64,000 bases of DNA from Tateyamaria sp. syn59 (GTDB taxonomy: Bacteria > Pseudomonadota > Alphaproteobacteria > Rhodobacterales > Rhodobacteraceae): assembly GCF_007995245.1 (NCBI RefSeq), contig NZ_VCBA01000001.1, forward strand, positions 263,730-327,729, given 5' to 3'. The notes beneath the pieces were generated by a model. The model had not been told where the DNA came from. It saw nothing but the letters and a program-made list of their open reading frames with translations, and searched no databases. Positions 1-64,000 of this stretch are shown here, piece after piece. Every line of letters begins with the position of its first letter. The first letter of the stretch is position 1. The translations under genes and the position numbers were made by a program.

Positions 1-221
1 AGTACCTAGAAGAACCGGTTTCCGGCTGAGCAGGCAGACGCGGCCAGTGGCAGGGGTAGCTTTGCTTGCAAAGCTGCCAACCACCCGATGGAGTATCTGG
101 GTGCCGATCACCCAAGCCATCAGCCACACCGCTGAGCATCTGCGCGCGCCTCCCTCGGGACTTGAACAGGGGCCAGCGGGCGCGGTAAGAGGCGAGCCAG
201 AAAAGAGAGGGGCATGAGCAG
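1..221. other. Upstream region of fabF, no gene recognised
   Basis: I cannot support a gene here. The only clear structure is a hairpin at 55-78: a stem of about 10 bp (GGTAGCTTTG with CAAAGCTGCC) around a CTTG loop. It has no following T tract, so it does not look like a simple intrinsic terminator. In many proteobacteria acpP lies just upstream of fabF, but no acpP coding end is visible in these bases. Confidence 0.4.
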
Positions 222-1481
222 ATGCGCAGAGTTGTCGTGACAGGTCTTGGACTGGTGACGCCGTTGGCGGACGGGGTCGAGGCAAGCTGGAGCCGTATTC
301 TGGACGGCCAATCGGGTGCTGGTCCAATCACGCAGTTCGATCCAGAGGGCCTGACGACGACATACGCTTGTGAAGTGCCCCGCGGGGACGGCACGGATGG
401 GACGTTCAATGGCGATGCCTATATGGCGCCCAAGGAGCAGCGCAAGGTCGATACATTTATCATGTTTGGTCTGGCCGCAGCTCAGCAGGCGGTCGAGGAT
501 GCGGGCTGGATGCCCGAGGACACCGAGAGCCTAGAGCGGACGGGCGTTCTGATCGGCTCGGGGATCGGCGGTTTGAACTCCATTGCCAACACGGCCGTGA
601 TGATGGAAGAGAAAGGGCCGCGCCGCGTGTCGCCGTTCTTTGTGCCGGGCGCGCTGATCAACCTGATCTCGGGTCAGGTGAGCATCAAGTACGGCTTCAA
701 GGGGCCGAACCATTCGGTGGTGACGGCTTGTTCCACCGGCGCGCACGCCATTGGTGACGCGAGCCGTTTGATCCAGCATGGCGATGCGGATGTGATGATC
801 GCGGGCGGGGCCGAGGCGGCGATCTGCAAGATCGGGATTGCGGGCTTCAATGCGTGCAAGGCGCTGTCGACGAAACGCGCCGACGACCCGCAATCGGCAA
901 GCCGGCCCTATGATGAGGACCGGGATGGGTTCGTCATGGGCGAGGGTGCCGGTATTGTGGTGCTTGAGGAATATGAGCACGCTGTCGCGCGGGGCGCCAA
1001 GATCTATGCCGAGGTTCGGGGTTATGGCCTGTCGGGCGACGCTTACCACATCACGGCGCCATCCGAGGACGGCGAAGGCGGTGAGCGGTCGATGCGCGCG
1101 GCGTTGCGCAATGCGGGGCTGGAGCCGTCGGACATCGACTACATCAACGCGCATGGCACCTCGACCATGGCCGACACCATCGAGTTGGGTGCGGTCGAGC
1201 GTTTGCTGGGCAATCATGCGGCGAATGTGACCATGTCCTCGACCAAGTCCGCGACCGGGCATTTGCTGGGCGCTGCGGGCGCGATTGAGGCGATATTCTC
1301 GATCCTGGCGATCCGGGATCAGGTTTGTCCTCCGACGATCAACCTGGACAATCCGGCCGTGGACACGCCCGTCGATCTGGCGCCCAATGCCAAGCGGGAA
1401 CGCAAGGTGGATGTGGCCTTGTCCAACAGCTTTGGCTTTGGCGGCACCAACGCCAGCGTCATCTTTGGGAAGGTCAGCTGA
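222..1481 (+). CDS. fabF: 3-oxoacyl-[ACP] synthase II (KAS II)
   Basis: This 419-residue condensing enzyme extends acyl-ACP with malonyl-ACP in the elongation cycle of type II fatty acid synthesis, in the cytoplasm. The Cys-His-His triad is visible: Cys170 in TACSTGAHA, His311 in INAHGTS, and His347 in KSATGHLLG. The C-terminal glycine-rich loop FGFGGTNAS is also intact. Length is normal for FabF. The ATG at 222 follows a purine-rich stretch (GAGAGGGG near 205-212). The stop overlaps the ATG of mltG by one base, so the two genes are probably translationally coupled. I infer co-transcription with mltG, a pairing I know from other alphaproteobacteria. Confidence 0.95.
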   Translation: MRRVVVTGLGLVTPLADGVEASWSRILDGQSGAGPITQFDPEGLTTTYACEVPRGDGTDGTFNGDAYMAPKEQRKVDTFIMFGLAAAQQAVEDAGWMPEDTESLERTGVLIGSGIGGLNSIANTAVMMEEKGPRRVSPFFVPGALINLISGQVSIKYGFKGPNHSVVTACSTGAHAIGDASRLIQHGDADVMIAGGAEAAICKIGIAGFNACKALSTKRADDPQSASRPYDEDRDGFVMGEGAGIVVLEEYEHAVARGAKIYAEVRGYGLSGDAYHITAPSEDGEGGERSMRAALRNAGLEPSDIDYINAHGTSTMADTIELGAVERLLGNHAANVTMSSTKSATGHLLGAAGAIEAIFSILAIRDQVCPPTINLDNPAVDTPVDLAPNAKRERKVDVALSNSFGFGGTNASVIFGKVS

Positions 1482-2647
1482 TGTGGCGATCCATCGCCTC
1501 GAACGCGCTGACATTCCTGATCGTTGCCCTGTTCGTGCTGGGTGGGCTGATCCTGTGGGGGCGCGGCCAGTATGAAGGCCCGGGGCCGCTGACCGAAGCC
1601 ATTTGTGTGCAGGTGGACCGCGGGTCGAATTTTCGCCGGGTGAGCCGCGATCTGGAAGAGCAGGGGGCAGTGGCCCACGGTTGGATTTTCCGGACGGGTG
1701 CCGACTATGCGGGCAAGACAGGTGAGCTGAAAGCCGGGAGCTTTCTGGTTGAGCCCGGTGCATCGATGGAAGAGATCGTCGATGTGGTGACCCGCGGGGG
1801 TGCCAGCACATGCGGGACCGAAGTGGTCTACCGCGTTGGGGTGAACCGTTTGAGCGCGCAGGTGCGCGAGCTGGATCCGGCCACTAACAGATTTGTCGAG
1901 CGCGCCGAGTTTGAACCCGGTGAGGAAGAGGCGCCAGCGGCCTATACCGAGGTGCGCGCCGAGCCGGACACACGCTACCGTGTTGCGGTGGCCGAGGGCG
2001 TTACGAGTTGGCAGGTTGTCGATGCGCTGCGCAACATGGATGTATTGGCCGGAGAGGTGACGGAGATTCCGCCTGAAGGGGCGCTGGCCCCCGACAGCTA
2101 CGAAGTGCGCAGTGGTGATGACCGCGCCGGTGTGCTGGCGCAGATGGCGGAGCAGCAGGAACTGTGGGTGTCAGCCGCTTGGGAGGCGCGGGATGCCGAC
2201 CTGCCGCTGGAGAGCCCGGAAGAGTTGCTGACCCTCGCCTCCATCATCGAGAAGGAAACCGGTGTGGCCGAGGAGCGGGGGCAGGTGGCGTCCGTCTTTG
2301 TGAACCGGTTGAACCGGGGGATGCGGTTGCAGACTGACCCGACGGTCATTTATGGCATCACGCGGGGGCAGGGTGTGCTGGGCCGGGGCCTGCGCCGGTC
2401 GGAGCTGCGGGCGGCGACGCCGTGGAACACCTATGTCATTCTTGGGCTGCCGCCGACGCCGATTGCGAATCCCGGACGGGCCAGCCTGATGGCGGCGGCG
2501 CAGCCGGATGAGACGCCGTATGTGTTCTTTGTGGCCGACGGGACCGGCGGGCACGCCTTTGCCGAGACGCTGGATGAACACAATCGGAACGTCGCCCGGT
2601 GGCGGGAGATTGAAGCCGAGCGGGCCAATCAGAATGATGGTGGGTAA
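1481..2647 (+). CDS. mltG: Endolytic murein transglycosylase MltG
   Basis: This is a 388-residue inner-membrane lytic transglycosylase that cleaves nascent glycan strands and is thought to set glycan chain length. One transmembrane helix spans about residues 8-26 (ALTFLIVALFVLGGLILWG), with the rest periplasmic. The YceG/MltG domain contains the family motif IIEKETG with catalytic Glu257, followed by FVNRLNRGMRLQTDPT and later PTPIANPG. The chosen ATG at 1481 overlaps the fabF stop (TGATG). A tight hairpin at 2661-2678 lies just behind the gene but lacks a T tract. Family assignment is clear from the motifs. Confidence 0.93.
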   Translation: MWRSIASNALTFLIVALFVLGGLILWGRGQYEGPGPLTEAICVQVDRGSNFRRVSRDLEEQGAVAHGWIFRTGADYAGKTGELKAGSFLVEPGASMEEIVDVVTRGGASTCGTEVVYRVGVNRLSAQVRELDPATNRFVERAEFEPGEEEAPAAYTEVRAEPDTRYRVAVAEGVTSWQVVDALRNMDVLAGEVTEIPPEGALAPDSYEVRSGDDRAGVLAQMAEQQELWVSAAWEARDADLPLESPEELLTLASIIEKETGVAEERGQVASVFVNRLNRGMRLQTDPTVIYGITRGQGVLGRGLRRSELRAATPWNTYVILGLPPTPIANPGRASLMAAAQPDETPYVFFVADGTGGHAFAETLDEHNRNVARWREIEAERANQNDGG

Positions 2648-2718
2648 GGGATCCGGTGGTGCTGGGCTGAAGCCCGGCCCACGACCGTCCCGTGCTCAAA
2701 AATGCGACTTGAGGGATT

Positions 2719-2734
2719 TGTCCCCGCGGGGACA
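2719..2734. repeat. Perfect 16-bp palindrome TGTCCCCGCGGGGACA
   Basis: The sequence is self-complementary over all 16 bases. The identical 16-mer recurs at 25771-25786, and a relative with GGCG in the centre occurs at 25242-25255 inside a coding region. All three could form hairpins in RNA. The role is unknown; a dispersed palindromic repeat is the simplest reading. Confidence 0.7.
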
Positions 2735-2775
2735 CGCAAGGGTTGTTTAATGTTCTCAGTCTCTTACTGGTTGTG

Positions 2776-2813
2776 TTAACCATATTTTAACCAGACGAGT
2801 AAGATTTTATTAA
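2776..2813 (+). promoter_or_regulatory. Putative CtrA box and CtrA-type promoter
   Basis: TTAA at 2776-2779 and TTAA at 2787-2790 are separated by exactly 7 bases, matching the alphaproteobacterial CtrA consensus TTAA-N7-TTAA. The second half overlaps a -35 slot (TTTTAA, 2785-2790). Exactly 17 bases later is TATTAA (2808-2813), a good -10. This geometry, with the box over -35, is typical of CtrA-activated promoters in Caulobacter. CtrA is known to be required for GTA expression in Rhodobacter capsulatus, where its action is thought to run mainly through the activator GafA. Direct action here is inference. Confidence 0.55.
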
Positions 2814-2855
2814 TCGCACCGTACGCTTAGCGGTCGATCCTCATCTGGATTTCGC

Positions 2856-2884
2856 TTGACTCTGCGAACGGTCACACGTATAAC
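2856..2884 (+). promoter_or_regulatory. Near-consensus sigma70 promoter for the GTA cluster
   Basis: TTGACT (-35, 2856-2861) and TATAAC (-10, 2879-2884) are separated by the optimal 17 bases. Transcription would start near 2891, about 100 bases before the g1 ATG. Such a strong match is surprising for a cluster that is normally silent in most cells, and suggests repression, or termination downstream, as the control step. Confidence 0.65.
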
Positions 2885-2909
2885 TTGTGACAAGCTAGAA
2901 GAAGTGGGC

Positions 2910-2943
2910 AAGCGGCCCCGGGGTGACCCGGTGGTCGCTTTTT
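2910..2943 (+). terminator. Intrinsic-terminator-like hairpin in the GTA leader
   Basis: The arm at 2910-2922 pairs with 2927-2940 (13 pairs including one G-U, with T2932 bulged) around a GTGA loop, which is a GNRA tetraloop. T residues run from 2939 to 2943, then CG, then TTT. It lies about 20-50 bases after the predicted start near 2891 and 50 bases before g1, so it would stop transcription from the strong promoter before the first gene. It could instead end the mltG transcript or make a short RNA of about 50 nt. Confidence 0.6.
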
Positions 2944-2993
2944 CGTTTCGCTCGTGCGGAGACAATCCCAACGCATGAGAGGTCATAACACAT

Positions 2994-3338
2994 ATGACAT
3001 TGATTACCCCGGAGGCGGAAGAGGCCCGCAGCGAGGAGCTTGTCTCTTCGATGCAGGACACTCTGAAGACGATGCGAAAGCAGTTCAAAGCCTTCATAGA
3101 AGAGGCTGGAGCCGGGGAGGATTTCAAGGAAACCGAGGTCAACAAGCAGCTTGCGGCCATGCTCCGCACAGTTGGCAACCTTGAAGGTATGGAGAAGAAG
3201 CTTGACGAGTTTCGACAAGCCCGGAGTGGCATTGCCCAAAACGGATACGCTCTCAACCTTGACTTCGCCCGAGCTGAGGTACGGTGCGCGCTTGGTCGCC
3301 TCCGCGCCTGTGGAGGCGCAGGAGCGGTTTCTGAATGA
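2994..3338 (+). CDS. GTA gp1, small terminase subunit
   Basis: This is a 114-residue mostly helical protein at the head of the GTA cluster. In RcGTA the g1 product is the small terminase that works with the large subunit during packaging of host DNA. The charged middle section (DTLKTMRKQFKAFIEEAG, then ETEVNKQLAAMLRTVGNLEGMEKKLDEF) and the end resembling DFARAEVRCALGRLRA fit that family as I remember it. The ATG at 2994 has a weak AGAGG about 10 bases upstream. The 3' end overlaps the probable start of g2 by about 100 bases in another frame. The assignment rests on position and general family resemblance. Confidence 0.75.
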   Translation: MTLITPEAEEARSEELVSSMQDTLKTMRKQFKAFIEEAGAGEDFKETEVNKQLAAMLRTVGNLEGMEKKLDEFRQARSGIAQNGYALNLDFARAEVRCALGRLRACGGAGAVSE

Positions 3339-4617
3339 GTTGGGAGAGGGCGCCATTGGCGCCCTCCCTTTTCTGTTCGAGTTCTGGGCCATGGAGCACC
3401 AGTTGCCGCCCGAGAGCGATTGGCGGACCTGGGTCATCATGGGCGGACGTGGGGCGGGCAAGACCCGTGCGGGTGCCGAATGGGTGCGATCAATGGTCGA
3501 GGGGCCGATGCCGCTGGACAAGGGTCGCGCGCGCCGTGTGGCGCTGGTGGGGGAGACAATCGAGCAGGTCCGGGAGGTGATGGTCTTTGGCGAGAGCGGG
3601 ATCGTGGCGTGTAGTCCGACGGACAGGCGCCCCAAGTTTCATGCGGGGCGGAAGATGCTGGAGTGGCCCAACGGGGCTGTCGCCACCATTCATACCGCCT
3701 TTGACCCGGAAGGTTTGCGGGGGCCGCAGTTCGATTGCGCCTGGGTCGATGAGCTTGCCAAGTGGAAGAAGGGTCAGGAGACCTGGGACATGCTGCAATT
3801 CGCGTTGCGGCTGGGCGACGATCCGCGCTGTTGTGTGACGACGACGCCCCGCAACGTGGATGTTTTGAAGGATTTGCTGGCGCAGTCATCCACCGTGATG
3901 ACCCACGCGCCGACCGAGGCGAATGCCGCCAACCTGGCGGGCTCGTTCTTGAAGGAGGTGCGCCGCCGTTATGCCGGGACGCGGCTGGGGCGGCAGGAGT
4001 TGGAAGGGATCCTGCTCACGGACGTCGATGGGGCGTTCTGGTCCACCGCGATGCTGGATGCGGTGCGGCGGAAGCGGAAACCGAAGCTGGATCGCGTTGT
4101 GGTCGGGCTGGACCCTGCTGTGAGTGCGGGGCGCTCCTCTGACGCCTGCGGCATCATCGTCGCGGGGGTGTCGATGGACGGGCCGCCGCAGGATTGGCGG
4201 GCGCATGTCATTGCCGATTGCACCGTGCAGGGTGTGGGGCCGAGTGGGTGGGCCAAAGCCGCGATTGATGCGATGGACACGTACAAGGCCGACCGGTTGG
4301 TGGCCGAGGTGAACCAGGGCGGGCAGTTGGTATCGGAGGTGATCCGGCAGGTGGATCCGCTGGTGTCGTTGAAGACTGTGCATGCCTCTAAGGGCAAGGT
4401 GGCGCGGGCGGAGCCGATTGCGGCGCTGTATGAGCAGGATCGGGTGACGCACGCCCTTGGCCTTGGCGATCTTGAGGATCAGATGACGCGGATGACGCGC
4501 ACCGGGTATGAGGGTGAGGGATCGCCTGACCGGGTCGACGCGCTGGTGTGGGCGTTGCATGAGTTGATGATTGAGCCTGCGAATGCGTATCGGCGGCCGG
4601 GGGTGAGGCGTTTGTGA
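3232..4617 (+). CDS. GTA gp2, large terminase subunit (ATPase-nuclease)
   Basis: This is the motor that translocates host DNA into GTA heads and cuts it once they are full. From a TTG start at 3232 it has 461 residues. Walker A is GGRGAGKT at about residues 71-78, Walker B is FDCAWVDE at about 168-175, and the C-terminal RNase H-like nuclease begins near VVVGLDPAVSAG at about 289. No ATG exists near the conserved beginning (TSPELRYGARL). TTG at 3232 has GGAG 5 bases upstream; GTG at 3226 is the alternative. The gene overlaps the end of g1 in another frame. The terminase family is certain, the start is not. Confidence 0.92.
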   Translation: MPKTDTLSTLTSPELRYGARLVASAPVEAQERFLNELGEGAIGALPFLFEFWAMEHQLPPESDWRTWVIMGGRGAGKTRAGAEWVRSMVEGPMPLDKGRARRVALVGETIEQVREVMVFGESGIVACSPTDRRPKFHAGRKMLEWPNGAVATIHTAFDPEGLRGPQFDCAWVDELAKWKKGQETWDMLQFALRLGDDPRCCVTTTPRNVDVLKDLLAQSSTVMTHAPTEANAANLAGSFLKEVRRRYAGTRLGRQELEGILLTDVDGAFWSTAMLDAVRRKRKPKLDRVVVGLDPAVSAGRSSDACGIIVAGVSMDGPPQDWRAHVIADCTVQGVGPSGWAKAAIDAMDTYKADRLVAEVNQGGQLVSEVIRQVDPLVSLKTVHASKGKVARAEPIAALYEQDRVTHALGLGDLEDQMTRMTRTGYEGEGSPDRVDALVWALHELMIEPANAYRRPGVRRL

Positions 4618-4850
4618 GCCGCGCGCGGTTTGAAACCGACCCTCCGGGGGCGGTTTATTTGGCGAAATGAAGGGCTGGAACGATAGGTTCCGGCGCTGGA
4701 TAGAAGAGCGACCCTTCGGGGAGAGTTTTTCTGGCAAGATGAAGGAGCAGAGCGGTGCTCTGTTCGGTGAGGCGGTTCCGGTTTGGGCCGCCTTTTTCTT
4801 TGGACGGACGGGGGATTGGCCTCTCTCGGGATCATGTGAAGGAGACAGGT
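4618..4850 (+). other. g2-g3 intergenic region with two hairpins
   Basis: The 233 bases between the terminase and portal genes form a long gap inside an otherwise packed cluster. A 63-codon reading frame (4667-4858) exists but has no ribosome binding site or family resemblance, and it runs through the hairpins, so I do not call it. The notable content is a stem at 4746-4764 followed by a terminator-like hairpin at 4770-4797. Confidence 0.55.
4746..4801 (+). terminator. Tandem hairpins with T tract between GTA g2 and g3
   Basis: The first stem, AGCAGAGC (4746-4753) with GCTCTGTT (4757-4764), has 8 pairs. The second, AGGCGG (4770-4775) with CCGCCT (4788-4793), can extend inward by G-U and C-G pairs. 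TTTTT (4793-4797), C, and TTT follow it. The second hairpin has the form of an intrinsic terminator and would cut expression of the structural genes unless bypassed. Confidence 0.55.
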
Positions 4851-6035
4851 GTGTTTGATTTCTTTCGGAGCCGGGCGCAGGCGGATGTGCCGGAACAGAA
4901 GGCGAGTGCGACGGGTAAGGTGGTGGCCTGGCAGACGGGAGGCCGTGTGGCATGGTCGCCACGTGATGCTGTGTCGCTGACGCGTGCCGGGTTTTCCGGG
5001 AACCCCGTTGGGTTTCGGTCGGTGAAGCTGATTGCCGAAGCCGCTGCCGCGTTGCCGCTGGTCTTGCAGGATATGGAGCAGCGGTTTGAGACGCATCCGA
5101 TCCTGTCGCTGATCAAGCGGCCCAATCCGGGGCAGGGGCGCGCCGAGTTGCTGGAGGCGCTTTATGCCCAGCTTCTGTTGTCCGGGAATGCTTATGTTGA
5201 AGCAGTAGCTGGTGAGAGTGGGGCGCCGCTGGAGCTGCATGTGTTGCGGTCGGATCGGATGTCGGTCGTGCCCGGGTCGGATGGTTGGCCTGTGGCCTAT
5301 GAATATGCGGTGGGCGGCGCGAAGCATCGCTTTGATGCAGCTGGCGCGGTGAGCCCGATCTGTCATATCAAGAGCTTTCATCCGCAGGACGATCACTACG
5401 GGTTTTCGCCGATGCAGGCGGCGGCCATGGCGCTGGATGTCCATACGGCGGCGTCGCGGTGGTCGAAGTCGCTCTTGGACAATGCGGCGCGGCCGTCTGG
5501 TGCCATCGTGTATCGTGGGGCGGACGGGCAGTCGCAGCTGTCGGGTGATCAGTACGAGCGGTTGGTGAGTGAGATCGAGACCAACCATTCGGGCGCGCGG
5601 AATGCGGGGCGCCCGATGTTGTTGGAAGGTGGTTTGGACTGGAAGCCTATGGGCTTTTCGCCGTCCGACATGGAGTTCCAGAAGACCAAGGAGGCTGCGG
5701 CGCGGGAGATTGCGTTGGCCTTTGGCGTGCCGCCGATGCTGTTGGGCATTCAGGGGGATGCGACCTATGCCAATTACCAGGAAGCCAACCGGGCGTTTTA
5801 CCGGCTGACCGTTTTGCCGTTGGCGACACGGGTGGCGGCCGCGCTGGCCGAGTGGCTGGGGGCGCATACGGGCGAGGATGTGGTCTTGGCACCCGATCTG
5901 GATCAGGTGCCTGCCTTGGCGGCTGAGCGGGATGCGCAGTGGGCGCGGGTCGCTGGGGCCGATTTCCTGAGTGTGGCCGAGAAGCGGCGTTTGCTGGGCT
6001 TACCTGCTGTGGCCGAGGACGGTGCTGATGGATGA
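4851..6035 (+). CDS. GTA gp3, portal protein
   Basis: This is an HK97-type portal protein of 394 residues that forms the dodecameric ring at one head vertex, where the terminase docks and DNA passes. Recognisable segments are GFSGNPVGFRSVKLIAEAAA near the start, a central SGNAYVEAV, and the family region LGIQGDATYANYQEANRAFYRLT. The GTG start at 4851 has the strong binding site AAGGAGACAG just upstream, and MFDFFRSR is a typical portal N-terminus. An ATG further upstream (4755) lies within the hairpin region and is unlikely. The end overlaps g3.5 by 8 bases. Confidence 0.93.
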   Translation: MFDFFRSRAQADVPEQKASATGKVVAWQTGGRVAWSPRDAVSLTRAGFSGNPVGFRSVKLIAEAAAALPLVLQDMEQRFETHPILSLIKRPNPGQGRAELLEALYAQLLLSGNAYVEAVAGESGAPLELHVLRSDRMSVVPGSDGWPVAYEYAVGGAKHRFDAAGAVSPICHIKSFHPQDDHYGFSPMQAAAMALDVHTAASRWSKSLLDNAARPSGAIVYRGADGQSQLSGDQYERLVSEIETNHSGARNAGRPMLLEGGLDWKPMGFSPSDMEFQKTKEAAAREIALAFGVPPMLLGIQGDATYANYQEANRAFYRLTVLPLATRVAAALAEWLGAHTGEDVVLAPDLDQVPALAAERDAQWARVAGADFLSVAEKRRLLGLPAVAEDGADG

Positions 6036-6255
6036 TGCCAAGCTGTGGGAGAAGTTCGCCTGTGGGCCGGGGCTGAAGCTGGAGGCCCATGAGCGGCTGA
6101 CCGAGGTACATTTTGCCAATATTTCCGACCGCTTGCAGCGTCTGGAGACGTTGATGGAGCGGTTGGAGAAGCGGTTGTGGCTGACCGTTTACGGTGTAGT
6201 GGCGGTGGTTTTGGCGACCGGGTTTCAATCCATCATGGCGGCGATCCCGCATTGA
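6028..6255 (+). CDS. GTA g3.5 small membrane-anchored protein
   Basis: This is a 75-residue protein whose ATG lies inside the last codons of the portal gene. A helical, charged section (HERLTEVHFANISDRLQRLETLMERLEKR) with coiled-coil character precedes a C-terminal hydrophobic segment (LWLTVYGVVAVVLATGFQSIMAAI), which looks like a single transmembrane helix. It holds the g3.5 position of GTA clusters. Its function is not established to my knowledge. A membrane helix in a head-gene block is odd and may mean the protein acts in the producing cell and is not part of the particle. Confidence 0.75.
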   Translation: MDDAKLWEKFACGPGLKLEAHERLTEVHFANISDRLQRLETLMERLEKRLWLTVYGVVAVVLATGFQSIMAAIPH

Positions 6256-6269
6256 AAAGGAGTAGGCAG

Positions 6270-6833
6270 ATGCAGGCAGAGACCGGTCTGGAGACGAAAT
6301 TTGCGCGCTTTGGCGAGGGTGTCGAGGTGCAGGACGGGACGGTGATCGAGGGCTATGCGAGCCTGTTTGGCGCCTGCGATCAGGGCGGCGATGTGGTGAC
6401 GAAGGGGGCCTATGCGGCGTCTTTGAAGGCCATAGCCGCTGAGGGGCGGTCCGTGAAGATGTTGTGGCAGCACGATCCGGCCTTTCCCATCGGTGTGTGG
6501 GACGAGGTGCGCGAGGATGCCAAGGGACTTTGGGTGAAAGGCCGGCTGTTGCCGTCGATTGCCAAGGGCCGCGAGGCGGCGGAGCTGATCGGGGCGGGGG
6601 CCATTGATGGCCTCAGCATCGGCTATCGCACCGTGAAAGCCACGAAGAATGACAAGGGCCAGCGGCTCTTGACCGAACTGGAGCTTTGGGAGGTGTCACT
6701 GGTGACCTTCCCGATGTTGCCCAGTGCGCGGGTGGCGGCCAAATCCGAGGAGATGACCTCGGATCAGGACGATCATTTGCGCGACATGGCGGCGGCCTTG
6801 CGGGCTGCGCGCGCGGAGTTGGCGCAGCGCTAG
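6270..6833 (+). CDS. GTA gp4, HK97-family prohead protease
   Basis: This 187-residue serine protease (peptidase family U35/S78 type) cleaves the capsid N-terminal scaffold region during head maturation. Supporting segments are VIEGYASLFGACDQGGDVVTKGAY near the start, the catalytic-His region MLWQHDPAFPIG at about residues 63-74, and the Ser region DGLSIGYRTV at about 108-117. The ATG at 6270 has a good AAAGGAG site. The gene ends with a helical stretch (DMAAALRAARAELAQR). A 152-base structured gap separates it from the capsid gene. Confidence 0.9.
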   Translation: MQAETGLETKFARFGEGVEVQDGTVIEGYASLFGACDQGGDVVTKGAYAASLKAIAAEGRSVKMLWQHDPAFPIGVWDEVREDAKGLWVKGRLLPSIAKGREAAELIGAGAIDGLSIGYRTVKATKNDKGQRLLTELELWEVSLVTFPMLPSARVAAKSEEMTSDQDDHLRDMAAALRAARAELAQR

Positions 6834-6837
6834 GGGC

Positions 6838-6936
6838 GAAATCGTTAGTTCGGAATCAGATTTCCCTGCCTCTCGATCGGCTGATCGCCGACCGAGAACG
6901 GGAAATTTGATGATGATCTATGTGGAAAACGATTTC
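6838..6936 (+). other. Nested stem-loop between protease and capsid genes
   Basis: Three nested inverted repeats share one centre. The outer is GAAATCGTT (6838-6846) with AACGATTTC (6928-6936), perfect. The middle is TTTCCC (6861-6866) with GGGAAA (6900-6905). The inner is TCTCGATCGGC (6871-6881) with GCCGACCGAGA (6887-6897), 10 of 11 pairs around a TGATC loop. There is no T tract. An RNA processing or stabilising element that sets capsid expression is plausible. Confidence 0.6.
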
Positions 6937-6985
6937 CCCCGAGACGCGCAGGGCCGTTTCACAACCAACCATCAAGGACATGCTG

Positions 6986-8164
6986 ATGAGCAAGACCGAG
7001 ATCAAGGCTCGGGCCGGGGAAGGTTTGTCCCCAGCCCAGGACGTTGCCGATGCCATGAGTGGTTTCGTCAATGAACTGAAAGGCTTCAAGGCCGACATTC
7101 AAACCAAACTTCAACAAACGGAAGAGCGACTGACCATGCTGGATCGGAAAAACATGACGGCTGCACGCACCCCTCTGGCTGGTGCGGTTGAGACGGGTGC
7201 CCCCCATCAGAAGGCGTTCAACGCCTATCTGCGTTCGGGCGAAGATGACGGCCTGCGTGGCCTGGAGCTGGAGGGCAAATCGCTGTCCACGGCGGTGAAC
7301 TCGGATGGCGGCTACCTCGTCGATCCGGCCACGTCGGAGTCGGTGAAATCGGTTCTGAACGCAACCGCGTCGATCCGCTCCATCGCGTCGGTCGTGAATG
7401 TCGAGGCGACATCCTATGACGTCCTCGTGGACCACACCGATGTGGGCGCAGGCTGGGCCACCGAGACCGGCACGCAGGCCGAGACCGACACGCCCACCAT
7501 CGACCGCATCACCATTCCGCTGCACGAGCTGTCGGCTTTGCCCAAGGCGTCGCAGCGTCTGCTGGATGACAGCGCATTCGATATCGAAGGTTGGCTGGCC
7601 GGTCGCATCGCCGACAAGTTTGCCCGTGCCGAGGCTGCGGCCTTCATCAACGGCGATGGTGTGGACAAGCCGCATGGTTTCCTGACCCACACGTCTGTCG
7701 ACAATGATGTCTGGACCTGGGGCAACCTTGGCTACGTGCCGACTGGTGTGGACGGTGACGTGACCGCAGAAGCCATCATCGACGTCGTCTATGCCCTGGG
7801 TGCGGAGTACCGTGCCAACGCGACCTTCGTCATGAACTCGAAGACCGCTGGTCTGGTGCGCAAGCTGAAGGACAATGACGGTCGCTTCCTGTGGTCCGAC
7901 GGTCTGGCCGCCGGTCAGCCCGCAACTCTGATGGGCTACCCGGTTATGATCGCCGAGGACATGCCGGATGCGGGCACAGGTGCCGACGCGATTGCGTTTG
8001 GCGACTTCAACGCTGGCTACACCGTGGCTGAGCGCCCCGATCTGCGTGTGCTGCGTGATCCCTTCAGCGCCAAGCCCCACGTTCTGTTCTATGCCACCAA
8101 GCGCGTGGGCGGCGACGTGAGCGATTTTGCCGCGATCAAACTGCTGAAATTCGCTGTCGCCTAA
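6986..8164 (+). CDS. GTA gp5, major capsid protein (HK97 fold)
   Basis: This 392-residue protein forms the head shell. The first ~100 residues are a helical scaffold-like segment (NELKGFKADIQTKLQQTEERL), which in RcGTA is removed on maturation. The HK97 domain follows from about KSLSTAVNSDGGYLVDPATSE, with features such as ATSYDVLVDHTDVGAGWATETGTQ and, near the end, DPFSAKPHVLFYATKRVGGDVSDFAAIKLLKF. The ATG at 6986 has AAGGA 7 bases upstream, better spaced than the ATG at 6980. The gene is flanked by structured intergenic RNA on both sides, as expected for the most highly needed product. Confidence 0.94.
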   Translation: MSKTEIKARAGEGLSPAQDVADAMSGFVNELKGFKADIQTKLQQTEERLTMLDRKNMTAARTPLAGAVETGAPHQKAFNAYLRSGEDDGLRGLELEGKSLSTAVNSDGGYLVDPATSESVKSVLNATASIRSIASVVNVEATSYDVLVDHTDVGAGWATETGTQAETDTPTIDRITIPLHELSALPKASQRLLDDSAFDIEGWLAGRIADKFARAEAAAFINGDGVDKPHGFLTHTSVDNDVWTWGNLGYVPTGVDGDVTAEAIIDVVYALGAEYRANATFVMNSKTAGLVRKLKDNDGRFLWSDGLAAGQPATLMGYPVMIAEDMPDAGTGADAIAFGDFNAGYTVAERPDLRVLRDPFSAKPHVLFYATKRVGGDVSDFAAIKLLKFAVA

Positions 8165-8330
8165 GGGCTGATAGCGGATGGCCGGGGGTGGGTGACTGCC
8201 CCCGGTTCCCGGGTGCGTGCTGATCAAGTGCGCCGTGTTGTCTAGCTGCTCCCCTCCGTCCGAGCAACGCGGACTGGCGCGCGCCCGGACCTTTTGGAGC
8301 CGAGGGGCAGAATTTTCCTGGAGATGTTCC
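8165..8330 (+). other. Capsid-connector intergenic region with hairpins
   Basis: CCGGGGG (8182-8188) pairs perfectly with CCCCCGG (8199-8205) around a 10-base loop just after the capsid stop. It has no T tract. A second small stem, GTCCG with CGGAC, lies near 8260-8276, and CTGCTCCCCTC near 8247 can pair imperfectly with GAGGGGCAG near 8302. This looks like a capsid-mRNA 3' stabiliser or a polarity point. Confidence 0.45.
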
Positions 8331-8927
8331 ATGATGTTGAACGAGGTGACCACGGTGCCCGATGGCGCGCTGCCGGTCGAAGAATTCAAGGCGCATCTGC
8401 GTCTGGGCAGCGGCTTTGGCAATGACAGTGTGCAGGATGCGGTGCTGATCAGCTTTTTGCGGGCTGCTGTGACTGCGATCGAGGCGCGGACAGGCAAGGT
8501 GCTGATCGCGCGTGACTTTGTTTTGTCCGTTGGATCGCTGACGGCGGTTGATGCTGTCGCGTTCCCTGTAGCACCTGTCGTTGCCGTGAATGGCGTGGCG
8601 CTTGTGGATCGTGCGGGCACCGAGACGCCCGTGTCCAGTGACGCGTTTTGGTTGGAGCGTGATATGCACCGTCCGCGCTTGCGGTCCGTGGGAGCAGCGT
8701 TGCCAACGGTGCCAACGGCCGGTGCGGTGAGCGTTTCCCTTACTGCGGGCTACGGCGCCGTTTGGTCCGAGGTGCCGGCGGATCTGGCGCAAGCGGTCAT
8801 GCTGCTGGCCGCGCATTATTACGAGTTCCGGAACGAGACCAGCCTGAGTGAGGGCTGCATGCCCTTCGGCGTGACCAGCCTGATTGAGCGCTATAAGCCC
8901 ATTCGTCTGGGCGGGGGTGTCCGGTGA
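8331..8927 (+). CDS. GTA gp6, head-tail connector (adaptor)
   Basis: This is a 198-residue protein of the phage connector / gp6-like family (phiE125 gp8 type), the first ring below the portal. Typical features are the N-terminal LNEVTTVPDGALPVEEFKAHLRL, a helical section ending LISFLRAAVTAIEARTGK, and the late motif DLAQAVMLLAAHYYEFRNE. The ATG at 8331 is preceded by CTGGAGATG; a second ATG follows directly. The stop overlaps the g7 GTG start by 4 bases. Confidence 0.88.
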   Translation: MMLNEVTTVPDGALPVEEFKAHLRLGSGFGNDSVQDAVLISFLRAAVTAIEARTGKVLIARDFVLSVGSLTAVDAVAFPVAPVVAVNGVALVDRAGTETPVSSDAFWLERDMHRPRLRSVGAALPTVPTAGAVSVSLTAGYGAVWSEVPADLAQAVMLLAAHYYEFRNETSLSEGCMPFGVTSLIERYKPIRLGGGVR

Positions 8928-9262
8928 AGACGCCGCGCCTGAACCGGCGCTTGACCCTGGAGAGCCCTGCACGTGTCTCCGATGGCGCTGGCGGCTTTTC
9001 CGAGAGCTGGTCACCGCTGGGCGTATTGTGGGCGGAGCTGACGGCGCGGACCGGCCGCGAGACTGTCGCCACAGGCGCGGCGGTGTCCGCAGTGCCTTAC
9101 GCGATTGTTGTGCGGGGCGCGCCTGTTGGCCACCCGGAGCGGCCCATGGCGGAGCAGCGGTTTCGCGATGGCAATCGTCTGTTCCATGTACGGAGCGTGG
9201 CGGAGCGCGACCCTGAGGGCCGATACCTGATTTGCATGGCCGATGAGGAGATTGCGATATGA
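8924..9262 (+). CDS. GTA gp7, head closure / head-tail joining protein
   Basis: This is a 112-residue small beta protein of the phage head-tail joining family (SPP1 gp16 type) that forms the second connector ring. Family features are the start LNRRLTLESPARVSDGAGGF, then WSPLGVLWAELTARTGRE, and the C-terminal RDPEGRYLICMADEE. It starts with GTG at 8924 (GTGA overlap with g6) and its stop overlaps the g8 ATG by 4 bases, so g6-g7-g8 are translationally coupled. Confidence 0.88.
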   Translation: MKTPRLNRRLTLESPARVSDGAGGFSESWSPLGVLWAELTARTGRETVATGAAVSAVPYAIVVRGAPVGHPERPMAEQRFRDGNRLFHVRSVAERDPEGRYLICMADEEIAI

Positions 9263-9681
9263 GCTACGCTGTTTCCGCCGCGCTTCAAAGCGCCGTTTTT
9301 GCCGCTGTGGCGTCAGACATCGCAGTCAGCGATGCCGTCGGTGATGCCGTTTATGATGCGCTACCCAGCGGAGCCGTTCCGAGCATCTATGTCGCCATTG
9401 GGCCCGAAACCGTGCGTGCCGCCGATGACAAAACCGGCGACGGGGCCGAGCACCGCTTTACCGTGTCCGTCGTGACCGAGGTGCCCGGTTTTTTTGCGGC
9501 CAAAGAGGTCGCGGGTCATGTCTGCGATGTGCTGCATGATGCCGATCTGTCGTTGGATCGCGGTCGCCTCGTGTCGCTGCGTTTTGATCGCGCCCGCGCC
9601 GTCAAGATCGACAAGGGCCAGGGCCGCCGCATCGACCTGACGTTCCGTGCGCGGACCGAAGACAACCAATCAACCATTTGA
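9259..9681 (+). CDS. GTA gp8, tail terminator (DUF3168)
   Basis: This is a 140-residue DUF3168-family protein that caps the tail tube and joins it to the connector. Recognisable parts are the helical start SYAVSAALQSAVFAAV, then GAVPSIYVAIGPETV, HRFTVSVVTEVPGF, and the helical section EVAGHVCDVLHDADL. The ATG overlaps the g7 stop by 4 bases. It sits in the usual order before the major tail protein. Confidence 0.88.
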   Translation: MSYAVSAALQSAVFAAVASDIAVSDAVGDAVYDALPSGAVPSIYVAIGPETVRAADDKTGDGAEHRFTVSVVTEVPGFFAAKEVAGHVCDVLHDADLSLDRGRLVSLRFDRARAVKIDKGQGRRIDLTFRARTEDNQSTI

Positions 9682-9694
9682 ACGGAGAAAACCC

Positions 9695-10114
9695 ATGGGT
9701 GCTCAGAACGGAAAGGACCTGCTTCTGAAGGTCGACATGACCTCGGACGGGCAGTTCGAAACCATTGCGGGTCTGCGGGCCACGCGCGTCAGCTTTAACG
9801 CCGAGACGGTGGATGTGACCAGTCTGGAGAGCCAGGGCGGGTGGCGTGAGCTGTTGGCCGGAGCCGGTGTGCGGTCTGCGGCGATCACCGGTGCGGGTGT
9901 GTTCAAGGACGAAGGCACGGATGAGCGGGCGCGCCAGATCTTTTTCGACGGCGAGACGCCAGACTTTCAGGTGATCATCCCGGATTTCGGCATTGTCGAG
10001 GGGCCGTTTCAGGTGACGTCGCTGGAGTATTCCGGCAGCCACAATGGCGAGGCCACATATGAGGTGTCGCTGGCATCGGCTGGCGCGCTGACATTTACGG
10101 CGCTCGTGGCCTGA
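9695..10114 (+). CDS. GTA gp9, major tail tube protein (TP901-1 family)
   Basis: This is a 139-residue protein of the phage major tail protein TP901-1 family that stacks as rings to build the tail tube. Typical features are the start GAQNGKDLLLKVDM, the signature FNAETVDVTSLESQGGWRELLAGAG, and the end FQVTSLEYSGSHNGEATYEVSLASAGALTF. The ATG at 9695 has CGGAG upstream. The stop overlaps the ATG of g10 by one base. Confidence 0.93.
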   Translation: MGAQNGKDLLLKVDMTSDGQFETIAGLRATRVSFNAETVDVTSLESQGGWRELLAGAGVRSAAITGAGVFKDEGTDERARQIFFDGETPDFQVIIPDFGIVEGPFQVTSLEYSGSHNGEATYEVSLASAGALTFTALVA

Positions 10115-10431
10115 TGACCAATCCGTGGAGGGGAGAGGTCACGTTGCTGATCGACGGGCAGCCGCAAGTTATGCGGTTGACCCTTGGGGCCTTGGCGGGG
10201 CTTGAGGCTGCTTTGGCGGAGCCGTCGCTGGTCGCTTTGGTCGAGCGGTTTGAAAAGGGTCGGTTTTCTGGTGCGGATGTTCTGGCAGTCCTGAAGGCGG
10301 GTTTGGTTGGCGGTGGGTCCGGTTTTGATCCGGCTGCTCTGGACCATGCCGAGATCGCGGGTGGCCCGATGGGTGCCGCCCGCGCAGCCGCCGAGCTGAT
10401 CGCCCGTGCGTTTGTGGTGCCCGAGGCATGA
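10114..10431 (+). CDS. GTA gp10, tail assembly chaperone-like protein
   Basis: This is a 105-residue protein of the GTA gp10 family (gene transfer agent family protein), in the place where tailed phages encode tail assembly chaperones. It begins NPWRGEVTLLIDGQPQVMRLTLGALAGLEAALAE, a pattern I associate with this family, and ends in a helical section. The ATG at 10114 shares a base with the g9 stop and the end overlaps the next gene by 4 bases. The chaperone role is inferred from position. Confidence 0.82.
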   Translation: MTNPWRGEVTLLIDGQPQVMRLTLGALAGLEAALAEPSLVALVERFEKGRFSGADVLAVLKAGLVGGGSGFDPAALDHAEIAGGPMGAARAAAELIARAFVVPEA

Positions 10432-10634
10432 CCAAGACACTGGACTGGCCCGCCTTGATGCGGGCCGGGATGCAGGGGCTGCGCCTGACGCCCGAGGCGT
10501 TCTGGGCGCTGACCCCTGCCGAATTGCAGATGATGCTGGGCACGCCCGGCCAGGCCGCACCGCTTTTGAGCGAGGGTCTGGACGCGCTGATGGTCGCCTG
10601 GCCGGACGAAAAGTCGGAAGGGGATCCCGTATGA
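10428..10634 (+). CDS. GTA g10.1 small tail assembly protein
   Basis: This is a 68-residue protein starting in an ATGA overlap with g10. The sequence LDWPALMRAGMQGLRLTPEAFWALTPAELQMML matches the short 'phage tail assembly chaperone' proteins found after g10 in GTA clusters; the motif F-W-x-LTPAEL-x-M is characteristic. It ends in a 4-base overlap with g11. In long-tailed phages the two chaperones are often joined by frameshifting; here they are simply two overlapping genes and I see no slippery heptamer at the junction. Confidence 0.8.
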   Translation: MTKTLDWPALMRAGMQGLRLTPEAFWALTPAELQMMLGTPGQAAPLLSEGLDALMVAWPDEKSEGDPV

Positions 10635-11296
10635 GTGACTACAACGACGAGATCGAGAACCTTGAAGAAAACAGTGAAAGCCTGCGGTTTTCACTGAGTG
10701 CCACCGCAGACATGGTGACCGGGTTCGACAGTGAGCTGCGCCGAATGCGGGAAAGCCTGGCGGCCACCAACAAGGATGTGGCGACGCTGGAAAAGGGGTT
10801 GTCGCGTGGGTTGCGCAAAGCCTTTGACGGGTTGGTGTTTGACGGGATGAGCCTGTCGGATGCCTTGGATGGCTTGGCCAATTCGATGATCAACGCCACG
10901 TACAACGCCGCGATGAAGCCGGTTACGGATCATTTTGGCGGTCTGCTTGCGACGGGGGCGGGCAACATCTTTGAAAAGATCCTGCCGTTTGCCGACGGGG
11001 CGCCGTTCAGCCAGGGCCGTGTAATGCCCTTTGCCTCGGGCGGCGTTGTCAGTTCCGCAACCCCCTTTGGCATGCGCGGTGGGATGGGTGTGATGGGTGA
11101 GGCGGGGCCAGAAGCGATCATGCCGCTTGCGCGTGGGCCGGATGGCAAGCTGGGCGTACGCGGTGGTGGCGGCCAAAGCGGCCCGACAGTCGTGATGAAT
11201 ATCACGACGCCCGACGTGCAGGGTTTTGCCCGGTCACAAAACCAGATCGCAGCACAGATGAACCGCGCGCTGAGCCGCGCGAACCGGAACCGTTGA
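10631..11296 (+). CDS. GTA gp11, tail tape measure protein
   Basis: This is a 221-residue tape measure protein. Its short length fits the short tail of GTA particles. A helical, coiled-coil-like N-terminal part (EIENLEENSESLRFSLSATADM, then LRRMRESLAATNKDVATLEKGL) leads into a hydrophobic centre (AFDGLVFDGMSLSDALDGLANSM) and a glycine-rich C-terminus with MGEAGPEAIMPLARGPDGKLGV. This last part is the common tape-measure C-terminal signature. The ATG at 10631 overlaps g10.1. A longer frame opens upstream at 10406 but would run through g10 and g10.1. Confidence 0.9.
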   Translation: MSDYNDEIENLEENSESLRFSLSATADMVTGFDSELRRMRESLAATNKDVATLEKGLSRGLRKAFDGLVFDGMSLSDALDGLANSMINATYNAAMKPVTDHFGGLLATGAGNIFEKILPFADGAPFSQGRVMPFASGGVVSSATPFGMRGGMGVMGEAGPEAIMPLARGPDGKLGVRGGGGQSGPTVVMNITTPDVQGFARSQNQIAAQMNRALSRANRNR

Positions 11297-11319
11297 GGAA
11301 TTGAAGGGGAGCCAACGCC

Positions 11320-11952
11320 ATGAATTTTCACGAGGTACGATTTCCCGCGTCGCTGAGTTTTGGCTCGGTTGGCGGACCGGAGCGTCGCACAGAGGTTGTG
11401 ACCCTCGCCAACGGGTTTGAGGAGCGCAACACGCCCTGGGCGCATTCGCGCCGTCGCTATGACGCCGGTCTGGGCATGCGGTCGCTGGATGACGTCGAGA
11501 CGTTGATTGCGTTTTTCGAAGCCCGGATGGGGCAGATGTATGGGTTCCGCTGGAAGGATTGGGCGGACTTCAAATCCAGTCCTGCCAGCGTGGACCCGGA
11601 TTATCTGGACCAGACAATTGCCACTGGCGACGGTGTTCAGGCGGCTTTTCCCTTGGTGAAAACGTATCGCTCTGGCGCGTTCTCGTATGCGCGGCCAATT
11701 GTGAAGCCCGTCGCGGGATCGGTGCGTGTGGGGCTGGGGCGCGACGAGATGCAGGAGGGCGTGGATTACGACGTCGACCTGGCCACCGGGCTGGTCACTT
11801 TTCAGCATCCACCAGAAGAGAATGAGGAAATCACCGCAGGTTTCGAGTTCGACGTGCCGGTGCGCTTTGACACCGACCAGATCCAGACATCGGTTGCCAG
11901 TTTTCAGGCCGGTACGGTTCCAAACGTACCCATCATCGAGGTGCGTGTGTAA
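11320..11952 (+). CDS. GTA gp12, distal tail protein (DUF2460)
   Basis: This is a 210-residue DUF2460 protein forming the first baseplate ring of the tail. Family motifs are FHEVRFPASLSFGSVGGPERRTEV near the start, the segment RMGQMYGFRWKDWADFKS, and later DYDVDLATGLVTFQHPPEENEEITAGFEFDVPVRFD. The ATG at 11320 has GAAGGGGAG upstream. The stop overlaps the g13 ATG by one base. Confidence 0.93.
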   Translation: MNFHEVRFPASLSFGSVGGPERRTEVVTLANGFEERNTPWAHSRRRYDAGLGMRSLDDVETLIAFFEARMGQMYGFRWKDWADFKSSPASVDPDYLDQTIATGDGVQAAFPLVKTYRSGAFSYARPIVKPVAGSVRVGLGRDEMQEGVDYDVDLATGLVTFQHPPEENEEITAGFEFDVPVRFDTDQIQTSVASFQAGTVPNVPIIEVRV

Positions 11953-12839
11953 TGAGCGGGCAAAGCGATGCGTTTCTGGCTCATGCGGCGACAGGTATCA
12001 CAACGCTGTGCCGCGCTTGGGCGATCCTGCGCAAGGATGGCAAAACTTTTGGGTTCACGGATCACGATACCGAACTGACGTTCGATGACATCACGTTCCG
12101 GGCAGACACGGGCCTTTCGGCAGCGGCGTTGGCCCAAAGCACTGGTTTGAGCGTCGACAATACAGAGGCGCTGGGCGCACTTACGGATGCCGCGGTCCGA
12201 GAAGACGAGATTGAGGCTGGCCGTTTTGACAATGCCGAAGTGCTTGCCTGGATGGTGAACTGGGCCGACACCGATGTGCGGTGGTTGCAGTTTCGGGGCA
12301 CGATTGGAGAGTTGCGGCGTGCAGGCGGCGCATTTCATGCGGAGTTGCGCGGGCTGACCGAAGCACTCAATCGGCCGCTTGGGCGTATTTATCAAAAGCC
12401 ATGTACCGCGGTGCTGGGTGACCGTTCCTGTGCCTTCGACCTTGATTTGCCAGGGTACCGGTATGAGGGCGCCGCTGACCGCATCGTCGATGGGCGCATC
12501 TTTGAATGGGATGAACTGGGCGGGTTTGAGCCGCAGTGGTTCATGCGCGGTCGGCTTGATGTGGTGTCGGGGTCCGCGGGCGGTCTTTGGGGCATGATCA
12601 AGCGTGACGTGTTCGAAGATGGGGTGCGCCGGATCGAGCTGTGGGAAGCGATACGCGGAGAGATCACCACGGAGGATCAGATCCGTCTGACCGTCGGTTG
12701 CGACAAACGGTTCGAGACCTGCCGTTTGAAGTTCAACAACCTGATCAACTTCCAGGGTTTCCCCGACCTGCCCAGCGACGACTGGATGATGGCGTATCCG
12801 ACTTCGGGCGGGTCGAACAGCGGAGGAAGCCTGAGATGA
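11952..12839 (+). CDS. GTA gp13, baseplate hub protein with four cysteines
   Basis: This is a 295-residue protein of the DUF2163 / phage BR0599 family, the hub of the tail baseplate. The N-terminal part has LCRAWAILRKDGKTFGFTDHDTEL, typical of the family. Four cysteines lie in the second half: Cys151 and Cys160 (CTAVLGDRSC), and Cys250 and Cys257 (CDKRFETC). In the RcGTA particle structure, as I recall it, the hub binds an iron-sulfur cluster, and these four residues are the obvious ligands. The end overlaps g14. Confidence 0.9.
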   Translation: MSGQSDAFLAHAATGITTLCRAWAILRKDGKTFGFTDHDTELTFDDITFRADTGLSAAALAQSTGLSVDNTEALGALTDAAVREDEIEAGRFDNAEVLAWMVNWADTDVRWLQFRGTIGELRRAGGAFHAELRGLTEALNRPLGRIYQKPCTAVLGDRSCAFDLDLPGYRYEGAADRIVDGRIFEWDELGGFEPQWFMRGRLDVVSGSAGGLWGMIKRDVFEDGVRRIELWEAIRGEITTEDQIRLTVGCDKRFETCRLKFNNLINFQGFPDLPSDDWMMAYPTSGGSNSGGSLR

Positions 12840-13285
12840 CGCGTCAAGCTTTGCTGGTGGTCGAGGAAGCGCGCCGTTGGATCGGCACGCCTTATGTTCA
12901 CCAAATGGCAGTGTGCGGGGCTGGCACGGATTGCCTTGGCCTTGTGCGTGGTGTTTGGCGCGCTGTGATTGGGCAAGAGCCTGAGCGGCCCCCTGCCTAC
13001 AGCATGGACTGGTCCGAGCCGCAGGGGCAGGAGTTGCTTTGGGGAGCCGCTCTGCGCCACTTGGAGCCGAAAGATCTTGCTGAGCAAGCGCTGGGCGATG
13101 TGATCCTGTTCCGTATGCGCGATGGATCTGTCGCAAAGCACCTGGGCATTCAGTCCGGGGTTGGAGATGCGCCGCGCTTTGTCCATGCGTATAGCGGGCA
13201 CGGCGTTGTCGAAAGCCCGCTGAGTGCCCCTTGGGTTCGCCGTGTCGTGGCCCGTTTCCAGTTTCCTGATGTGGAGGCCAGCTGA
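12836..13285 (+). CDS. GTA gp14, NlpC/P60-type cell wall peptidase
   Basis: This is a 149-residue NlpC/P60 cysteine peptidase of the phage cell-wall peptidase family, proposed to cut peptidoglycan so that GTA DNA can enter the recipient. The catalytic Cys33 lies in GTDCLGLVRGVW and the catalytic His102 in SVAKHLGI; HAYSGHGVVESPL follows. The ATG at 12836 overlaps the g13 stop by 4 bases, and its own stop shares a base with the g15 ATG. The length is normal for this family. Confidence 0.92.
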   Translation: MTRQALLVVEEARRWIGTPYVHQMAVCGAGTDCLGLVRGVWRAVIGQEPERPPAYSMDWSEPQGQELLWGAALRHLEPKDLAEQALGDVILFRMRDGSVAKHLGIQSGVGDAPRFVHAYSGHGVVESPLSAPWVRRVVARFQFPDVEAS

Positions 13286-16200
13286 TGGCGACCGTTGTAC
13301 TTTCTGCCGCTGGTGCGGCTATTGGCGGCTCGGTTGGTGGGTCTGTTCTTGGGCTGTCTTCCGTTGCGATTGGACGGGCTGTTGGTGCGACGCTCGGGCG
13401 CCTGATTGACCAACGGGTCATGGGCCAAGGCTCGGAAGTTGTGGAACATGGCAAGGTTGATCGCTTTCGTCTGTCCAATTCTGGGGAAGGCGCGGCAATC
13501 TCTCAACTCTACGGCCGTATGCGGTTGGGTGGACAGGTCATCTGGACCTCGGACTTTTTGGAAACCGTGACCGTAACTGGTGGAGGTGGCGGCGGCGGTG
13601 GCAAAGGGTCACCCTCCACTCCGCCCGAACCGGAGCGGCGTGAATACTCTTACTCGGTGAGCCTTGCGCTGGCGGTGTGTGAAGGCGAAATCACCTCGAT
13701 TGGACGTGTTTGGGCAGATGGCGAAGAGCTGGCGCTGAATGATCTGAACATTCGCGGCTACACTGGGACAATGGACCAGCTTCCAGATCCGCTGATGGAG
13801 GCGATCGAAGGTCAAGGCATGGTTCCGGCCTATCGCGGCACTGCTTACGTCGTGATTGAAAATCTTGCGTTGGGTCGTTTTGGTAACCGCGTTCCGCAGT
13901 TTTCCTTTGAGGTCGTGCGACCTGAACAGCCTGAGCAGGACGATGCCGACGAGGAGATGTCACGGGCGATTGAAGCCGTTGCGCTGATGCCTGGGACGGG
14001 CGAATACGCGCTGGCAACGACGCCTGTGAATTACGTGGATGCCAATAACGGACGGTGGAGCGCCAACATCAATACGCCTGCCGGGCGACCGGATTTCAGT
14101 GTGTCGTTGGATGCGTTGCGGATCGAGTTGCCGAACTGCGATGCCGTATCGCTGATTGTATCCTGGTTTGGGAGCGACTTGCGCTGCGGAAACTGTCGAT
14201 TGCAGCCGAAAGTTGAACGTTGGAATGTTGAGGGCGAAAACATGCCCTGGTCGGTCAGTGGCTTGCCGCGAACGTCGGCCCAGGCCATTTCGCAGATCAA
14301 TGGCCGTCCAATTTACGGCGGGACCCCGTCCGACAGATCGGTCATTGAAGCAATCCGCGCGATGGCTTCATTCGGAAAGAAGGTGATGTTTTATCCCTTC
14401 ATTCTCATGGACCAACTGGAAGGCAATGCGCTTCCAAATCCATACAATCCGGAAGAAAGCCAACCGCATTTGCCGTGGCGTGGTCGGATCACGCTGTCGA
14501 CTGCGCCCGGGGTAGAAGGATCGCCCGATGGAACCGCAGCCGCTGAAGCGGAAGTCGACGCATTTTTTGGCACGGTGCAAGCCAGCGATTTCTACATCGG
14601 CAATGAGATTCAGTATACTGGACCAGCAGAATGGTCGCTGTCGCGCTTTATCTTGCATTACGCGGCTCTGTGCCGTGCCGCCGGTGGTGTCGACTCGTTC
14701 TGCATCAGTTCTGAAATGCGCGGACTGACCCAGATACGGGGCGTGGCCAATCGCTTTTACGCAGTCCAGAAGTTGAGATCACTGGCCGCACAGGTGCGTC
14801 TTCTTCTTGGGCCTGGTATCAAGATCAGTTACGCGGCTGATTGGACTGAGTATTTTGGGTATCAGCCCCAGGATGGGACCGGAGACCGCTATTTTCACCT
14901 GGATCCGCTCTGGGCCGACGACAACATCGACTTCATCGGCATCGACAATTACATGCCGATTTCTGACTGGCGCGACGGCGAGGAGCACGCAGATGCAGAT
15001 TGGCGCAGCATTTATAACCTAGACTATCTGCGGGCCAACATCGAGGGAGGTGAAGGATACGATTGGTATTACACCTCGGACGAAGCACGCGTCGCGCAGA
15101 TCAGAACGCCGATCACAGACGGTGCGCATGATGAGCCTTGGGTCTATCGGTTCAAGGACTTGCGGAACTGGTGGAGTCATGCGCACCACGAACGCATTGC
15201 TGGTGTGCGCTCCGAAACTCCAACAGCATGGGTGCCCCAATCTAAACCAATATGGTTTACTGAAATGGGCTGTGCCGCAATCGACAAGGGCACGAACCAA
15301 CCCAACAAGTTCCTCGACCAGAAATCATCCGAAAGCAGTTTGCCGCGATACTCGAATGGTGCGCGCGATGACTTGATCCAGAAACAGTATCTGCGTGCGA
15401 TGCACACCCATTGGCGTGCGCCGGAGAACAACCCGATGTCCGATGAATACGCTGGGCCGATGGTTGATATGTCGCGGGCATTCGTATGGGCCTGGGATGC
15501 GCGGCCCTATCCGTTCTTTCCAAACGCGCTGCGGCTCTGGTCGGATGGAGAGAATTATCCGCGTGGGCATTGGATCAATGGCCGCACGTCGGGTCGTTCG
15601 CTGGCGTCCGTTGTGGGAGAGATCTGCGACCGTTCCGGGTTGGTGCACTATGATACGTCCGAGCTGTACGGATTTGTGCGCGGCTATGTTGTCGATGACG
15701 TCACGGATGCACGTGGTGCTTTGCAGCCCTTGATGCTGCGCTTTGCGTTCGACGCGGTGGAGCGGGACGGGGTTCTGAAGTTCATCACGCGAACGGGTCG
15801 GAACGCTGTTGCGTTGCCACCCGATACATTGGCCCTGCACTCTGATCTGAGCGGAACGCTCGAACAAGCTCGCGAGTCCGACGCCGATCTGGCAGGCCGC
15901 GTTCGATTGAGATTTGTGCAGACCGACGGCAACTTTGATGTCTTGTCGGAAGAGGCAGTCCTGACAGATGATGCCACGCACTCGGTGTCCACCAGTGAAG
16001 TTCCGATGGCCTTGACCCGTCCTGAAGGGCGGCAAGTGGCTGAACGCTGGCTGACCGAAGCGCGGATTGCGCGGGAGGGCGTCAAGCTGGCCCTGCCGCC
16101 CTCGCTCATCGGCGTTGGTGCTGGTGATGTCATCGAAGTTGCGGCGGACAAATCCGAGGGTCCGGGGCTGTACCGGGTCGATCGGGTCGAGCAAGGTGAA

Positions 16201-17238
16201 ATGCAACTGCTTGAAGCTGTCAGGATCGAACCCGAGGTCTACACGCCGTCTGAACTCTCTGACGAATTGGCAGGAGTCCGTGAGTTTGTGCCTCCGGTTC
16301 CGCTGACATCTGTGTTTATGGACTTGCCGCTTTTGACCGGTGATGAAGTTGAACACGCACCGCATGTCGCGGTCACAGGAACGCCGTGGCCCGGTGGGGT
16401 TGCCGTCTACCAGTCATCTTCGGGCTCGGATTTCCAGCTGAATTCCATCATTGGAGCCCGTTCAAGTATCGGTTTTCTGAACCGCCCGCTTTTGCGTGCA
16501 GGAACCGGTCTGATTGACCGCGGAGAACCGCTTGAGGTGAAGATGATCCATGGCACGCTGCAATCTATTCCGGATGCAGGGCTGTTGAACGGTCGCAATC
16601 TGGCAGCGATTGGCGATGGTTCGCCCGAGAATTGGGAGCTTATCCAATTCCGGGATGCGGAGTTGATCGCCGAGGACCAATACTTGCTATCTCACAGGTT
16701 GCGCGGCCAAGCAGGCACTGATGCTTTCATGCCCGAAGAATGGCCTATTGGCTCTTGGTTTGTCCTGCTGAACGGCGCTCCGTCCCAAATCTCGCTGCAG
16801 CGTACGCTACGCCGCATATCTCAGACCTTTCGTATCGGACCATCTCGTCGCAGCTATGATGACCCGTCCTACACCGAGGTTCAGCACGCATTTAACGGCA
16901 ATGGTTTGCGTCCCTATTCGCCAGTTCATTTGAAGCTGTCGCGTGGATCAGATGGTGTGAACGCGTCGTGGATCAGGCGGACGCGACTTGATGGTGATGA
17001 TTGGGACTTGCCTGACGTGCCGCTTGCGGAGGAGAGCGAGAGTTATACCGTCCGTGTTTTACAAGCGGGCCAGGTCTTGCGTGAAGCAACGGTTCCTACG
17101 CCAAACTGGGTGTACTCGACTGCTATGCAGCAGGCTGATGGCGTGTCGAGAGCGTTCGCAGTCGCTGTCGCGCAGAATTCTGCCCGTTTTGGTCCGGGGC
17201 CGTTCACCACTGCAAATTGGGAGGAAGCCAGTGCGTGA
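13285..17238 (+). CDS. GTA gp15, tail tip 'megatron' with TIM-barrel domain
   Basis: This 1317-residue central tip protein of the GTA tail is a host-specificity/J-like protein. The N-terminus is a small-residue hydrophobic segment (AAGAAIGGSVGGSVLGL). A run of eight glycines lies at about residues 99-106. A TIM-barrel, glycoside-hydrolase-like GTA domain spans about 360-740, with IDFIGIDNYMPISDW and PIWFTEMGCAAIDKG. A phage-tail_3 type beta region follows at about 790-960. No stop or frameshift breaks the frame. GC is visibly lower than in the head genes (32 of 60 in 16801-16860 against 46 of 60 in 5821-5880). It ends the cluster; no terminator precedes cysE. Confidence 0.94.
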   Translation: MATVVLSAAGAAIGGSVGGSVLGLSSVAIGRAVGATLGRLIDQRVMGQGSEVVEHGKVDRFRLSNSGEGAAISQLYGRMRLGGQVIWTSDFLETVTVTGGGGGGGGKGSPSTPPEPERREYSYSVSLALAVCEGEITSIGRVWADGEELALNDLNIRGYTGTMDQLPDPLMEAIEGQGMVPAYRGTAYVVIENLALGRFGNRVPQFSFEVVRPEQPEQDDADEEMSRAIEAVALMPGTGEYALATTPVNYVDANNGRWSANINTPAGRPDFSVSLDALRIELPNCDAVSLIVSWFGSDLRCGNCRLQPKVERWNVEGENMPWSVSGLPRTSAQAISQINGRPIYGGTPSDRSVIEAIRAMASFGKKVMFYPFILMDQLEGNALPNPYNPEESQPHLPWRGRITLSTAPGVEGSPDGTAAAEAEVDAFFGTVQASDFYIGNEIQYTGPAEWSLSRFILHYAALCRAAGGVDSFCISSEMRGLTQIRGVANRFYAVQKLRSLAAQVRLLLGPGIKISYAADWTEYFGYQPQDGTGDRYFHLDPLWADDNIDFIGIDNYMPISDWRDGEEHADADWRSIYNLDYLRANIEGGEGYDWYYTSDEARVAQIRTPITDGAHDEPWVYRFKDLRNWWSHAHHERIAGVRSETPTAWVPQSKPIWFTEMGCAAIDKGTNQPNKFLDQKSSESSLPRYSNGARDDLIQKQYLRAMHTHWRAPENNPMSDEYAGPMVDMSRAFVWAWDARPYPFFPNALRLWSDGENYPRGHWINGRTSGRSLASVVGEICDRSGLVHYDTSELYGFVRGYVVDDVTDARGALQPLMLRFAFDAVERDGVLKFITRTGRNAVALPPDTLALHSDLSGTLEQARESDADLAGRVRLRFVQTDGNFDVLSEEAVLTDDATHSVSTSEVPMALTRPEGRQVAERWLTEARIAREGVKLALPPSLIGVGAGDVIEVAADKSEGPGLYRVDRVEQGEMQLLEAVRIEPEVYTPSELSDELAGVREFVPPVPLTSVFMDLPLLTGDEVEHAPHVAVTGTPWPGGVAVYQSSSGSDFQLNSIIGARSSIGFLNRPLLRAGTGLIDRGEPLEVKMIHGTLQSIPDAGLLNGRNLAAIGDGSPENWELIQFRDAELIAEDQYLLSHRLRGQAGTDAFMPEEWPIGSWFVLLNGAPSQISLQRTLRRISQTFRIGPSRRSYDDPSYTEVQHAFNGNGLRPYSPVHLKLSRGSDGVNASWIRRTRLDGDDWDLPDVPLAEESESYTVRVLQAGQVLREATVPTPNWVYSTAMQQADGVSRAFAVAVAQNSARFGPGPFTTANWEEASA

Positions 17239-17347
17239 TTTGCTGGGTGATCGCGCCATCAATCGTGTTTCGGAATACGGGTCATCACGGCTTTGCGTTT
17301 GGAGAATTGGCCTTATGTAGGTTAGGGAGAGCGTGAAAGGACGCATC

Positions 17348-18157
17348 ATGGCTGACCTACGTACGAATGTCTCTTCCATTGATCCGGTTTGGGATCAGAT
17401 CACAGAAGAAGCGCGACAGGCCGTCTCGGACGAGCCCCTTATCGGTGGATTTGTCCACGCGTGCATCCTGCATCACAAGTCGGTTGAAAAGGCACTGTCT
17501 TACAGGATTGCCGCGAAACTGGCGTCAAATGAGATGTCGATGGTTGTTGTCCGCGAGATTGTGGAAGAAGCGTACCAAACATCGCCTGCCCTGGTTCAAG
17601 CGGCGCGCGCTGATCTGGTCGCGGTTTACGAGCGCGATCCGGCGTGCCATCGTTTGCTGCAGCCTATCCTTTATTTCAAAGGGTACCAGGCGATGCAGGC
17701 CTACCGTGTTGGCCATTACCTGTGGACGGAAGGGCATCGGGATCTTGCATATTTCTTTCAGATGCGGGTGTCAGAGATTTTTGGCGTCGACATTCATCCG
17801 GCGGCCCGCATTGGCAAAGGCATTATGATTGATCACGCCCATTCCATTGTCATCGGTGAGACTGCGGTTGTAGGTGACAACGTGTCGATGCTGCATTCGG
17901 TGACATTGGGCGGGACCGGCAAAGAGGAAGAAGATCGTCATCCCAAAATCGGTAACGGTGTTCTTATTGGTGCGGGCGCAAAAGTTCTCGGCAACATCAA
18001 GGTTGGCAACTGCAGCCGCATTGCTGCGGGGTCTGTCGTGTTAGAAGAAGTGCCGCCGTGCAAGACGGTTGCGGGCATCCCGGCCCGGATCGTGGGTGAA
18101 GCCGGATGCGATCAGCCGTCGGTTTCAATGAACCACATGCTGGGCAAAGATCACTGA
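17348..18157 (+). CDS. cysE: Serine O-acetyltransferase
   Basis: This 269-residue enzyme transfers acetyl from acetyl-CoA to L-serine, the first step of cysteine synthesis. The helical N-terminal domain is followed by a left-handed beta helix of hexapeptide repeats with VDIHPAARIGKGIMIDHAHSI (catalytic His/Asp region), IGETAVVGDNVSML and GTGKEEEDRHPKIGNGVLIGAGAKVLGNI. The ATG at 17348 with AAAGGA upstream is preferred over the GTG at 17333. It lies 109 bases after GTA g15 with no terminator between, so read-through from the GTA operon is possible. A perfect terminator follows. Confidence 0.95.
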   Translation: MADLRTNVSSIDPVWDQITEEARQAVSDEPLIGGFVHACILHHKSVEKALSYRIAAKLASNEMSMVVVREIVEEAYQTSPALVQAARADLVAVYERDPACHRLLQPILYFKGYQAMQAYRVGHYLWTEGHRDLAYFFQMRVSEIFGVDIHPAARIGKGIMIDHAHSIVIGETAVVGDNVSMLHSVTLGGTGKEEEDRHPKIGNGVLIGAGAKVLGNIKVGNCSRIAAGSVVLEEVPPCKTVAGIPARIVGEAGCDQPSVSMNHMLGKDH

Positions 18158-18172
18158 AACGTACGAATGCTT

Positions 18173-18205
18173 AAAAAAGGCCGGAGCAAAGCTCCGGCCT
18201 TTTTT
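18173..18205. terminator. Bidirectional intrinsic terminator, cysE / pdhC
   Basis: Six A, then GGCCGGAGC, loop AAA, GCTCCGGCC, then six T. The stem is perfect and symmetric, so it can end transcription from both cysE (plus) and pdhC (minus), which converge here. It is the first canonical terminator after the GTA cluster. Confidence 0.95.
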
Positions 18206-18223
18206 CGTTCGTTTTTCGTTGTT

Positions 18224-19555
18224 TTACGCCAGCATTGTCAATGGGTTTTCCAGGTTGTCCACGATTGCCTGCAGCAGTTGTGCGCCAAGCGCCCCGTCGA
18301 TGACGCGGTGATCTACGGACAAGGTGACAGACATCACTGTCGCGACGCCCAATTCCCCGTCCTGGCCCACCACCGGTTTCTTGACGCCTGCGCCAACGGC
18401 AAGAATGGCGCCATGAGGTGGGTTGATGACGGCGTCGAAATTGTCGATGCCGAACATGCCGAGGTTCGAGATTGCAAAGCTGCCACCTTGGTATTCCTGC
18501 GGCGCCAGTTTTCGGTCGCGGGCGCGGCTCGCCAGATCTTTCATTTCGGCGGACAACGCTGAAAGAGACTTTTGGTGAGCGTCCTGCAACACCGGGGTGA
18601 ACAGGCCCCCTTCGATAGCGACCGCAACCGCGACGTCAGACGGTGTCAATTTCAAAACCTTATCACCAGCCCAGACGGCATTGGCATCAGGCACCTGTTG
18701 TAGAGCCAGCGCGCACGCCTTGATGATAAAGTCGTTCACTGACAGCTTGACGCCGCGATCAGCGAGTTGGCCATTCAACGTGCTACGGAACTCAAGCAGC
18801 GCGTCGAGCTTGATGTCGCGGCGCAGATAGAAGTGCGGCACGGTCTGTTTGGCTTCGGTGAGGCGCGCTGCGATGGTTTTGCGCATCCCATCCAGCTTGA
18901 CCTCTTCGTAGTCGCGGCCTGCATAAATTTTCACAATGGCATCGGTCGAAGGACCGCTGGGAGCTGCAGCCGCTGCTGTGGGTTGGCCCGCGTCAACGTT
19001 GGGTTCTGCCGCCGTTGCAGGTGTTGCTTCTGCCTTTTCAACGTCCGCCTTGACGATACGGCCACGTGGGCCCGAGCCCTTTATGGCGCCTAGGTCCAAG
19101 CCCTTTTGCGCGGCGATGCGGCGTGCAAGAGGGGAGGCAAAGATGCGCTTGCCGTCACTATCTTTTGGTGCGGCTGGGGCAGGCGTTGTGTCTGTTTCGC
19201 CAACACTGTGGTCTTTGGCCGGCGCGGTTGCATCCGACGCTTCGGTAGCGGCTGCAGTGCTGCTTGCCTCTTCCTTAGGGGCAGACGCCGCACCGATGTC
19301 ATCCGCGCTTTCGCCATCTTCCAAGAGGACCGCGATCGGCGTGTTCACCTTGACGCCTTCAGACCCTTCCGCCACCAGGATCTTACCCACGGTGCCTTCA
19401 TCGACCGCTTCGAACTCCATGGTCGCTTTGTCTGTCTCGATCTCGGCCAGCAGATCCCCGGACGATACCGTATCCCCCTCTTTCACCAACCACTTCGCGA
19501 GCGTGCCTTCCTCCATCGTCGGAGACAGCGCGGGCATGAGAATTTCTGTCGGCAT
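18224..19555 (-). CDS. pdhC: Pyruvate dehydrogenase E2 (dihydrolipoamide acetyltransferase)
   Basis: This is a 443-residue E2 core subunit that moves acetyl groups from E1 to CoA. It has one N-terminal lipoyl domain with Lys43 in ETDKATME, a flexible Ala/Pro/Glu-rich linker, a peripheral subunit-binding domain at about residues 136-170 ([16 protein letters not shown] and [11 protein letters not shown]), and the acetyltransferase domain ending in DHRVIDG with His416 and Asp420. It is the last gene of pdhA-pdhB-pdhC, 12 bases after pdhB. The lipoyl domain is about 87% identical by eye to that of pdhB. Confidence 0.96.
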
Positions 19556-19567
19556 GTCTGCGGCTCC

Positions 19568-20932
19568 TTAGCGGTAGGTGACTTGCTTGACGGCTTCGAT
19601 GACCTCAGCCGTTGTGATCAGTGCGTGCTTTTCGAGGTTCGCGGCATAGGGCATTGGCACATCCTTGCCCGTGCAGTTGATCACCGGCGCGTCGAGATAA
19701 TCGAATGCCTGCTGCATGATGACCGAACTGATGTAGTTGCCGACGGACCCTTGTGGCCAGCCTTCCTCGACCGTCACGCAGCGGTTCGTTTTCATCACTG
19801 AGTTGAGGATCGTGCTGGTGTCCATGGGGCGGAGTGTGCGCAGGTCGATGACCTCGGCGCTGATGCCGTCCTCGGCCAGTTTGTCCGCCGCTTCCAGCGC
19901 GTATTGCATGCCGATGCCAAAGGATACGATGGTGACGTCATCGCCTTCACGCCAGATGCGGGCTTTGCCAAAGGGCACGGTAAAGTCGTCCATGTCCGGC
20001 ACGTCGAAGGTGCGGCCATAGAGGATTTCGTTTTCCAGGAAGATGACCGGGTTGGGGTCGCGGATTGCCGTTTTCATCAGCCCTTTGGCGTCCGAGGCCG
20101 AGTAGGGCATGACCACCTTGAGGCCCGGCACCTGCATGTACCATGCCGCGTAATCCTGAGAGTGCTGGGCGCCCACGCGGGCGGCCGCACCGTTGGGACC
20201 GCGGAACACCATGGGCGCGCCCATCTGACCGCCTGACATATACAGCGTCTTGGCGGCAGAGTTGATGATCTGATCGATCGCCTGCATGGCGAAGTTGAAG
20301 GTCATGAACTCGACGATGGGGCGCAGACCGCCGAACGCCGCACCTACACCGATCCCGGCAAAGCCGTGCTCGGTGATAGGGGTGTCGATCACGCGCTTGG
20401 CGCCGAACTCGTCCAGCAGCCCTTGGGACACCTTGTAAGCACCCTGATATTCGGCCACTTCCTCACCCATCAGGAACACGGTGTCGTCGGCGCGCATCTC
20501 TTCGGCCATGGCGTCGCGCAGTGCCTCGCGGACGGTCTGTTCCTTCATGGCCGTGCCTTCAGGCCAGTCAGGCGTCAGATCCACCTGTGGTGCGGCAGGC
20601 GCTGCCGCGACAGCGGTCGGCGCAGGGGCTTCTGCAGCGGGGGCTTCGGCTGCTGGGGCAGGGGTAGCGGATACGTCGCCAACCTCTTCACCTTCCTCAA
20701 CCAGAATTGCGATAGGCGTGTTGACCTTCACCCCCTCGGTGCCTTCCGCGATCAGGATCTTGCCGACGATCCCCTCATCGACCGCTTCGAACTCCATCGT
20801 GGCCTTGTCGGTTTCGATCTCGGCCATGATGTCACCGGACGACACCGTATCGCCCTCTTTCACCAGCCATTTCGCCAGCGTACCTTCCTCCATCGTGGGG
20901 GACAAGGCGGGCATCAGAATTTCGGTTGCCAT
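19568..20932 (-). CDS. pdhB: Pyruvate dehydrogenase E1 beta with N-terminal lipoyl domain
   Basis: This is a 454-residue E1 beta subunit. The first ~80 residues are a full lipoyl domain (Lys43 in ETDKATME), then an Ala/Pro linker, then the transketolase-like beta domain ([27 protein letters not shown], and [22 protein letters not shown]). A lipoyl domain on E1 beta is a known feature of alphaproteobacteria. It lies between pdhA and pdhC with gaps of 14 and 12 bases. Confidence 0.96.
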
Positions 20933-20946
20933 GTCAGTGTCTCCCT

Positions 20947-21957
20947 TCAGGCGTTCTGCGGCGCCGCGTCGGCGTAAATGTCAGTCCAAAGCTCGTCGAG
21001 ATGCGGCTCCGGGCTCTCCTTCGCGAACTCGGCGGACGCGTTCACGATTTCCTTGATCTCCTTGTCGATGGCCTTCAGGTCATCTTCGCTGGCGTGCTTG
21101 CCGGTCAGCAGCATCGACCGCACCGCCTCGATCGGGTCACGTTCATCGCGCATCTTCTGCACCTCTTCGCGGGTCCGGTACTTGGCCGGATCGGACATGG
21201 AGTGGCCGCGATAGCGATAGGTCTTGATCTCCAGGATATACGGGCCCTTGCCAGCCCGGCAGTGGGCAACAGCTTTCTCGCCCGCGGCCTTCACCGCCAG
21301 CACATCCATGCCGTCCACTTCTTCACCCGGAATGCCATAGGCGGCACCACGCTCCCAATAGCTTGGGGACTTCGTTGACCGTTTGGTCGACGTGCCCATG
21401 GCGTACTGGTTGTTTTCAATGACAAACACGACAGGCAAATCCCACAGCTCAGCCATGTTGTAGGACTCGTAAACCTGCCCCTGGTTTGCCGCGCCATCGC
21501 CGAAATAAGTGAAGGTCACGCGCCCGTTCTCAAGATACTTGTCGGCAAAGGCCAAACCCGCACCCAGCGGTACCTGCGCCGCGACAATCCCGTGCCCCCC
21601 ATAAAAATGCTTCTCTTTCGAGAACATGTGCATCGAGCCGCCCTTGCCCTTGGAATAGCCGCCCTCGCGGCCCGTCAGCTCAGCCATCACGCCATTGGGG
21701 TCCATGCCACAGGCCAGCATGTGGCCGTGATCGCGATAAGAGGTGATGCGCTTGTCGCCTTCCTCGGCGGCCGCTTCCAGGCCGACAACCACGGCTTCCT
21801 GCCCGATATACAGGTGACAGAACCCGCCAATCAGACCCATACCGTAAAGCTGCCCCGCCTTTTCCTCGAACCGGCGGATCAAAAGCATGTCGCGGTAGTA
21901 GCCTTTCAGCTCCTCCGCCGACACGTTCGGTTTACTTGCGGCTTTGCGTGCGGCCAT
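20947..21957 (-). CDS. pdhA: Pyruvate dehydrogenase E1 alpha
   Basis: This is a 336-residue thiamine-diphosphate subunit that decarboxylates pyruvate. The ThDP/metal motif starts at [15 protein letters not shown] and ends at ENN. The loop [18 protein letters not shown] corresponds to the phosphorylation loop of mitochondrial homologues. It is the first gene of the operon. A 22-bp palindrome (21979-22000) lies just upstream of the start, where an operator would be expected. ftsB lies upstream in the same direction. Confidence 0.96.
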
Positions 21958-21978
21958 GCGGCAACCTCCCGTAAATGA

Positions 21979-22000
21979 AATAGTTTAGCGTTAAACTATT
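21979..22000. promoter_or_regulatory. Palindromic operator-like site upstream of pdhA
   Basis: AATAGTTTA, spacer GCGT, TAAACTATT: a perfect 9-bp inverted repeat 22 bases before the pdhA start. Eighteen of the 22 bases match the site upstream of lpd (41563-41584). Its centre, TTAGCGTTAA, fits the pattern TTA-N-CG-N-TAA that also occurs before both gap genes. Confidence 0.65.
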
Positions 22001-22084
22001 CCCTACAGGATTCGGTTCCCATACGCGACAGTCAATTTGCCGCAACGGCAACTGCGCGCATGGCAGCCATGTTTTATTGGTAAT

Positions 22085-22384
22085 TCAGCGAATGACGATC
22101 TCGTCGCTGCGGAGCATACCGAGGATCGACCGGGCCTGTTCATCCAGCAGATCAAGGTCCAGAAAGTCATCCGACAGCCGCCGCGTCAGGTTTTCCATCG
22201 TGGCGACTTGTGCCTGGACCTCGGCCAGTTGCCGTGACAGGTCGCGCGCCTCTGCCTCGATCTCGGCCCGGCGGAACACGCCGAAATCCCCCTGCACGGC
22301 GGCAAATGTGAAGTAGGTCGCCAGCGCGAACGCGACCGAGAAAAAGACGAATGTGCCCAATGCGGGACGTGCGGTACGGGTCAT
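22085..22384 (-). CDS. ftsB: Septum formation initiator FtsB/DivIC-like
   Basis: This is a 99-residue bitopic protein with one N-terminal transmembrane helix (LGTFVFFSVAFALATYFTFAAV), then a coiled coil (EIEAEARDLSRQLAEVQAQVATMENLTRRL) and a short tail with LDEQARSILGML. That is the architecture of FtsB/DivIC, which links FtsL and FtsQ in the divisome. It stands about 125 bases upstream of pdhA on the same strand, a common alphaproteobacterial arrangement. Confidence 0.88.
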   Translation of the reverse strand: MTRTARPALGTFVFFSVAFALATYFTFAAVQGDFGVFRRAEIEAEARDLSRQLAEVQAQVATMENLTRRLSDDFLDLDLLDEQARSILGMLRSDEIVIR

Positions 22385-22481
22385 ACTACTCTGCCTCTGC
22401 GCCGCCTCTCTGGGCGGTTTCCGTCACTATGACACAGGTGATTCGCGCTGTGAATCCCCTTTGTTTTATTTGGTCAAATTA

Positions 22482-22512
22482 GGCGGATGACGCATCCGCC
22501 TTACGGCGTAAG
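22482..22512. repeat. REP-like double hairpin
   Basis: GGCGGATG, ACG, CATCCGCC (22482-22500) is a perfect 8-bp stem, immediately followed by CTTAC, GGC, GTAAG (22500-22512). It lies between SDR and ftsB. The motif resembles short dispersed palindromes common in bacterial intergenic DNA. Only one copy is in the window. Confidence 0.5.
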
Positions 22513-22536
22513 GCACATCCTGATGCGCCAGAGCCC

Positions 22537-23310
22537 TCAGTGCTTGCCCATCATCTGCGCTGCAATCCGTGTCGTGATCCCCCGCGGGCTGATGCGGGGC
22601 AGAAAGGCCATGATCTTGTTCATCACGCCCGGCACCACGATCCGCTTCCCGATCCGTGCCTGAAGCCAGCCGTCCTCGGCCACATCCTTGGCTTTCATGG
22701 GCTTGGTCATCTTCAGCAGGCGCACGCCATCCATACCCGCGTCTTCAAAGAAATTCGTGGCGGTCGCACCGGGGCAAAGGGCAGTGACGGTCACCTTTGA
22801 GCCGCGCAATTCCTCAGCCACCGCCTCGGACAGCGACAGGACATACGCCTTGGTGGCGTGATACACCGCCATGTTTGGACCGGGGGTAAAGCTCGCCACA
22901 GACGCGACGTTCAGAATGCGTCCCTTGGGCAGCGCATTCATATGCGGGATCGCCAGCTTCATCAGCCGCGTCAGCGCCAGCATGTTGACGTTGATTGAGG
23001 TCAACTCGCGGGCCCATCCCTGACCCTCGTCAAAGGGGCCATTATAGCCAAGGCCCGCATTGTTCACGAGCACGTCGATCTCGCGCCCGTCCGTGGCCTC
23101 AGCCCACAGCCGCTCCACCTCGTCCATGTCCGACAGATCGGCGGGGATGACCACGACGTCGACACCCCGCGCGCGCACCTCGTCCGCGACGGCGTTCAGC
23201 TTGTCTTCGGACCGCGCTGTCAGGATCAGGTTGCGCTGTTCCTTGGCTGCGATGCGCGCAAATTCCACGCCCAAGCCTTCGGATGCGCCGGTGATAAGTG
23301 TCCAGGCCAT
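22537..23310 (-). CDS. SDR-family NAD(P)-dependent oxidoreductase
   Basis: This is a 257-residue classical short-chain dehydrogenase. The Rossmann motif is TGASEGLGVEFAR at residues 7-19, the NNAGLG motif follows at about 86-91, the active-site Tyr-Lys lies in YHATKAYV, and the Ser in NVASVASF. Closest in feel to the DltE-type SDRs, with a C-terminal basic region (GKRIVVPGVMNKIMAFLPRISPR). The substrate cannot be told. It stands alone between ftsB and pgk, on the same strand as both. Confidence 0.85.
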   Translation of the reverse strand: MAWTLITGASEGLGVEFARIAAKEQRNLILTARSEDKLNAVADEVRARGVDVVVIPADLSDMDEVERLWAEATDGREIDVLVNNAGLGYNGPFDEGQGWARELTSINVNMLALTRLMKLAIPHMNALPKGRILNVASVASFTPGPNMAVYHATKAYVLSLSEAVAEELRGSKVTVTALCPGATATNFFEDAGMDGVRLLKMTKPMKAKDVAEDGWLQARIGKRIVVPGVMNKIMAFLPRISPRGITTRIAAQMMGKH

Positions 23311-23388
23311 GTGATGATCCCCGTATTTACTGCCTCAATATGGGGTCATATGGGGCCGGGGTGTCACGCCGCCAAGCGGCGCGCGCGC

Positions 23389-24576
23389 TTATTGCATCAA
23401 TGCCGCAACGCCGGGCAGTTCCTTGCCCTCCATCCATTCCAGGAAGGCCCCCCCGGCGGTGGAGATATAGGTAAAGTCGTCGGCCACGCCCGCCTGGTTC
23501 AACGCCGCCACGGTGTCACCGCCGCCGGCAACTGTGACCAGCTTGCCCGCTTTCGTCAGCTCTGCCGCCGCTTTGGCAGCGGCCATGGTTGCGGTGTCGA
23601 AGGGCGCAATTTCAAAGGCCCCCAGCGGCCCGTTCCAGATCAAGGTTTCCAAATCGTCAAAGCACCGCGCGATGGCCTCCGCCGCTGCATCGCCCGCATC
23701 CAGAACCATTTGATCTTCGGCCAGCGCAGTGTCTTGCCCAAGGGCAATCACCTCATGTGCTGCGCCCGCCTTGAACTCCCGCGCGACACGCCCGTCACTG
23801 GGCAGGATCACCTCGCACCCGGCCTCTTTCGCCGCCGCCATGATGTCCCGCGCGGTGTCATGCAAGTCCGCCTCTTGCAGCGACGCCCCAAGGTCCGCAC
23901 CCTGCGCGGCAATGAACGTGTTGGCCATACCGCCGCCAATGATCAGCACGTCGATCTTCTTCACAAGGTTCTGCAGCAGGTCCAGCTTGGTCGACACCTT
24001 GGCTCCGCCGACTACAGCACCAACGGGGCGCTTGGGCGTGGACAGCGCCGCCTCCAACGCCTCCAGTTCGGCCTGCATCAACCGGCCTGCACAATTGGGC
24101 AGCAGATGCGCGACCCCAGTGGTCGAGGCATGCGCCCGGTGCGCGGCCGAGAAGGCATCGTTGCAATAGACGTCGCCCAGCGTCGCGAGAAACTGCGCCA
24201 TCTGCGGATCGTTGGCTTCTTCCATTGCCGAGAAGCGGGTGTTTTCCACGAGGATCACCGCGTCGCTTGGCTGCTGATCAATCCAGTCCCGGCTGGGACG
24301 CTCAACGAAAGTGACGGGGCAGCCAAAGGCTGCTTCGAGGGCAGGGACCAAAGGCTGCAAGGACATCTCCGGATTGGGCTTCCCCTTGGGCCGTCCGAAA
24401 TGCGCCAGCAGCACCGGGCTTCCGCCTTTGGCACGGATGTCGGTGATGGTTGGCACGATCCGTTCGATCCGCGTGGCGTCCGTGACGCGGCCGTTCTCCA
24501 TGGGGACGTTGATGTCCACACGGGTCAGCACGCGTTTGGACTTGAGGTCCATGTCGTCCAGCGATTTCCAGCCCAT
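23389..24576 (-). CDS. pgk: Phosphoglycerate kinase
   Basis: This 395-residue glycolytic/gluconeogenic enzyme interconverts 1,3-bisphosphoglycerate and 3-phosphoglycerate. Signatures are [15 protein letters not shown] near the start, [19 protein letters not shown], the nucleotide region [10 protein letters not shown] and [10 protein letters not shown], and the C-terminal [11 protein letters not shown] with [13 protein letters not shown]. The ATG at 24576 has GGAGGA upstream. A further upstream start (24621) is less likely. A CGCCGC-GCGGCG hairpin follows the stop at 23367-23381. Confidence 0.96.
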
Positions 24577-24705
24577 CTCGCGCACTCCTCCATTCAGCGG
24601 TCGGCCCTTCCATCGCGGCAAATGCCCCTTGGGTCAACCGGGTGACTTGTCCCTCGGCGTCCACAGGCTTAGGTAGGTGCCCAACCTGAACGGAAAGAGG
24701 CAGAT

Positions 24706-25215
24706 ATGGCCGAGATCAAAGACCCCGAAAACACGATCCTGATGGAGCTGAAGGGCGGCACCGTCACCATCCAGCTGCTGCCCGACGTGGCCCCGCAGCA
24801 CGTGGAGCGGATGAAGGAACTGGCCCGTGCGGGCGAGTATGACAACGTCGCCTTCCACCGCGTGATCGACGGCTTCATGGCGCAGACGGGCGACGTGCAG
24901 CACGGCGACATGGAAGACGGGTTCAACATCCGCATGGCGGGCACCGGTGGCTCGGACAAGCCCGATCTGCCAGCCGAGTTCTCCAAGATCCCGCACGCCC
25001 GCGGCTCGCTGGGTGCAGCCCGCTCGGCGAACCCGAACAGTGCCAACTCGCAGTTCTTCATCAACTTCAAGGACAATGATTTCCTGAACGGGCAGTACAC
25101 AGTCTACGGCCAGGTGATCGAAGGCATGGAACATGTCGACGCCATCACCCGCGGCGAGCCGCCAGCCGAGCCCGACCGGATGATCAGCGTCAAGGTGGCC
25201 GCCGATGTGGCGTAA
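24706..25215 (+). CDS. ppiB: Cytoplasmic peptidyl-prolyl isomerase (cyclophilin)
   Basis: This 169-residue cyclophilin has no signal peptide and catalyses cis-trans isomerisation of proline peptide bonds. Conserved parts are VAFHRVIDGFMAQTGDV, GTGGSDKPDLPAEF, and NSANSQFFINFKDNDFLNGQYTVYGQV. The stop overlaps the start of a second cyclophilin by 11 bases, so both are made from one mRNA. pgk is divergent. Confidence 0.93.
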   Translation: MAEIKDPENTILMELKGGTVTIQLLPDVAPQHVERMKELARAGEYDNVAFHRVIDGFMAQTGDVQHGDMEDGFNIRMAGTGGSDKPDLPAEFSKIPHARGSLGAARSANPNSANSQFFINFKDNDFLNGQYTVYGQVIEGMEHVDAITRGEPPAEPDRMISVKVAADVA

Positions 25216-25765
25216 CCTGATCGCCGCTGCAGCCCTCGCTGTCCCGGCGGGGACAGCGCTGGCGTCGGGACTTGAGATCGACGTGGCGGGGGAGGCCAAT
25301 GGCACCATCGCCATTGATCTGCTCGAGGATACGGCGCCGCAACACGTCGCGCGCATCACGGCCTTGGCCGAGGGTGGCGAGTATGATGGTGTGGCCTTTC
25401 ACCGCGTGATCGACGGGTTCATGGCGCAGACGGGGGACGTGCAATTTGGTGACACGACTGCCGACTATAATGGCCGTCGTGCGGGGACTGGTGGGTCGGA
25501 TCAACCCGATCTGCCTGCGGAGTTTTCGGACATCACCTTTGACCGTGGTGTCGTGGGCATGGCCCGCTCCCAGAGCCCGAACAGTGCCAACAGCCAGTTC
25601 TTTATCATGTTCCAGCCGGGGCCGTTTCTGGACGGGCAATACACCGTGGTGGGCCGCGTGACATCGGGGCTTGAGGTGCTGGATCAGATCAAGCGGGGGC
25701 ATCCTCGTTCCGGGGCCATTACAGGCGCGCCGGATGTGATGACGAAGGTCACTGTTACCGAATAA
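25205..25765 (+). CDS. ppiA: Exported peptidyl-prolyl isomerase (cyclophilin)
   Basis: This 186-residue cyclophilin starts with a signal peptide (MWRNLIAAAALAVPAGTALA, cleavage likely after ALA), so it probably acts in the periplasm. The core again has VAFHRVIDGFMAQTGDV, GTGGSDQPDLPAEF and NSANSQFFIMFQPGPFLDGQ. It is a tandem paralogue of the preceding gene. The signal-peptide codons contain a perfect 9-bp inverted repeat (25237-25258) related to the palindrome that follows the gene. Confidence 0.92.
   Translation: MWRNLIAAAALAVPAGTALASGLEIDVAGEANGTIAIDLLEDTAPQHVARITALAEGGEYDGVAFHRVIDGFMAQTGDVQFGDTTADYNGRRAGTGGSDQPDLPAEFSDITFDRGVVGMARSQSPNSANSQFFIMFQPGPFLDGQYTVVGRVTSGLEVLDQIKRGHPRSGAITGAPDVMTKVTVTE
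25237..25258. repeat. Inverted repeat within ppiA signal-peptide codons
   Basis: CGCTGTCCC, centre GGCG, GGGACAGCG: a perfect 9-bp inverted repeat. Its core differs from the two intergenic palindromes (2719-2734 and 25771-25786) by only one base in the central four. It encodes the segment around AVPAGTA. Confidence 0.6.
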
Positions 25766-25791
25766 AAATCTGTCCCCGCGGGGACAGATTT
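25766..25791. repeat. 26-bp perfect palindrome downstream of ppiA
   Basis: AAATC, TGTCCCCGCGGGGACA, GATTT: self-complementary over 26 bases, with a core identical to 2719-2734. It starts directly after the ppiA stop and is immediately followed by a canonical terminator. Confidence 0.75.
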
Positions 25792-25793
25792 GG

Positions 25794-25821
25794 AGGGCGC
25801 GAGTTTTTCGCGCCCTTTTTT
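25794..25821 (+). terminator. Intrinsic terminator of the cyclophilin operon
   Basis: AGGGCGCGA pairs with TCGCGCCCT (9 bp) around a 5-base loop and ends in six T. It serves ppiB-ppiA. The facing MFS gene (minus strand) ends 58 bases further on. Confidence 0.92.
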
Positions 25822-25878
25822 GCTGTCAGAGCAGACTCTTATCTGGCGATCTTCACCTTACTCGCAAATTAACGAAGG

Positions 25879-27345
25879 TTAGGATTTGGTTACGCCACGG
25901 GTCAGCCAGCCGAGGGCGGAGCTGATCAGGGCGAGCGCAGTGGCGACCCAGGCGAGGCCGGAAAAGGCTGCTGTCATGGCTGCGCCATGCCCGGCCGTAT
26001 CGCTGTCTATCCCGAAGCTCGCCAACCCACCGGCACCCGTATAAAGCGCGGCCACGACCCCGCCCACAGCCGCGACGGAGATCAGGCCCGCCATGCGGGT
26101 AACGGCGTTATTGATGCCTGAGGCTATGCCGGATTGATCCTCTTCCACTGCGCCCATGACGGCGGTGGAGAGGGGGGCGACAACCGCGGCCATGCCGAGG
26201 CCCACAAGGCACATGGCGGGCAGCACGTGGGCCCAGAAGTTCTGATACGGCGCGAGGAGGGCCATGGTGGCGTAGCCCATGGCCACGACGAGCGAGCCGC
26301 CCATGAGAAGCGGTGCGGGGCCGATGCGGTCGGCGAGTTTGCCCGCGCGTGCAGAGAGCAGGGAGATGAACACGGACATTGGCGCGAAGGCGGCGGCGGT
26401 TTCGATCTCGGTCAGGCCCCAACCGGCGATGAAGGTCATGGGCATGAAGAAGAACATGATCGAGAGCGCGGAATAGAGCGTGAAGCTGAGCGCGTTCGCG
26501 GCAGAGAAGGAGCGGGACGCGAAAAGCGTGAGCGGCATCATGGGATGGTCGCTGCGGCTTTGGCTCCAGAGGAAGACGAGGAGCATCGTGCCGCCGCCTG
26601 CGAGCCAGAGGGTGGCGTCGCCGCCATGGTCGAGCGAGGTGAGGCCCCAGGCAAGGGCGAGGAGGGCGACGGTTGCCGTGAACGCACCCGGAATGTCGAC
26701 GCGTGCGTCGTTCTTTGTCGGGTCATCGCCCAGATGCCGCCAAAGAAGGTAGAGCGCGAAGCCGCCAAGAGGCAGGTTGATGGCGAAGATCCAGCGCCAC
26801 ATTTCCGGCCCGCCGATGGTCAGGGCAAGCCCTCCGATAATGGGTCCGGCGGCGGTTGTCAGGGCCGAAGCCGCAGCCCAGATGCCGATGGCGCGACCGC
26901 GGCTTTCGCGGGGGTAGGCGCGGGCGATCAAGGCCAGTGAGCCCGGCACCATAATGGCGGCCCCGATGCCCTGCACGGCGCGGGCGATGACCATGAACCA
27001 CGCGCCAGGTGCTACGGCGCAGAAGATGGAGGCCACCACAAAAAGCGCGATCCCGAGGCCAAAGACGCGGCCCAGTCCAAAGCGGTCGCCCATGGCTCCG
27101 CCGACCAGGATCAGCGCGGAGAGTGTGAGCATATAGGCGTTGTGGATCCACTGCGCCTGCACCAGATCCGCGCCGAGACTGTCGCGCATGGCAGGCAAGG
27201 CGATGGCAACGACAGTGCCGTCGATGAAGCCCAGGGCAGAGGCGAGTATGGCGGCGACAAGGATGTAGGGACGGCTGCGTTCGGCGCAGAACCCCGCATG
27301 AAAAACGGGCGCCGCAGAGGTCTGGGGCGCCCGTGTTTCGGTCAT
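25879..27345 (-). CDS. MFS drug efflux transporter, DHA2/EmrB type
   Basis: This is a 488-residue inner-membrane proton antiporter. I count about 14 hydrophobic segments, as expected for the DHA2 (EmrB/QacA) group. Motifs are GFIDGTVVAIALPAM in helix 1, GGAMGDRFGLGRVFGLG (motif A), and ARAVQGIGAAIMVPGSLALI (motif C-like region). Substrate unknown; the group exports hydrophobic drugs or related compounds. It ends 10 bases before the start side of the bactofilin pair on the same strand and may share their transcript. Confidence 0.88.
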   Translation of the reverse strand: MTETRAPQTSAAPVFHAGFCAERSRPYILVAAILASALGFIDGTVVAIALPAMRDSLGADLVQAQWIHNAYMLTLSALILVGGAMGDRFGLGRVFGLGIALFVVASIFCAVAPGAWFMVIARAVQGIGAAIMVPGSLALIARAYPRESRGRAIGIWAAASALTTAAGPIIGGLALTIGGPEMWRWIFAINLPLGGFALYLLWRHLGDDPTKNDARVDIPGAFTATVALLALAWGLTSLDHGGDATLWLAGGGTMLLVFLWSQSRSDHPMMPLTLFASRSFSAANALSFTLYSALSIMFFFMPMTFIAGWGLTEIETAAAFAPMSVFISLLSARAGKLADRIGPAPLLMGGSLVVAMGYATMALLAPYQNFWAHVLPAMCLVGLGMAAVVAPLSTAVMGAVEEDQSGIASGINNAVTRMAGLISVAAVGGVVAALYTGAGGLASFGIDSDTAGHGAAMTAAFSGLAWVATALALISSALGWLTRGVTKS

Positions 27346-27355
27346 GTCGGAGACC

Positions 27356-27871
27356 TTAGCCGTTGTTTGGCTGCGGGGCCGGTGCCGGTTGGTGCTGTGG
27401 CTTGGGCTTGGCGCCGCCCGCGTTCAGCGGATCGTCCTGACGTTGCACGGAGCCTTCGAAATGGGCGCCGGATTCGATGGCGATGGTCTTGTGGATGATG
27501 TCGCCTTCGACCCGTGCGGTCGAGGTTAGGCGCACCTTGAGGCCACGCACGCGGCCCACGATGCGGCCGTTGATCACGACATCGTCGGCGACAACTTCGC
27601 CCTTGATCGTGGCGCTTTCGCCGATGGTCAGCAGGTGGGCGCGAATGTCGCCTTCGACCGTGCCTTCGACCTGGATGTCGCCGGTGGTTTTCATGTTGCC
27701 GGTGATGTGCAGATCAGCCGACAGCAGCGAGGCGGGTGGTTTCGCTTTGGGCGCGCTGGCCTTGAATTCGCTTTGCGGTTTGGAAGCTGCGGGGGCAGGG
27801 GCGGCCGGTGCCGCAGGTTTGGCCGCGTCCGTGCTCGGGCCAGGTTCGTTGATTTTGCTCTTAGAAAACAT
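27356..27871 (-). CDS. Bactofilin, polymer-forming cytoskeletal protein
   Basis: This is a 171-residue bactofilin. A disordered Pro/Ala/Lys-rich head (about residues 1-48) leads into the beta-helical DUF583 domain: ADLHITGNMKTTGDIQVEGTVEGDIRAHLLTIGESA, then IKGEVVADDVVINGRIVGRVRG and GDIIHKTIAIESGAHFEGS. A Pro/Gln-rich tail follows. It overlaps the M23 peptidase gene by 11 bases. Bactofilins commonly pair with M23 peptidases and scaffold local peptidoglycan remodelling. Confidence 0.93.
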   Translation of the reverse strand: MFSKSKINEPGPSTDAAKPAAPAAPAPAASKPQSEFKASAPKAKPPASLLSADLHITGNMKTTGDIQVEGTVEGDIRAHLLTIGESATIKGEVVADDVVINGRIVGRVRGLKVRLTSTARVEGDIIHKTIAIESGAHFEGSVQRQDDPLNAGGAKPKPQHQPAPAPQPNNG

Positions 27872-29192
27872 CGTTGGCTGCCTTGATATAGATCATCGGG
27901 TTGACGGCTTTTCCGCCGACGCGGACTTCGTAGTGCAGGTGCACGCCAGTGACCCGTCCAGACGCTCCCATATCACCTATCCGGTCCCCGCGCGAGACCT
28001 TTTGACCAACTTTCACACGAAGCCGTGAGAGGTGCGCGTAGCGGGTTTCAATCCCGAATTCATGTTGAATTTTGACAAGTCGTCCGTAGCCCGATTGCCA
28101 GCCTGCATGGGTGACGACGCCGTCAGCTGTAGCATAAAGCGGGGTGCCGACCGACGCGGCGAAGTCGACGCCGTTGTGCATCCGCCGCCCGCCGGTTTTG
28201 GGGTCGCGGCGGAAGCCGAAGCCGGATGTGAAGCGGAAGGAATCCTTGACCGGTGTTGCGAATGGCGCCTTTTGCGCGGCAATCCGGTAGAGGTTGAGCG
28301 TGTCCATCTGGTTCAGCAGACGGTTGGCGCGGCGTGTGTCTGGGCTGGGCTCTTCGCCGCGGGTCGAGAACGACAGGGGCGTGAGCGGGCCGCCCTGGCC
28401 GGAATAGCCGCGCCGCACCTCTTCGATGATCCGGTCGGTCGGCATGCCTGCGGCGCGGAACATCTTGTCGAGCGGTGCGACCGAGACGGTCATCGCCTCT
28501 TCCAGCTGGCGGAAAATCTGGTCGTTCTGCTCTTTCATGAGCGCAATCTCGGTCGCCATCTCGTCGGCGGCGAGCAGGGCGTCTTGCGCGTCTTTCTCGA
28601 TTTGGTCGCGTTCGGCTGCGGTTTTGGCGAGCGCCTCGGCCACGAAATCTATGGGTGCGCCACCAGAATTTGCGGCCAGCGCTGTGCCGCCCCCTCCGCT
28701 TTCGACCTGCTCTTGCAGTTCGGCAAGCTGGTTTCGGGCGGCTTCGCGGTCTTTCATGGTGCCGCGCAGGGTGGACTGGATCACCTCGATCCCCGTCTCA
28801 AGTTCGCGACGGCGGGTTTCGGACGCCAGCAGTTCGGACTGCATGACCGAGATCTGTTCGAGGGCTGCGTTGAAGCGGTTCTGGGCGGCGAGCGCTTCTT
28901 CGGCGCGGGCGTCACGCTGGCCGGCAAGGTCGTTCAGACGTGCCTCGTAGGTGCGTTGATCGCGCTTGGCCTGTTCGCGGAAATTGCCCGACCCGATGCT
29001 GTCCATCAGCAGGATGGCGGTGGCGATGATGGCCCAGGCGACGAGGAAGGAGCTGCCAGTGAATGCGATCAGTTGCGTGCCGGGACGCAGGCGGATGAAC
29101 CGGGTGTCATTGTCCGATTTCAGGAAAACGCGCCGTTCGGGAAAATAATGTTCCAGCAGGCCGTGCCATTTGATCGCGAGGCGTGTTCGCAA
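27861..29192 (-). CDS. M23 family peptidoglycan endopeptidase with coiled coil
   Basis: This is a cell-wall hydrolase of about 443 residues. One transmembrane helix (LIAFTGSSFLVAWAIIATAILLM) precedes a periplasmic coiled coil (about residues 75-210), then a LytM/M23 domain with the zinc motifs HNGVDFAA and GVHLHYEVRVGG. I prefer the TTG start at 29192, which has AAGGACGAGG just upstream and gives the family-like N-terminus RTRLAIKWH. An ATG at 29213 is the alternative. Translational overlap with the bactofilin suggests they act as a pair. Both zinc motifs are intact. Confidence 0.88.
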   Translation of the reverse strand: MRTRLAIKWHGLLEHYFPERRVFLKSDNDTRFIRLRPGTQLIAFTGSSFLVAWAIIATAILLMDSIGSGNFREQAKRDQRTYEARLNDLAGQRDARAEEALAAQNRFNAALEQISVMQSELLASETRRRELETGIEVIQSTLRGTMKDREAARNQLAELQEQVESGGGGTALAANSGGAPIDFVAEALAKTAAERDQIEKDAQDALLAADEMATEIALMKEQNDQIFRQLEEAMTVSVAPLDKMFRAAGMPTDRIIEEVRRGYSGQGGPLTPLSFSTRGEEPSPDTRRANRLLNQMDTLNLYRIAAQKAPFATPVKDSFRFTSGFGFRRDPKTGGRRMHNGVDFAASVGTPLYATADGVVTHAGWQSGYGRLVKIQHEFGIETRYAHLSRLRVKVGQKVSRGDRIGDMGASGRVTGVHLHYEVRVGGKAVNPMIYIKAANDVF

Positions 29193-29375
29193 GATCCTCG
29201 TCCTTTGTCCCATCCCAATCGCGGCGTTCATATCCCCAAACACGACGCCTTGACGCCTGTGCATAAAGTCACAGCGCATTGGCGGCAAGTCTGACGTGGC
29301 GATCTGGCGGAAAGCGGTGCGGAAATGTACCAGATTGGCGGAAATCCGCCCATCTTGCCATACGTTTACGTCTGG

Positions 29376-30185
29376 TCAGTCGGCAACCGCGAGGGGCCAG
29401 TAGAAATCGGGCGGCAAGCCTGCCTCGGCCCTCTTTTCCTCGTTGAAGGGAGGTTTGAGGGGGCTGTGGAAGTAGCGTTGGACGAGGCTGTGAAAGGCGT
29501 CCTTGGGGTCGAGGTTGTCGCGGCCGCACAGGAAGTGGAACCATTTTGAGCCGTAGGCGACGTGGGCGACTTCTTCGGCGTAGATGGTTTCGAGTGCGGC
29601 GACGGCGCTGTCAGCGCCTGCCTTGCGGAAGATGTCGATCATACCCGGCGTGACGTCGAGGCCGCGGGCTTCGAGCACCATGGGCACGACGGCGAGACGG
29701 CCCATGAAGTCCTGCGCTGTGTCTTCGGCGGCACGCCACATGCCCGCGTGGGCGGGCAAGGCGCCGTAGTGGCTGCCCAGCTCTTCGAGGCAGTCGCACA
29801 TCAGATTGAAGTGCTTGGATTCTTCGTCTGCCGCCTTCACCCAGTCGTCGTAGAAGCCCATGGGCATTGGCACGTGGGTGAAGCGGGCGATGATGTCCCA
29901 ATGCAGGTCAACCGCATTGAGTTCGATATGCGCCACCGCGTGCAGCAGGGCGATGCGGCCCTGGGGTGAGCCGGGGCGGCGGCGGGGGACGTCGCGAGGG
30001 CTGAGCAGCTCGGGCTGATCGGGCCGTGCGGGGTGCAAGGGCGGATCGGCGGTGCCGATGTCGGGCGTCTGACCATCGGCGCGGGCGTCTTTCCATTCGG
30101 CTGCGAGTTTGCGCGACAGGGCGGTCTTTTCCCGACCATCCGCGGTGCGCAGCACGGCCTCGGCCATTTGAGCGAGCGGCATCAT
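29376..30185 (-). CDS. DUF455 ferritin-like protein
   Basis: This is a 269-residue protein of the DUF455 family, a ferritin-like four-helix fold probably carrying a di-metal site. Candidate ligands are in LHAVAHIELNAVDLHWD, AADEESKHFNLM and YAEEVAHVAYGSKWFHFL, the E-x6-E and E-x2-H patterns of the superfamily. Function unknown; homologues are sometimes linked to tRNA or envelope modification but I cannot claim this. The ATG at 30185 is chosen because the conserved region starts at PLAQMAEAVLRTADG; there is no good ribosome site, and the frame stays open to 30308. Confidence 0.8.
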   Translation of the reverse strand: MMPLAQMAEAVLRTADGREKTALSRKLAAEWKDARADGQTPDIGTADPPLHPARPDQPELLSPRDVPRRRPGSPQGRIALLHAVAHIELNAVDLHWDIIARFTHVPMPMGFYDDWVKAADEESKHFNLMCDCLEELGSHYGALPAHAGMWRAAEDTAQDFMGRLAVVPMVLEARGLDVTPGMIDIFRKAGADSAVAALETIYAEEVAHVAYGSKWFHFLCGRDNLDPKDAFHSLVQRYFHSPLKPPFNEEKRAEAGLPPDFYWPLAVAD

Positions 30186-30857
30186 GGTGCTGGGGTGGGC
30201 AGGTTGGCCCTGGACGTTGCGGAGGTGTGTTCGAGCTTTGGCATGTGTCCTGATCCCGGCAATTCCGTCAGCGGTGGCCCGCTCATGACTTTTAGCATAG
30301 GCGTCCACGGTTCAACGGTATCCACGGATCGTGGGTGTCCTACAAGGGGGATGGTGTTGTGGGCCCGGTTAGGCTGCTTCTTGAATGCCGTTGTTCGGGG
30401 CGCGTCAGATTGGGTGAACTGAGTGCGGAAGGCAGTAGGCGTCGGGCGGTCGCGGCATAGGGATGCGCGGTGTGTCATATTGTTCTTGTGCGCATGCGGT
30501 GGATGGCGGGTTGGAGCCTGTTTTTGCCAGTTCCGCGGCTTGGGTGAAGGCCGATCCTTCCAAGATTGAGACGTTTTAGGTCACGCAAACAAACGAAGTT
30601 TTTATGTGCGGTGAAGAGGTCCAGGCGACCTCGCGTGAGGCAGCGAGAGCGCTCAATATTTCTCTTTTAAATCAGGGCAGCGTCGCATTGGGAGCGATCA
30701 ACTAAAGCTGTTTAATCTGTTAAGTCGACGTGATTGGCAAATACTTGAGAACGATTGCGAAAATCTAATTTTTATTCCGTGCCCTGTCAGAAAACCAACT
30801 CAAGTTTTGATTGGGCCGACCTGAACCAACTCGACTGACACCAACTGGAGGAAGACT
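30186..30857. other. Long intergenic region, no gene recognised
   Basis: About 670 bases contain only short reading frames with no family resemblance or ribosome binding sites. The last 200 bases are clearly AT-richer and hold TTGAGA and TAATTT-like boxes that could form the promoter of the YHS gene, but the spacing is not convincing. I see no tRNA, repeat or terminator. Degraded coding sequence is possible. Confidence 0.4.
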
Positions 30858-31331
30858 ATGACGTTTCTGAAAAAAGTGGGACCTGCGGCACTCTTCGCGA
30901 CCGTTTTCGCAGCAAGCGGCGCTTTTGCAGCGGATGAAGTGTTCATCTCGGACGCTGACAAAGGGATTGCGATCAACGGGTACGATCCCGTCGCTTACCA
31001 CACGGATGGGAAGCCGGTGAAAGGCAGTGCCGACTGGAAGTACGAACACGAAGGTGCGGTCTACAAATTCTCCTCGGAAGCAAACAAGAAAGCCTTCAAA
31101 GCTGAGCCTGCAAAGTTCGCGCCGGCATTTGGCGGTTGGTGCACAGTAGGCACGAGCAAAGGCAAGAAAATCGCGACCCAGCCTGAGCTTTTCGCGATCG
31201 TCGACGGGACGCTTTACCTGAACTCGTCTGACGGCGCGCACAACCTGTTCAAGAAGGACAAGCCCGGCACAATCGACACGGCAGAGTCGAAATGGACCAA
31301 AATTGAAAGCACGCCTGCCGCAGAGCTCTGA
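30858..31331 (+). CDS. Exported YHS domain protein
   Basis: This is a 157-residue protein with a signal peptide (LKKVGPAALFATVFAASGAFA, cleavage after AFA) and a YHS domain: INGYDPVAYHTDGKPVKGSADWKYEHEGAVYKF, followed by FAPAFGGWCTVGTSKGKK. YHS domains are small, often metal-related modules; the single Cys lies in the FGGWC motif. Probably periplasmic. The ATG at 30858 has TGGAGGAAGACT upstream. Codon use is more AT-rich than that of neighbouring genes, fitting its AT-rich upstream region. Physiological role unknown. Confidence 0.85.
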   Translation: MTFLKKVGPAALFATVFAASGAFAADEVFISDADKGIAINGYDPVAYHTDGKPVKGSADWKYEHEGAVYKFSSEANKKAFKAEPAKFAPAFGGWCTVGTSKGKKIATQPELFAIVDGTLYLNSSDGAHNLFKKDKPGTIDTAESKWTKIESTPAAEL

Positions 31332-31677
31332 CGATACGGTTTTACCTTTTTTGGGAGCGCGAGTTTTCTGCGCTCCCATAACGAATTGCGATGCGCGGGC
31401 AATCTGTAAGTGAAAAATGGTCGGTTTTGATTTCGGGATGGGTCGTCACCGAAACTGGCCATTGCAGTAGCGTTGGCTTTCGCCACTTTTTTCATTGAGA
31501 TGAGATTTTAGCTGAGAACCCAAGGTCAGCGTCGGGTTGGCCGCAGCTAGGGTTTCCAGTCCATCGCAAGGCAGAAAAATCCGCACATCAGACGCCACCC
31601 TCTGGGCGACCCGATGACCAAGAAGCGGACCAGTCCTGAACTTCACCGCTGGTTTGTTCAGTGATACCTAGTGCTGA
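31332..31677. other. Intergenic region with one hairpin, no gene
   Basis: About 345 bases separate the YHS gene and the AraC regulator. GGGAGCGC (31353-31360) pairs with GCGCTCCC (31370-31377), but the T run lies before rather than after the stem, so it is not a canonical terminator for the plus strand. The rest shows only short unsupported frames. Confidence 0.4.
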
Positions 31678-32709
31678 ATGGCCGACGAAGTCACACCAAC
31701 ACTCTACTCAACTGTATCACGCCAGTTCATCGCAGATTGGCTGTCCGCGTTGCGTCCCCTTTGTACGGGCGCCGAATACCGCTCATTCTTGGATCGCGCT
31801 GATCTAATGGTGGAGCGCATGCCGTCGCAAGGCCGGGTGACGTTGGATCAAATCGTTTGTCTGTACCAACTTACAGCGATTGAGACCGGCGATGAAATGA
31901 TGGGGCTTTGGTCGCGCCCCATCCGTCCGCGCGCTTTGCAGCATCTTCTGGCGTCGGTCCGCGAAGCGACATCTTTGGCCTCTGCACTGTTTCGGTTTTC
32001 GACGTTCTGGAACCTGCTGCTTGATGACTATCAGTTCGAATTGATTGAAAATGAGGCGGAGTTGGCACTGGCGCTCATGCCAAAAGGTGATCAGACGGCA
32101 CAGCGTTTTGGGCATATGCTGATCCTTAAGCTGGCACATGGTCTGCTGTCTTGGCTCGCGCGGCATGAGGTGCCTGTAAAACAGGTAGGTTTTGCCTTTG
32201 AGCGACCTGAGTTCGAAGAAGACTATGCCGTCGTCTTTCCCGCGCCTGTTCGGTTCAGCCAACCGGCAACTTCGATTTCCTTTTCACACGATGTGTTAGG
32301 ACAGGTTCAGGCGCGCAGTTCGGCAGATCTGGATCGCTTTCTGGAAAACGCGCCGCGCGATTGGATCTTCACACGGTCCCAGCAGCATACACAGTCTTTG
32401 CGTGTCCGGACCTACCTGAGCCAGACAGCGTGGGACAAAGCCAACCTTACGGGCGCTGCAACTGCGATGCACATGACCCCGCGCACGTTGATCCGTAAGT
32501 TGGAGGCTGACGGGACGACGTTTCAGTCCATCAAGGATGCCTTGCGTCGCGATATCGCGATTCGCCATCTGCAAATGGGCCAGCACAGCATCGAGGCCAT
32601 CGCCCATGAGGTCGGGTTTTCGTCGGCTGCCAATTTCCACAAAGCGTTTCAAAGGTGGACTGGAAACACGCCGAGTTCGTATCGGCGCGCTCTTTCACCA
32701 GATGGTTGA
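31678..32709 (+). CDS. AraC family transcriptional regulator
   Basis: This 343-residue regulator has an N-terminal ligand-binding region of the Arabinose_bd (PF12625) type, covering about residues 15-195, and a C-terminal AraC HTH at about 235-335. The second HTH has the classic IEAIAHEVGFSSAANFHKAFQRWTGNTPSSYR. The ATG at 31678 is the first of the frame. It lies upstream of, and in line with, an acyl-CoA dehydrogenase gene. A pair of TGTCAC half-sites with 21-bp spacing lies between them, so it may control that gene. Confidence 0.88.
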   Translation: MADEVTPTLYSTVSRQFIADWLSALRPLCTGAEYRSFLDRADLMVERMPSQGRVTLDQIVCLYQLTAIETGDEMMGLWSRPIRPRALQHLLASVREATSLASALFRFSTFWNLLLDDYQFELIENEAELALALMPKGDQTAQRFGHMLILKLAHGLLSWLARHEVPVKQVGFAFERPEFEEDYAVVFPAPVRFSQPATSISFSHDVLGQVQARSSADLDRFLENAPRDWIFTRSQQHTQSLRVRTYLSQTAWDKANLTGAATAMHMTPRTLIRKLEADGTTFQSIKDALRRDIAIRHLQMGQHSIEAIAHEVGFSSAANFHKAFQRWTGNTPSSYRRALSPDG

Positions 32710-32711
32710 TT

Positions 32712-32738
32712 TGTCACTTCTCGACAATACTCTGTCAC
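32712..32738. promoter_or_regulatory. Candidate AraC operator (direct repeats, 21-bp period)
   Basis: TGTCAC at 32712-32717 and TGTCAC at 32733-32738 each stand before a TC-rich, CGA-containing segment and are exactly 21 bp, or two helical turns, apart. Direct repeats at this period are typical of AraC-family sites. They lie just after the regulator stop and about 150 bases before the acyl-CoA dehydrogenase start. Confidence 0.45.
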
Positions 32739-32887
32739 CTCGAGAGAAAGACGCAGTCGATCCAAGTTGCTACAGTGGCAGCAGAAATATCGACCCCAAC
32801 CTCTTGTACGCACCTTGCGCGCTTCGCGTCGTTTTACCTTAGAACGGCAGAATACGACAGCGTACGCCTCTCAGAAGGATGAATGCC

Positions 32888-34093
32888 ATGTCGGACAAAC
32901 TAGACGCTATTCTCGCAGCAGCCCGTAGTCACGCCACCAATGTCATCGCGCCCAACGTGGATGCCTGGAACGCCTCAAAGTCATGGCCCCGCGACGCATC
33001 GGACAAGGCGGGGGCCGCTGGTCTGACCGGGCTTTATGCCCCCGAGGAATGGGGCGGGCAGGGCTTGTCTTTGTCGGAAGGTATTCAGGTTTACGAACAG
33101 CTGGGGCTTGGGGATGGCGCCTATGCCTTCGCCCTTTCGATGCACAATATCTGCACCTTTGCCGGCTGCGGATATGGCACCGAAGCGTTCAAGGAAAAAT
33201 GGGCGCGCGATTTGACCTCGGGTCGCAAGCTGGCGAATTTTGCACTGACAGAGCCTCAATCCGGCTCGGACCCGATGAAGATGTACACACGTGCCACGAT
33301 CAATGACGATGCCACCTGGACAATCAGCGGCTCGAAAGCGTGGGTCAGCTTGGCGACCGAGGCGGATGTTTACTTTACCGTCGTCAAGACCAGTGATGCC
33401 CCCGGCCACAAAGACATGGCAATGATCGCCATTCCCGCAGACGCGCCAGGGATCAGCTTTGGCCCGCTTTATGACACCCCGTCTTACAACTTCCTGCCGA
33501 TGTCCGAGATGTACCTCGACAAGGTGGTGGTCAGTGAGGAAAACATCATCCTCTCCATCGGTCAGGGTCTACAAGGATCTCTGATGGCGATCGACATTGC
33601 GCGGGTCTCCATCGCGTCCGGCTGCTGTGGTTTGATGCAAGCCGCTCTTGATACTGCGCTGTCTTATTCCAAAAACCGTAAGATGTTTGGGGGTAAAAAC
33701 CTCGACCTTGATGGAATACAGTGGATGCTGGGCGAAGTAGCAACGGACCTCGAAGCATCCAAGCTGCTCTACCGCAAAGCCGCCGAGGCGCTTGGCACAC
33801 CAGAGGGCCCTTTGATGGCTGCCCATGCCAAACGCTTTGTCCCCGATGCTGCTGTGAAGGCCGCCAACACCTGCACGCAGGTGCTGGGTGGGATGGGGCT
33901 TTTGCAACCCTACGGATTGGACCGTCTTTCCCGGCTAGCTCAGATGCTACGGATTGTTGACGGCACGACCGAGATCAGTCGCGTCGTTATTGGGCGCGCT
34001 TTGCAAAAGCGTGCAGCAAGCCTGCCGGATTTGACGGTACCTCGAGGGTTTGGTGAGAAGGCAACAGCTCCTACCGCTGTTGCGGCTGAGTGA
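32888..34093 (+). CDS. Acyl-CoA dehydrogenase family protein, atypical active site
   Basis: This is a 401-residue flavoprotein with the three ACAD domains: helical N-terminal part, middle beta region ([39 protein letters not shown]), and helical C-terminal part ([37 protein letters not shown]). The usual catalytic Glu motif EGTxEI reads DGTTEI here, so the base is probably Asp. Substrate unknown. The ATG at 32888 has AGAAGG about 9 bases upstream; an ATG at 32879 lies too close to it. Probably controlled by the AraC gene next to it. Confidence 0.87.
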
Positions 34094-34410
34094 ACCGCTT
34101 TTATTGGCAGAGACTAGTAACGGTCGTTTATAGTTCAGCTTTAAACGGCCGTTTAGCCTTGTAAATCCGCCGTTGGCGAAAACCGGCAAAACGGGGCTCG
34201 CCATTGCCCAAGGCTCGGTTTCGGATTGCTGGGAGCTGGCGTTGACAGTGTTCCAGACGGCGAGCTTGGCGGCTGCTTTCGATGTGCGGCGCTCGCGTGA
34301 CCGCAAGCGCCGCATTGTTCTGTGCGCAGCAGGGAAGGCACGTTCCGCAGCACTCTCCCACACGAATACGCTTGCCGATACGTTGGAACGCATCGGCAGG
34401 CTGCAGTGGA
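34094..34410. other. Intergenic region with overlapping palindromes
   Basis: CGGTCGTTTA (34121-34130) pairs with TAAACGGCCG (34142-34151) with one G-T mismatch. The second arm is itself part of a perfect palindrome TAAACGGCCGTTTA (34142-34155), so two exclusive structures are possible. No T tract. The remaining ~250 bases have no supportable gene; the short frames look like degraded or non-coding sequence. Confidence 0.45.
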
Positions 34411-34872
34411 TCACAAGGCTTTGACCGCGGCCAGAACGGCCTCGGCGTGGCCGGGGACCTTTACCTTGGGCCAGGTCATTGCCACGTTGCCCGCCGCGTC
34501 GATCAGGTAGGTGGTGCGTTCGATGCCCATGTACTTTTTGCCGTACATGTTCTTTTCCTTCCACACGCCGTAGTCCTCGCAGACCGAGCCGTGTTCGTCC
34601 GACAGAAGCCCCACGGTCAGCTCGCGTTTCTTGGCGAATTTGGCGTGGCTGGCGACGCTGTCCTTGGAGATGCCGAAGATCTTGGCACCGGCGGCCTGGA
34701 ATTCGGACAGGTGTTCGGAAAAGGCGATGGATTCCTTGGTGCAGCCGGGCGTGTCGTCGCGCGGATAGAAATAGAGGACAACCGGGCCGCCCTGGAGTGC
34801 CGAGAGCGTCACGTCGTTGCCGTCCGCGTCGGGCAGCGTGAAATCAGGGGCGGGCGAAGCGATGTCGAGCAT
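34411..34872 (-). CDS. bcp: Peroxiredoxin, Bcp/PrxQ family
   Basis: This 153-residue thiol peroxidase reduces hydrogen peroxide and organic peroxides. The peroxidatic Cys is in YPRDDTPGCTKE at about residue 44. The resolving Cys found five residues later in many Bcp proteins is absent here (TKESIAF follows), so it is either a 1-Cys type or uses the later Cys in SVCEDYGVW. Divergent from the large AsmA-like gene with 72 bases between. Confidence 0.93.
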   Translation of the reverse strand: MLDIASPAPDFTLPDADGNDVTLSALQGGPVVLYFYPRDDTPGCTKESIAFSEHLSEFQAAGAKIFGISKDSVASHAKFAKKRELTVGLLSDEHGSVCEDYGVWKEKNMYGKKYMGIERTTYLIDAAGNVAMTWPKVKVPGHAEAVLAAVKAL

Positions 34873-34944
34873 GTTTTGGCCTTTTCATTACTCTTGGGAA
34901 AGATGTGACTGGCATGATAGGGCTGAGCGGACAAGAATAAAGAC

Positions 34945-37900
34945 ATGAGCAGTGCCGACCCCGTAACCGACCCGCCGCCCGCGCGGAAAAAGAGCCTGTG
35001 GCGCCGCCTTGGGTTGGGGAGCATGTGTGCCAGCCTGGTGTTTGCCGGGGTGATGGGCGCGTTGATTTACGTGTTGATCGGGCAGCCTGTGATGGCCCCC
35101 GGTTGGTTGCGCGACCGGATCGAAACACGGGCGGGTGAGGCGCTGGGGGCGGCATCGCTGCGCTTTGACGCGCTGGATCTGGTGGTTGAGGACAGCACGA
35201 AGCCGCGGGTGCGCATGACCAATGTGCAGGTGCTGAACGACGCGGGCGTCGAGATCGTTGGCTTTTCCGAGATGCGGATTGGTCTGTCGGTGGCCGATCT
35301 TGTGCAGGGGGAGTTCCGCCCGACGGAAATTGGCATAACGGGCGTGTTTGCCAAGCTGCGCCGGGAGATCGACGGATCGGTGATCCTGTCGGGGGGGCTG
35401 GACCTGGGTGCGCCATCGCAACAGGCGGACACATTTGCCAAGCTGATCGAAGGCATAGACGATCTTTTGTCGATCCCCGGTCTGTCTGCGCTGACGCAGG
35501 CCGATGTGCAGGCGCTGACCCTGGAGATCGAGGATGTGCGGTCCGCCCGTGCCTGGACTGTCGATGGCGGGCGGATGCGACTGACCCGCGCGGGCGAGAT
35601 GCTGCGTGTTACGTCGGACCTTGCCTTGCTGAGCGGCGGGCAGGGGGTGGCCACGCTGGAGGCCAATTATGAGAGCCTCGTGGGTGCCTCTGCCGCGACC
35701 TTTGGTGTGTTGGTCAACGACGTGGATGCGGGCGACATCGCCGTGCTTGCGCCAGCCTTTGAGTGGCTCGACGTGGTGCGTGCGCCAATCTCTGGCGCGG
35801 TGCGTGGTGTGTTTGGCGTCGACGGGACGCTGGCCCCGATCAATGTAGCGCTGAATATCGGCGAGGGCGTTATTCAACCCAACGACGCGGCCCGTCCGGT
35901 GCCCTTCCGGTCGGCCCGCAGCTATTTCAGCTATGATCCGCAGGGCACTGTGCTTGTGTTTGACGAGTTGTCGGTGGACAGCGCCTGGATTACCGCGCAG
36001 ATCGACGGGCAGGCGGTGCTGGGCATTGATGCGCGCGGTGGGCTTGATGATCTGGTGGGGCAGTTCCGCGCCTCGTCCCTGCGGGCGAACCCGGATGATC
36101 TTTATCCCGAGCCCATCACGATGGAGGCGGCACAGCTGGATTTTCGGTTGCGCCTGGATCCGTTCCGATTGGACATCGGCGAGGCGCTGTTTCAGGACGA
36201 GGGGCAGGATCTGATTGCGCAGGGCGCGTTGCTGGCGGATGCGGACGGGTGGAGCTATGAACTGGACGCCCATATGGCGGGCATGGCGCCCGACCGCCTG
36301 CTTGAGTTGTGGCCGGATCGCTACGCGCCGAAGGCCCGCAAGTGGGTGCTTGAGAACCTGCTTGGGGGGCAGATGCGCGACCTTGCGCTTGCGTTGCGCG
36401 ACACGCCGGGCAGCGATGTCGTCGCCTATACCAGCTTTGCCTACGAAGACGCGACGGTGCGGTACCTCAAGACCTTGCCCCCGGTGGAGAAAGCGCATGG
36501 CAGTGCCAGTCTGCTGGATGGTCGGTTCGTGGTGTCGGTCGACCAGGGCCATGTGACAGCACCTCAGGGCGGCCGGATTGATGTGAGCGGGTCGTCCTTT
36601 ATCCTGCCGGATGTCCGCGCGCGGGAAGGCGTGCCTGCTGTGGTCCGGCTTGCCACCGACGGCACGGTGACCGCAGGTCTGTCACTGCTGGATCTGCCGC
36701 CGCTGAATGTGATGGAGCGGGCGGGGCTGTCGCCGCGCATTGCGGACGGGCGGCTGGCGGCGGAGGGCACGCTGGCCTTTGCGATCAAGAAGGGATTGAC
36801 GCCGAAAGATGTGCAATATGACGCCACGGGCACAGCCCGCGATGTGCTAAGCACCGCGCTGATCGAAGGGCGGCGGCTGGCGGCGGAGCGATTGCAGGTC
36901 GTGGCCTCGCAATCCGGTGTCGCGGTGTCGGGGCCGGGCACGCTCGACGGTGTGCCCTTTGACGTGACCTGGGCCCAGCCATTGGGACAGGGGCCGCAAC
37001 CAAGCACGGTGCGCGGGTCCATCGAGTTGTCGGAGCGAACGATTGACGCCTTTGAACTGGGCCTGCCTGCGGGGCTCGTGTCGGGGCGGGGCAGCGGGGA
37101 TATCGAGATCACCTTGCCTGCGGGCGGCGATGGTGTGCCTGCCTTCGCACTGACGAGCAATCTGCGCGGTGTGCGGCTTGCCGCTTTGCCGCTGGGCTGG
37201 TCGAAACCGGCCTCTGCGCCTGCGGCGCTGTCGCTGACCGGGGCGCTTGGTCCTGCGCCGCGTGTGGACCGGATGCTTCTGGACGCGCCTGGCTTGCGCG
37301 CCGAGGGTGCCATCATCGCTGCGCCCGGCCGTGGGCTGGAGCGGGCGACCTTCAGCAATGTGCGCGTCGGCAACTGGATGAACGGGCCGGTCGATCTGGT
37401 GGGGCGGGGCCTGGGGGCGCCGCCTGCGGTTGTGGTGCGCGGCGGAACGCTTGATCTACGCGAGGCAGATTTTGGCGGCGCAAGCGCGGGCACAAGCGGG
37501 CAGCAGGGCGGTGGGCCGCTGAGCCTGACGCTGGACCGTTTGCAGATCACCGACACGATTGCGCTCGACGGGCTGTCGGGTGAGTTCAACATGTCGAACG
37601 GCCTTGATGGCGCCTTTACCGCGCGGGTCAACGGTGCGACGCCCATTCGCGGGCAGGTGCTGCCGCAAAGCGGGCGCAGCGCCATTCGCATCACGTCAAG
37701 CGATGCGGGTGGAGTTGCGGCGTCGGCGGGGATCCTCAAGCAGGCGCGGGGCGGAACGCTGGATCTGACGCTGCTGCCTGTGGGTGCCGCCGCATTTGAC
37801 GGCACGTTGTCTGTGAGAGAAACGCGCATTCAGGATGCTCCGGCCATCGCCGCACTGTTGAACGCGCTGAGCGTGGTGGGCCTGCTGGAACAGATGGGCG

Positions 37901-38361
37901 GCAGCGGCATTCACTTTCAGAACGTGAACGCATCCTTCCGGCTGACGCCATCGACCATGACATTGACCGAAGCGAGCGCCACGGGGCCCTCCATGGGGCT
38001 GTCGATGGATGGCATCTATGACGTGGCAGGGGGGCGGTTGGACATGCAGGGCGTGATCTCGCCCCTGTTTCTGATCAACGGGATCGGCAGCATCTTTACC
38101 CGGCGGGGTGAGGGGCTGATCGGCTTCAACTACACCTTGCGCGGACCGGCTGTGGATCCGCGTGTGCAGGTCAACCCGCTGTCGGCGCTGACGCCGGGTC
38201 TGTTCCGCGAGATTTTCCGTGCGCCGCCGCCCGATCTGCCGAGGGTCGAGGGCGAAACGCAGCCGCCGGTCACGCCCGAAGCCTTTGCCCCGGTGGACCC
38301 CGGACCCAGCGAAACGGACCAGCGGCGCATAGAACGTCAGCAACGTATTGATGCCCGCTGA
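34945..38361 (+). CDS. Giant AsmA/YhdP-like envelope protein
   Basis: This is a 1138-residue protein with an N-terminal cytoplasmic tail rich in basic residues and one transmembrane helix at about residues 27-49 (LGSMCASLVFAGVMGALIYVLIG), followed by a very long repetitive beta-rich periplasmic region (DUF3971-type), and a C-terminal AsmA-like region containing LDMQGVISPLFLINGIGSIFTRRGEGLIGFNYTLRGP. Proteins of the AsmA/YhdP/TamB group form hydrophobic grooves thought to move phospholipids to the outer membrane. The family match is by architecture and the C-terminal signature. It ends with a Pro-rich tail 21 bases before queA. Confidence 0.85.
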   Translation: MSSADPVTDPPPARKKSLWRRLGLGSMCASLVFAGVMGALIYVLIGQPVMAPGWLRDRIETRAGEALGAASLRFDALDLVVEDSTKPRVRMTNVQVLNDAGVEIVGFSEMRIGLSVADLVQGEFRPTEIGITGVFAKLRREIDGSVILSGGLDLGAPSQQADTFAKLIEGIDDLLSIPGLSALTQADVQALTLEIEDVRSARAWTVDGGRMRLTRAGEMLRVTSDLALLSGGQGVATLEANYESLVGASAATFGVLVNDVDAGDIAVLAPAFEWLDVVRAPISGAVRGVFGVDGTLAPINVALNIGEGVIQPNDAARPVPFRSARSYFSYDPQGTVLVFDELSVDSAWITAQIDGQAVLGIDARGGLDDLVGQFRASSLRANPDDLYPEPITMEAAQLDFRLRLDPFRLDIGEALFQDEGQDLIAQGALLADADGWSYELDAHMAGMAPDRLLELWPDRYAPKARKWVLENLLGGQMRDLALALRDTPGSDVVAYTSFAYEDATVRYLKTLPPVEKAHGSASLLDGRFVVSVDQGHVTAPQGGRIDVSGSSFILPDVRAREGVPAVVRLATDGTVTAGLSLLDLPPLNVMERAGLSPRIADGRLAAEGTLAFAIKKGLTPKDVQYDATGTARDVLSTALIEGRRLAAERLQVVASQSGVAVSGPGTLDGVPFDVTWAQPLGQGPQPSTVRGSIELSERTIDAFELGLPAGLVSGRGSGDIEITLPAGGDGVPAFALTSNLRGVRLAALPLGWSKPASAPAALSLTGALGPAPRVDRMLLDAPGLRAEGAIIAAPGRGLERATFSNVRVGNWMNGPVDLVGRGLGAPPAVVVRGGTLDLREADFGGASAGTSGQQGGGPLSLTLDRLQITDTIALDGLSGEFNMSNGLDGAFTARVNGATPIRGQVLPQSGRSAIRITSSDAGGVAASAGILKQARGGTLDLTLLPVGAAAFDGTLSVRETRIQDAPAIAALLNALSVVGLLEQMGGSGIHFQNVNASFRLTPSTMTLTEASATGPSMGLSMDGIYDVAGGRLDMQGVISPLFLINGIGSIFTRRGEGLIGFNYTLRGPAVDPRVQVNPLSALTPGLFREIFRAPPPDLPRVEGETQPPVTPEAFAPVDPGPSETDQRRIERQQRIDAR

Positions 38362-38382
38362 GCGTGCCGGTAGAGGGCGCGC

Positions 38383-39435
38383 ATGAAACTGGATGATTTC
38401 GATTTTGATCTGCCCGAACGCCTGATCGCGACCCGCCCTGCATCGCCGCGGTCGTCCGCGCGTCTTTTGGTGGCTGAGGGCGATACGATCCATGACCAGA
38501 GGGTCACCGACCTTGTATCCTGGCTGCGCCCTGGCGACCTGCTGGTGCTGAACGACACCCGTGTCATCCCGGCACGCCTGTTTGGCACGCGGGCGCGGGA
38601 AAGCGCGCAGGGCCTGACCGAGGCGCGGATCGAGGTAACGCTGCTGGAGCCGCGCGCCGATGGCAGCTGGACGGCGCTGGTCAAGCCGTTGAAGAAGGTG
38701 AAGCCAGGCGAGGTTGTCCGCTTTTCCGATGACTTGTCAGCGACGCTGGAGGGCAGTGCTGACGGGCAGGGGCATTTGCGGTTCAACCTGACAGGCGATG
38801 ATTTCGATGCCGCATTGGCCGAGGCGGGGGCGATGCCCTTGCCCCCCTATATCGCTGCCAAACGTGCCGCTGATGACAAGGACAAGACCGACTACCAGAC
38901 GATCTGGGCCAGGAATTCGGGTGCTGTTGCCGCCCCCACGGCGTCCCTGCATTTTGACGAGGCGTTGATGGCGGCGCTGGCGGAACGGGGTGTTCAGACC
39001 ACCTATGTCACCTTGCATGTTGGGGCGGGGACGTTCCTGCCGGTGAAGGTCGATGATGTGACCCAGCACAAGATGCACGCGGAATGGGGGCAGGTGTCGG
39101 AACAGGCAGCAACGGACATTGCCGAGGCCAAGGCGCGTGGCAATCAGGTGATTCCCGTTGGCACGACCGCACTGCGGCTGATCGAGACGATGGCGCGCGA
39201 TGGCGGGATTGCCCCGTGGGAGGGCGAGACGGACATTTTCATTTATCCCGGTTTCGTCTTTGGCGTGGCAGACGGGCTGATGACCAACTTTCACCTGCCC
39301 AAGTCAACGCTGATGATGCTGGTGTCGGCCCTGATGGGGCAGGACCGGATCAAGGCGATTTACGACCATGCGGTGCGATCCGAGTACCGCTTTTTCTCTT
39401 ACGGCGATGCGTCGCTTTTGTTGCCGCAAACGTGA
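38383..39435 (+). CDS. queA: S-adenosylmethionine:tRNA ribosyltransferase-isomerase
   Basis: This 350-residue enzyme transfers and isomerises ribose from SAM onto 7-aminomethyl-7-deazaguanine in tRNA, giving epoxyqueuosine. Diagnostic motifs are [24 protein letters not shown] at the start, [15 protein letters not shown], and the C-terminal [37 protein letters not shown]. Length normal. Probably co-transcribed with the AsmA-like gene, which ends 21 bases upstream. Confidence 0.96.
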
Positions 39436-39529
39436 CACCGGAAGCCGACATTTGAGCGTAGCACAGATCTGCGACTGCCACCCAAGACCCGGATGATACC
39501 GGTCCTACAGATCCAAGGAGGTCAGCGAT

Positions 39530-40801
39530 ATGTTCCAGGTACTGACAAGCGCGTGGGCCCTGCTGTTTGGCATGGGATTGCTGATGATCGGCAACGGGAT
39601 GCAGGGCACGCTGCTGGGCATCCGGGGCGAGATCGAAGGGTTTTCGACCGCCGAGATGTCGATCATCATGTCCGCCTATTTCCTTGGGTTCCTGGGCGGC
39701 AGCCGGTTGGCGCCCCGCATGATCCAGCGCGTAGGGCATGTGCGGGTGTTTGCAGCACTTGCCTCGCTGATCTCTGCCGTGATGATCATGTACCCGACCT
39801 TTGCCGATCCGTGGGCGTGGACCGTCGGGCGGGTCGTGATCGGGTTCTGTTTTTCCGCCGTTTACGTGACGGCCGAGAGCTGGCTGAACGATGCCGCCGA
39901 CAACTCGAACCGTGGCAAGGCGCTCTCGCTCTACATGATCGTGCAGACGACGGGCATCGTGGTCAGCCAGTACCTGCTGCTAACGGCTGATCCTTCGGGC
40001 TTTATCTTGTTTGTGATTCCGTCGGTGCTGGTGTCGCTGGCGATCACGCCCATCCTTTTGTCCATCTCTCCGGTGCCCGCCTTTGCAACAACCAAGCCCA
40101 TGACCCTGCGCGAGCTGGTGGGCTATTCGCCGCTGGGCTGCGTGGGCATGTTCCTGCTGGGCGGTGTGTTCGCTGCGCAATTCGGGATGGCAGCGGTGTA
40201 CGGCACGGCGGCGGGCCTGAGCGTGGCGCAAATCTCGGCCTTTGTGTCGACCTTCTTTATTGGAGCGGTGCTGCTGCAATATCCCATTGGCTGGATTTCG
40301 GACCGGATGGACCGGCGGGTGCTGATCCTGATCGTGGCGGCCATTGGCGGAGTGGGGTCGGTCATCGGTCTCATCCTGGGCGGTAATTTCGTGATGCTTC
40401 TGGTGTCGGCTTTTGTGGTGGGGGGCATGTCGAACCCGCTCTATTCGCTGCTGCTGGCGCACACGAACGACTTTCTGGAACATGACGACATGGCTGCGGC
40501 GTCGGGCGGGCTGGTGTTCATCAACGGGCTGGGCGCCGTGTTCGGCCCGTTGATCGTGGGCGCGTTGATGGAGTCTGTGGGGCCGTCGGGCTTTTACATG
40601 TTCACCGGTGTTTTGTTTGCCGCGCTTGTTGCCTATGCCGCCTATCGGACGACGCAACGTGCCACGATCCCTGTGGACGAAACGGGGGCGTACGTCGCCA
40701 TGTCGCAGGCCACGACCACACCTGTCGCCATGGAAATTGCGCAGGAATACGCCATTGAGACCGATTTGGAGGGCGAAGACGACAACAACCGTGCCGCGTA
40801 A
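39530..40801 (+). CDS. MFS transporter (YcaD-like)
   Basis: This is a 423-residue inner-membrane transporter with about 12 hydrophobic segments. The N-terminal half has GNGMQGTLLGIRGEIEGFS and ESWLNDAADNSNRGKALSLYMIVQTTGIV, a pattern of the YcaD-type MFS subgroup. The C-terminal ~50 residues are an acidic hydrophilic tail. The start at 39530 has CCAAGGAGGTCAGCGAT upstream, an almost perfect anti-16S match. Substrate unknown. Confidence 0.85.
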   Translation: MFQVLTSAWALLFGMGLLMIGNGMQGTLLGIRGEIEGFSTAEMSIIMSAYFLGFLGGSRLAPRMIQRVGHVRVFAALASLISAVMIMYPTFADPWAWTVGRVVIGFCFSAVYVTAESWLNDAADNSNRGKALSLYMIVQTTGIVVSQYLLLTADPSGFILFVIPSVLVSLAITPILLSISPVPAFATTKPMTLRELVGYSPLGCVGMFLLGGVFAAQFGMAAVYGTAAGLSVAQISAFVSTFFIGAVLLQYPIGWISDRMDRRVLILIVAAIGGVGSVIGLILGGNFVMLLVSAFVVGGMSNPLYSLLLAHTNDFLEHDDMAAASGGLVFINGLGAVFGPLIVGALMESVGPSGFYMFTGVLFAALVAYAAYRTTQRATIPVDETGAYVAMSQATTTPVAMEIAQEYAIETDLEGEDDNNRAA

Positions 40802-40891
40802 TGTGTCGCACCTGTTGTATTTCGTGATTTGGGACCCAACGTAAACTGTGTAACGCTTTTTGGTAGGACATGGGCAGGGAGATTAAACGCC

Positions 40892-41470
40892 ATGATGGGT
40901 CCGGATGATATATTGAGTTTTTGGTTGGACGAGTGCAGTCCGGAGGATTGGTTCAGATCCGATCCTGATTTTGATCAAACCATACGCGACCGTTTTGGCG
41001 CGACATGGAAGGCGGCGACCGAGGGCAAGTTTGCCTTGTGGTTGACCTATCCGTCCGGGGCGTTGGCCTATATCATCCTGACGGACCAGTTTTCGCGCAA
41101 TATGTTCCGCGATGATGCGGCGGCGTTTTCGACCGACAAGGCAGCGCTGGCCGCTGCCAAATCCGCCATCGCCAAGGGCTGGGACATGCGTATCGACCCG
41201 CCCGCGCGGCAGTTTTTCTACATGCCGCTCGAGCATTCCGAGAACCTGTGTGACCAGGACCGCGCCGTGCGCCTGATTTGCGAGCGGATGGAGGACGAAA
41301 CCTTCCTGCTGCACGCCCGCGCGCATCGTGAGGTGATCCGCCAGTTCGGGCGCTTCCCGCACCGCAACGCGGCACTGGGCCGGGCCACGACAGGCGCCGA
41401 AAGGGCGCATCTGGACGCCGGTGGCTATGGTGAGGTGGTTCGTGGCTTGCAGGCAACCGAAGCCGCCTGA
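40892..41470 (+). CDS. DUF924 family protein
   Basis: This is a 192-residue protein of the DUF924 family (all-helical, TPR-like). Signatures are PDDILSFWLDECSPEDWF, then LAYIILTDQFSRNMFRDDAAAFSTD, and FYMPLEHSENLCDQD. Function not known. The ATG at 40892 (or 40895) has GGGAG about 12 bases upstream; the frame is open further up but without a ribosome site. Confidence 0.88.
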   Translation: MMGPDDILSFWLDECSPEDWFRSDPDFDQTIRDRFGATWKAATEGKFALWLTYPSGALAYIILTDQFSRNMFRDDAAAFSTDKAALAAAKSAIAKGWDMRIDPPARQFFYMPLEHSENLCDQDRAVRLICERMEDETFLLHARAHREVIRQFGRFPHRNAALGRATTGAERAHLDAGGYGEVVRGLQATEAA

Positions 41471-41562
41471 AAGCATTTTCTATCTTGGCACGTTGATGGC
41501 GCAGGGGCTTCCCCTGCGTCAGTCGATTTGTCGCGCTCGGCCGTCGTTGAGAGTTGTCTGAA

Positions 41563-41584
41563 AATAGTTTAACGGTAAACTAAA
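41563..41584. promoter_or_regulatory. Palindromic operator-like site upstream of lpd
   Basis: AATAGTTTA, spacer ACGG, TAAACTAAA, 30 bases before the lpd start. The spacing is the same as in the pdhA-upstream site (21979-22000), and 18 of 22 bases are identical. The core TTAACGGTAA fits TTA-N-CG-N-TAA. It links E3 expression with the E1/E2 operon 20 kb away. Confidence 0.65.
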
Positions 41585-41614
41585 TCTGACGCAGTGCTTT
41601 TTGAGGAGCTTGAT

Positions 41615-43012
41615 ATGGCAGCGAAATCCTTTGACCTCGTGATTATCGGCTCTGGACCCGGTGGGTACGTGGCGGCAATTCGGGCCGCGCAATTGGGGCT
41701 GAGCACCTGCGTGGTCGAGCGTGAGCATCTGGGCGGTATCTGTTTGAACTGGGGCTGCATCCCGACGAAGGCGATGCTGCGGTCGTCCGAGGTCTTTCAC
41801 CTGATGCACCGGGCGAAAGAGTTTGGGCTGAAGGCGGATGGCATCGACTATGATCTGGACGCTGTTGTGGACCGGTCCCGCAAGGTGGCGGGGCAGCTGT
41901 CGGGCGGCGTGCAGCACCTGCTGAAGAAGAACAAGGTGACCGTCATCATGGGTGAGGGCACGATCCCCGCCAAAGGCAAGGTCAGCGTCAAGACCGACAA
42001 GGGCACCGAAGAGCTTAGCGCAAAGAACATCATCCTAGCCACCGGCGCGCGGGCGCGCGAACTGCCGGGGCTGGAGGCGGATGGCGAGCTGGTCTGGACC
42101 TACAAGGCGGCGCTGACGCCGAAACGGATGCCGAAGAAGCTGCTCGTCATTGGATCGGGCGCCATCGGCATCGAGTTCGCCAGCTTCTACAATACGCTCG
42201 GCGCTGACACGACGGTGGTCGAGGTCATGGACCGGGTGCTGCCGGTTGAGGATGAAGAGATCAGCGCCTTTGCCAAGAAAGCCTTTGAAAAGCAGGGCAT
42301 GAAAATCATGCAGAAGGCGATGGTCAAGCAGCTGGACCGGGCCAAGGGCAAGGTCACAGCCCATATCGAGGTGGGCGGCAAGGTCGAGAAGCACGACTTC
42401 GACACCGTGATTTCCGCCGTGGGCATCGTTGGCAATGTCGAGGGGCTGAACCTTGAGAAGTTGGGCGTGAAGGTGGATCGGACCCACGTGGTGACCGATG
42501 AGTTCTGTCGGACCGGGGTCGAGGGCATCTACGCCATCGGCGACATCGCGGGCGCGCCGTGGTTGGCGCACAAGGCGAGCCACGAAGGCGTCATGGTTGC
42601 CGAGTTGATCGCAGGCAAGAACGACGTGCACCCGATCAAACCTAATTCCATCGCAGGCTGCACCTATTGCCACCCGCAGGTTGCGAGCGTTGGTCTGACC
42701 GAGGCGAAGGCCAAGGAGGCGGGTTACAAGATCAAGGTCGGCAAGTTCCCCTTTATCGGCAATGGCAAGGCGATTGCGCTCGGCGAGCCGGAGGGCATGA
42801 TCAAAACGGTGTTCGACGAAAAGACCGGCGAGTTGCTTGGGGCGCATATGATCGGGGCCGAGGTGACCGAGCTGATCCAGGGTTATGTCGTGGGCCAAGC
42901 GCTGGAGACGACGGAAGAAGATCTGATGCACACCGTCTTCCCGCACCCGACGCTGTCTGAAATGATGCACGAGAGCGTGCTCGATGCCTATGACCGTGTG
43001 ATCCACATGTAA
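41615..43012 (+). CDS. lpd: Dihydrolipoyl dehydrogenase (E3)
   Basis: This 465-residue FAD enzyme re-oxidises dihydrolipoamide of 2-oxoacid dehydrogenase complexes with NAD. The FAD motif is IIGSGPGGYVAA, the redox disulfide is Cys43-Cys48 in GGICLNWGC, the NAD-binding fold is VIGSGAIGIEFASFY, and the C-terminal catalytic His-Glu is in HPHPTLSE. The ATG at 41615 has GAGGAG upstream. Because it is unlinked to the pdh operon but shares its operator-like palindrome, I infer that it serves PDH. A strong terminator follows. Confidence 0.95.
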   Translation: MAAKSFDLVIIGSGPGGYVAAIRAAQLGLSTCVVEREHLGGICLNWGCIPTKAMLRSSEVFHLMHRAKEFGLKADGIDYDLDAVVDRSRKVAGQLSGGVQHLLKKNKVTVIMGEGTIPAKGKVSVKTDKGTEELSAKNIILATGARARELPGLEADGELVWTYKAALTPKRMPKKLLVIGSGAIGIEFASFYNTLGADTTVVEVMDRVLPVEDEEISAFAKKAFEKQGMKIMQKAMVKQLDRAKGKVTAHIEVGGKVEKHDFDTVISAVGIVGNVEGLNLEKLGVKVDRTHVVTDEFCRTGVEGIYAIGDIAGAPWLAHKASHEGVMVAELIAGKNDVHPIKPNSIAGCTYCHPQVASVGLTEAKAKEAGYKIKVGKFPFIGNGKAIALGEPEGMIKTVFDEKTGELLGAHMIGAEVTELIQGYVVGQALETTEEDLMHTVFPHPTLSEMMHESVLDAYDRVIHM

Positions 43013-43034
43013 AAGACGCACGCTTCACGAAAGC

Positions 43035-43071
43035 GCCGGTGCCCGCTATTCTGCGGTCACCGGCTTTTTTT
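43035..43071 (+). terminator. Intrinsic terminator after lpd
   Basis: GCCGGTG (43035-43041) pairs with CACCGGC (43058-43064), followed by seven T. It lies between lpd and the next gene, whose start is 13 bases beyond. Confidence 0.9.
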
Positions 43072-43083
43072 GGAGTGATTTTC

Positions 43084-43485
43084 ATGACGTCTTTGTTCAT
43101 GCGCCTCGGCGCAGCAGCCATTGCGTTGACCTTGAATTTCGGCCCTGCGCAGGCACAGCAATTAATCGCGGAATACTACACCCTGCTGACGGGCGCGGAT
43201 CTGCGCAATTCGCGCGGCGTGCCGATCGGGGATTTCTGCGGCATCGTTCAGCAGGACCGCGCCAACCATCACCGGTTTGGGATCCGCCACGATGGTGATC
43301 AGTGGGACCCTATCTTTGCTGACCGCGCGGCGCGGGCGCAGATTGCATCCACCTGTCAGCTTGCTGCCGGGTCCGAATATATACCGTCGATGATCGCGCA
43401 ATATGGAACGCGATATGTCTGGGTGCGCGTTTACGGCAGCGGTGGATGGCCGACGCTTGTGCTGGTGTCTGAAGGCGCCGGCTGA
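43084..43485 (+). CDS. Hypothetical exported protein
   Basis: This is a 133-residue protein with a clear signal peptide (MTSLFMRLGAAAIALTLNFGPAQA, cleavage after AQA). The mature part has two cysteines (GDFCGIV and ASTCQLA) that may form a disulfide, and no family I can name. The ATG at 43084 has TGGAG upstream and lies directly after the lpd terminator. It precedes an MFS gene by 89 bases. Confidence 0.75.
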   Translation: MTSLFMRLGAAAIALTLNFGPAQAQQLIAEYYTLLTGADLRNSRGVPIGDFCGIVQQDRANHHRFGIRHDGDQWDPIFADRAARAQIASTCQLAAGSEYIPSMIAQYGTRYVWVRVYGSGGWPTLVLVSEGAG

Positions 43486-43574
43486 GGGGGGCTGGGCCTG
43501 CTCCACAGGTCCGCCGTCTGACACGCACAGAACACCGGGTTGCGGCCCCTGCGGTTCAGGCATAGCCGGGAGGG

Positions 43575-44726
43575 ATGACCGACCGCACCTCATTCCCGCT
43601 TGTCTTCGCCCTTTGGGGGGCGGGCCTTGGTGCGGCTGGGCAGTACGCCAAGATTTCGGTGATCTTTGACCAGCTTCCGAGCGTCTACCCGGATGCCGGT
43701 GCGGCGCTCGGGTTCATCGTGTCGCTGGTTGGGTTTGTTGGCATCGTGCTGGGTGTAGTCGCAGGGCTGGTTGTGGCCCGCATCCGCTATCGCCGGGCGA
43801 TGCTGTGGGCGCTGTGGACCGGGGCGGGTCTGTCGTTGTTTCAGGCGACGCTGCCGAGCTTGCCGTGGATGCTGGTGAGCCGTGCGCTGGAGGGTGTGTC
43901 GCATCTGGCGATGGTGGTGGCTGCGCCGACCCTGATTGCGCAATTGAGCGCAGAGCGGCATCGCGGGTTTACCCTAACGCTCTGGAGCACGTTTTTTTCG
44001 GTCGCTTTTACGCTGCTTGTGGTGCTGGGCTTGCCATTGGTCAATGCGATGGGCCTGTCCGCGTTGTTCGTGGCGCACGCGATCTGGCTGGCGGTATTTG
44101 CCGTGATCCTGGGCCTGTTCCTGCGCCCGCTTGAAGTGCCAGCGGAGGGGCGGCTGACGTTGGGCGGCATTCTGCGTGATCACGTGACCATCTATGCCTC
44201 ACCGCGGATCGCTGCGCCGGGGGCGGGCTGGATGTTCTACACGTTCTGTTTTCTTGCGATCCTGACGGTGCTGCCGCCCTACATTGCGCCCGAGTGGCGG
44301 GCTTGGGTCATTGGGGCGATGCCTTTGGTGTCCATTGGCGTGTCGCTGACGTTTGGCGTGTACATGCTGCGCCATATCTCGGCCGTGATGCTGGTGCAGA
44401 TCGGTTTTGCCTTGTGCATCGCGTCGCTGTTGTGGCTGTGGATGACGCCGGGCCTGCCCGTCGCCTGTTTGGCGCTGGCGGGTGCCTTGGGGCTGGTGCA
44501 GGGGGCGAGCTTTGCCGCGGTGCCTCAGTTGAACGACAGCGCTGCGCATCAGTCACAGGCCTATGGCGGGCTGGCGCAGACGGGCAATCTGGGCAATACG
44601 CTGGGCACGCCTGCCTTGCTTGCGGTGCTGAGCGTGGCGGGGTTTCCGGGCCTTGTCTGGACCTGCATCGCCGTCTTTTTGTGCGGGATCGCGGCGCATG
44701 CGTGGATGGCGGCGCGCCGCTCCTGA
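43575..44726 (+). CDS. MFS transporter
   Basis: This is a 383-residue inner-membrane protein with about 12 hydrophobic segments, starting [33 protein letters not shown] and having a motif-A-like loop ([14 protein letters not shown]) and [21 protein letters not shown]. Substrate unknown. The smaller size and N-terminus resemble the cyanate-permease-like (CynX) side of the superfamily, but I cannot be sure. Confidence 0.82.
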
Positions 44727-44749
44727 CAGGTTGCGGCAGCAAGCGACAT

Positions 44750-44764
44750 GTTCACGCCTTGTTC
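44750..44764. promoter_or_regulatory. LexA box (GTTC-N7-GTTC) upstream of uvrA
   Basis: GTTC (44750-44753), seven bases, GTTC (44761-44764) matches the alphaproteobacterial LexA site exactly and lies 65 bases before the uvrA ATG. uvrA is an SOS gene in many bacteria, so the context supports function. Confidence 0.8.
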
Positions 44765-44829
44765 TTATTTTTCCGTTGGCTGTTTCGGCCATCTGACCTA
44801 TGTACAGATCGTTAATCCGGGGGGCTAAC

Positions 44830-47712
44830 ATGGCCGAGCAAAAGAACATCGAGGTGCGCGGCGCGCGCGAGCATAACCTCAAGTCCATTGACGTGGACAT
44901 CCCGCGCGACCAACTGGTTGTGATCACTGGGCTTTCGGGATCGGGCAAGTCGAGCCTCGCCTTCGACACGATCTATGCCGAGGGGCAGCGCCGCTATGTA
45001 GAATCGCTGTCGGCCTATGCGCGGCAGTTCCTGGACATGATGCAGAAGCCGGATGTTGATCATATCTCCGGCCTGAGCCCCGCGATTTCCATCGAGCAGA
45101 AGACGACGTCGAAAAACCCCCGGTCAACCGTCGGCACCGTGACCGAGATTTACGACTATATGCGGCTGCTCTTTGCCCGCGTGGGCACGCCGTATTCCCC
45201 CGCCACCGGCAAGCCGATTGAGGCGCAGCAGGTGCAGGACATGGTGGACCGTATCATGGCGATGGAGGAGGGGACGCGCGCCTATTTGCTCGCCCCCATC
45301 ATCCGCGACCGGAAGGGCGAGTACCGCAAGGAGTTTCTGGAGCTGCGCAAGCAGGGCTTTCAGCGGGTGAAGGTCGACGGGTCGTTCTACGAGCTGGACG
45401 AGCCGCCGACGCTGGACAAGAAGTTCCGCCATGACATCGACGTGGTGGTGGACCGTATCGTGGTGCGCGAGGGACTGGAGACGCGGTTGGCGGATTCGTT
45501 GCGCACGGCGCTGGATCTGGCGGACGGGATTGCGATCCTAGAGACCGCGCCGAGTGAGGGTGATCCTGAGCGGACGACCTTTTCCGAGAAATTCGCCTGT
45601 CCTGTCAGCGGTTTCACTATCCCCGAGATCGAGCCGCGTCTGTTTTCTTTCAACGCACCCTTTGGCGCGTGTCCGTCCTGTGATGGGTTGGGGCACGAGC
45701 TGTTCTTTGATGAACGCCTCGTGGTGCCGGATCAGAACCTGAAGGTCTATGATGGCGCTTTGGCCCCGTGGCGGAAGGGGAAAAGCCCGTACTTCCTGCA
45801 GACCATCGAAGCCATTGCAAAGCACTACGAGTTTGATCCCCAGACCAAGTGGAAAGACCTGCCTGCCCATGTGAAGCAGGTGTTCCTCTATGGCTCGGGC
45901 GATGATGAGATCCCGTTCCGCTACGACGAGGGCGGCCGTGTGTACCAGGTGACACGGGTGTTCGAGGGGGTCATCCCGAACATGGAGCGCCGCTACCGCG
46001 AGACCGACAGCAACTGGATCCGCGAGGAGTTCGAGCGCTATCAGAACAACCGGCCCTGCGGCGATTGTGGCGGGTATCGGCTGCGGCCCGAGGCGCTGGC
46101 GGTGAAGATCGGGCCGCGGGATGATCCCGACCGCCTGCTCCACGTGGGGCAGGTCGTCGAGATGTCGATCCGCGAGGCTTATGCTTGGTGTCAGGAGGTG
46201 CCAGAGCATCTGAGCGACCAGAACAACGAGATCGCGCGCGCCATTCTGAAAGAGATCCGTGAGCGGCTCGGGTTCTTGAATAACGTGGGTCTTGAGTATC
46301 TTACGATGTCACGTTCAAGTGGCACGCTGAGTGGTGGCGAGAGCCAGCGCATCCGTTTGGCGTCGCAGATCGGATCGGGCCTGACCGGCGTGCTGTATGT
46401 GTTGGACGAGCCTTCCATTGGCCTGCACCAGCGCGACAATGATCGGCTGCTCGGCACGCTCAAGAACCTGCGCGATCAGGGCAATACCGTCATCGTGGTT
46501 GAGCATGATGAAGAGGCCATTCGCGAGGCCGACTACGTGTTCGACATCGGTCCTGGCGCGGGTGTGCATGGCGGCCAAGTCGTGGCCCACGGGACGCCGG
46601 ACAAGCTTGCTGTAAGCGGCTCCATCACGGGCGATTACCTGTCGGGCAAACGTGAGATTTCCGTGCCGCTGGAGCGGCGCAAGGGCAAGAAAGGCAAGAA
46701 GAAGCTCACTGTCGTGAAGGCGACGGGCAACAACCTACGGAACGTGACGGTGGACTTTCCTCTGGGCAAGTTTGTGTGTGTGACGGGTGTGTCGGGCGGC
46801 GGCAAGTCGACGCTGACCATCGAGACGCTGTTCAAGACGGCGTCCATGCAACTCAACGGTGCGCGTCAGACGCCTGCGCCCTGCGAGACGATCAAGGGCC
46901 TCGAACATCTGGATAAGGTGATCGACATCGACCAGCGGCCCATTGGGCGCACGCCTCGGTCGAACCCGGCCACATATACCGGCGCCTTCACACCCATCCG
47001 TGACTGGTTCGCCGGTCTGCCCGAAGCCAAGGCGCGCGGCTACAAGCCGGGGCGCTTCAGCTTCAACGTGAAGGGTGGGCGCTGCGAGGCGTGTCAGGGC
47101 GACGGGGTCATCAAGATCGAGATGCACTTCTTGCCTGACGTCTATGTCGAATGCGAGACGTGCAAGGGCGCGCGCTACAACCGCGAGACGCTTGAGATCA
47201 AGTTCAAGGGCAAGTCCATTGCCGATGTGCTGGATATGACTGTCGAGGACGCGCAGGAGTTCTTTCAGGCGGTGCCGTCGATCCGGGAAAAGATGGACGC
47301 GCTGATGCGGGTCGGCCTTGGCTATATCAAGGTGGGCCAGCAGGCGACGACCCTGTCCGGGGGTGAGGCGCAGCGGGTGAAGCTGTCGAAGGAGTTGTCG
47401 AAACGGTCAACAGGTCGGACGCTCTATATTCTGGACGAGCCGACGACCGGTCTGCATTTCGAAGATGTGCGCAAGCTGTTGGAAGTGCTGCATGAATTAG
47501 TCGATCAGGGCAATTCGGTTGTCGTGATCGAACACAACCTCGACGTCGTGAAAACCGCAGACCATATCATCGACATCGGTCCCGAAGGCGGTGATGGCGG
47601 CGGGCAGGTTGTTGCGACAGGCACGCCTGAGGATGTGGCCGAGGTCGCGGAAAGCCACACCGGTCGCTACCTCAAGCCGATGCTGACGCCGCGCAAGGTG
47701 GCAGCAGAGTAA
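44830..47712 (+). CDS. uvrA: Excinuclease ABC subunit A
   Basis: This 960-residue damage-recognition ATPase works in nucleotide excision repair. Two ABC ATPase units are present: Walker [11 protein letters not shown] near the start and [10 protein letters not shown] at about residue 655, with signature motifs [11 protein letters not shown] and [11 protein letters not shown]. Zinc-finger cysteines are in FGACPSCDG and [11 protein letters not shown] with ECETCKG. The ATG at 44830 has GGGGGGCTAAC upstream. A LexA box lies in the promoter region. Confidence 0.97.
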
Positions 47713-47785
47713 TTCCCGTTTTCCGTCTTGAATGTGAATCGGATTAACACCATCTCATCTTCACAATCACGTCAGGAGAGTGAAG

Positions 47786-48493
47786 ATGAGACCATCTTGT
47801 TTAGCCGCGTCAGTGCTGTGCGCTGTCGCGTTGACCTCCCCCGTGGCCGCGCACGAAACCGTGCATGACCTGACCGGGTTTTCAAAAATCGTTGCCTCAG
47901 ATCACGTGAAGGTCGAGGTGTTTTCCGGCTCTGATTTCAGCGTTGTGTCGGACGTGTCGGGCACCGGACGCGCCCACAAGCTGGTCATCGAACAGGATGG
48001 CGACACGCTGATCGTCTCGCGCAAGGGGCGGTCGTCGATGATTTTGATGGGCATGGCGGACTACTATACGGTCACCGTTCACCTGCCCGAATTGTCGGCG
48101 CTGACCGCCAATCGCGGGGCCTATGTCGAGGCCTCGGGCATGTTCCCCGATGTCTTTCAGGCGCGCACGAGCAGCGGGGTCGAGGTTGATATCGACGGGT
48201 TGGAGGCGGCAAATGTGATCCTCACCTCGAGTTCAGGGTCCGACATGGATGTCCGCGGCACATGCGGATCGCTGTTGATTGAAGCGTCAAGCGGTTCTGA
48301 TATTGATGCCGAGGATTTCGAGTGCAAGGACATCGAGGCCAAGGCCTCCAGCGGGTCCGACATCGAAATCCATGCGACGGGCAGCCTTGTGGCGCGGGCG
48401 TCCAGCGGTGCGGATATCGACGTGGATGGCACACCGGTCGATGCGAAAATCACCGAAAGCTCGGGGGGTGATGTGAGCTTGCCTGGCTCGTAA
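47786..48493 (+). CDS. Exported DUF2807 (GIN domain) protein
   Basis: This is a 235-residue protein with a signal peptide (CLAASVLCAVALTSPVAA) and a DUF2807/GIN domain, a beta-helical fold of unknown function. The C-terminal half has regularly spaced repeats SSGSDMDV, SSGSDIDA, SSGSDIEI and SSGADIDV, probably successive turns of the helix. The ATG at 47786 has CAGGAGAG upstream. It sits in the periplasm or at the outer membrane. Its composition, rich in Ser and Asp, would allow calcium binding, but that is speculation. Confidence 0.85.
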   Translation: MRPSCLAASVLCAVALTSPVAAHETVHDLTGFSKIVASDHVKVEVFSGSDFSVVSDVSGTGRAHKLVIEQDGDTLIVSRKGRSSMILMGMADYYTVTVHLPELSALTANRGAYVEASGMFPDVFQARTSSGVEVDIDGLEAANVILTSSSGSDMDVRGTCGSLLIEASSGSDIDAEDFECKDIEAKASSGSDIEIHATGSLVARASSGADIDVDGTPVDAKITESSGGDVSLPGS

Positions 48494-48628
48494 AGCCGGG
48501 AACGCGGCGCGCACCATGTACCTGCGTCAACCTGTCTGACCGCATCGCCGGTTTCGGTCAGAATGCCGCATTCAATCCCGGGGCAGGGCGCTTACCTGAT
48601 GCGAAACTTGCATAAAGGGCCCCGATCC

Positions 48629-48886
48629 ATGACCACGACCAGCACGCATGTCCCACCACGAACGTCCATCCTGCGCGGTGGACTTGAGGCAGCGAAAGAT
48701 GTTGCCAAGACGATCACGCCTGCGTTGATCGGAACGGAAGCGCGCATTCTTTACGCCATCCTCGCGCTGGTCACCCTGTGGGGATTGGCGATTGCCACGT
48801 GGGGTTATCCGGCGCTGATCATCGTCGCTGTCGGCCTTGTGCCGGTGATGTTTGCTGTTTTGCTGTTGATCACGGTTGGGAAGTAG
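48629..48886 (+). CDS. Small membrane protein, unknown
   Basis: This protein is 85 residues from the ATG at 48629 (AAAGGG upstream); the same frame is open to an ATG at 48563. Two hydrophobic segments (ARILYAILALVTLWGLAIATWG and ALIIVAVGLVPVMFAVLLLIT) predict two transmembrane helices. No family recognised. It converges with the valine operon, with 3 bases between the stops. Confidence 0.65.
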   Translation: MTTTSTHVPPRTSILRGGLEAAKDVAKTITPALIGTEARILYAILALVTLWGLAIATWGYPALIIVAVGLVPVMFAVLLLITVGK

Positions 48887-48889
48887 CCG

Positions 48890-50803
48890 TCAATTGCGCC
48901 CACGGGCGGAGAATCGGGGCAGCATGGCGCTGAAGTCCCTGCCTTTTCCGCCTTCGTCCTCGACGAACTGGCGGTAAAGCTCCAGCGCGCGTTGGCCCAT
49001 TGGCGTGTCCGCGTTCACCGCCTCTGCTGCTTGCTGGCTGAGGCCGAGATCCTTGAGCATCAGTTCTGCAGCAAAGCCCGGCTGGTAGCCATTGTCCGCA
49101 GGGCTTTGCGGGCCGACGCCAGGGGCAGGGCAGTAGGCGTTCATGGTCCAGGAATAGCCCGAGGATGTGCTGACCACGTCAAACATCTTTTGCCGGTCGA
49201 GGCCGAGCTTATCCGCCAGCGCGAAGGCTTCACATGTGGCGATCATGGTGGCGCCGAGGATCATGTTGTTGCAGATTTTGGCCGCTTGACCGGCGCCTGC
49301 GTCGCCGCAATGCACGGCCTTTTGGCCCATGATGTCGAAGAGCGGTTTGGCGGCTGAGAAGGCCTCCGTGCTGCCGCCTGCCATGAAGGTGAGCGTGCCG
49401 CCTGCTGCGCCGCCGATCCCGCCGGAGACAGGGGCGTCAACGCAGCCCAAGGCAGCCGCGTCAGCCTGCGCCGCCACGGCGCGGGCGCTTTCGACATCGA
49501 CGGTGGAGCAGTCGATGAGGGTCGCGCCGGGTTTCATCGCCGGGATCACGTCGTTCGCCACGGCGCGCAGGATATCACCGTTGGGCAGCATGGTGATAAC
49601 GATGTCCTTGTCTGCCGCAGCCACTGCCGCGCTGTCCGCATCCGCGACGCCTTCCGCCGTCGTGCCTGCGACGTCGAAGCCCGTCACGTCATGTCCTGCT
49701 TTGGCAAGGTTTGCGGCCATGGGCGCACCCATATTGCCCAGCCCGATAAATCCGATCTTCATGCCTGTTCCTCCCAGCTCAAGCGCCATTTTGCCCAGTG
49801 GTATCAGCATCTTGCTGACGGCCATGGGCGGGACCGACCCGTCGGCGTATTGCCATTGTGGATTGCGGTCCTTGTCGATGATGGCGGCGCGGATCCCTTC
49901 CAGGAAATCGCCATGTTCCATCGACCGCGCGGTAAAACGGTATTCGAGGTCGAGCGCCTTTTCCAGCGTCAGGGAGGGGCCGCGCAGGCGGTTCAGAGCC
50001 TCGATCGTGCAGGCCATCGCCAGCGGGCTGTTGCGGCCCATGCGTTTGAGCGTGTCGCGGGCAAAGTCGCTGTCTTCGCCTTTGAGCGTTGTGAAGACGT
50101 CGCCGAGTGACACGCCGTGAAAGTGTCTGTCGATGTCCGCCATCGCATTTTGCAGAGGGCCGGGGGCAGGGGTGACGGCTGCGTCAACAATGTTGTTGGT
50201 GTCGCCGTTTGTTTCAAGCGTTGCGATCAGGTCGGGCCATTGCGCTTCGGGGATGTAGTGGTCTGCGAAGCCGGCAAAGATAGCGTCGGAGGCGTTCATA
50301 CGGGCCGCCGTCGTGCCCAGGTATTCGCCCAAGCGTCCGGGGGCGAGGGCCAGCATCAGCGAGCCGCCGACGTCGGGGATAAGGCCGATGCCGCATTCAG
50401 GCATGGCGATCTGGCTGCTGTCGCCCACGATCCGGTGCGATCCATGGCAGCCGATGCCGACACCGCCGCCCATGGTGAAGCCCTGCAGGAAGCTGACAAC
50501 GGGTTTGGGGTAGTGAAAGATCTTGTGGTTCAGGCGGTATTCGTCGGCCCAGAACTTCTGGCCGTAGGCGTAGTCGCCCTTGGTGCCGGTTTCGTAGAGT
50601 TCCGCGATGTCGCCGCCGGAACAGAAGGCGCGGTCGCCTTCGGCGTCAAAGACCACGAGTTTGACAACATCGTCAGTGGCCCACTCATCCATGGCTGCCT
50701 CAATGGCGAGGCACATGTCGTAGGTCATCGCATTGAGCGCTTCGGGGCGTTGCAGCGTGATGCGGCCCGCGTGGCCAGTGATGCGAATGGAGATGTCAGT
50801 CAT
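48890..50803 (-). CDS. 3-hydroxyisobutyryl-CoA hydrolase / 3-hydroxyisobutyrate dehydrogenase fusion
   Basis: One uninterrupted frame of 637 residues contains two valine-degradation enzymes. Residues 1-347 form an enoyl-CoA-hydratase-fold hydrolase (FCSGGDIAELYETG, MGGGVGIGCHGSHRI, PECGIGLIPDVGG). From Met348 (ATG at 49762) a complete 290-residue NAD-dependent dehydrogenase follows (GFIGLGNMGAPMAANLAKAG, DAPVSGGIGGAAGG, catalytic Lys in GQAAKICNNM). The linker codons contain GGGAGGAACAGGC right before that ATG, a textbook ribosome site, so the second enzyme may also be made alone. The two enzymes are consecutive steps, from 3-hydroxyisobutyryl-CoA to methylmalonate semialdehyde. It overlaps the upstream membrane-protein gene (ATGA). 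Confidence 0.85.
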   Translation of the reverse strand: MTDISIRITGHAGRITLQRPEALNAMTYDMCLAIEAAMDEWATDDVVKLVVFDAEGDRAFCSGGDIAELYETGTKGDYAYGQKFWADEYRLNHKIFHYPKPVVSFLQGFTMGGGVGIGCHGSHRIVGDSSQIAMPECGIGLIPDVGGSLMLALAPGRLGEYLGTTAARMNASDAIFAGFADHYIPEAQWPDLIATLETNGDTNNIVDAAVTPAPGPLQNAMADIDRHFHGVSLGDVFTTLKGEDSDFARDTLKRMGRNSPLAMACTIEALNRLRGPSLTLEKALDLEYRFTARSMEHGDFLEGIRAAIIDKDRNPQWQYADGSVPPMAVSKMLIPLGKMALELGGTGMKIGFIGLGNMGAPMAANLAKAGHDVTGFDVAGTTAEGVADADSAAVAAADKDIVITMLPNGDILRAVANDVIPAMKPGATLIDCSTVDVESARAVAAQADAAALGCVDAPVSGGIGGAAGGTLTFMAGGSTEAFSAAKPLFDIMGQKAVHCGDAGAGQAAKICNNMILGATMIATCEAFALADKLGLDRQKMFDVVSTSSGYSWTMNAYCPAPGVGPQSPADNGYQPGFAAELMLKDLGLSQQAAEAVNADTPMGQRALELYRQFVEDEGGKGRDFSAMLPRFSARGRN

Positions 50804-51189
50804 TGCCCTGCGCCTCTTTGTTCCAAATCCCGGACGACAGATGACAAACGTGCGCGTGCTGCGTCTGGGTTTCCCGACCAAACCTTTGCCGCTGAAAGCA
50901 AACCATCAAAAAAAATTACGGTTGCGCTAAGGACAATTGGTGCAACGGCAATCACATAGCCAAACACAAACAACGGCAGCATGTCTAAGAAGTCTGTTGA
51001 ATGCAGTAAGAGCGTCAAAACGAGTAACAGGAAAAATGCGATAATTATCGGAACAGCAACCCAAGTCAGGATCACGGAACCAACAACAAACGGCGCCAAA
51101 ACAGGAACCCTCAGCATTGTCGTCCACATCCACTTCAAATGCCGCAAAAACGCGAGATAGATCGAACTCCGATACAACCAGCCGTACAT
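50800..51189 (-). CDS. Membrane protein within valine operon, unknown
   Basis: This is a 129-residue protein with about three hydrophobic segments (LAPFVVGSVILTWVAVPIIIAFFLLLVLTLLL, then MLPLFVFGYVIAVAPIVLSATVIFF) and a charged C-terminal tail. The ATG at 51189 shares a base with the stop of the acyl-CoA dehydrogenase (TGATG; a GTG at 51192 is also possible), and its stop overlaps the fusion gene by 4 bases. Its translation is therefore coupled on both sides. GC is lower than in its neighbours, suggesting later insertion. No family recognised. Confidence 0.75.
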   Translation of the reverse strand: MYGWLYRSSIYLAFLRHLKWMWTTMLRVPVLAPFVVGSVILTWVAVPIIIAFFLLLVLTLLLHSTDFLDMLPLFVFGYVIAVAPIVLSATVIFFDGLLSAAKVWSGNPDAARARLSSVVRDLEQRGAGQ

Positions 51190-52331
51190 CACCTGTTCTT
51201 CAGCATATCGCGCGCCACAATGACCCGCATAATCTCGTTTGTGCCTTCGAGGATCTGGTGGACGCGCAGATCACGCACCAGCTTCTCGATCCCATAATCG
51301 GCCAGATAGCCGTACCCGCCGTGCAATTGCAGGCATTGGTCGACCACTTTCGATCCGGCCTCCGTCACGAACTTCTTGGCCATGGCGCAGAACTTGGTTG
51401 CATCCGGTGCCCCGTTGTCCAGCTTCCACGCGGCTTGACGGAGGAAGGTGCGGGCGGCTTGCAGCTCGATCTCCATATCCGCGAGGCGGAATTGCAGCCC
51501 CTGGAACTGGTCGATGGGCTGGCCAAAGGCTTTACGCTCACCCATATACGCCAGCGTCGCGTCGATGGCTGTCTGCGCCGCGCCCAATGAGCAAGCCGCG
51601 ATGTTCAGGCGACCACCATCCAAGCCCATCATCGCATATTTGAAGCCAGATCCCTCTTCGCCCACCAGATTGCCGCTGGGAATGTTGCAATTGTCGAATT
51701 GCACTTGCGCTGTGGGTTGGCTTTTCCAGCCCATCTTGTCTTCAAGTCCGCCAAAGGACAGCCCTTCGGTGCCGTCTTCGACATAGACTGTGGAGACGCC
51801 TTTTGGTCCGTCTTCGCCCGTGCGGACCATACAGACATACGCATCGGAATAGCCGCCGCCCGAGATGAACGCCTTGGTTCCGTTTAGCACATAGCCCTCG
51901 TTGGTGCGCTCCGCACGGGTGCGCAGGGCTGCGGCGTCAGAGCCGCTGCCGGGTTCGGTCAGGCAGTAGCTGAGCACGGTGTTCATGCTCAGCACGTCTG
52001 GCATCACACGCGCCTTGAGGTCGTCATCTGCAAAGCTGTCGAGCATCTTGGCGCACATGTTGTGGATCGACAGGAAGGCGGCGACTGAGGGGCAGGCCAT
52101 CGACAGCGCCTCGAACACCAGCGTTGCATCGAGCCGCGACAGACCCGCGCCGCGTGCCTCTTCGGAGACATAGAGGGAGGCGAAGCCCAGTTCGCCCACC
52201 TTGGGCCACAAATCCTTGGGTATTGTGCCCGCCGCTTCCCACTCGCGGGCGTGGGGGGCAATCTCGGATTGGCCAAACGCGTGGGCCACGTCGAAGATTG
52301 CCGTCTGTTCCTCGGTCAGTGCGAAATCCAT
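51189..52331 (-). CDS. Isobutyryl-CoA dehydrogenase (acyl-CoA dehydrogenase)
   Basis: This is a 380-residue flavoprotein. The ACAD signatures are CLTEPGSGSDAAALRTRA, ISGGGYSDAYVCMVR, YMGERKAFGQPIDQFQGLQFRLADM, and the catalytic Glu in ILEGTNEIMRVIVARD. Its position between mmsA and the hydrolase-dehydrogenase fusion indicates isobutyryl-CoA as substrate, the third step of valine breakdown. The ATG at 52331 has GGAGGGACC upstream. Confidence 0.9.
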   Translation of the reverse strand: MDFALTEEQTAIFDVAHAFGQSEIAPHAREWEAAGTIPKDLWPKVGELGFASLYVSEEARGAGLSRLDATLVFEALSMACPSVAAFLSIHNMCAKMLDSFADDDLKARVMPDVLSMNTVLSYCLTEPGSGSDAAALRTRAERTNEGYVLNGTKAFISGGGYSDAYVCMVRTGEDGPKGVSTVYVEDGTEGLSFGGLEDKMGWKSQPTAQVQFDNCNIPSGNLVGEEGSGFKYAMMGLDGGRLNIAACSLGAAQTAIDATLAYMGERKAFGQPIDQFQGLQFRLADMEIELQAARTFLRQAAWKLDNGAPDATKFCAMAKKFVTEAGSKVVDQCLQLHGGYGYLADYGIEKLVRDLRVHQILEGTNEIMRVIVARDMLKNR

Positions 52332-52392
52332 GGTCCCTCCCGTCGTACCACGCCTTGAATTGAACGCACGTTAAATTCCGATGTTTGCAGGA

Positions 52393-52830
52393 CTATTGCA
52401 AGGCTTGTCGGCCAGCCGCAGGTGTCAGCAAAGTTTCGACGGTCTCGTCCGCTTCGCCCAGCAGTGTCAGTGCCTCGATCTCGCAATCCTGAACAATCGG
52501 GACAACGTTGTGCACGTCGTTCCAGGACTTGAAGAAAAGCGATGCCAACTCCTGACTGATCGCGGTGGGCGCGATGTAGACAACAAGCGATTGCGTGCGC
52601 GAACTGGCAAAGCGCCCGGCCTTTTCGGCCTGCATCTGCATGAAGCGAACATAGTCTTTTTCGTATCCGGTGATCGGACCGAAATCGACCAGCTGTTTTT
52701 GACCGGGCGCGTAATGCGGATGGCTGACATAGGCGCGTGTGGCGCGCATCGTGTCGTCAATGGCCACATGGCCCGAATACCGAACCACGACAAGGCCGCG
52801 GTCCGGCAGGATACGAAAACGTACTGGCAT
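52393..52830 (-). CDS. Unknown protein coupled to mmsA
   Basis: This 145-residue cytoplasmic protein starts 1 base after the mmsA stop, with GGAG from the mmsA end as ribosome site. It begins PVRFRILPDRGLVVVRYSGHVAIDDTM, an alternating beta-strand and helix pattern similar in shape to STAS/SpoIIAA-like proteins, but I cannot confirm this. Possibly a regulatory or accessory factor for the valine pathway by context only. Confidence 0.7.
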   Translation of the reverse strand: MPVRFRILPDRGLVVVRYSGHVAIDDTMRATRAYVSHPHYAPGQKQLVDFGPITGYEKDYVRFMQMQAEKAGRFASSRTQSLVVYIAPTAISQELASLFFKSWNDVHNVVPIVQDCEIEALTLLGEADETVETLLTPAAGRQALQ

Positions 52831-52831
52831 T

Positions 52832-54331
52832 TTACTCCATAACGGGGATCGAGAATTCTCCGCCTTCCTTGATACCTGACGGCCAGCGTGCCGTCACTGT
52901 CTTGGTGCGCGTATAGAACTTAAATGCGTCAGGACCGTGTTGATTCAGGTCCCCAAATACGGATTTTTTCCAGCCACCGAACGTGTGATAGGCCAATGGC
53001 ACCGGAATGGGAACATTGATCCCCACCATCCCGATATTAATGCGATTGGCAAAGTCGCGTGCCGTGTCGCCATCGCGCGTGAAGATGGCAGTGCCGTTGC
53101 CGTATTCGTGGTCCATGGCGAGGCCGATGGCCTCTTCGTAGGTCTGGGCACGTACGGTGGTCAGGACAGGGCCAAAGATTTCCTGTTTGTAGATGTCCAT
53201 GTCTGGCGTGGCGCGGTCGAACAGGTGCGGGCCGACGAAATAGCCGTCTTCATAGCCCTGCAGTTTGAAATCCCGCCCGTCCACGACCAGTTCGGCGCCC
53301 TGGTCGATCCCGGTTTGCACCAGCCGTTCGATGTTGGCCTTAGCCGCACCCGTCACAACGGGGCCGTAGTCCACGTCATTGCCGGCCGTATAAGGGCCGA
53401 CCTTCAGCTTTTCGATACGCGGCACCAGCTTTTCGATGAGCCGGTCGGCGGTTTCATCCCCCACCGGTACGGCAACTGAGATGGCCATGCAGCGTTCGCC
53501 AGCGGCCCCGTAACCTGCACCGACCAAAGCGTCGGCGGCCTGATCCATGTCCGCATCTGGCATGACGATCATGTGGTTCTTGGCCCCGCCAAAGCACTGC
53601 ACGCGTTTCCCGTTCGCGCATCCTGTGGCGTAGATGTATTCGGCGATAGGGGTGGAGCCGACAAACCCGATGGATTGCACGACACCGTGGTGCAAGAGCG
53701 CATCGACCGCTTCCTTGTCACCGTTGACGACCTGCAGGATGCCTTTGGGCAGACCCGCTTCCTCCATCAGCTCTGCCAGCATCAGCGGCACCGATGGGTC
53801 GCGTTCGGACGGTTTGAGGATGAAGGCGTTGCCGCACGCGATGGCAGGGGCGAACATCCACATCGGGATCATGGCGGGGAAGTTGAAGGGCGTGATACCA
53901 GCCGTCACACCCAGCGGCTGGCGCATGGAATACATGTCGATGCCGGGGCCTGCGCTGTCGGTGTATTCGCCCTTCAGTAGGTGCGGGGCGCCGATGCAGT
54001 ATTCGACCACCTCAAGCCCGCGTTGTACGTCACCGGCTGCATCTGGCAGCGTTTTGCCATGCTCGCGGCTGAGCGCTTCGGCCAGCTTGTCCATGTCGCG
54101 GTTCAGCAGGCTCACAAACTTCATCAGCACACGGGCGCGGCGCTGCGGGTTGGTGGCGGCCCATGCGGGTTGGGCTTTGGCCGCGATCTCGATTGCCTTT
54201 GCGACCTCTTCCGTAGACGCGAGCGGCACTTTGGCCTGCACCTCGCCGGTGGCAGGGTTCATCACGTCGGCGAAACGGCCCGAGGTGCCGCTGACATGGG
54301 CGCCGTCGATATAGTGGGAAAGCTCTTGCAT
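52832..54331 (-). CDS. mmsA: Methylmalonate-semialdehyde dehydrogenase (CoA-acylating)
   Basis: This 499-residue aldehyde dehydrogenase converts methylmalonate semialdehyde to propionyl-CoA, the end of valine degradation (it also acts in thymine and inositol catabolism). Signatures are GITPFNFPAMIPMWMFAPAIACGNAF, FVGSTPIAEYIY, GGAKNHMIVMPDAD, and the catalytic Cys in GAAGERCMAISVAV. The ATG at 54331 has CAGGAGGATCCC upstream. First gene of the operon; a LysR gene is divergent. Confidence 0.96.
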   Translation of the reverse strand: MQELSHYIDGAHVSGTSGRFADVMNPATGEVQAKVPLASTEEVAKAIEIAAKAQPAWAATNPQRRARVLMKFVSLLNRDMDKLAEALSREHGKTLPDAAGDVQRGLEVVEYCIGAPHLLKGEYTDSAGPGIDMYSMRQPLGVTAGITPFNFPAMIPMWMFAPAIACGNAFILKPSERDPSVPLMLAELMEEAGLPKGILQVVNGDKEAVDALLHHGVVQSIGFVGSTPIAEYIYATGCANGKRVQCFGGAKNHMIVMPDADMDQAADALVGAGYGAAGERCMAISVAVPVGDETADRLIEKLVPRIEKLKVGPYTAGNDVDYGPVVTGAAKANIERLVQTGIDQGAELVVDGRDFKLQGYEDGYFVGPHLFDRATPDMDIYKQEIFGPVLTTVRAQTYEEAIGLAMDHEYGNGTAIFTRDGDTARDFANRINIGMVGINVPIPVPLAYHTFGGWKKSVFGDLNQHGPDAFKFYTRTKTVTARWPSGIKEGGEFSIPVME

Positions 54332-54367
54332 GGGATCCTCCTGATCGCTGTTGAGTGCAGGATAGTC

Positions 54368-54423
54368 TTGCAAAATAGTGTGCAAAAGGGGCAGTTGGGC
54401 AAAATGGATCTGCATTTTTGCAT
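54368..54423. promoter_or_regulatory. Operator-like repeats between mmsA and lysR gene
   Basis: TTGCA (54368-54372) and TGCAA (54381-54385) form an inverted repeat with 8-base spacing, extended as TTGCAAAA and GTGCAAAA direct elements. TGCATTTTTGCA follows at 54411-54422. The cluster sits between the divergent starts of mmsA and the LysR gene and fits a LysR-type regulator that controls both. Confidence 0.5.
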
Positions 54424-54435
54424 GATGGAGGGGGC

Positions 54436-55353
54436 ATGCTGCCGCATTGGGATGATCTGCGCCTGTTTCTGGCGGTCGCACGGGCCGAGACGCTGTCGGC
54501 TGCGGCTAAAACCACGCGCAAGGATGCAGCGACCCTCGGGCGGCGGGTCGCGCGGTTGGAGAGGGATCTCGATACCGTTCTGTTTCGCAAGTCACCGCAA
54601 GGGTATGCGCTGACCGAGGCGGGGCTGCGATTGCGCGACAGGGCCGAGGCGGCCGAGGCTGCGATGCGCGCCGCGACCGAAGGCATCAGCGGGACAGGGC
54701 GGCCAGAGACGGATGCGGGTCTGACCGGTCAAGTGCGGATCGGTGCGCCCGATGGCTGCGCCAACTACGTGCTGCCGCAAGTGTGCGCCGCACTCGGTCG
54801 CGCGCATCCAGGCCTGGACATCCAGATCGTGGCCTTGCCGCGCGTGTTCAACCTGTCACGGCGCGAGGCCGATCTGGCCATCGGGGTCAGCGCACCGACC
54901 GCAGGGCAGTTGACGGTGCAGCGCATGACCGACTACCGGCTGCATTTCGCGGCCAGCGAAAGCTATCTTGCGGAGGCGCCGCCGTTGCGCGCGCTCGCGG
55001 ACCTGCAGCAGCATCGGGTCGTGGGGTATATCCCGGACATGATCTTTGATCGCGAACTGGACTATCTGGCGGATGCCGGCGTGGCGCGTGTGGCGCTGGC
55101 GTCGAACTCTGTCGCGGTGCAACTCAACTTGCTGCGGCAGGGCGGCGGGGTCGGCGTTGTCCACGATTTTGCCTTGCCCTTTGCGCCCGGTTTGCGCCGC
55201 GTGCTGCAGGATCACCTGTCGCTGTCACGCAGCTTTTACCTCATCCGTCACCAGTCAGATACGCGGGATGCGCGGTTGAACCGCTTTGCCGAATTGCTGG
55301 TGCAGGCGGTGCGGACGGAGTTAGCGCGACTTGAAGGTAAAGTATCCTTGTAA
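54436..55353 (+). CDS. LysR family transcriptional regulator
   Basis: This 305-residue regulator has an N-terminal winged HTH (WDDLRLFLAVARAETLSAAAKTTRKDAATLGRRVARLERDL) and a LysR substrate-binding domain from about residue 95 (GQVRIGAPDGCANYVLPQVCAAL). The ATG at 54436 has GATGGAGGGG upstream. It is divergent from mmsA, so I infer that it controls the valine operon and itself. The effector is unknown. Confidence 0.9.
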   Translation: MLPHWDDLRLFLAVARAETLSAAAKTTRKDAATLGRRVARLERDLDTVLFRKSPQGYALTEAGLRLRDRAEAAEAAMRAATEGISGTGRPETDAGLTGQVRIGAPDGCANYVLPQVCAALGRAHPGLDIQIVALPRVFNLSRREADLAIGVSAPTAGQLTVQRMTDYRLHFAASESYLAEAPPLRALADLQQHRVVGYIPDMIFDRELDYLADAGVARVALASNSVAVQLNLLRQGGGVGVVHDFALPFAPGLRRVLQDHLSLSRSFYLIRHQSDTRDARLNRFAELLVQAVRTELARLEGKVSL

Positions 55354-55521
55354 AACAATAATCTGAGATGCAAAGCTCACGTCATACTCGGGCATTGCTC
55401 CCGCCTAAATGTGACCCAATTTCAACTGGCGGTAGATTGCCGCAAGGCCTTCATACTCTTGACATGAGGGCGGTTGGCGGCGGACGCTGCATTACACCCC
55501 ATCGTTGAGAGGCCCACACCC

Positions 55522-55956
55522 ATGCTTGTGCACCAGATCCTCAAGTCCAAATCGGACGACGCCGTTGTCACTGTCCAGCCCGGCACAAAAGTGTCCGACG
55601 CGGCCAAGATCCTGGCGGAACGCAAGATCGGGACGGTCGTGGTGTCGGGCGATGGGCAGACAGCGGATGGCATCCTGTCAGAACGCGACATTGTCCGCGT
55701 CCTGGCGCAAAAGGGCGGGTCCGTACTGACCGATCCGGTCGATACCTACATGACGACGCAACTGGTCACGTGCGGGCGGCAGGACGATGCTGATGCCATT
55801 CTGGCCACGATGACGGAGAAGCGGTTTCGCCATATGCCGGTGGTCGAGGATGGGCATCTCGTGGGCCTGATCACCATCGGTGACGTGGTCAAGGCGCGCC
55901 TCGCGGAACTGTCGATGGAGAAGGATGCCCTGCAGGGTATGATCATGGGGCACTGA
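55522..55956 (+). CDS. CBS domain protein
   Basis: This 144-residue protein consists of two CBS repeats: VVTVQPGTKVSDAAKILAERKIGTVVV with ADGILSERDIVRVLAQ, and the second with ADAILATMTEKRFRHMPVVEDGHLVGLITIGDVVKARL. CBS pairs bind adenosine nucleotides and act as energy or ligand sensors. No catalytic domain is attached. The ATG at 55522 has GAGAGG upstream. It precedes coaD by 81 bases. Confidence 0.9.
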   Translation: MLVHQILKSKSDDAVVTVQPGTKVSDAAKILAERKIGTVVVSGDGQTADGILSERDIVRVLAQKGGSVLTDPVDTYMTTQLVTCGRQDDADAILATMTEKRFRHMPVVEDGHLVGLITIGDVVKARLAELSMEKDALQGMIMGH

Positions 55957-56037
55957 CCAGACGCCTGCGTTCTGCCCGCTTGCAATCGCGGGCGTGAAAT
56001 GCTGCATTGCGGCCACGACGACTGACGGAGCCGCCCC

Positions 56038-56532
56038 ATGCGCATCGGCCTTTACCCTGGCACCTTTGATCCCATAACGCTGGGGCATATCGACATCATC
56101 CGCCGCGCGAGCCCAATGGTCGACAGACTGGTCATCGGCGTGGCCATCAATCGCGACAAGGGGCCGTTGTTCGCGCTCGAAGAACGTGTCGCCATGATCG
56201 AGGCGGAATGCGCCAAGCTAAGCGGGCAGACCGGGACCGAGATTGTCGTGCACCCCTTCGAAAACCTGCTGATTGACTGCGCGCGTGATGTGGGTGCGCA
56301 ATTCATTTTCCGCGGGCTGCGGGCCGTGGCGGACTTTGAATACGAATTCCAGATGGTCGGCATGAACCGGCGGCTCGATGACAGCATCGAAACTGTGTTC
56401 CTGATGGCCGAAGCGGAGCATCAGGCGATTGCGTCGAAACTGGTGAAAGAGATCGCGCGGCTGGGCGGTGACGTCAGCGAGTTCGTGACGCCCCTGGTGA
56501 ACGACGCGCTGAAAAAGCGGTTCGGTTCGTAA
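56038..56532 (+). CDS. coaD: Pantetheine-phosphate adenylyltransferase
   Basis: This 164-residue enzyme of CoA synthesis adenylates 4'-phosphopantetheine. It has GLYPGTFDPITLGHIDIIRRA (the T/HxGH nucleotidyltransferase motif), FENLLIDCARDVGAQFIFRGLRAVADFEYEFQM, and a C-terminal segment EIARLGGDVSEFVTPLV in place of the usual ISST region. Normal length. It converges with the next gene. Confidence 0.95.
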   Translation: MRIGLYPGTFDPITLGHIDIIRRASPMVDRLVIGVAINRDKGPLFALEERVAMIEAECAKLSGQTGTEIVVHPFENLLIDCARDVGAQFIFRGLRAVADFEYEFQMVGMNRRLDDSIETVFLMAEAEHQAIASKLVKEIARLGGDVSEFVTPLVNDALKKRFGS

Positions 56533-56541
56533 GCGGCTGAT

Positions 56542-57552
56542 CTACGGCAGGTTTTTCAACTTCTGTGCGGTTTCCGGCATGCGTGTCAGCGTCGCATCGA
56601 TCCGTTGTCGCCAACGCGGACCCCGTTCCAGCGCGTCGGTGTATGCATCCGCTAAGTCCTCCGGTCGGTCCTGCGCCAGAACGTCGATCAAAAACGCCGC
56701 CTGCGCCCGGTCCTTGCGCGCTTTGAATTGGTCCGGACCGTCCCGGCGACGGTCTGCCACGATCAGCTTGTGAATGGCATATTTCTCGGGTCGCGGCACT
56801 TGGACAAGGATGCCCGATCGGTAGAGTGCAACCGCGTGAATAGGGTCCGCAATCAGGTAGTTGAGGTAATTCAGCGCCTGTGCGCTGACGCCAAGCGCGG
56901 GCAGCGCTTTGACCGTTTCATCGCCGAAAGCGGGGGTCAGGAATTCGACCATCGCCGTCCCATGGCTTTGCCGCCAGCGCCAGACCTGCGTGTCTGTCAC
57001 GCCGGGTACGGGGTCGAATTTCAGCGCGCTCAGGATGTCGTTCGGCGCTGCGTCGACCCGGTCATCCAGTGCCACGGACAGCCGTTCAAAGCTGGCAAAG
57101 TCGATGTCGCCGGTCTGCGCCAACTCGTCCGTGTCAAAGCGTACGCCCAATTCACCCTGATAGAGCGCATAGGCGCCCGTTCCGATCATCGTACCGCCCA
57201 GACGGAACAGGCCCGCCCGCGCAAAAGCGCCCAGCAGCGATCCGGTGTCGCGATCGGTGGTGATAAACCCTTCGGCCCGCAGCATCCGGGCGAGGCGCGC
57301 CATGGCTTTGCGCCGGGTGTCGCCCTCGGCCTTCAGCGCTGCAGCGCGGTCGAGGCGCGCACGCAGCTCGGGCGTGTCTTCGCCCAGATAGCGCGCCTTC
57401 ATCTCGGTCCCGATGCGGAAGCGGTCGTACAGATAGGTGCGCCCATTGCGCGTACGCGCTTCAACACTGCCGATCAGGTCTGCGGCGCGGTCATCACGGT
57501 GCAAGCGCAACAGATCCTGATAGGCGACCTGCGCCGCGCGCGAATGAGACAT
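56542..57552 (-). CDS. GSU2403-type nucleotidyltransferase-fold protein
   Basis: This is a protein of about 336 residues of the NTP_transf_8 / GSU2403 family, with a polymerase-beta-like nucleotidyltransferase fold. The candidate active site is GGTMIGTGAYALYQGELG followed by TGDIDFASF (the D-x-D pair). A helical, coiled-coil-like N-terminal section (LRARLDRAAALKAEG) and a C-terminal section with EKYAIHKLIVADRRR complete it. AbiEii-like toxins have a related fold; no antitoxin gene is adjacent. Starts at 57552, 57561 and 57567 are all possible, and a tandem inverted repeat overlaps them. Confidence 0.75.
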   Translation of the reverse strand: MSHSRAAQVAYQDLLRLHRDDRAADLIGSVEARTRNGRTYLYDRFRIGTEMKARYLGEDTPELRARLDRAAALKAEGDTRRKAMARLARMLRAEGFITTDRDTGSLLGAFARAGLFRLGGTMIGTGAYALYQGELGVRFDTDELAQTGDIDFASFERLSVALDDRVDAAPNDILSALKFDPVPGVTDTQVWRWRQSHGTAMVEFLTPAFGDETVKALPALGVSAQALNYLNYLIADPIHAVALYRSGILVQVPRPEKYAIHKLIVADRRRDGPDQFKARKDRAQAAFLIDVLAQDRPEDLADAYTDALERGPRWRQRIDATLTRMPETAQKLKNLP

Positions 57553-57560
57553 GATGAGCA

Positions 57561-57626
57561 TGTGCATCAAATATATTTTTGCTGCATACAGCGCAAGGTG
57601 TGCATCAGAAAATTATTTGCTGCACA
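57561..57626. promoter_or_regulatory. Tandem operator-like inverted repeats at nucleotidyltransferase start
   Basis: Two copies of a 26-base unit (TGTGCATCA, 8 AT-rich bases, TTTGCTGCA) lie at 57561-57586 and 57599-57624, 38 bp apart. Each unit is itself an imperfect inverted repeat: TGTGCATCA faces TGCTGCACA or TGCTGCATA. They overlap possible start codons of the minus-strand gene and lie before its promoter region, which fits autorepression. Confidence 0.55.
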
Positions 57627-57642
57627 CGAGGAGCGACAAATA

Positions 57643-57673
57643 ACAAAGGGCGCCTGAAAAGACGCCCCTTTTT
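57643..57673 (-). terminator. Terminator of gap1
   Basis: On the minus strand GGGCGTC pairs with GGCGCCC around TTTTCA (57648-57667) and is followed by TTTGTTA. It lies 22 bases after the gap1 stop and separates it from the nucleotidyltransferase gene. Confidence 0.7.
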
Positions 57674-57689
57674 CAATGGTTTCAGTGGG

Positions 57690-58694
57690 TCAGAGGTATT
57701 TGCCCATCTCAACGGCCGTGTCGGCCATGCGGTTGGAAAAGCCCCATTCGTTGTCGTACCACGACAGGATGCGGACCATATTGCCGTCCATCACCTTGGT
57801 CTGATCGGTGGCAAAGATCGACGAATGCGGGTCGTGATTGAAGTCCATGGACACCAGTTTCGCGTCCGTCACACCCAGCACGCCCTTTAGCGGGCCAGAG
57901 GCAGCTGCCGCGGTCATCGCCGCGTTGATCTGGTCAGCGGTCACGTCGCCATCCACCTCGACCGTCAGGTCGACGCAGGACACATTCGGGGTGGGCACGC
58001 GGATCGCCACACCATCGAGCTTGCCGTTCAACTCCGGCATCACCAGTCCCACGGCCTTGGCCGCACCGGTGGAGGTGGGGATCATGCTCATCGCGGCAGC
58101 GCGCGCTCGGTAGAGATCCTTGTGCATCGTGTCGAGCGTCGGCTGGTCGCCGGTGTAGCTGTGCACGGTGGTCATAAACCCACGCTTGATGCCAAACTGG
58201 TCATGCAGGACCTTCGCCACAGGCGTCAGGCAGTTCGTCGTGCACGAGGCGTTGGAAACAATCACGTCGTCACCGGTCAGCGCGTCATGGTTGACGCCAT
58301 AGACGATGGTCTTGTCCGCATCCTTGCCGGGGGCCGAGATCAGCACGCGGCTTGATCCGTTTTCAAGATGCGCCTGGCACGCTTCTTTCGAGGTGAAGAT
58401 GCCGGTGCACTCCATCACGATGTCCACGTCGCTCCAGGGCAGGTCTGCCGGATTGCGTTCTGCCGTGACCTTGATGGGGCCGTGGCCTACGTCGATGCTG
58501 TCGCCTGAGACCGTCACCTTTGCTGGGAATCGGCCATGCACGCTGTCATATTGCAGCAGGTGAGCGTTCGTTTCGACTGGCCCGAGGTCATTGATCGCAA
58601 CCACCTCGACATCTGTCCGGCCGCTTTCCACGATCGCGCGCAGCACATTGCGCCCGATGCGCCCGAAGCCGTTGATTGCTACTTTGATGGCCAT
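57690..58694 (-). CDS. gap: Glyceraldehyde-3-phosphate dehydrogenase 1 (NAD type)
   Basis: This 334-residue enzyme is of the type that converts glyceraldehyde-3-phosphate to 1,3-bisphosphoglycerate. The Rossmann motif is INGFGRIGR, the active-site Cys is in SNASCTTNC, and the His is in TTVHSYTGDQ. Asp36 in VVAINDLGP is the residue that excludes NADP, so NAD is the likely cofactor. The ATG at 58694 has GGGGGACACC upstream. A TTA-N-CG-N-TAA palindrome lies 65 bases before it. Confidence 0.95.
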   Translation of the reverse strand: MAIKVAINGFGRIGRNVLRAIVESGRTDVEVVAINDLGPVETNAHLLQYDSVHGRFPAKVTVSGDSIDVGHGPIKVTAERNPADLPWSDVDIVMECTGIFTSKEACQAHLENGSSRVLISAPGKDADKTIVYGVNHDALTGDDVIVSNASCTTNCLTPVAKVLHDQFGIKRGFMTTVHSYTGDQPTLDTMHKDLYRARAAAMSMIPTSTGAAKAVGLVMPELNGKLDGVAIRVPTPNVSCVDLTVEVDGDVTADQINAAMTAAAASGPLKGVLGVTDAKLVSMDFNHDPHSSIFATDQTKVMDGNMVRILSWYDNEWGFSNRMADTAVEMGKYL

Positions 58695-58758
58695 GGTGTC
58701 CCCCATGTCTGGTGTCAGAAGTCTGTCTGAGCGCAGCCCCGTCATCCGGATGTGCGCC

Positions 58759-58770
58759 GTTACCGCTAAC
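58759..58770. promoter_or_regulatory. CG-centred palindrome upstream of gap1
   Basis: GTTACCGCTAAC fits GTTA-N-CG-N-TAAC. The same core pattern TTA-N-CG-N-TAA occurs before pdhA, lpd and gap2. Confidence 0.55.
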
Positions 58771-58837
58771 AAAGGCAAACCAACGCCGTTGTCAACCGTG
58801 AACGCCGGTCACGGTTGCGTTGCGTTTGGGGCAGGGA

Positions 58838-58981
58838 TCAGCGCCAGAAGGCGATCCACTCCAGCAATTCGGCGAATTTCTTGCCCAGAAAAATCAGGTG
58901 TTCGGTGCCATAAAGCATGACGTCTGCCGCAATGGCGCCCAGGATCAGCAGGGCAAGAACAAGGGCGATGCTGTTGGTCAT
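58838..58981 (-). CDS. 47-residue membrane microprotein between the gap genes
   Basis: This very short gene has the reading MTNSIALVLALLILGAIAAD, then VMLYGTEHLIFLGKKFAELL, then EWIAFWR and TGA. One N-terminal transmembrane helix is followed by an amphipathic helix. The ATG at 58981 has a weak upstream site. It lies between gap1 and gap2 on the same strand. I recall similar short genes at this place in other Rhodobacterales, but cannot verify conservation here. Confidence 0.6.
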   Translation of the reverse strand: MTNSIALVLALLILGAIAADVMLYGTEHLIFLGKKFAELLEWIAFWR

Positions 58982-59053
58982 TCGGGCGTCACACAAGAAA
59001 AGGGCAGGGCTGTTGTGACAGCCCCGCCCGATGCTTGCAAGTTGTGCGCTGGG

Positions 59054-60055
59054 TCAGTTCAGGCGGCCCATGGCGACGGCTACATCTGCCATGCGGACCG
59101 AGAACGCCCATTCGTTGTCGTACCAGGCCAGCACGCGCACCAGCCGGTTGCCCACCACCTTGGTCTGGTCGGGGGCAAAGATGGACGAATGTTCGGTGTG
59201 GTTAAAGTCGATGCTGACCTTCTGCTCATCGTCATAGGCCAGCACGCGACCCATGGGGCCTGCGGCAGCCTCGGCCACGGCGGCGTTGACCTCTTCGGCG
59301 GTCACATCACGGCTGGCCTCGAATGTCAGGTCCACGGCACTCACGTTCGGCGTAGGCACGCGCATCGCGGTGCCGTCGAGCTTGCCCGCAAGGTTGGGCA
59401 GCACTTCACCGAGCGCCTTCGCAGCCCCTGTCGAGGTCGGGATCATCGCCATTGCCGCCGCGCGCGCGCGGTAAAGGTCGTCATGGCGGCGGTCGAGCGT
59501 CGGCTGGTCGCCGGTGTAGCTGTGGATCGTGGTCATCACGCCACGCTCAATGCCCACGGCGCGGTCCAGCACCTTCGCCAGCGGGGCAAGGCAGTTCGTT
59601 GTACAAGACCCGTTCGAAATCATCCGGTCATTGGCGGCCAGCTGTTCGTCGTTCACGCCGAAGACAACCGTCTTGTCCACGTTCTTGCCGGGCGCGGAAA
59701 GCAGCACTTTCTTGGCGCCGCGTTCAAAGTGCACCTTTGCCTTTTCGCCGTCGTTGAACTTGCCGGTGCATTCCAGCACCACATCAACGCCGGTCCAATC
59801 AAGCTCGTTCATGTCGTAGGTCGACATCATGCGGATCGGGCCGCGGCCGAGATCCATCGTGTCGTTGGTCAGCTTCACTTTGTTCGGGAAGCGGCCGTGC
59901 ACGCTGTCGTATTTGATTAGGTGGGCTGCAGTCTCAAGCGGGCCAGTGGCGTTCACGGCGACAACGTCGATGTCGTTGCGCAGGGAGGTGGCGATGTGGC
60001 TGAGCGTGCAACGCCCGATGCGTCCAAACCCGTTAATTCCGACTTTGATGGTCAT
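59054..60055 (-). CDS. gap: Glyceraldehyde-3-phosphate dehydrogenase 2 (probably NADP-capable)
   Basis: This is a 333-residue second GAPDH. It has INGFGRIGRCTLSH, active-site Cys in SNGSCTTNCLAP, and TTIHSYTGDQPTLD. Position 36 is Ala (VVAVNATGP) where gap1 has Asp; loss of that Asp is the classic sign of relaxed or NADP specificity. I infer a gluconeogenic or Calvin-type role. The ATG at 60055 has GAAGGACAACC upstream. Three CG-centred palindrome-like sites lie in its promoter region. Confidence 0.94.
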   Translation of the reverse strand: MTIKVGINGFGRIGRCTLSHIATSLRNDIDVVAVNATGPLETAAHLIKYDSVHGRFPNKVKLTNDTMDLGRGPIRMMSTYDMNELDWTGVDVVLECTGKFNDGEKAKVHFERGAKKVLLSAPGKNVDKTVVFGVNDEQLAANDRMISNGSCTTNCLAPLAKVLDRAVGIERGVMTTIHSYTGDQPTLDRRHDDLYRARAAAMAMIPTSTGAAKALGEVLPNLAGKLDGTAMRVPTPNVSAVDLTFEASRDVTAEEVNAAVAEAAAGPMGRVLAYDDEQKVSIDFNHTEHSSIFAPDQTKVVGNRLVRVLAWYDNEWAFSVRMADVAVAMGRLN

Positions 60056-60154
60056 GGTCCCGGTTGTCCTTCCGCTGGGGCAGTTAAACTGTTGCCTGCT
60101 AGATAGCCGCCGCACCGCAGCGTGAGAAGGGGGAAATCGTCAGAAAATCAGAGT

Positions 60155-60232
60155 GTTAGCGATAAACGTGTTCCATCGTATGCAGTTCGCGCTAACAGTA
60201 TGCGGAACGATCGGGCTGTGTTATGCGCTAAC
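60155..60232. promoter_or_regulatory. Cluster of CG-centred sites between gap2 and DUF808 gene
   Basis: GTTAGCGATAAA (60155-60166) fits TTA-N-CG-N-TAA. GTTCGCGCTAAC (60185-60196) fits with one mismatch. A half-site GCGCTAAC lies at 60225-60232. They stand between two divergent genes and may serve both. Confidence 0.5.
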
Positions 60233-60260
60233 GTAACAACACTATGAAGGGACAGGCGGA

Positions 60261-61229
60261 ATGAGCGGGCTTCTTGCGCTTTTGGATGATGTTGCGGGAA
60301 TCGCCAAAGTGGCCGCCGCATCGGTCGATGACGTGATCGGGCAGGCGGCCAAGGCCGGGTCTAAGGCGGCGGGCGCCGTGATCGACGATGCAGCCGTGAC
60401 GCCGAAATATGTCGCCGGATTTTCCGCAGATCGCGAATTGCCGATCATCTGGCGCATCACCAAGGGCTCGCTCAAAAACAAGCTGGTGTTCCTGTTGCCC
60501 ATCGGCCTCCTGCTGGCGAACTTCGCGCCCTGGGCCATTCCGCCGCTGCTGATGCTCGGCGGTGCGTATCTGTGTTTCGAAGGGGCCGAAAAGGTCGCCC
60601 ACGCCTTGGGGTGGGGGCACGGGCACGAGGATTACGCGGGCAAAGAGACCGAGATCGAGGATCCCGCGCATCTGGAAGAGCAGAAGGCGCAAGGCGCGAT
60701 CAAGACCGACTTTATTCTGTCGGCCGAAATCATGACCATTGCGCTGTCCGCCATTCCGAAAAGCAATTTCTGGATGGAGGCCGCTACCCTGGCAGCGGTG
60801 GCCATCATGATCACGGTGGCCGTTTATGGCTCGGTTGCGCTGATCGTGAAGGCGGATGATGTCGGCCTCGCACTGGCCACCCGTGGGCAGATCGGCCCGG
60901 TCCGCGCATTCGGGCGCGGCCTAGTCAAAGTCATGCCGGGTTTCATGAAGCTGCTCACCATCGTCGGCACGGCTGCCATGCTTTGGGTCGGAGGCGAAAT
61001 CATTGTGCATGGAACGGCGCAGATGGGTTGGCACGGGCCAGAGAACTGGATTTACGGCGTTGGCAAAAACATCGGCAGCGAATTTGTCAGCGGAAGCGGC
61101 TTTGTCGCGTGGCTGATCAAAGCAACCTTGCACGGGCTCATGGGCCTCGCCATTGGCTTTGTTCTGATCCCGGTAGGCGAGCGGGTGATCACGCCCATCT
61201 GGCGCTCGGTCGCACCCAAAGCCGTTTGA
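60261..61229 (+). CDS. DUF808 family membrane protein (YedI-like)
   Basis: This 322-residue inner-membrane protein begins SGLLALLDDVAGIAKVAAASVDDV, the hallmark of DUF808, then KAGSKAAGAVIDDAAVTPKYVAG. Four to five hydrophobic segments follow (LVFLLPIGLLLANFAPWAIPPLLMLGGAYL, LAAVAIMITVAVYGSVALIV, LLTIVGTAAMLWVGG, LHGLMGLAIGFVLIPVG). Function unknown. It is divergent from gap2 and shares its regulatory region. Confidence 0.9.
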   Translation: MSGLLALLDDVAGIAKVAAASVDDVIGQAAKAGSKAAGAVIDDAAVTPKYVAGFSADRELPIIWRITKGSLKNKLVFLLPIGLLLANFAPWAIPPLLMLGGAYLCFEGAEKVAHALGWGHGHEDYAGKETEIEDPAHLEEQKAQGAIKTDFILSAEIMTIALSAIPKSNFWMEAATLAAVAIMITVAVYGSVALIVKADDVGLALATRGQIGPVRAFGRGLVKVMPGFMKLLTIVGTAAMLWVGGEIIVHGTAQMGWHGPENWIYGVGKNIGSEFVSGSGFVAWLIKATLHGLMGLAIGFVLIPVGERVITPIWRSVAPKAV

Positions 61230-61473
61230 TCCTGTCGCACCGCAAGTGACGTTTTCCCGCGCCGCGCGCCTTGAACTTCGGTGGTGAAGCGCTGCGCAGG
61301 GCGTGAAGCCTCACAGGATGCAGGCGGTATACCCACTGCCCACCTTGGTCTATGCAGACAGGATCACACGTCTGCACAGGATGCTGAGGGCACAATAATG
61401 GTGTCGACCACGAACCCAAATTGGTCGGCAGCACCGCGTTCAGCCAAGCTGAAAGCCCGTGCCCGCCCTCAGG
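61230..61473. other. Intergenic region, no gene recognised
   Basis: This gap of 244 bases separates the DUF808 gene from a convergent small gene. A TGCAGAC-GTCTGCA stem of 7 bp lies near 61354-61376. No canonical terminator and no supportable reading frame. Confidence 0.4.
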
Positions 61474-61848
61474 TTACAAACGGTCTGCCTTGCGGGCGAG
61501 TACTGAGGCGCCGCCACTTTGCCCTGGATCCTGACGTTTCAACTGCGGATCCGACGCTGAGGCGCCACCCGCGCTGGCGGACAGATGGTCAGTTGCACTC
61601 TGCGGGGACATGAAATCATCAATATCTGTCGCAGCTCCCGAGCCGTTGCGTTTTGCGATGATCCAGGCAAACAGGAACGTCAGAACCGTTCCACCACCCG
61701 CGTAAATCGCCAGAGCCAGCCACCAGCTGCCGCCCAGAAGCAGTGCGATGACTGCGGCTGCCGCTGCGATCACTGCGGCCAGAATAAGAATACCAAGCAA
61801 ATTTGGCCTTTGGCTACTCTCTACGATTCCCCTTTGGATATAGCGCAT
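61474..61848 (-). CDS. Small membrane protein downstream of tkt
   Basis: This is a protein of about 124 residues with two transmembrane segments (LLGILILAAVIAAAAAVIALLL and WWLALAIYAGGGTVLTFLFAWII) and a hydrophilic Ser/Gly/Ala-rich tail. Starts are uncertain: ATG 61848, ATG 61863, or a TTG inside PNLLG. It lies 66 bases after tkt on the same strand and could be co-transcribed. No family recognised. Confidence 0.6.
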   Translation of the reverse strand: MRYIQRGIVESSQRPNLLGILILAAVIAAAAAVIALLLGGSWWLALAIYAGGGTVLTFLFAWIIAKRNGSGAATDIDDFMSPQSATDHLSASAGGASASDPQLKRQDPGQSGGASVLARKADRL

Positions 61849-61914
61849 TCGCGCTTGGAACACAGTAAATCTATGTGTTGCATTGTCAGGAGGGCATGCG
61901 CTGCCCTCCCATGA

Positions 61915-63936
61915 TCACAAAAGCGCCTTGGCTTTTTCGACCACCGCGTTCGCCGTGATCCCGAACTTTTCGAACAGCACGCCAGCCGGGGCAGATGCGC
62001 CAAAATCGTCCATGCCGACGAAATCCGCCTTGTTCGCCTTGCCACGCTCGCCCAGTAGCCACCGGTCCCAGCCTAGGCGCACGGCCGCCTCGATCCCGAT
62101 GCGGACGGGCCCCGCAGGCAGTACCTTGCGCCGATAGCTTTCGTCTTGCTCCGCAAAAAGCTCCATGCACGGCATCGACACGACGCGGGTGCCAATCCCG
62201 GATTCTTGCAGGGCGGCCCGCGCGTCCATTGCAACCGACACTTCGGACCCGGAGGCGATCAGGATGACCTGCCGCTTGCCTTCGGCTTCGGCAAGAACGT
62301 AAGCGCCCTGCGCCGTCATGTTCTTCAGCTTGTGCTCGGTCCGCACAGTGGGCAGGCCCTGACGGGTCAGGGACAGCACCGACGGCGTCTCGGTCGAGGA
62401 CAGCGCCAGTTCCCAGCTTTCCGCTGTTTCCACGGCATCCGCAGGGCGGAACACGTGGGTGTTGGGCGTGGCCCGGCTGATCGCCAGATGCTCGACCGGC
62501 TGGTGGGTCGGGCCATCTTCACCCAGGCCGATGCTGTCGTGAGTCATGACGAAGACCGTTGGGATCTTCATCAGCGCAGCCAGGCGCATGGCCGGGCGGG
62601 CATAGTCGGTGAAGCACATGAACGTGCCGCCATAGGGGCGCAGGCCGCCGTGCAAGGCCATGCCGTTCATGGCCGCCGCCATGCCGTGCTCGCGAATGCC
62701 CCAGTAGATGTAGCGCCCACCGCGATTGTCGATATCAAACACACCCAGATCGGTCGTCTTGGTGTTGTTGGACCCGGTCAGATCGGCCGAGCCGCCGACG
62801 GTTTCGGGCATGATCGGGTTGATGACCTCCAGCGCCTTTTCAGATGCAGCCCGTGTCGCCACCTTCGGCGCACTTTCGGACATCTGCTTTTTGAACGCCT
62901 TGACGGTGGCCGACAGCTTCTTGGGCACCTCGCGGGCGAGGGTACGGTTGAACAATGCCTGCTTGTTGCCCGAGATCGACGCGAACCGGTCTTCCCAGGC
63001 CTTGCGCTCGTCTGCACCACGGATGCCAATGGCCTCCCACGCAGCCTTTACGTCAGCGGGCACATCGAAGGGGCCCGTGGTCCAGCCGTAGCCAGCCTTG
63101 GCCTCGGCCATCTGGTCTGCGTCTGTCAGCGCACCGTGGCCCTTGGATGTATCTTGTGCCGCGTGTCCCAGTGCGATGTGGGTCTTGCAGGCGATCATCG
63201 TCGGTTTGCCCTGGCTTTTCGCCTTGGTGATCGCTGCATCAATGGCGTCGGGGTCGTGCCCGTCAATCTCGATCACGGCCCAACCTGCGGATTTGAAGCG
63301 CTGCGGCTGGTCGGTCGTGTCGGCAAGGGTCACTGGCCCGTCGATGGTGATGTTGTTGTTGTCCCAGAACACGATCAGCTTCGACAGCTGGTGGCGCCCG
63401 GCCAGCGTGATCGCCTCCTGGCTGACACCTTCCATCAGGCAGCCGTCACCGGCGATGACGTAAGTGTAGTGATCGACAATCTTCTTGCCGTACTGCGCGC
63501 GCAGAATCTCCTCTGCCATGGCAAAGCCTACGGCGTTGGAAATGCCCTGGCCCAGCGGCCCGGTTGTCGTCTCGATGCCTTTGGCATGGCCGTATTCGGG
63601 GTGGCCTGCGGTGATGGACCCCCATTGGCGGAAATCCTTGATCTGCTGCAACGTCATGTCCTCGTACCCAGTGAGGTGCAGCAGGGAATAAAGCAGCATG
63701 GAGCCGTGGCCCGCCGATAGAATGAATCGGTCGCGGTCGGGCCAGTCGGGGGCTTTTGCGTCGAATTTCAGATGCTTTTCGAACAGCACGGTTGCCACGT
63801 CCGCCATCCCCATGGGCATGCCGGAGTGGCCGGAATTGGCGGCAGCGACGGCATCGAGGGTCAGGGCACGGATAGCGGTGGCCTTGGACCAGTGGTCAGG
63901 GTGGGCGGTGCGAAGAGCAGTAAGATCCAGGGGCAT
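61915..63936 (-). CDS. tkt: Transketolase
   Basis: This 673-residue ThDP enzyme of the pentose phosphate (and Calvin) pathway has [23 protein letters not shown], the ThDP motif starting [13 protein letters not shown] and ending at FWDNNNI, and [19 protein letters not shown]. The C-terminal domain is complete ([18 protein letters not shown]). The ATG at 63936 has AAAGGACGATC upstream; the frame continues to 63993 without a ribosome site. Confidence 0.97.
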
Positions 63937-64000
63937 GATCGTCCTTTGGAATATGGGTTTGGCGCTGCATATCAGGCAAAAGCCAAAGATCAAGGTGATC

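Follow-up and report, generated by a model that had tools for sequence, protein, structure and literature searches.

A terminator at a fixed distance from the GTA promoter in many genera suggests that GafA lets RNA polymerase run past it

The first gene of the GTA cluster in Tateyamaria sp. syn59 is preceded by a promoter and a terminator hairpin; across many genera such a terminator keeps the same spacing from the promoter, which suggests that GafA lets RNA polymerase run past it. The pairing of promoter and hairpin had been picked out by a first-pass annotation of the window, by which we mean the whole 64,000-nt stretch of DNA analysed; that observation is confirmed, is not due to chance, and is commoner than the window alone could reveal. 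Judging from sequence and by analogy, we consider it probable that a promoter-proximal intrinsic terminator is overcome by GafA acting as an antiterminator of the Q/GafZ type, which is the best explanation we have. The structure rests on conservation and covariation, and termination at it is predicted. GTA antitermination is already known; what is new is the presence of such a terminator in Rhodobacterales, together with its geometry and a further, outer helix that pairs the T tract.

The promoter elements, leader hairpins, and genes g1 and g2 all lie on the forward strand of the window. The −35 element TTGACT (2856..2861) and the −10 element TATAAC (2879..2884) are separated by 17 nt and read letter for letter as the sigma70 promoter first described, and spacing from the −10 element places the expected transcription start at 2891..2892 (2891 ± 1), about 103 bp before g1, in agreement with the earlier estimate of a start near 2891. 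A generic scan of the window omitted this promoter because its rule wants T as the last base of the −10 element. Between the two elements lies CGaaCGgT (CGNNCGNT, 2865..2872), a candidate GafA loading site in a position analogous to that of the GafZ-binding element, and the start and initially transcribed region are covered by the conserved sequence TTGTGACAAGCTAGAAGAAGTGGG (2885..2908).

The terminator hairpin (2910..2940), identified from its letters, folding, and covariation, begins some 20 nt downstream of the expected start and consists of 13 pairs, A2910-G2922 with C2927-T2940, around a GTGA loop with a single bulged T at 2932. Its T tract (2939..2943), five T only and then CG, includes T2940-T2942, which are at least 90% invariant in 131 loci. 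The stem is rich in G+C, the T tract stands immediately 3′ of it, and the whole is oriented with transcription, as in an intrinsic (Rho-independent) terminator; on the antisense strand the terminator finder gives none. The 111 nt from 2885 to 2995 fold at −47.4 kcal/mol (z −4.99), and none of 200 shuffles was equally stable. The 13 pairs, the GTGA loop, and the T tract ending at 2943 are thus as the first-pass annotation gave them, but the full extent of the structure is not, as GAAGTGGG and TTCGTTTC can lengthen it past the T tract. The generic scan lists the hairpin in a 9-pair version; over 20 kb it finds 30 terminator-like sites where 18.7 would be expected. By default, transcription would terminate near 2943, after a leader some 50 nt long; that most transcripts would stop there, as the first-pass annotation has it, is an expectation. 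The cluster opens with g1, or terS, a 114-amino acid ORF (2994..3338, ATG at 2994) that has similar ORFs in related loci and precedes g2, or terL (3325..4617, start approximate), part of which was used as a query. Near the terL start, another strong hairpin (3346-3366, 9 pairs in the scan) is followed by CCTTTTCT, and it could be a second early terminator or a chance structure in coding sequence.

Related loci were collected with the TerL query, which gave 80 named loci (the best 80 of 145, among which Tateyamaria sp. ANG-S1, with 99% TerL identity, is the closest named relative) and 130 genus-level loci. The latter are 130 of the 134 best-scoring loci among 263 genomes with a terL match, with G041, G061, G107, and G233 left out, and because they are the best-scoring part of those genomes close relatives are over-represented. 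The seed TTGAC[TAC]-N16-18-TA...GCT[AG]G was found in 154 of the 210 upstream regions, 131 of which, less than 93% alike, form the nonredundant set. Conservation of TTGAC, TA, and GCT[AG]G is uninformative because the seed demanded them. Outside the seed, in 97 loci of one length, positions 3 and 4 of the −10 element are T in 72 and A in 79; the spacer element holds its C in 87, G in 94, C in 90, G in 85, and T in 83; and TT.TG.CA on the 5′ side and AAGA..TG on the 3′ side of GCT are conserved. In every one of the 131 loci, GCT lies 36-39 nt from the −35 element. A conserved element within the −35/−10 spacer of the core promoter, here CGNNCGNT, is what antitermination of the Q/GafZ type would be expected to display. 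At about +6 to +11, TAGAAG resembles a −10 element, its second base being A (62/97) or G, the only bases that the seed admitted, and the conserved start region could serve a promoter-proximal pause as well. Close to the expected start, the three bases that directly precede CT[AG]G read ATG in 62 of the 131 loci and AAG in 47.

A terminator with a dG of −12 or below lay within the next 78 nt in 109 of the 131 promoter-seeded loci, compared with 27/655 dinucleotide shuffles, 14/331 windows upstream of the promoter, and 2/393 windows downstream, in the terS region. Without an energy threshold, any terminator-like hairpin was found in that interval in 114/131 loci, against 154/655 dinucleotide shuffles, 79/331 upstream windows, and 13/393 downstream windows of the terS region. 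The terminator is conserved at this position. In 103 of the 109 terminator-bearing loci, 41-49 nt separate the GCT anchor from the first TTT, and from the mltG stop to the −35 element the distance is 18-233 nt in the 88 of 131 loci where it was measurable; the terminator, fixed relative to the promoter and variable relative to mltG, therefore belongs to the promoter and not to mltG. Among the 130 genus-level loci, 73 combine the promoter pattern with a terminator, 10 have just a terminator, 19 just the promoter pattern, and 28 neither. A terminator between promoter and target genes, as would be anticipated for a Q/GafZ-type system, is accordingly found in the window, in the 109 seeded loci, and, with the anchored finder, in 83 of the 130 genus-level loci, 47 being without it. 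A terminator was looked for and none found in Salipiger (L065, L071, and L081), and that of Cognatishimia (L067) is weak. R. capsulatus is outside the sampled genomes (primer sequences from PMC6854486 used as probes matched no genome as R. capsulatus); one relative, L285, which is outside all counts, has a similar promoter and terminator.

Covariation was assessed in one alignment of 109 loci selected for the hairpin and another of 131 loci not so selected, though their seed includes GCT[AG]G. In the 131 unselected loci, all 13 stem pairs show both-sided changes, with 163 such cells against 56.8 ± 9.6 in shuffled alignments (0/500) and 37-53 when the 3′ partner was slid; the 109 hairpin-selected loci gave 124 cells against 38.5. 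The stem is thus kept by compensatory change, as expected of an intrinsic terminator, and the comparison with other Rhodobacterales that the first-pass annotation had proposed comes out in its favor. Beyond the stem, RNAalifold on the hairpin-selected loci added a set of G-U-rich pairs, an outer helix of GAAGTGGG (2901-2908) with TTCGTTTC (2942-2949), also seen in folding and covariation, which runs through and past the T tract. In the 131 unselected loci it has 32 both-sided cells against 12.4 ± 2.9 shuffled (0/500), and its covariation score is 0.309 where shuffles give 0.249 ± 0.009. Slid controls gave 18-33 both-sided cells with at most 65% paired, against 85% in register, and support for the helix is moderate because the slide by one column gives equal both-sided cells (33) but far fewer paired (47% against 85%). 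Pairs distal to the T tract can form only in transcripts extending past it, and in such read-through RNA the helix would enclose the T tract of the terminator.

A possible second leader hairpin, CTCGTGCG - loop - CGCATGAG (2951..2979, with 2951-2958 pairing 2972-2979), was recognized by recurrence and stem score, and its 3′ end overlaps GAGAGG (2977-2982), the likely terS ribosome-binding region. The pattern CTCGTGC...GCATGAG stands right before terS in 58/131 loci. A stem score of at least 19 was reached in 44/131 loci, 25/655 shuffles, and 31/262 downstream windows; a score of at least 14 is unspecific (95/131 loci, 190/655 shuffles, and 149/262 downstream windows). The model of this hairpin matched 32 of 90 supplied sources, and covariation in these 32 loci is modest, with 7 both-sided cells against 1.4 shuffled and 10 in one slid control. 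In Roseobacter-type loci such as L021, the stem pairs GAGAGG too, the likely terS ribosome-binding site. We treat this putative hairpin as a lead of moderate standing and not as a result.

The host genome encodes a GafA that matches PF20057 (DUF6456) over residues 234-370 with 211.8 bits, and it therefore possesses a homolog of an antiterminator shown to act as such. Neither a CtrA-site pattern nor the DnaA C-terminal Pfam model led to GafA; the DUF6456 model found it. PF20057 matches occur in 269 and terL in 263 of the 295 sampled genomes of the family. In 128 of the 130 genus-level genomes (two without a GafA value were omitted), and with phylogeny not controlled, GafA scores were higher with a terminator (81 genomes) than without (47 genomes; Mann-Whitney p 6e-10). 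Terminator presence correlated with GafA score at a Spearman coefficient of 0.54 and with TerL rank at 0.34, and in partial rank correlations GafA retained 0.50 after TerL rank and TerL rank 0.25, phylogeny again not being controlled. Pairing is imperfect: of the 113 genomes whose GafA scored better, 36 had no terminator by this finder; of the 15 whose GafA scored low, 4 retain one; and in G114 (100% complete) and G196 (64%), which have both promoter and terminator, a PF20057 match was not found.

A covariance model returned the leader site of the host genome at E 2.6e-18, followed by a second-best match at E 0.0017. The other host-genome matches with E ≤ 1 are weak and the two inspected, including the one at E 0.0017, fall inside open coding frames, so further copies of the promoter-terminator element in this genome were rejected; a single strong site is in keeping with GafZ's single target. 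The exact string GCTAGAAGAAGTGGG occurs once in the host genome, and none of the seven two-mismatch sites inspected there has such a promoter. Among 289 genomes of the class, with strict filters, 24 match at E ≤ 0.01; the two strong matches (E 2.6e-18 and 2.0e-14) belong to the window's own family, and the best outside it, at E 8e-5, is partial, covering the stem only and without the conserved start region. In G055 (L276, 617-686 and downstream), a GTA remnant whose terL frame enters the sequence of a later gene still has an intact promoter and terminator. Distant GafA homologs with 23-26% identity at 92% coverage are encoded by the Roseobacter phages RDJL Phi 1 (gp38; L284, 19983-20915) and Phi 2; gp38 adjoins a gene annotated ctrA, and the 40.9 kb scanned of RDJL Phi 1 contain one promoter-plus-terminator candidate. 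The record MW462191.1 (L282 and L283), filed as "Bacteriophage sp.," resembles a piece of bacterial chromosome with a GTA, where a sulfur-acceptor gene has a split, gafYZ-like pair next to it. In L282, whose GTA is apparently of another order, the promoter region reads TTGACT-17-TAGGGT, and an intrinsic terminator was looked for and none was seen.

Late promoters of lambdoid phages (Q, tR′) combine a constitutive-looking promoter, an overlapping element, and an early terminator before the late genes, and Q is a loading factor encoded elsewhere. The window is alike in the look of its promoter, the promoter-overlapping element, the early terminator, and the separately encoded factor; it differs in that GafA has no match among PDB sequences up to E 1, and a sigma-dependent pause is here only a candidate feature. 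Another parallel is the Caulobacter GTA, where GafZ requires an element in the −35/−10 interval, permits read-through of terGTA and rrnB T1, has one target promoter, and has been proposed to work with polymerase and Nus factors; that account reports neither omega enrichment with GafZ nor resemblance of GafZ to Q or AlpA (PMC11150451). GafA corresponds to GafY plus GafZ, and the same authors suggested that R. capsulatus GafA might possess unrecognized antitermination activity (PMC11150451). Shared with Caulobacter PgtaT/GafYZ/terGTA are a homologous regulator, a regulatory element within the −35/−10 spacer of the core promoter, a terminator that polymerase must pass, and one antiterminated promoter per genome (PMC11150451). 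The differences are that terGTA, located behind the first gene, consists of three GC-rich repeats of 150 bp, whereas the window has a single intrinsic terminator 20-50 nt past the expected start and before the first gene; that the spacer motif CGNNCGNT differs from the Caulobacter palindrome; and that read-through is demonstrated for the Caulobacter GTA (PMC11150451), whereas in the window it is a prediction.

In R. capsulatus, transcription starts within 76-125 bp upstream of g1 (PMC6363796), and GafA, described as an activator, binds with its C-terminal part the 76-125 bp upstream fragment holding promoter and start and with its central region omega (PMC9638019 and PMC6363796). The conserved spacer and start region of our loci coincides with this binding region and with the position of the GafZ element, which by analogy would support antitermination by GafA. 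In the forms available, the word "terminator" is absent from the main text of PMC9638019 and PMC6363796, "termination" from PMC9638019, and "hairpin" from PMC6363796, and a literature search, with subscription papers mostly outside its coverage, returned no report of a terminator at a Rhodobacterales g1 promoter. The earlier statement that no GTA attenuator had been published holds within that search for the Rhodobacterales g1 promoter and fails more generally, a terminator with antitermination having been described in Caulobacter (PMC11150451) and antitermination in Bartonella BaGTA (Korotaev et al. 2025, eLife RP105142, as cited by PMC13236601), the latter likeness resting on the paper's title.

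We propose that the hairpin would cut GTA transcripts by default to the short leader, and that GafA would be brought to this promoter by an element that overlaps the −35/−10 spacer, the −10 element, and the start region. GafA would then load onto the early elongating polymerase and make it resistant to the terminator, so that the whole GTA cluster is transcribed; it would be a processive antiterminator as well as an activator, and the same terminator may also block stray transcription arriving from upstream mltG. An antitermination role for GafA, raised in the first-pass annotation, appears to be the most economical explanation because homology, promoter anatomy, and co-occurrence point to it, and GafA-dependent read-through would follow by analogy. 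A bistable-switch design, also suggested at first pass, would be compatible with the positive autoregulation of GafA (PMC6363796); both the design and its proposed link to the small fraction of GTA-producing cells are conjectural. Counting against this explanation are the genus-level loci without a terminator, the different placement of the terminator in Caulobacter, and the absence of omega enrichment with GafZ there (PMC11150451), as well as the imperfect pairing of GafA with the terminator and the GTA of L282, which has −35 and −10 elements and no intrinsic terminator seen.

Some of the same facts would suit a GafA that acts at initiation only, recruiting polymerase via omega, with the terminator a passive, leaky brake on basal expression: GafA binds the promoter, contacts omega, and is described as an activator (PMC9638019 and PMC6363796), the T tract is just five T, and the terminator is missing from 36 of the 113 genomes whose GafA scores better. 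We think this unlikely in view of the read-through of terGTA and rrnB T1 by GafZ, which is homologous to the C-terminal part of GafA (PMC11150451), the fixed promoter-terminator distance with compensatory stem changes, and the tracking of GafA score by terminator presence, phylogeny not controlled. The hairpin might instead insulate the lethal GTA cluster against read-through from mltG and be unconnected with the GTA promoter, a reading encouraged by the presence of a separate strong terminator between mltG and the promoter in only 17/88 loci. An insulator, however, would precede the promoter, whereas this hairpin lies past the expected start at a fixed distance from the promoter and a variable one from mltG, and the window already has another, weaker terminator-like structure before the promoter (about 2705-2745, dG −15.1); we rate insulation as distinctly improbable. 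That structure contains the GATTTGTCCCCGCGGGGACA palindrome, and the palindromic piece (about 2709-2737) recurs at four other places in the host genome with 93-100% identity and is possibly a dispersed repeat.

Conservation at the 5′ end followed by a terminator is also the typical pattern of a small RNA, and the promoter could yield a regulatory RNA of about 50 nt ending at the hairpin, but nontranscribed promoter positions are conserved too, as is the read-through leader right before g1, and we give this very little credence. Least credible of all is a classical attenuator working through a leader peptide or a ligand-sensing antiterminator hairpin. The synonymous fraction does peak in frame 0 of the 5′ arm (0.32, with 0.17 and 0.27 in the other frames), and MLEEVGKRPR can be read in some loci; the start triplet, however, is ATG in 62 and AAG in 47 of 131 loci, stops come early, and ORF length varies, so a conserved translated leader ORF was rejected. 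The consensus fold of 109 loci, itself a weak test, contains no antiterminator that would compete, and of six Rfam matches up to E 5 none overlaps 2856-2993 and none attains its gathering score. A broader form of antitermination by GafA, in which it would be a lambda-Q-type antiterminator via omega, the T tract would be paired by the covarying outer helix, and a second foldable element would lie by the terS ribosome-binding site, together a layered early-elongation lock from an ancestral phage, is a tentative idea that we rate slightly less likely than not.

GafA has so far been taken to switch on the model GTA as an activator that contacts omega. A covarying terminator, fixed in place 20-50 nt past the promoter, turns the published speculation on GafA antitermination into a simple reporter question, and the terminator marks a control point directly before a lethal transcription program. 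If the proposal is true, GTA antitermination would be extended beyond Caulobacter, into the order that yielded the model GTA.
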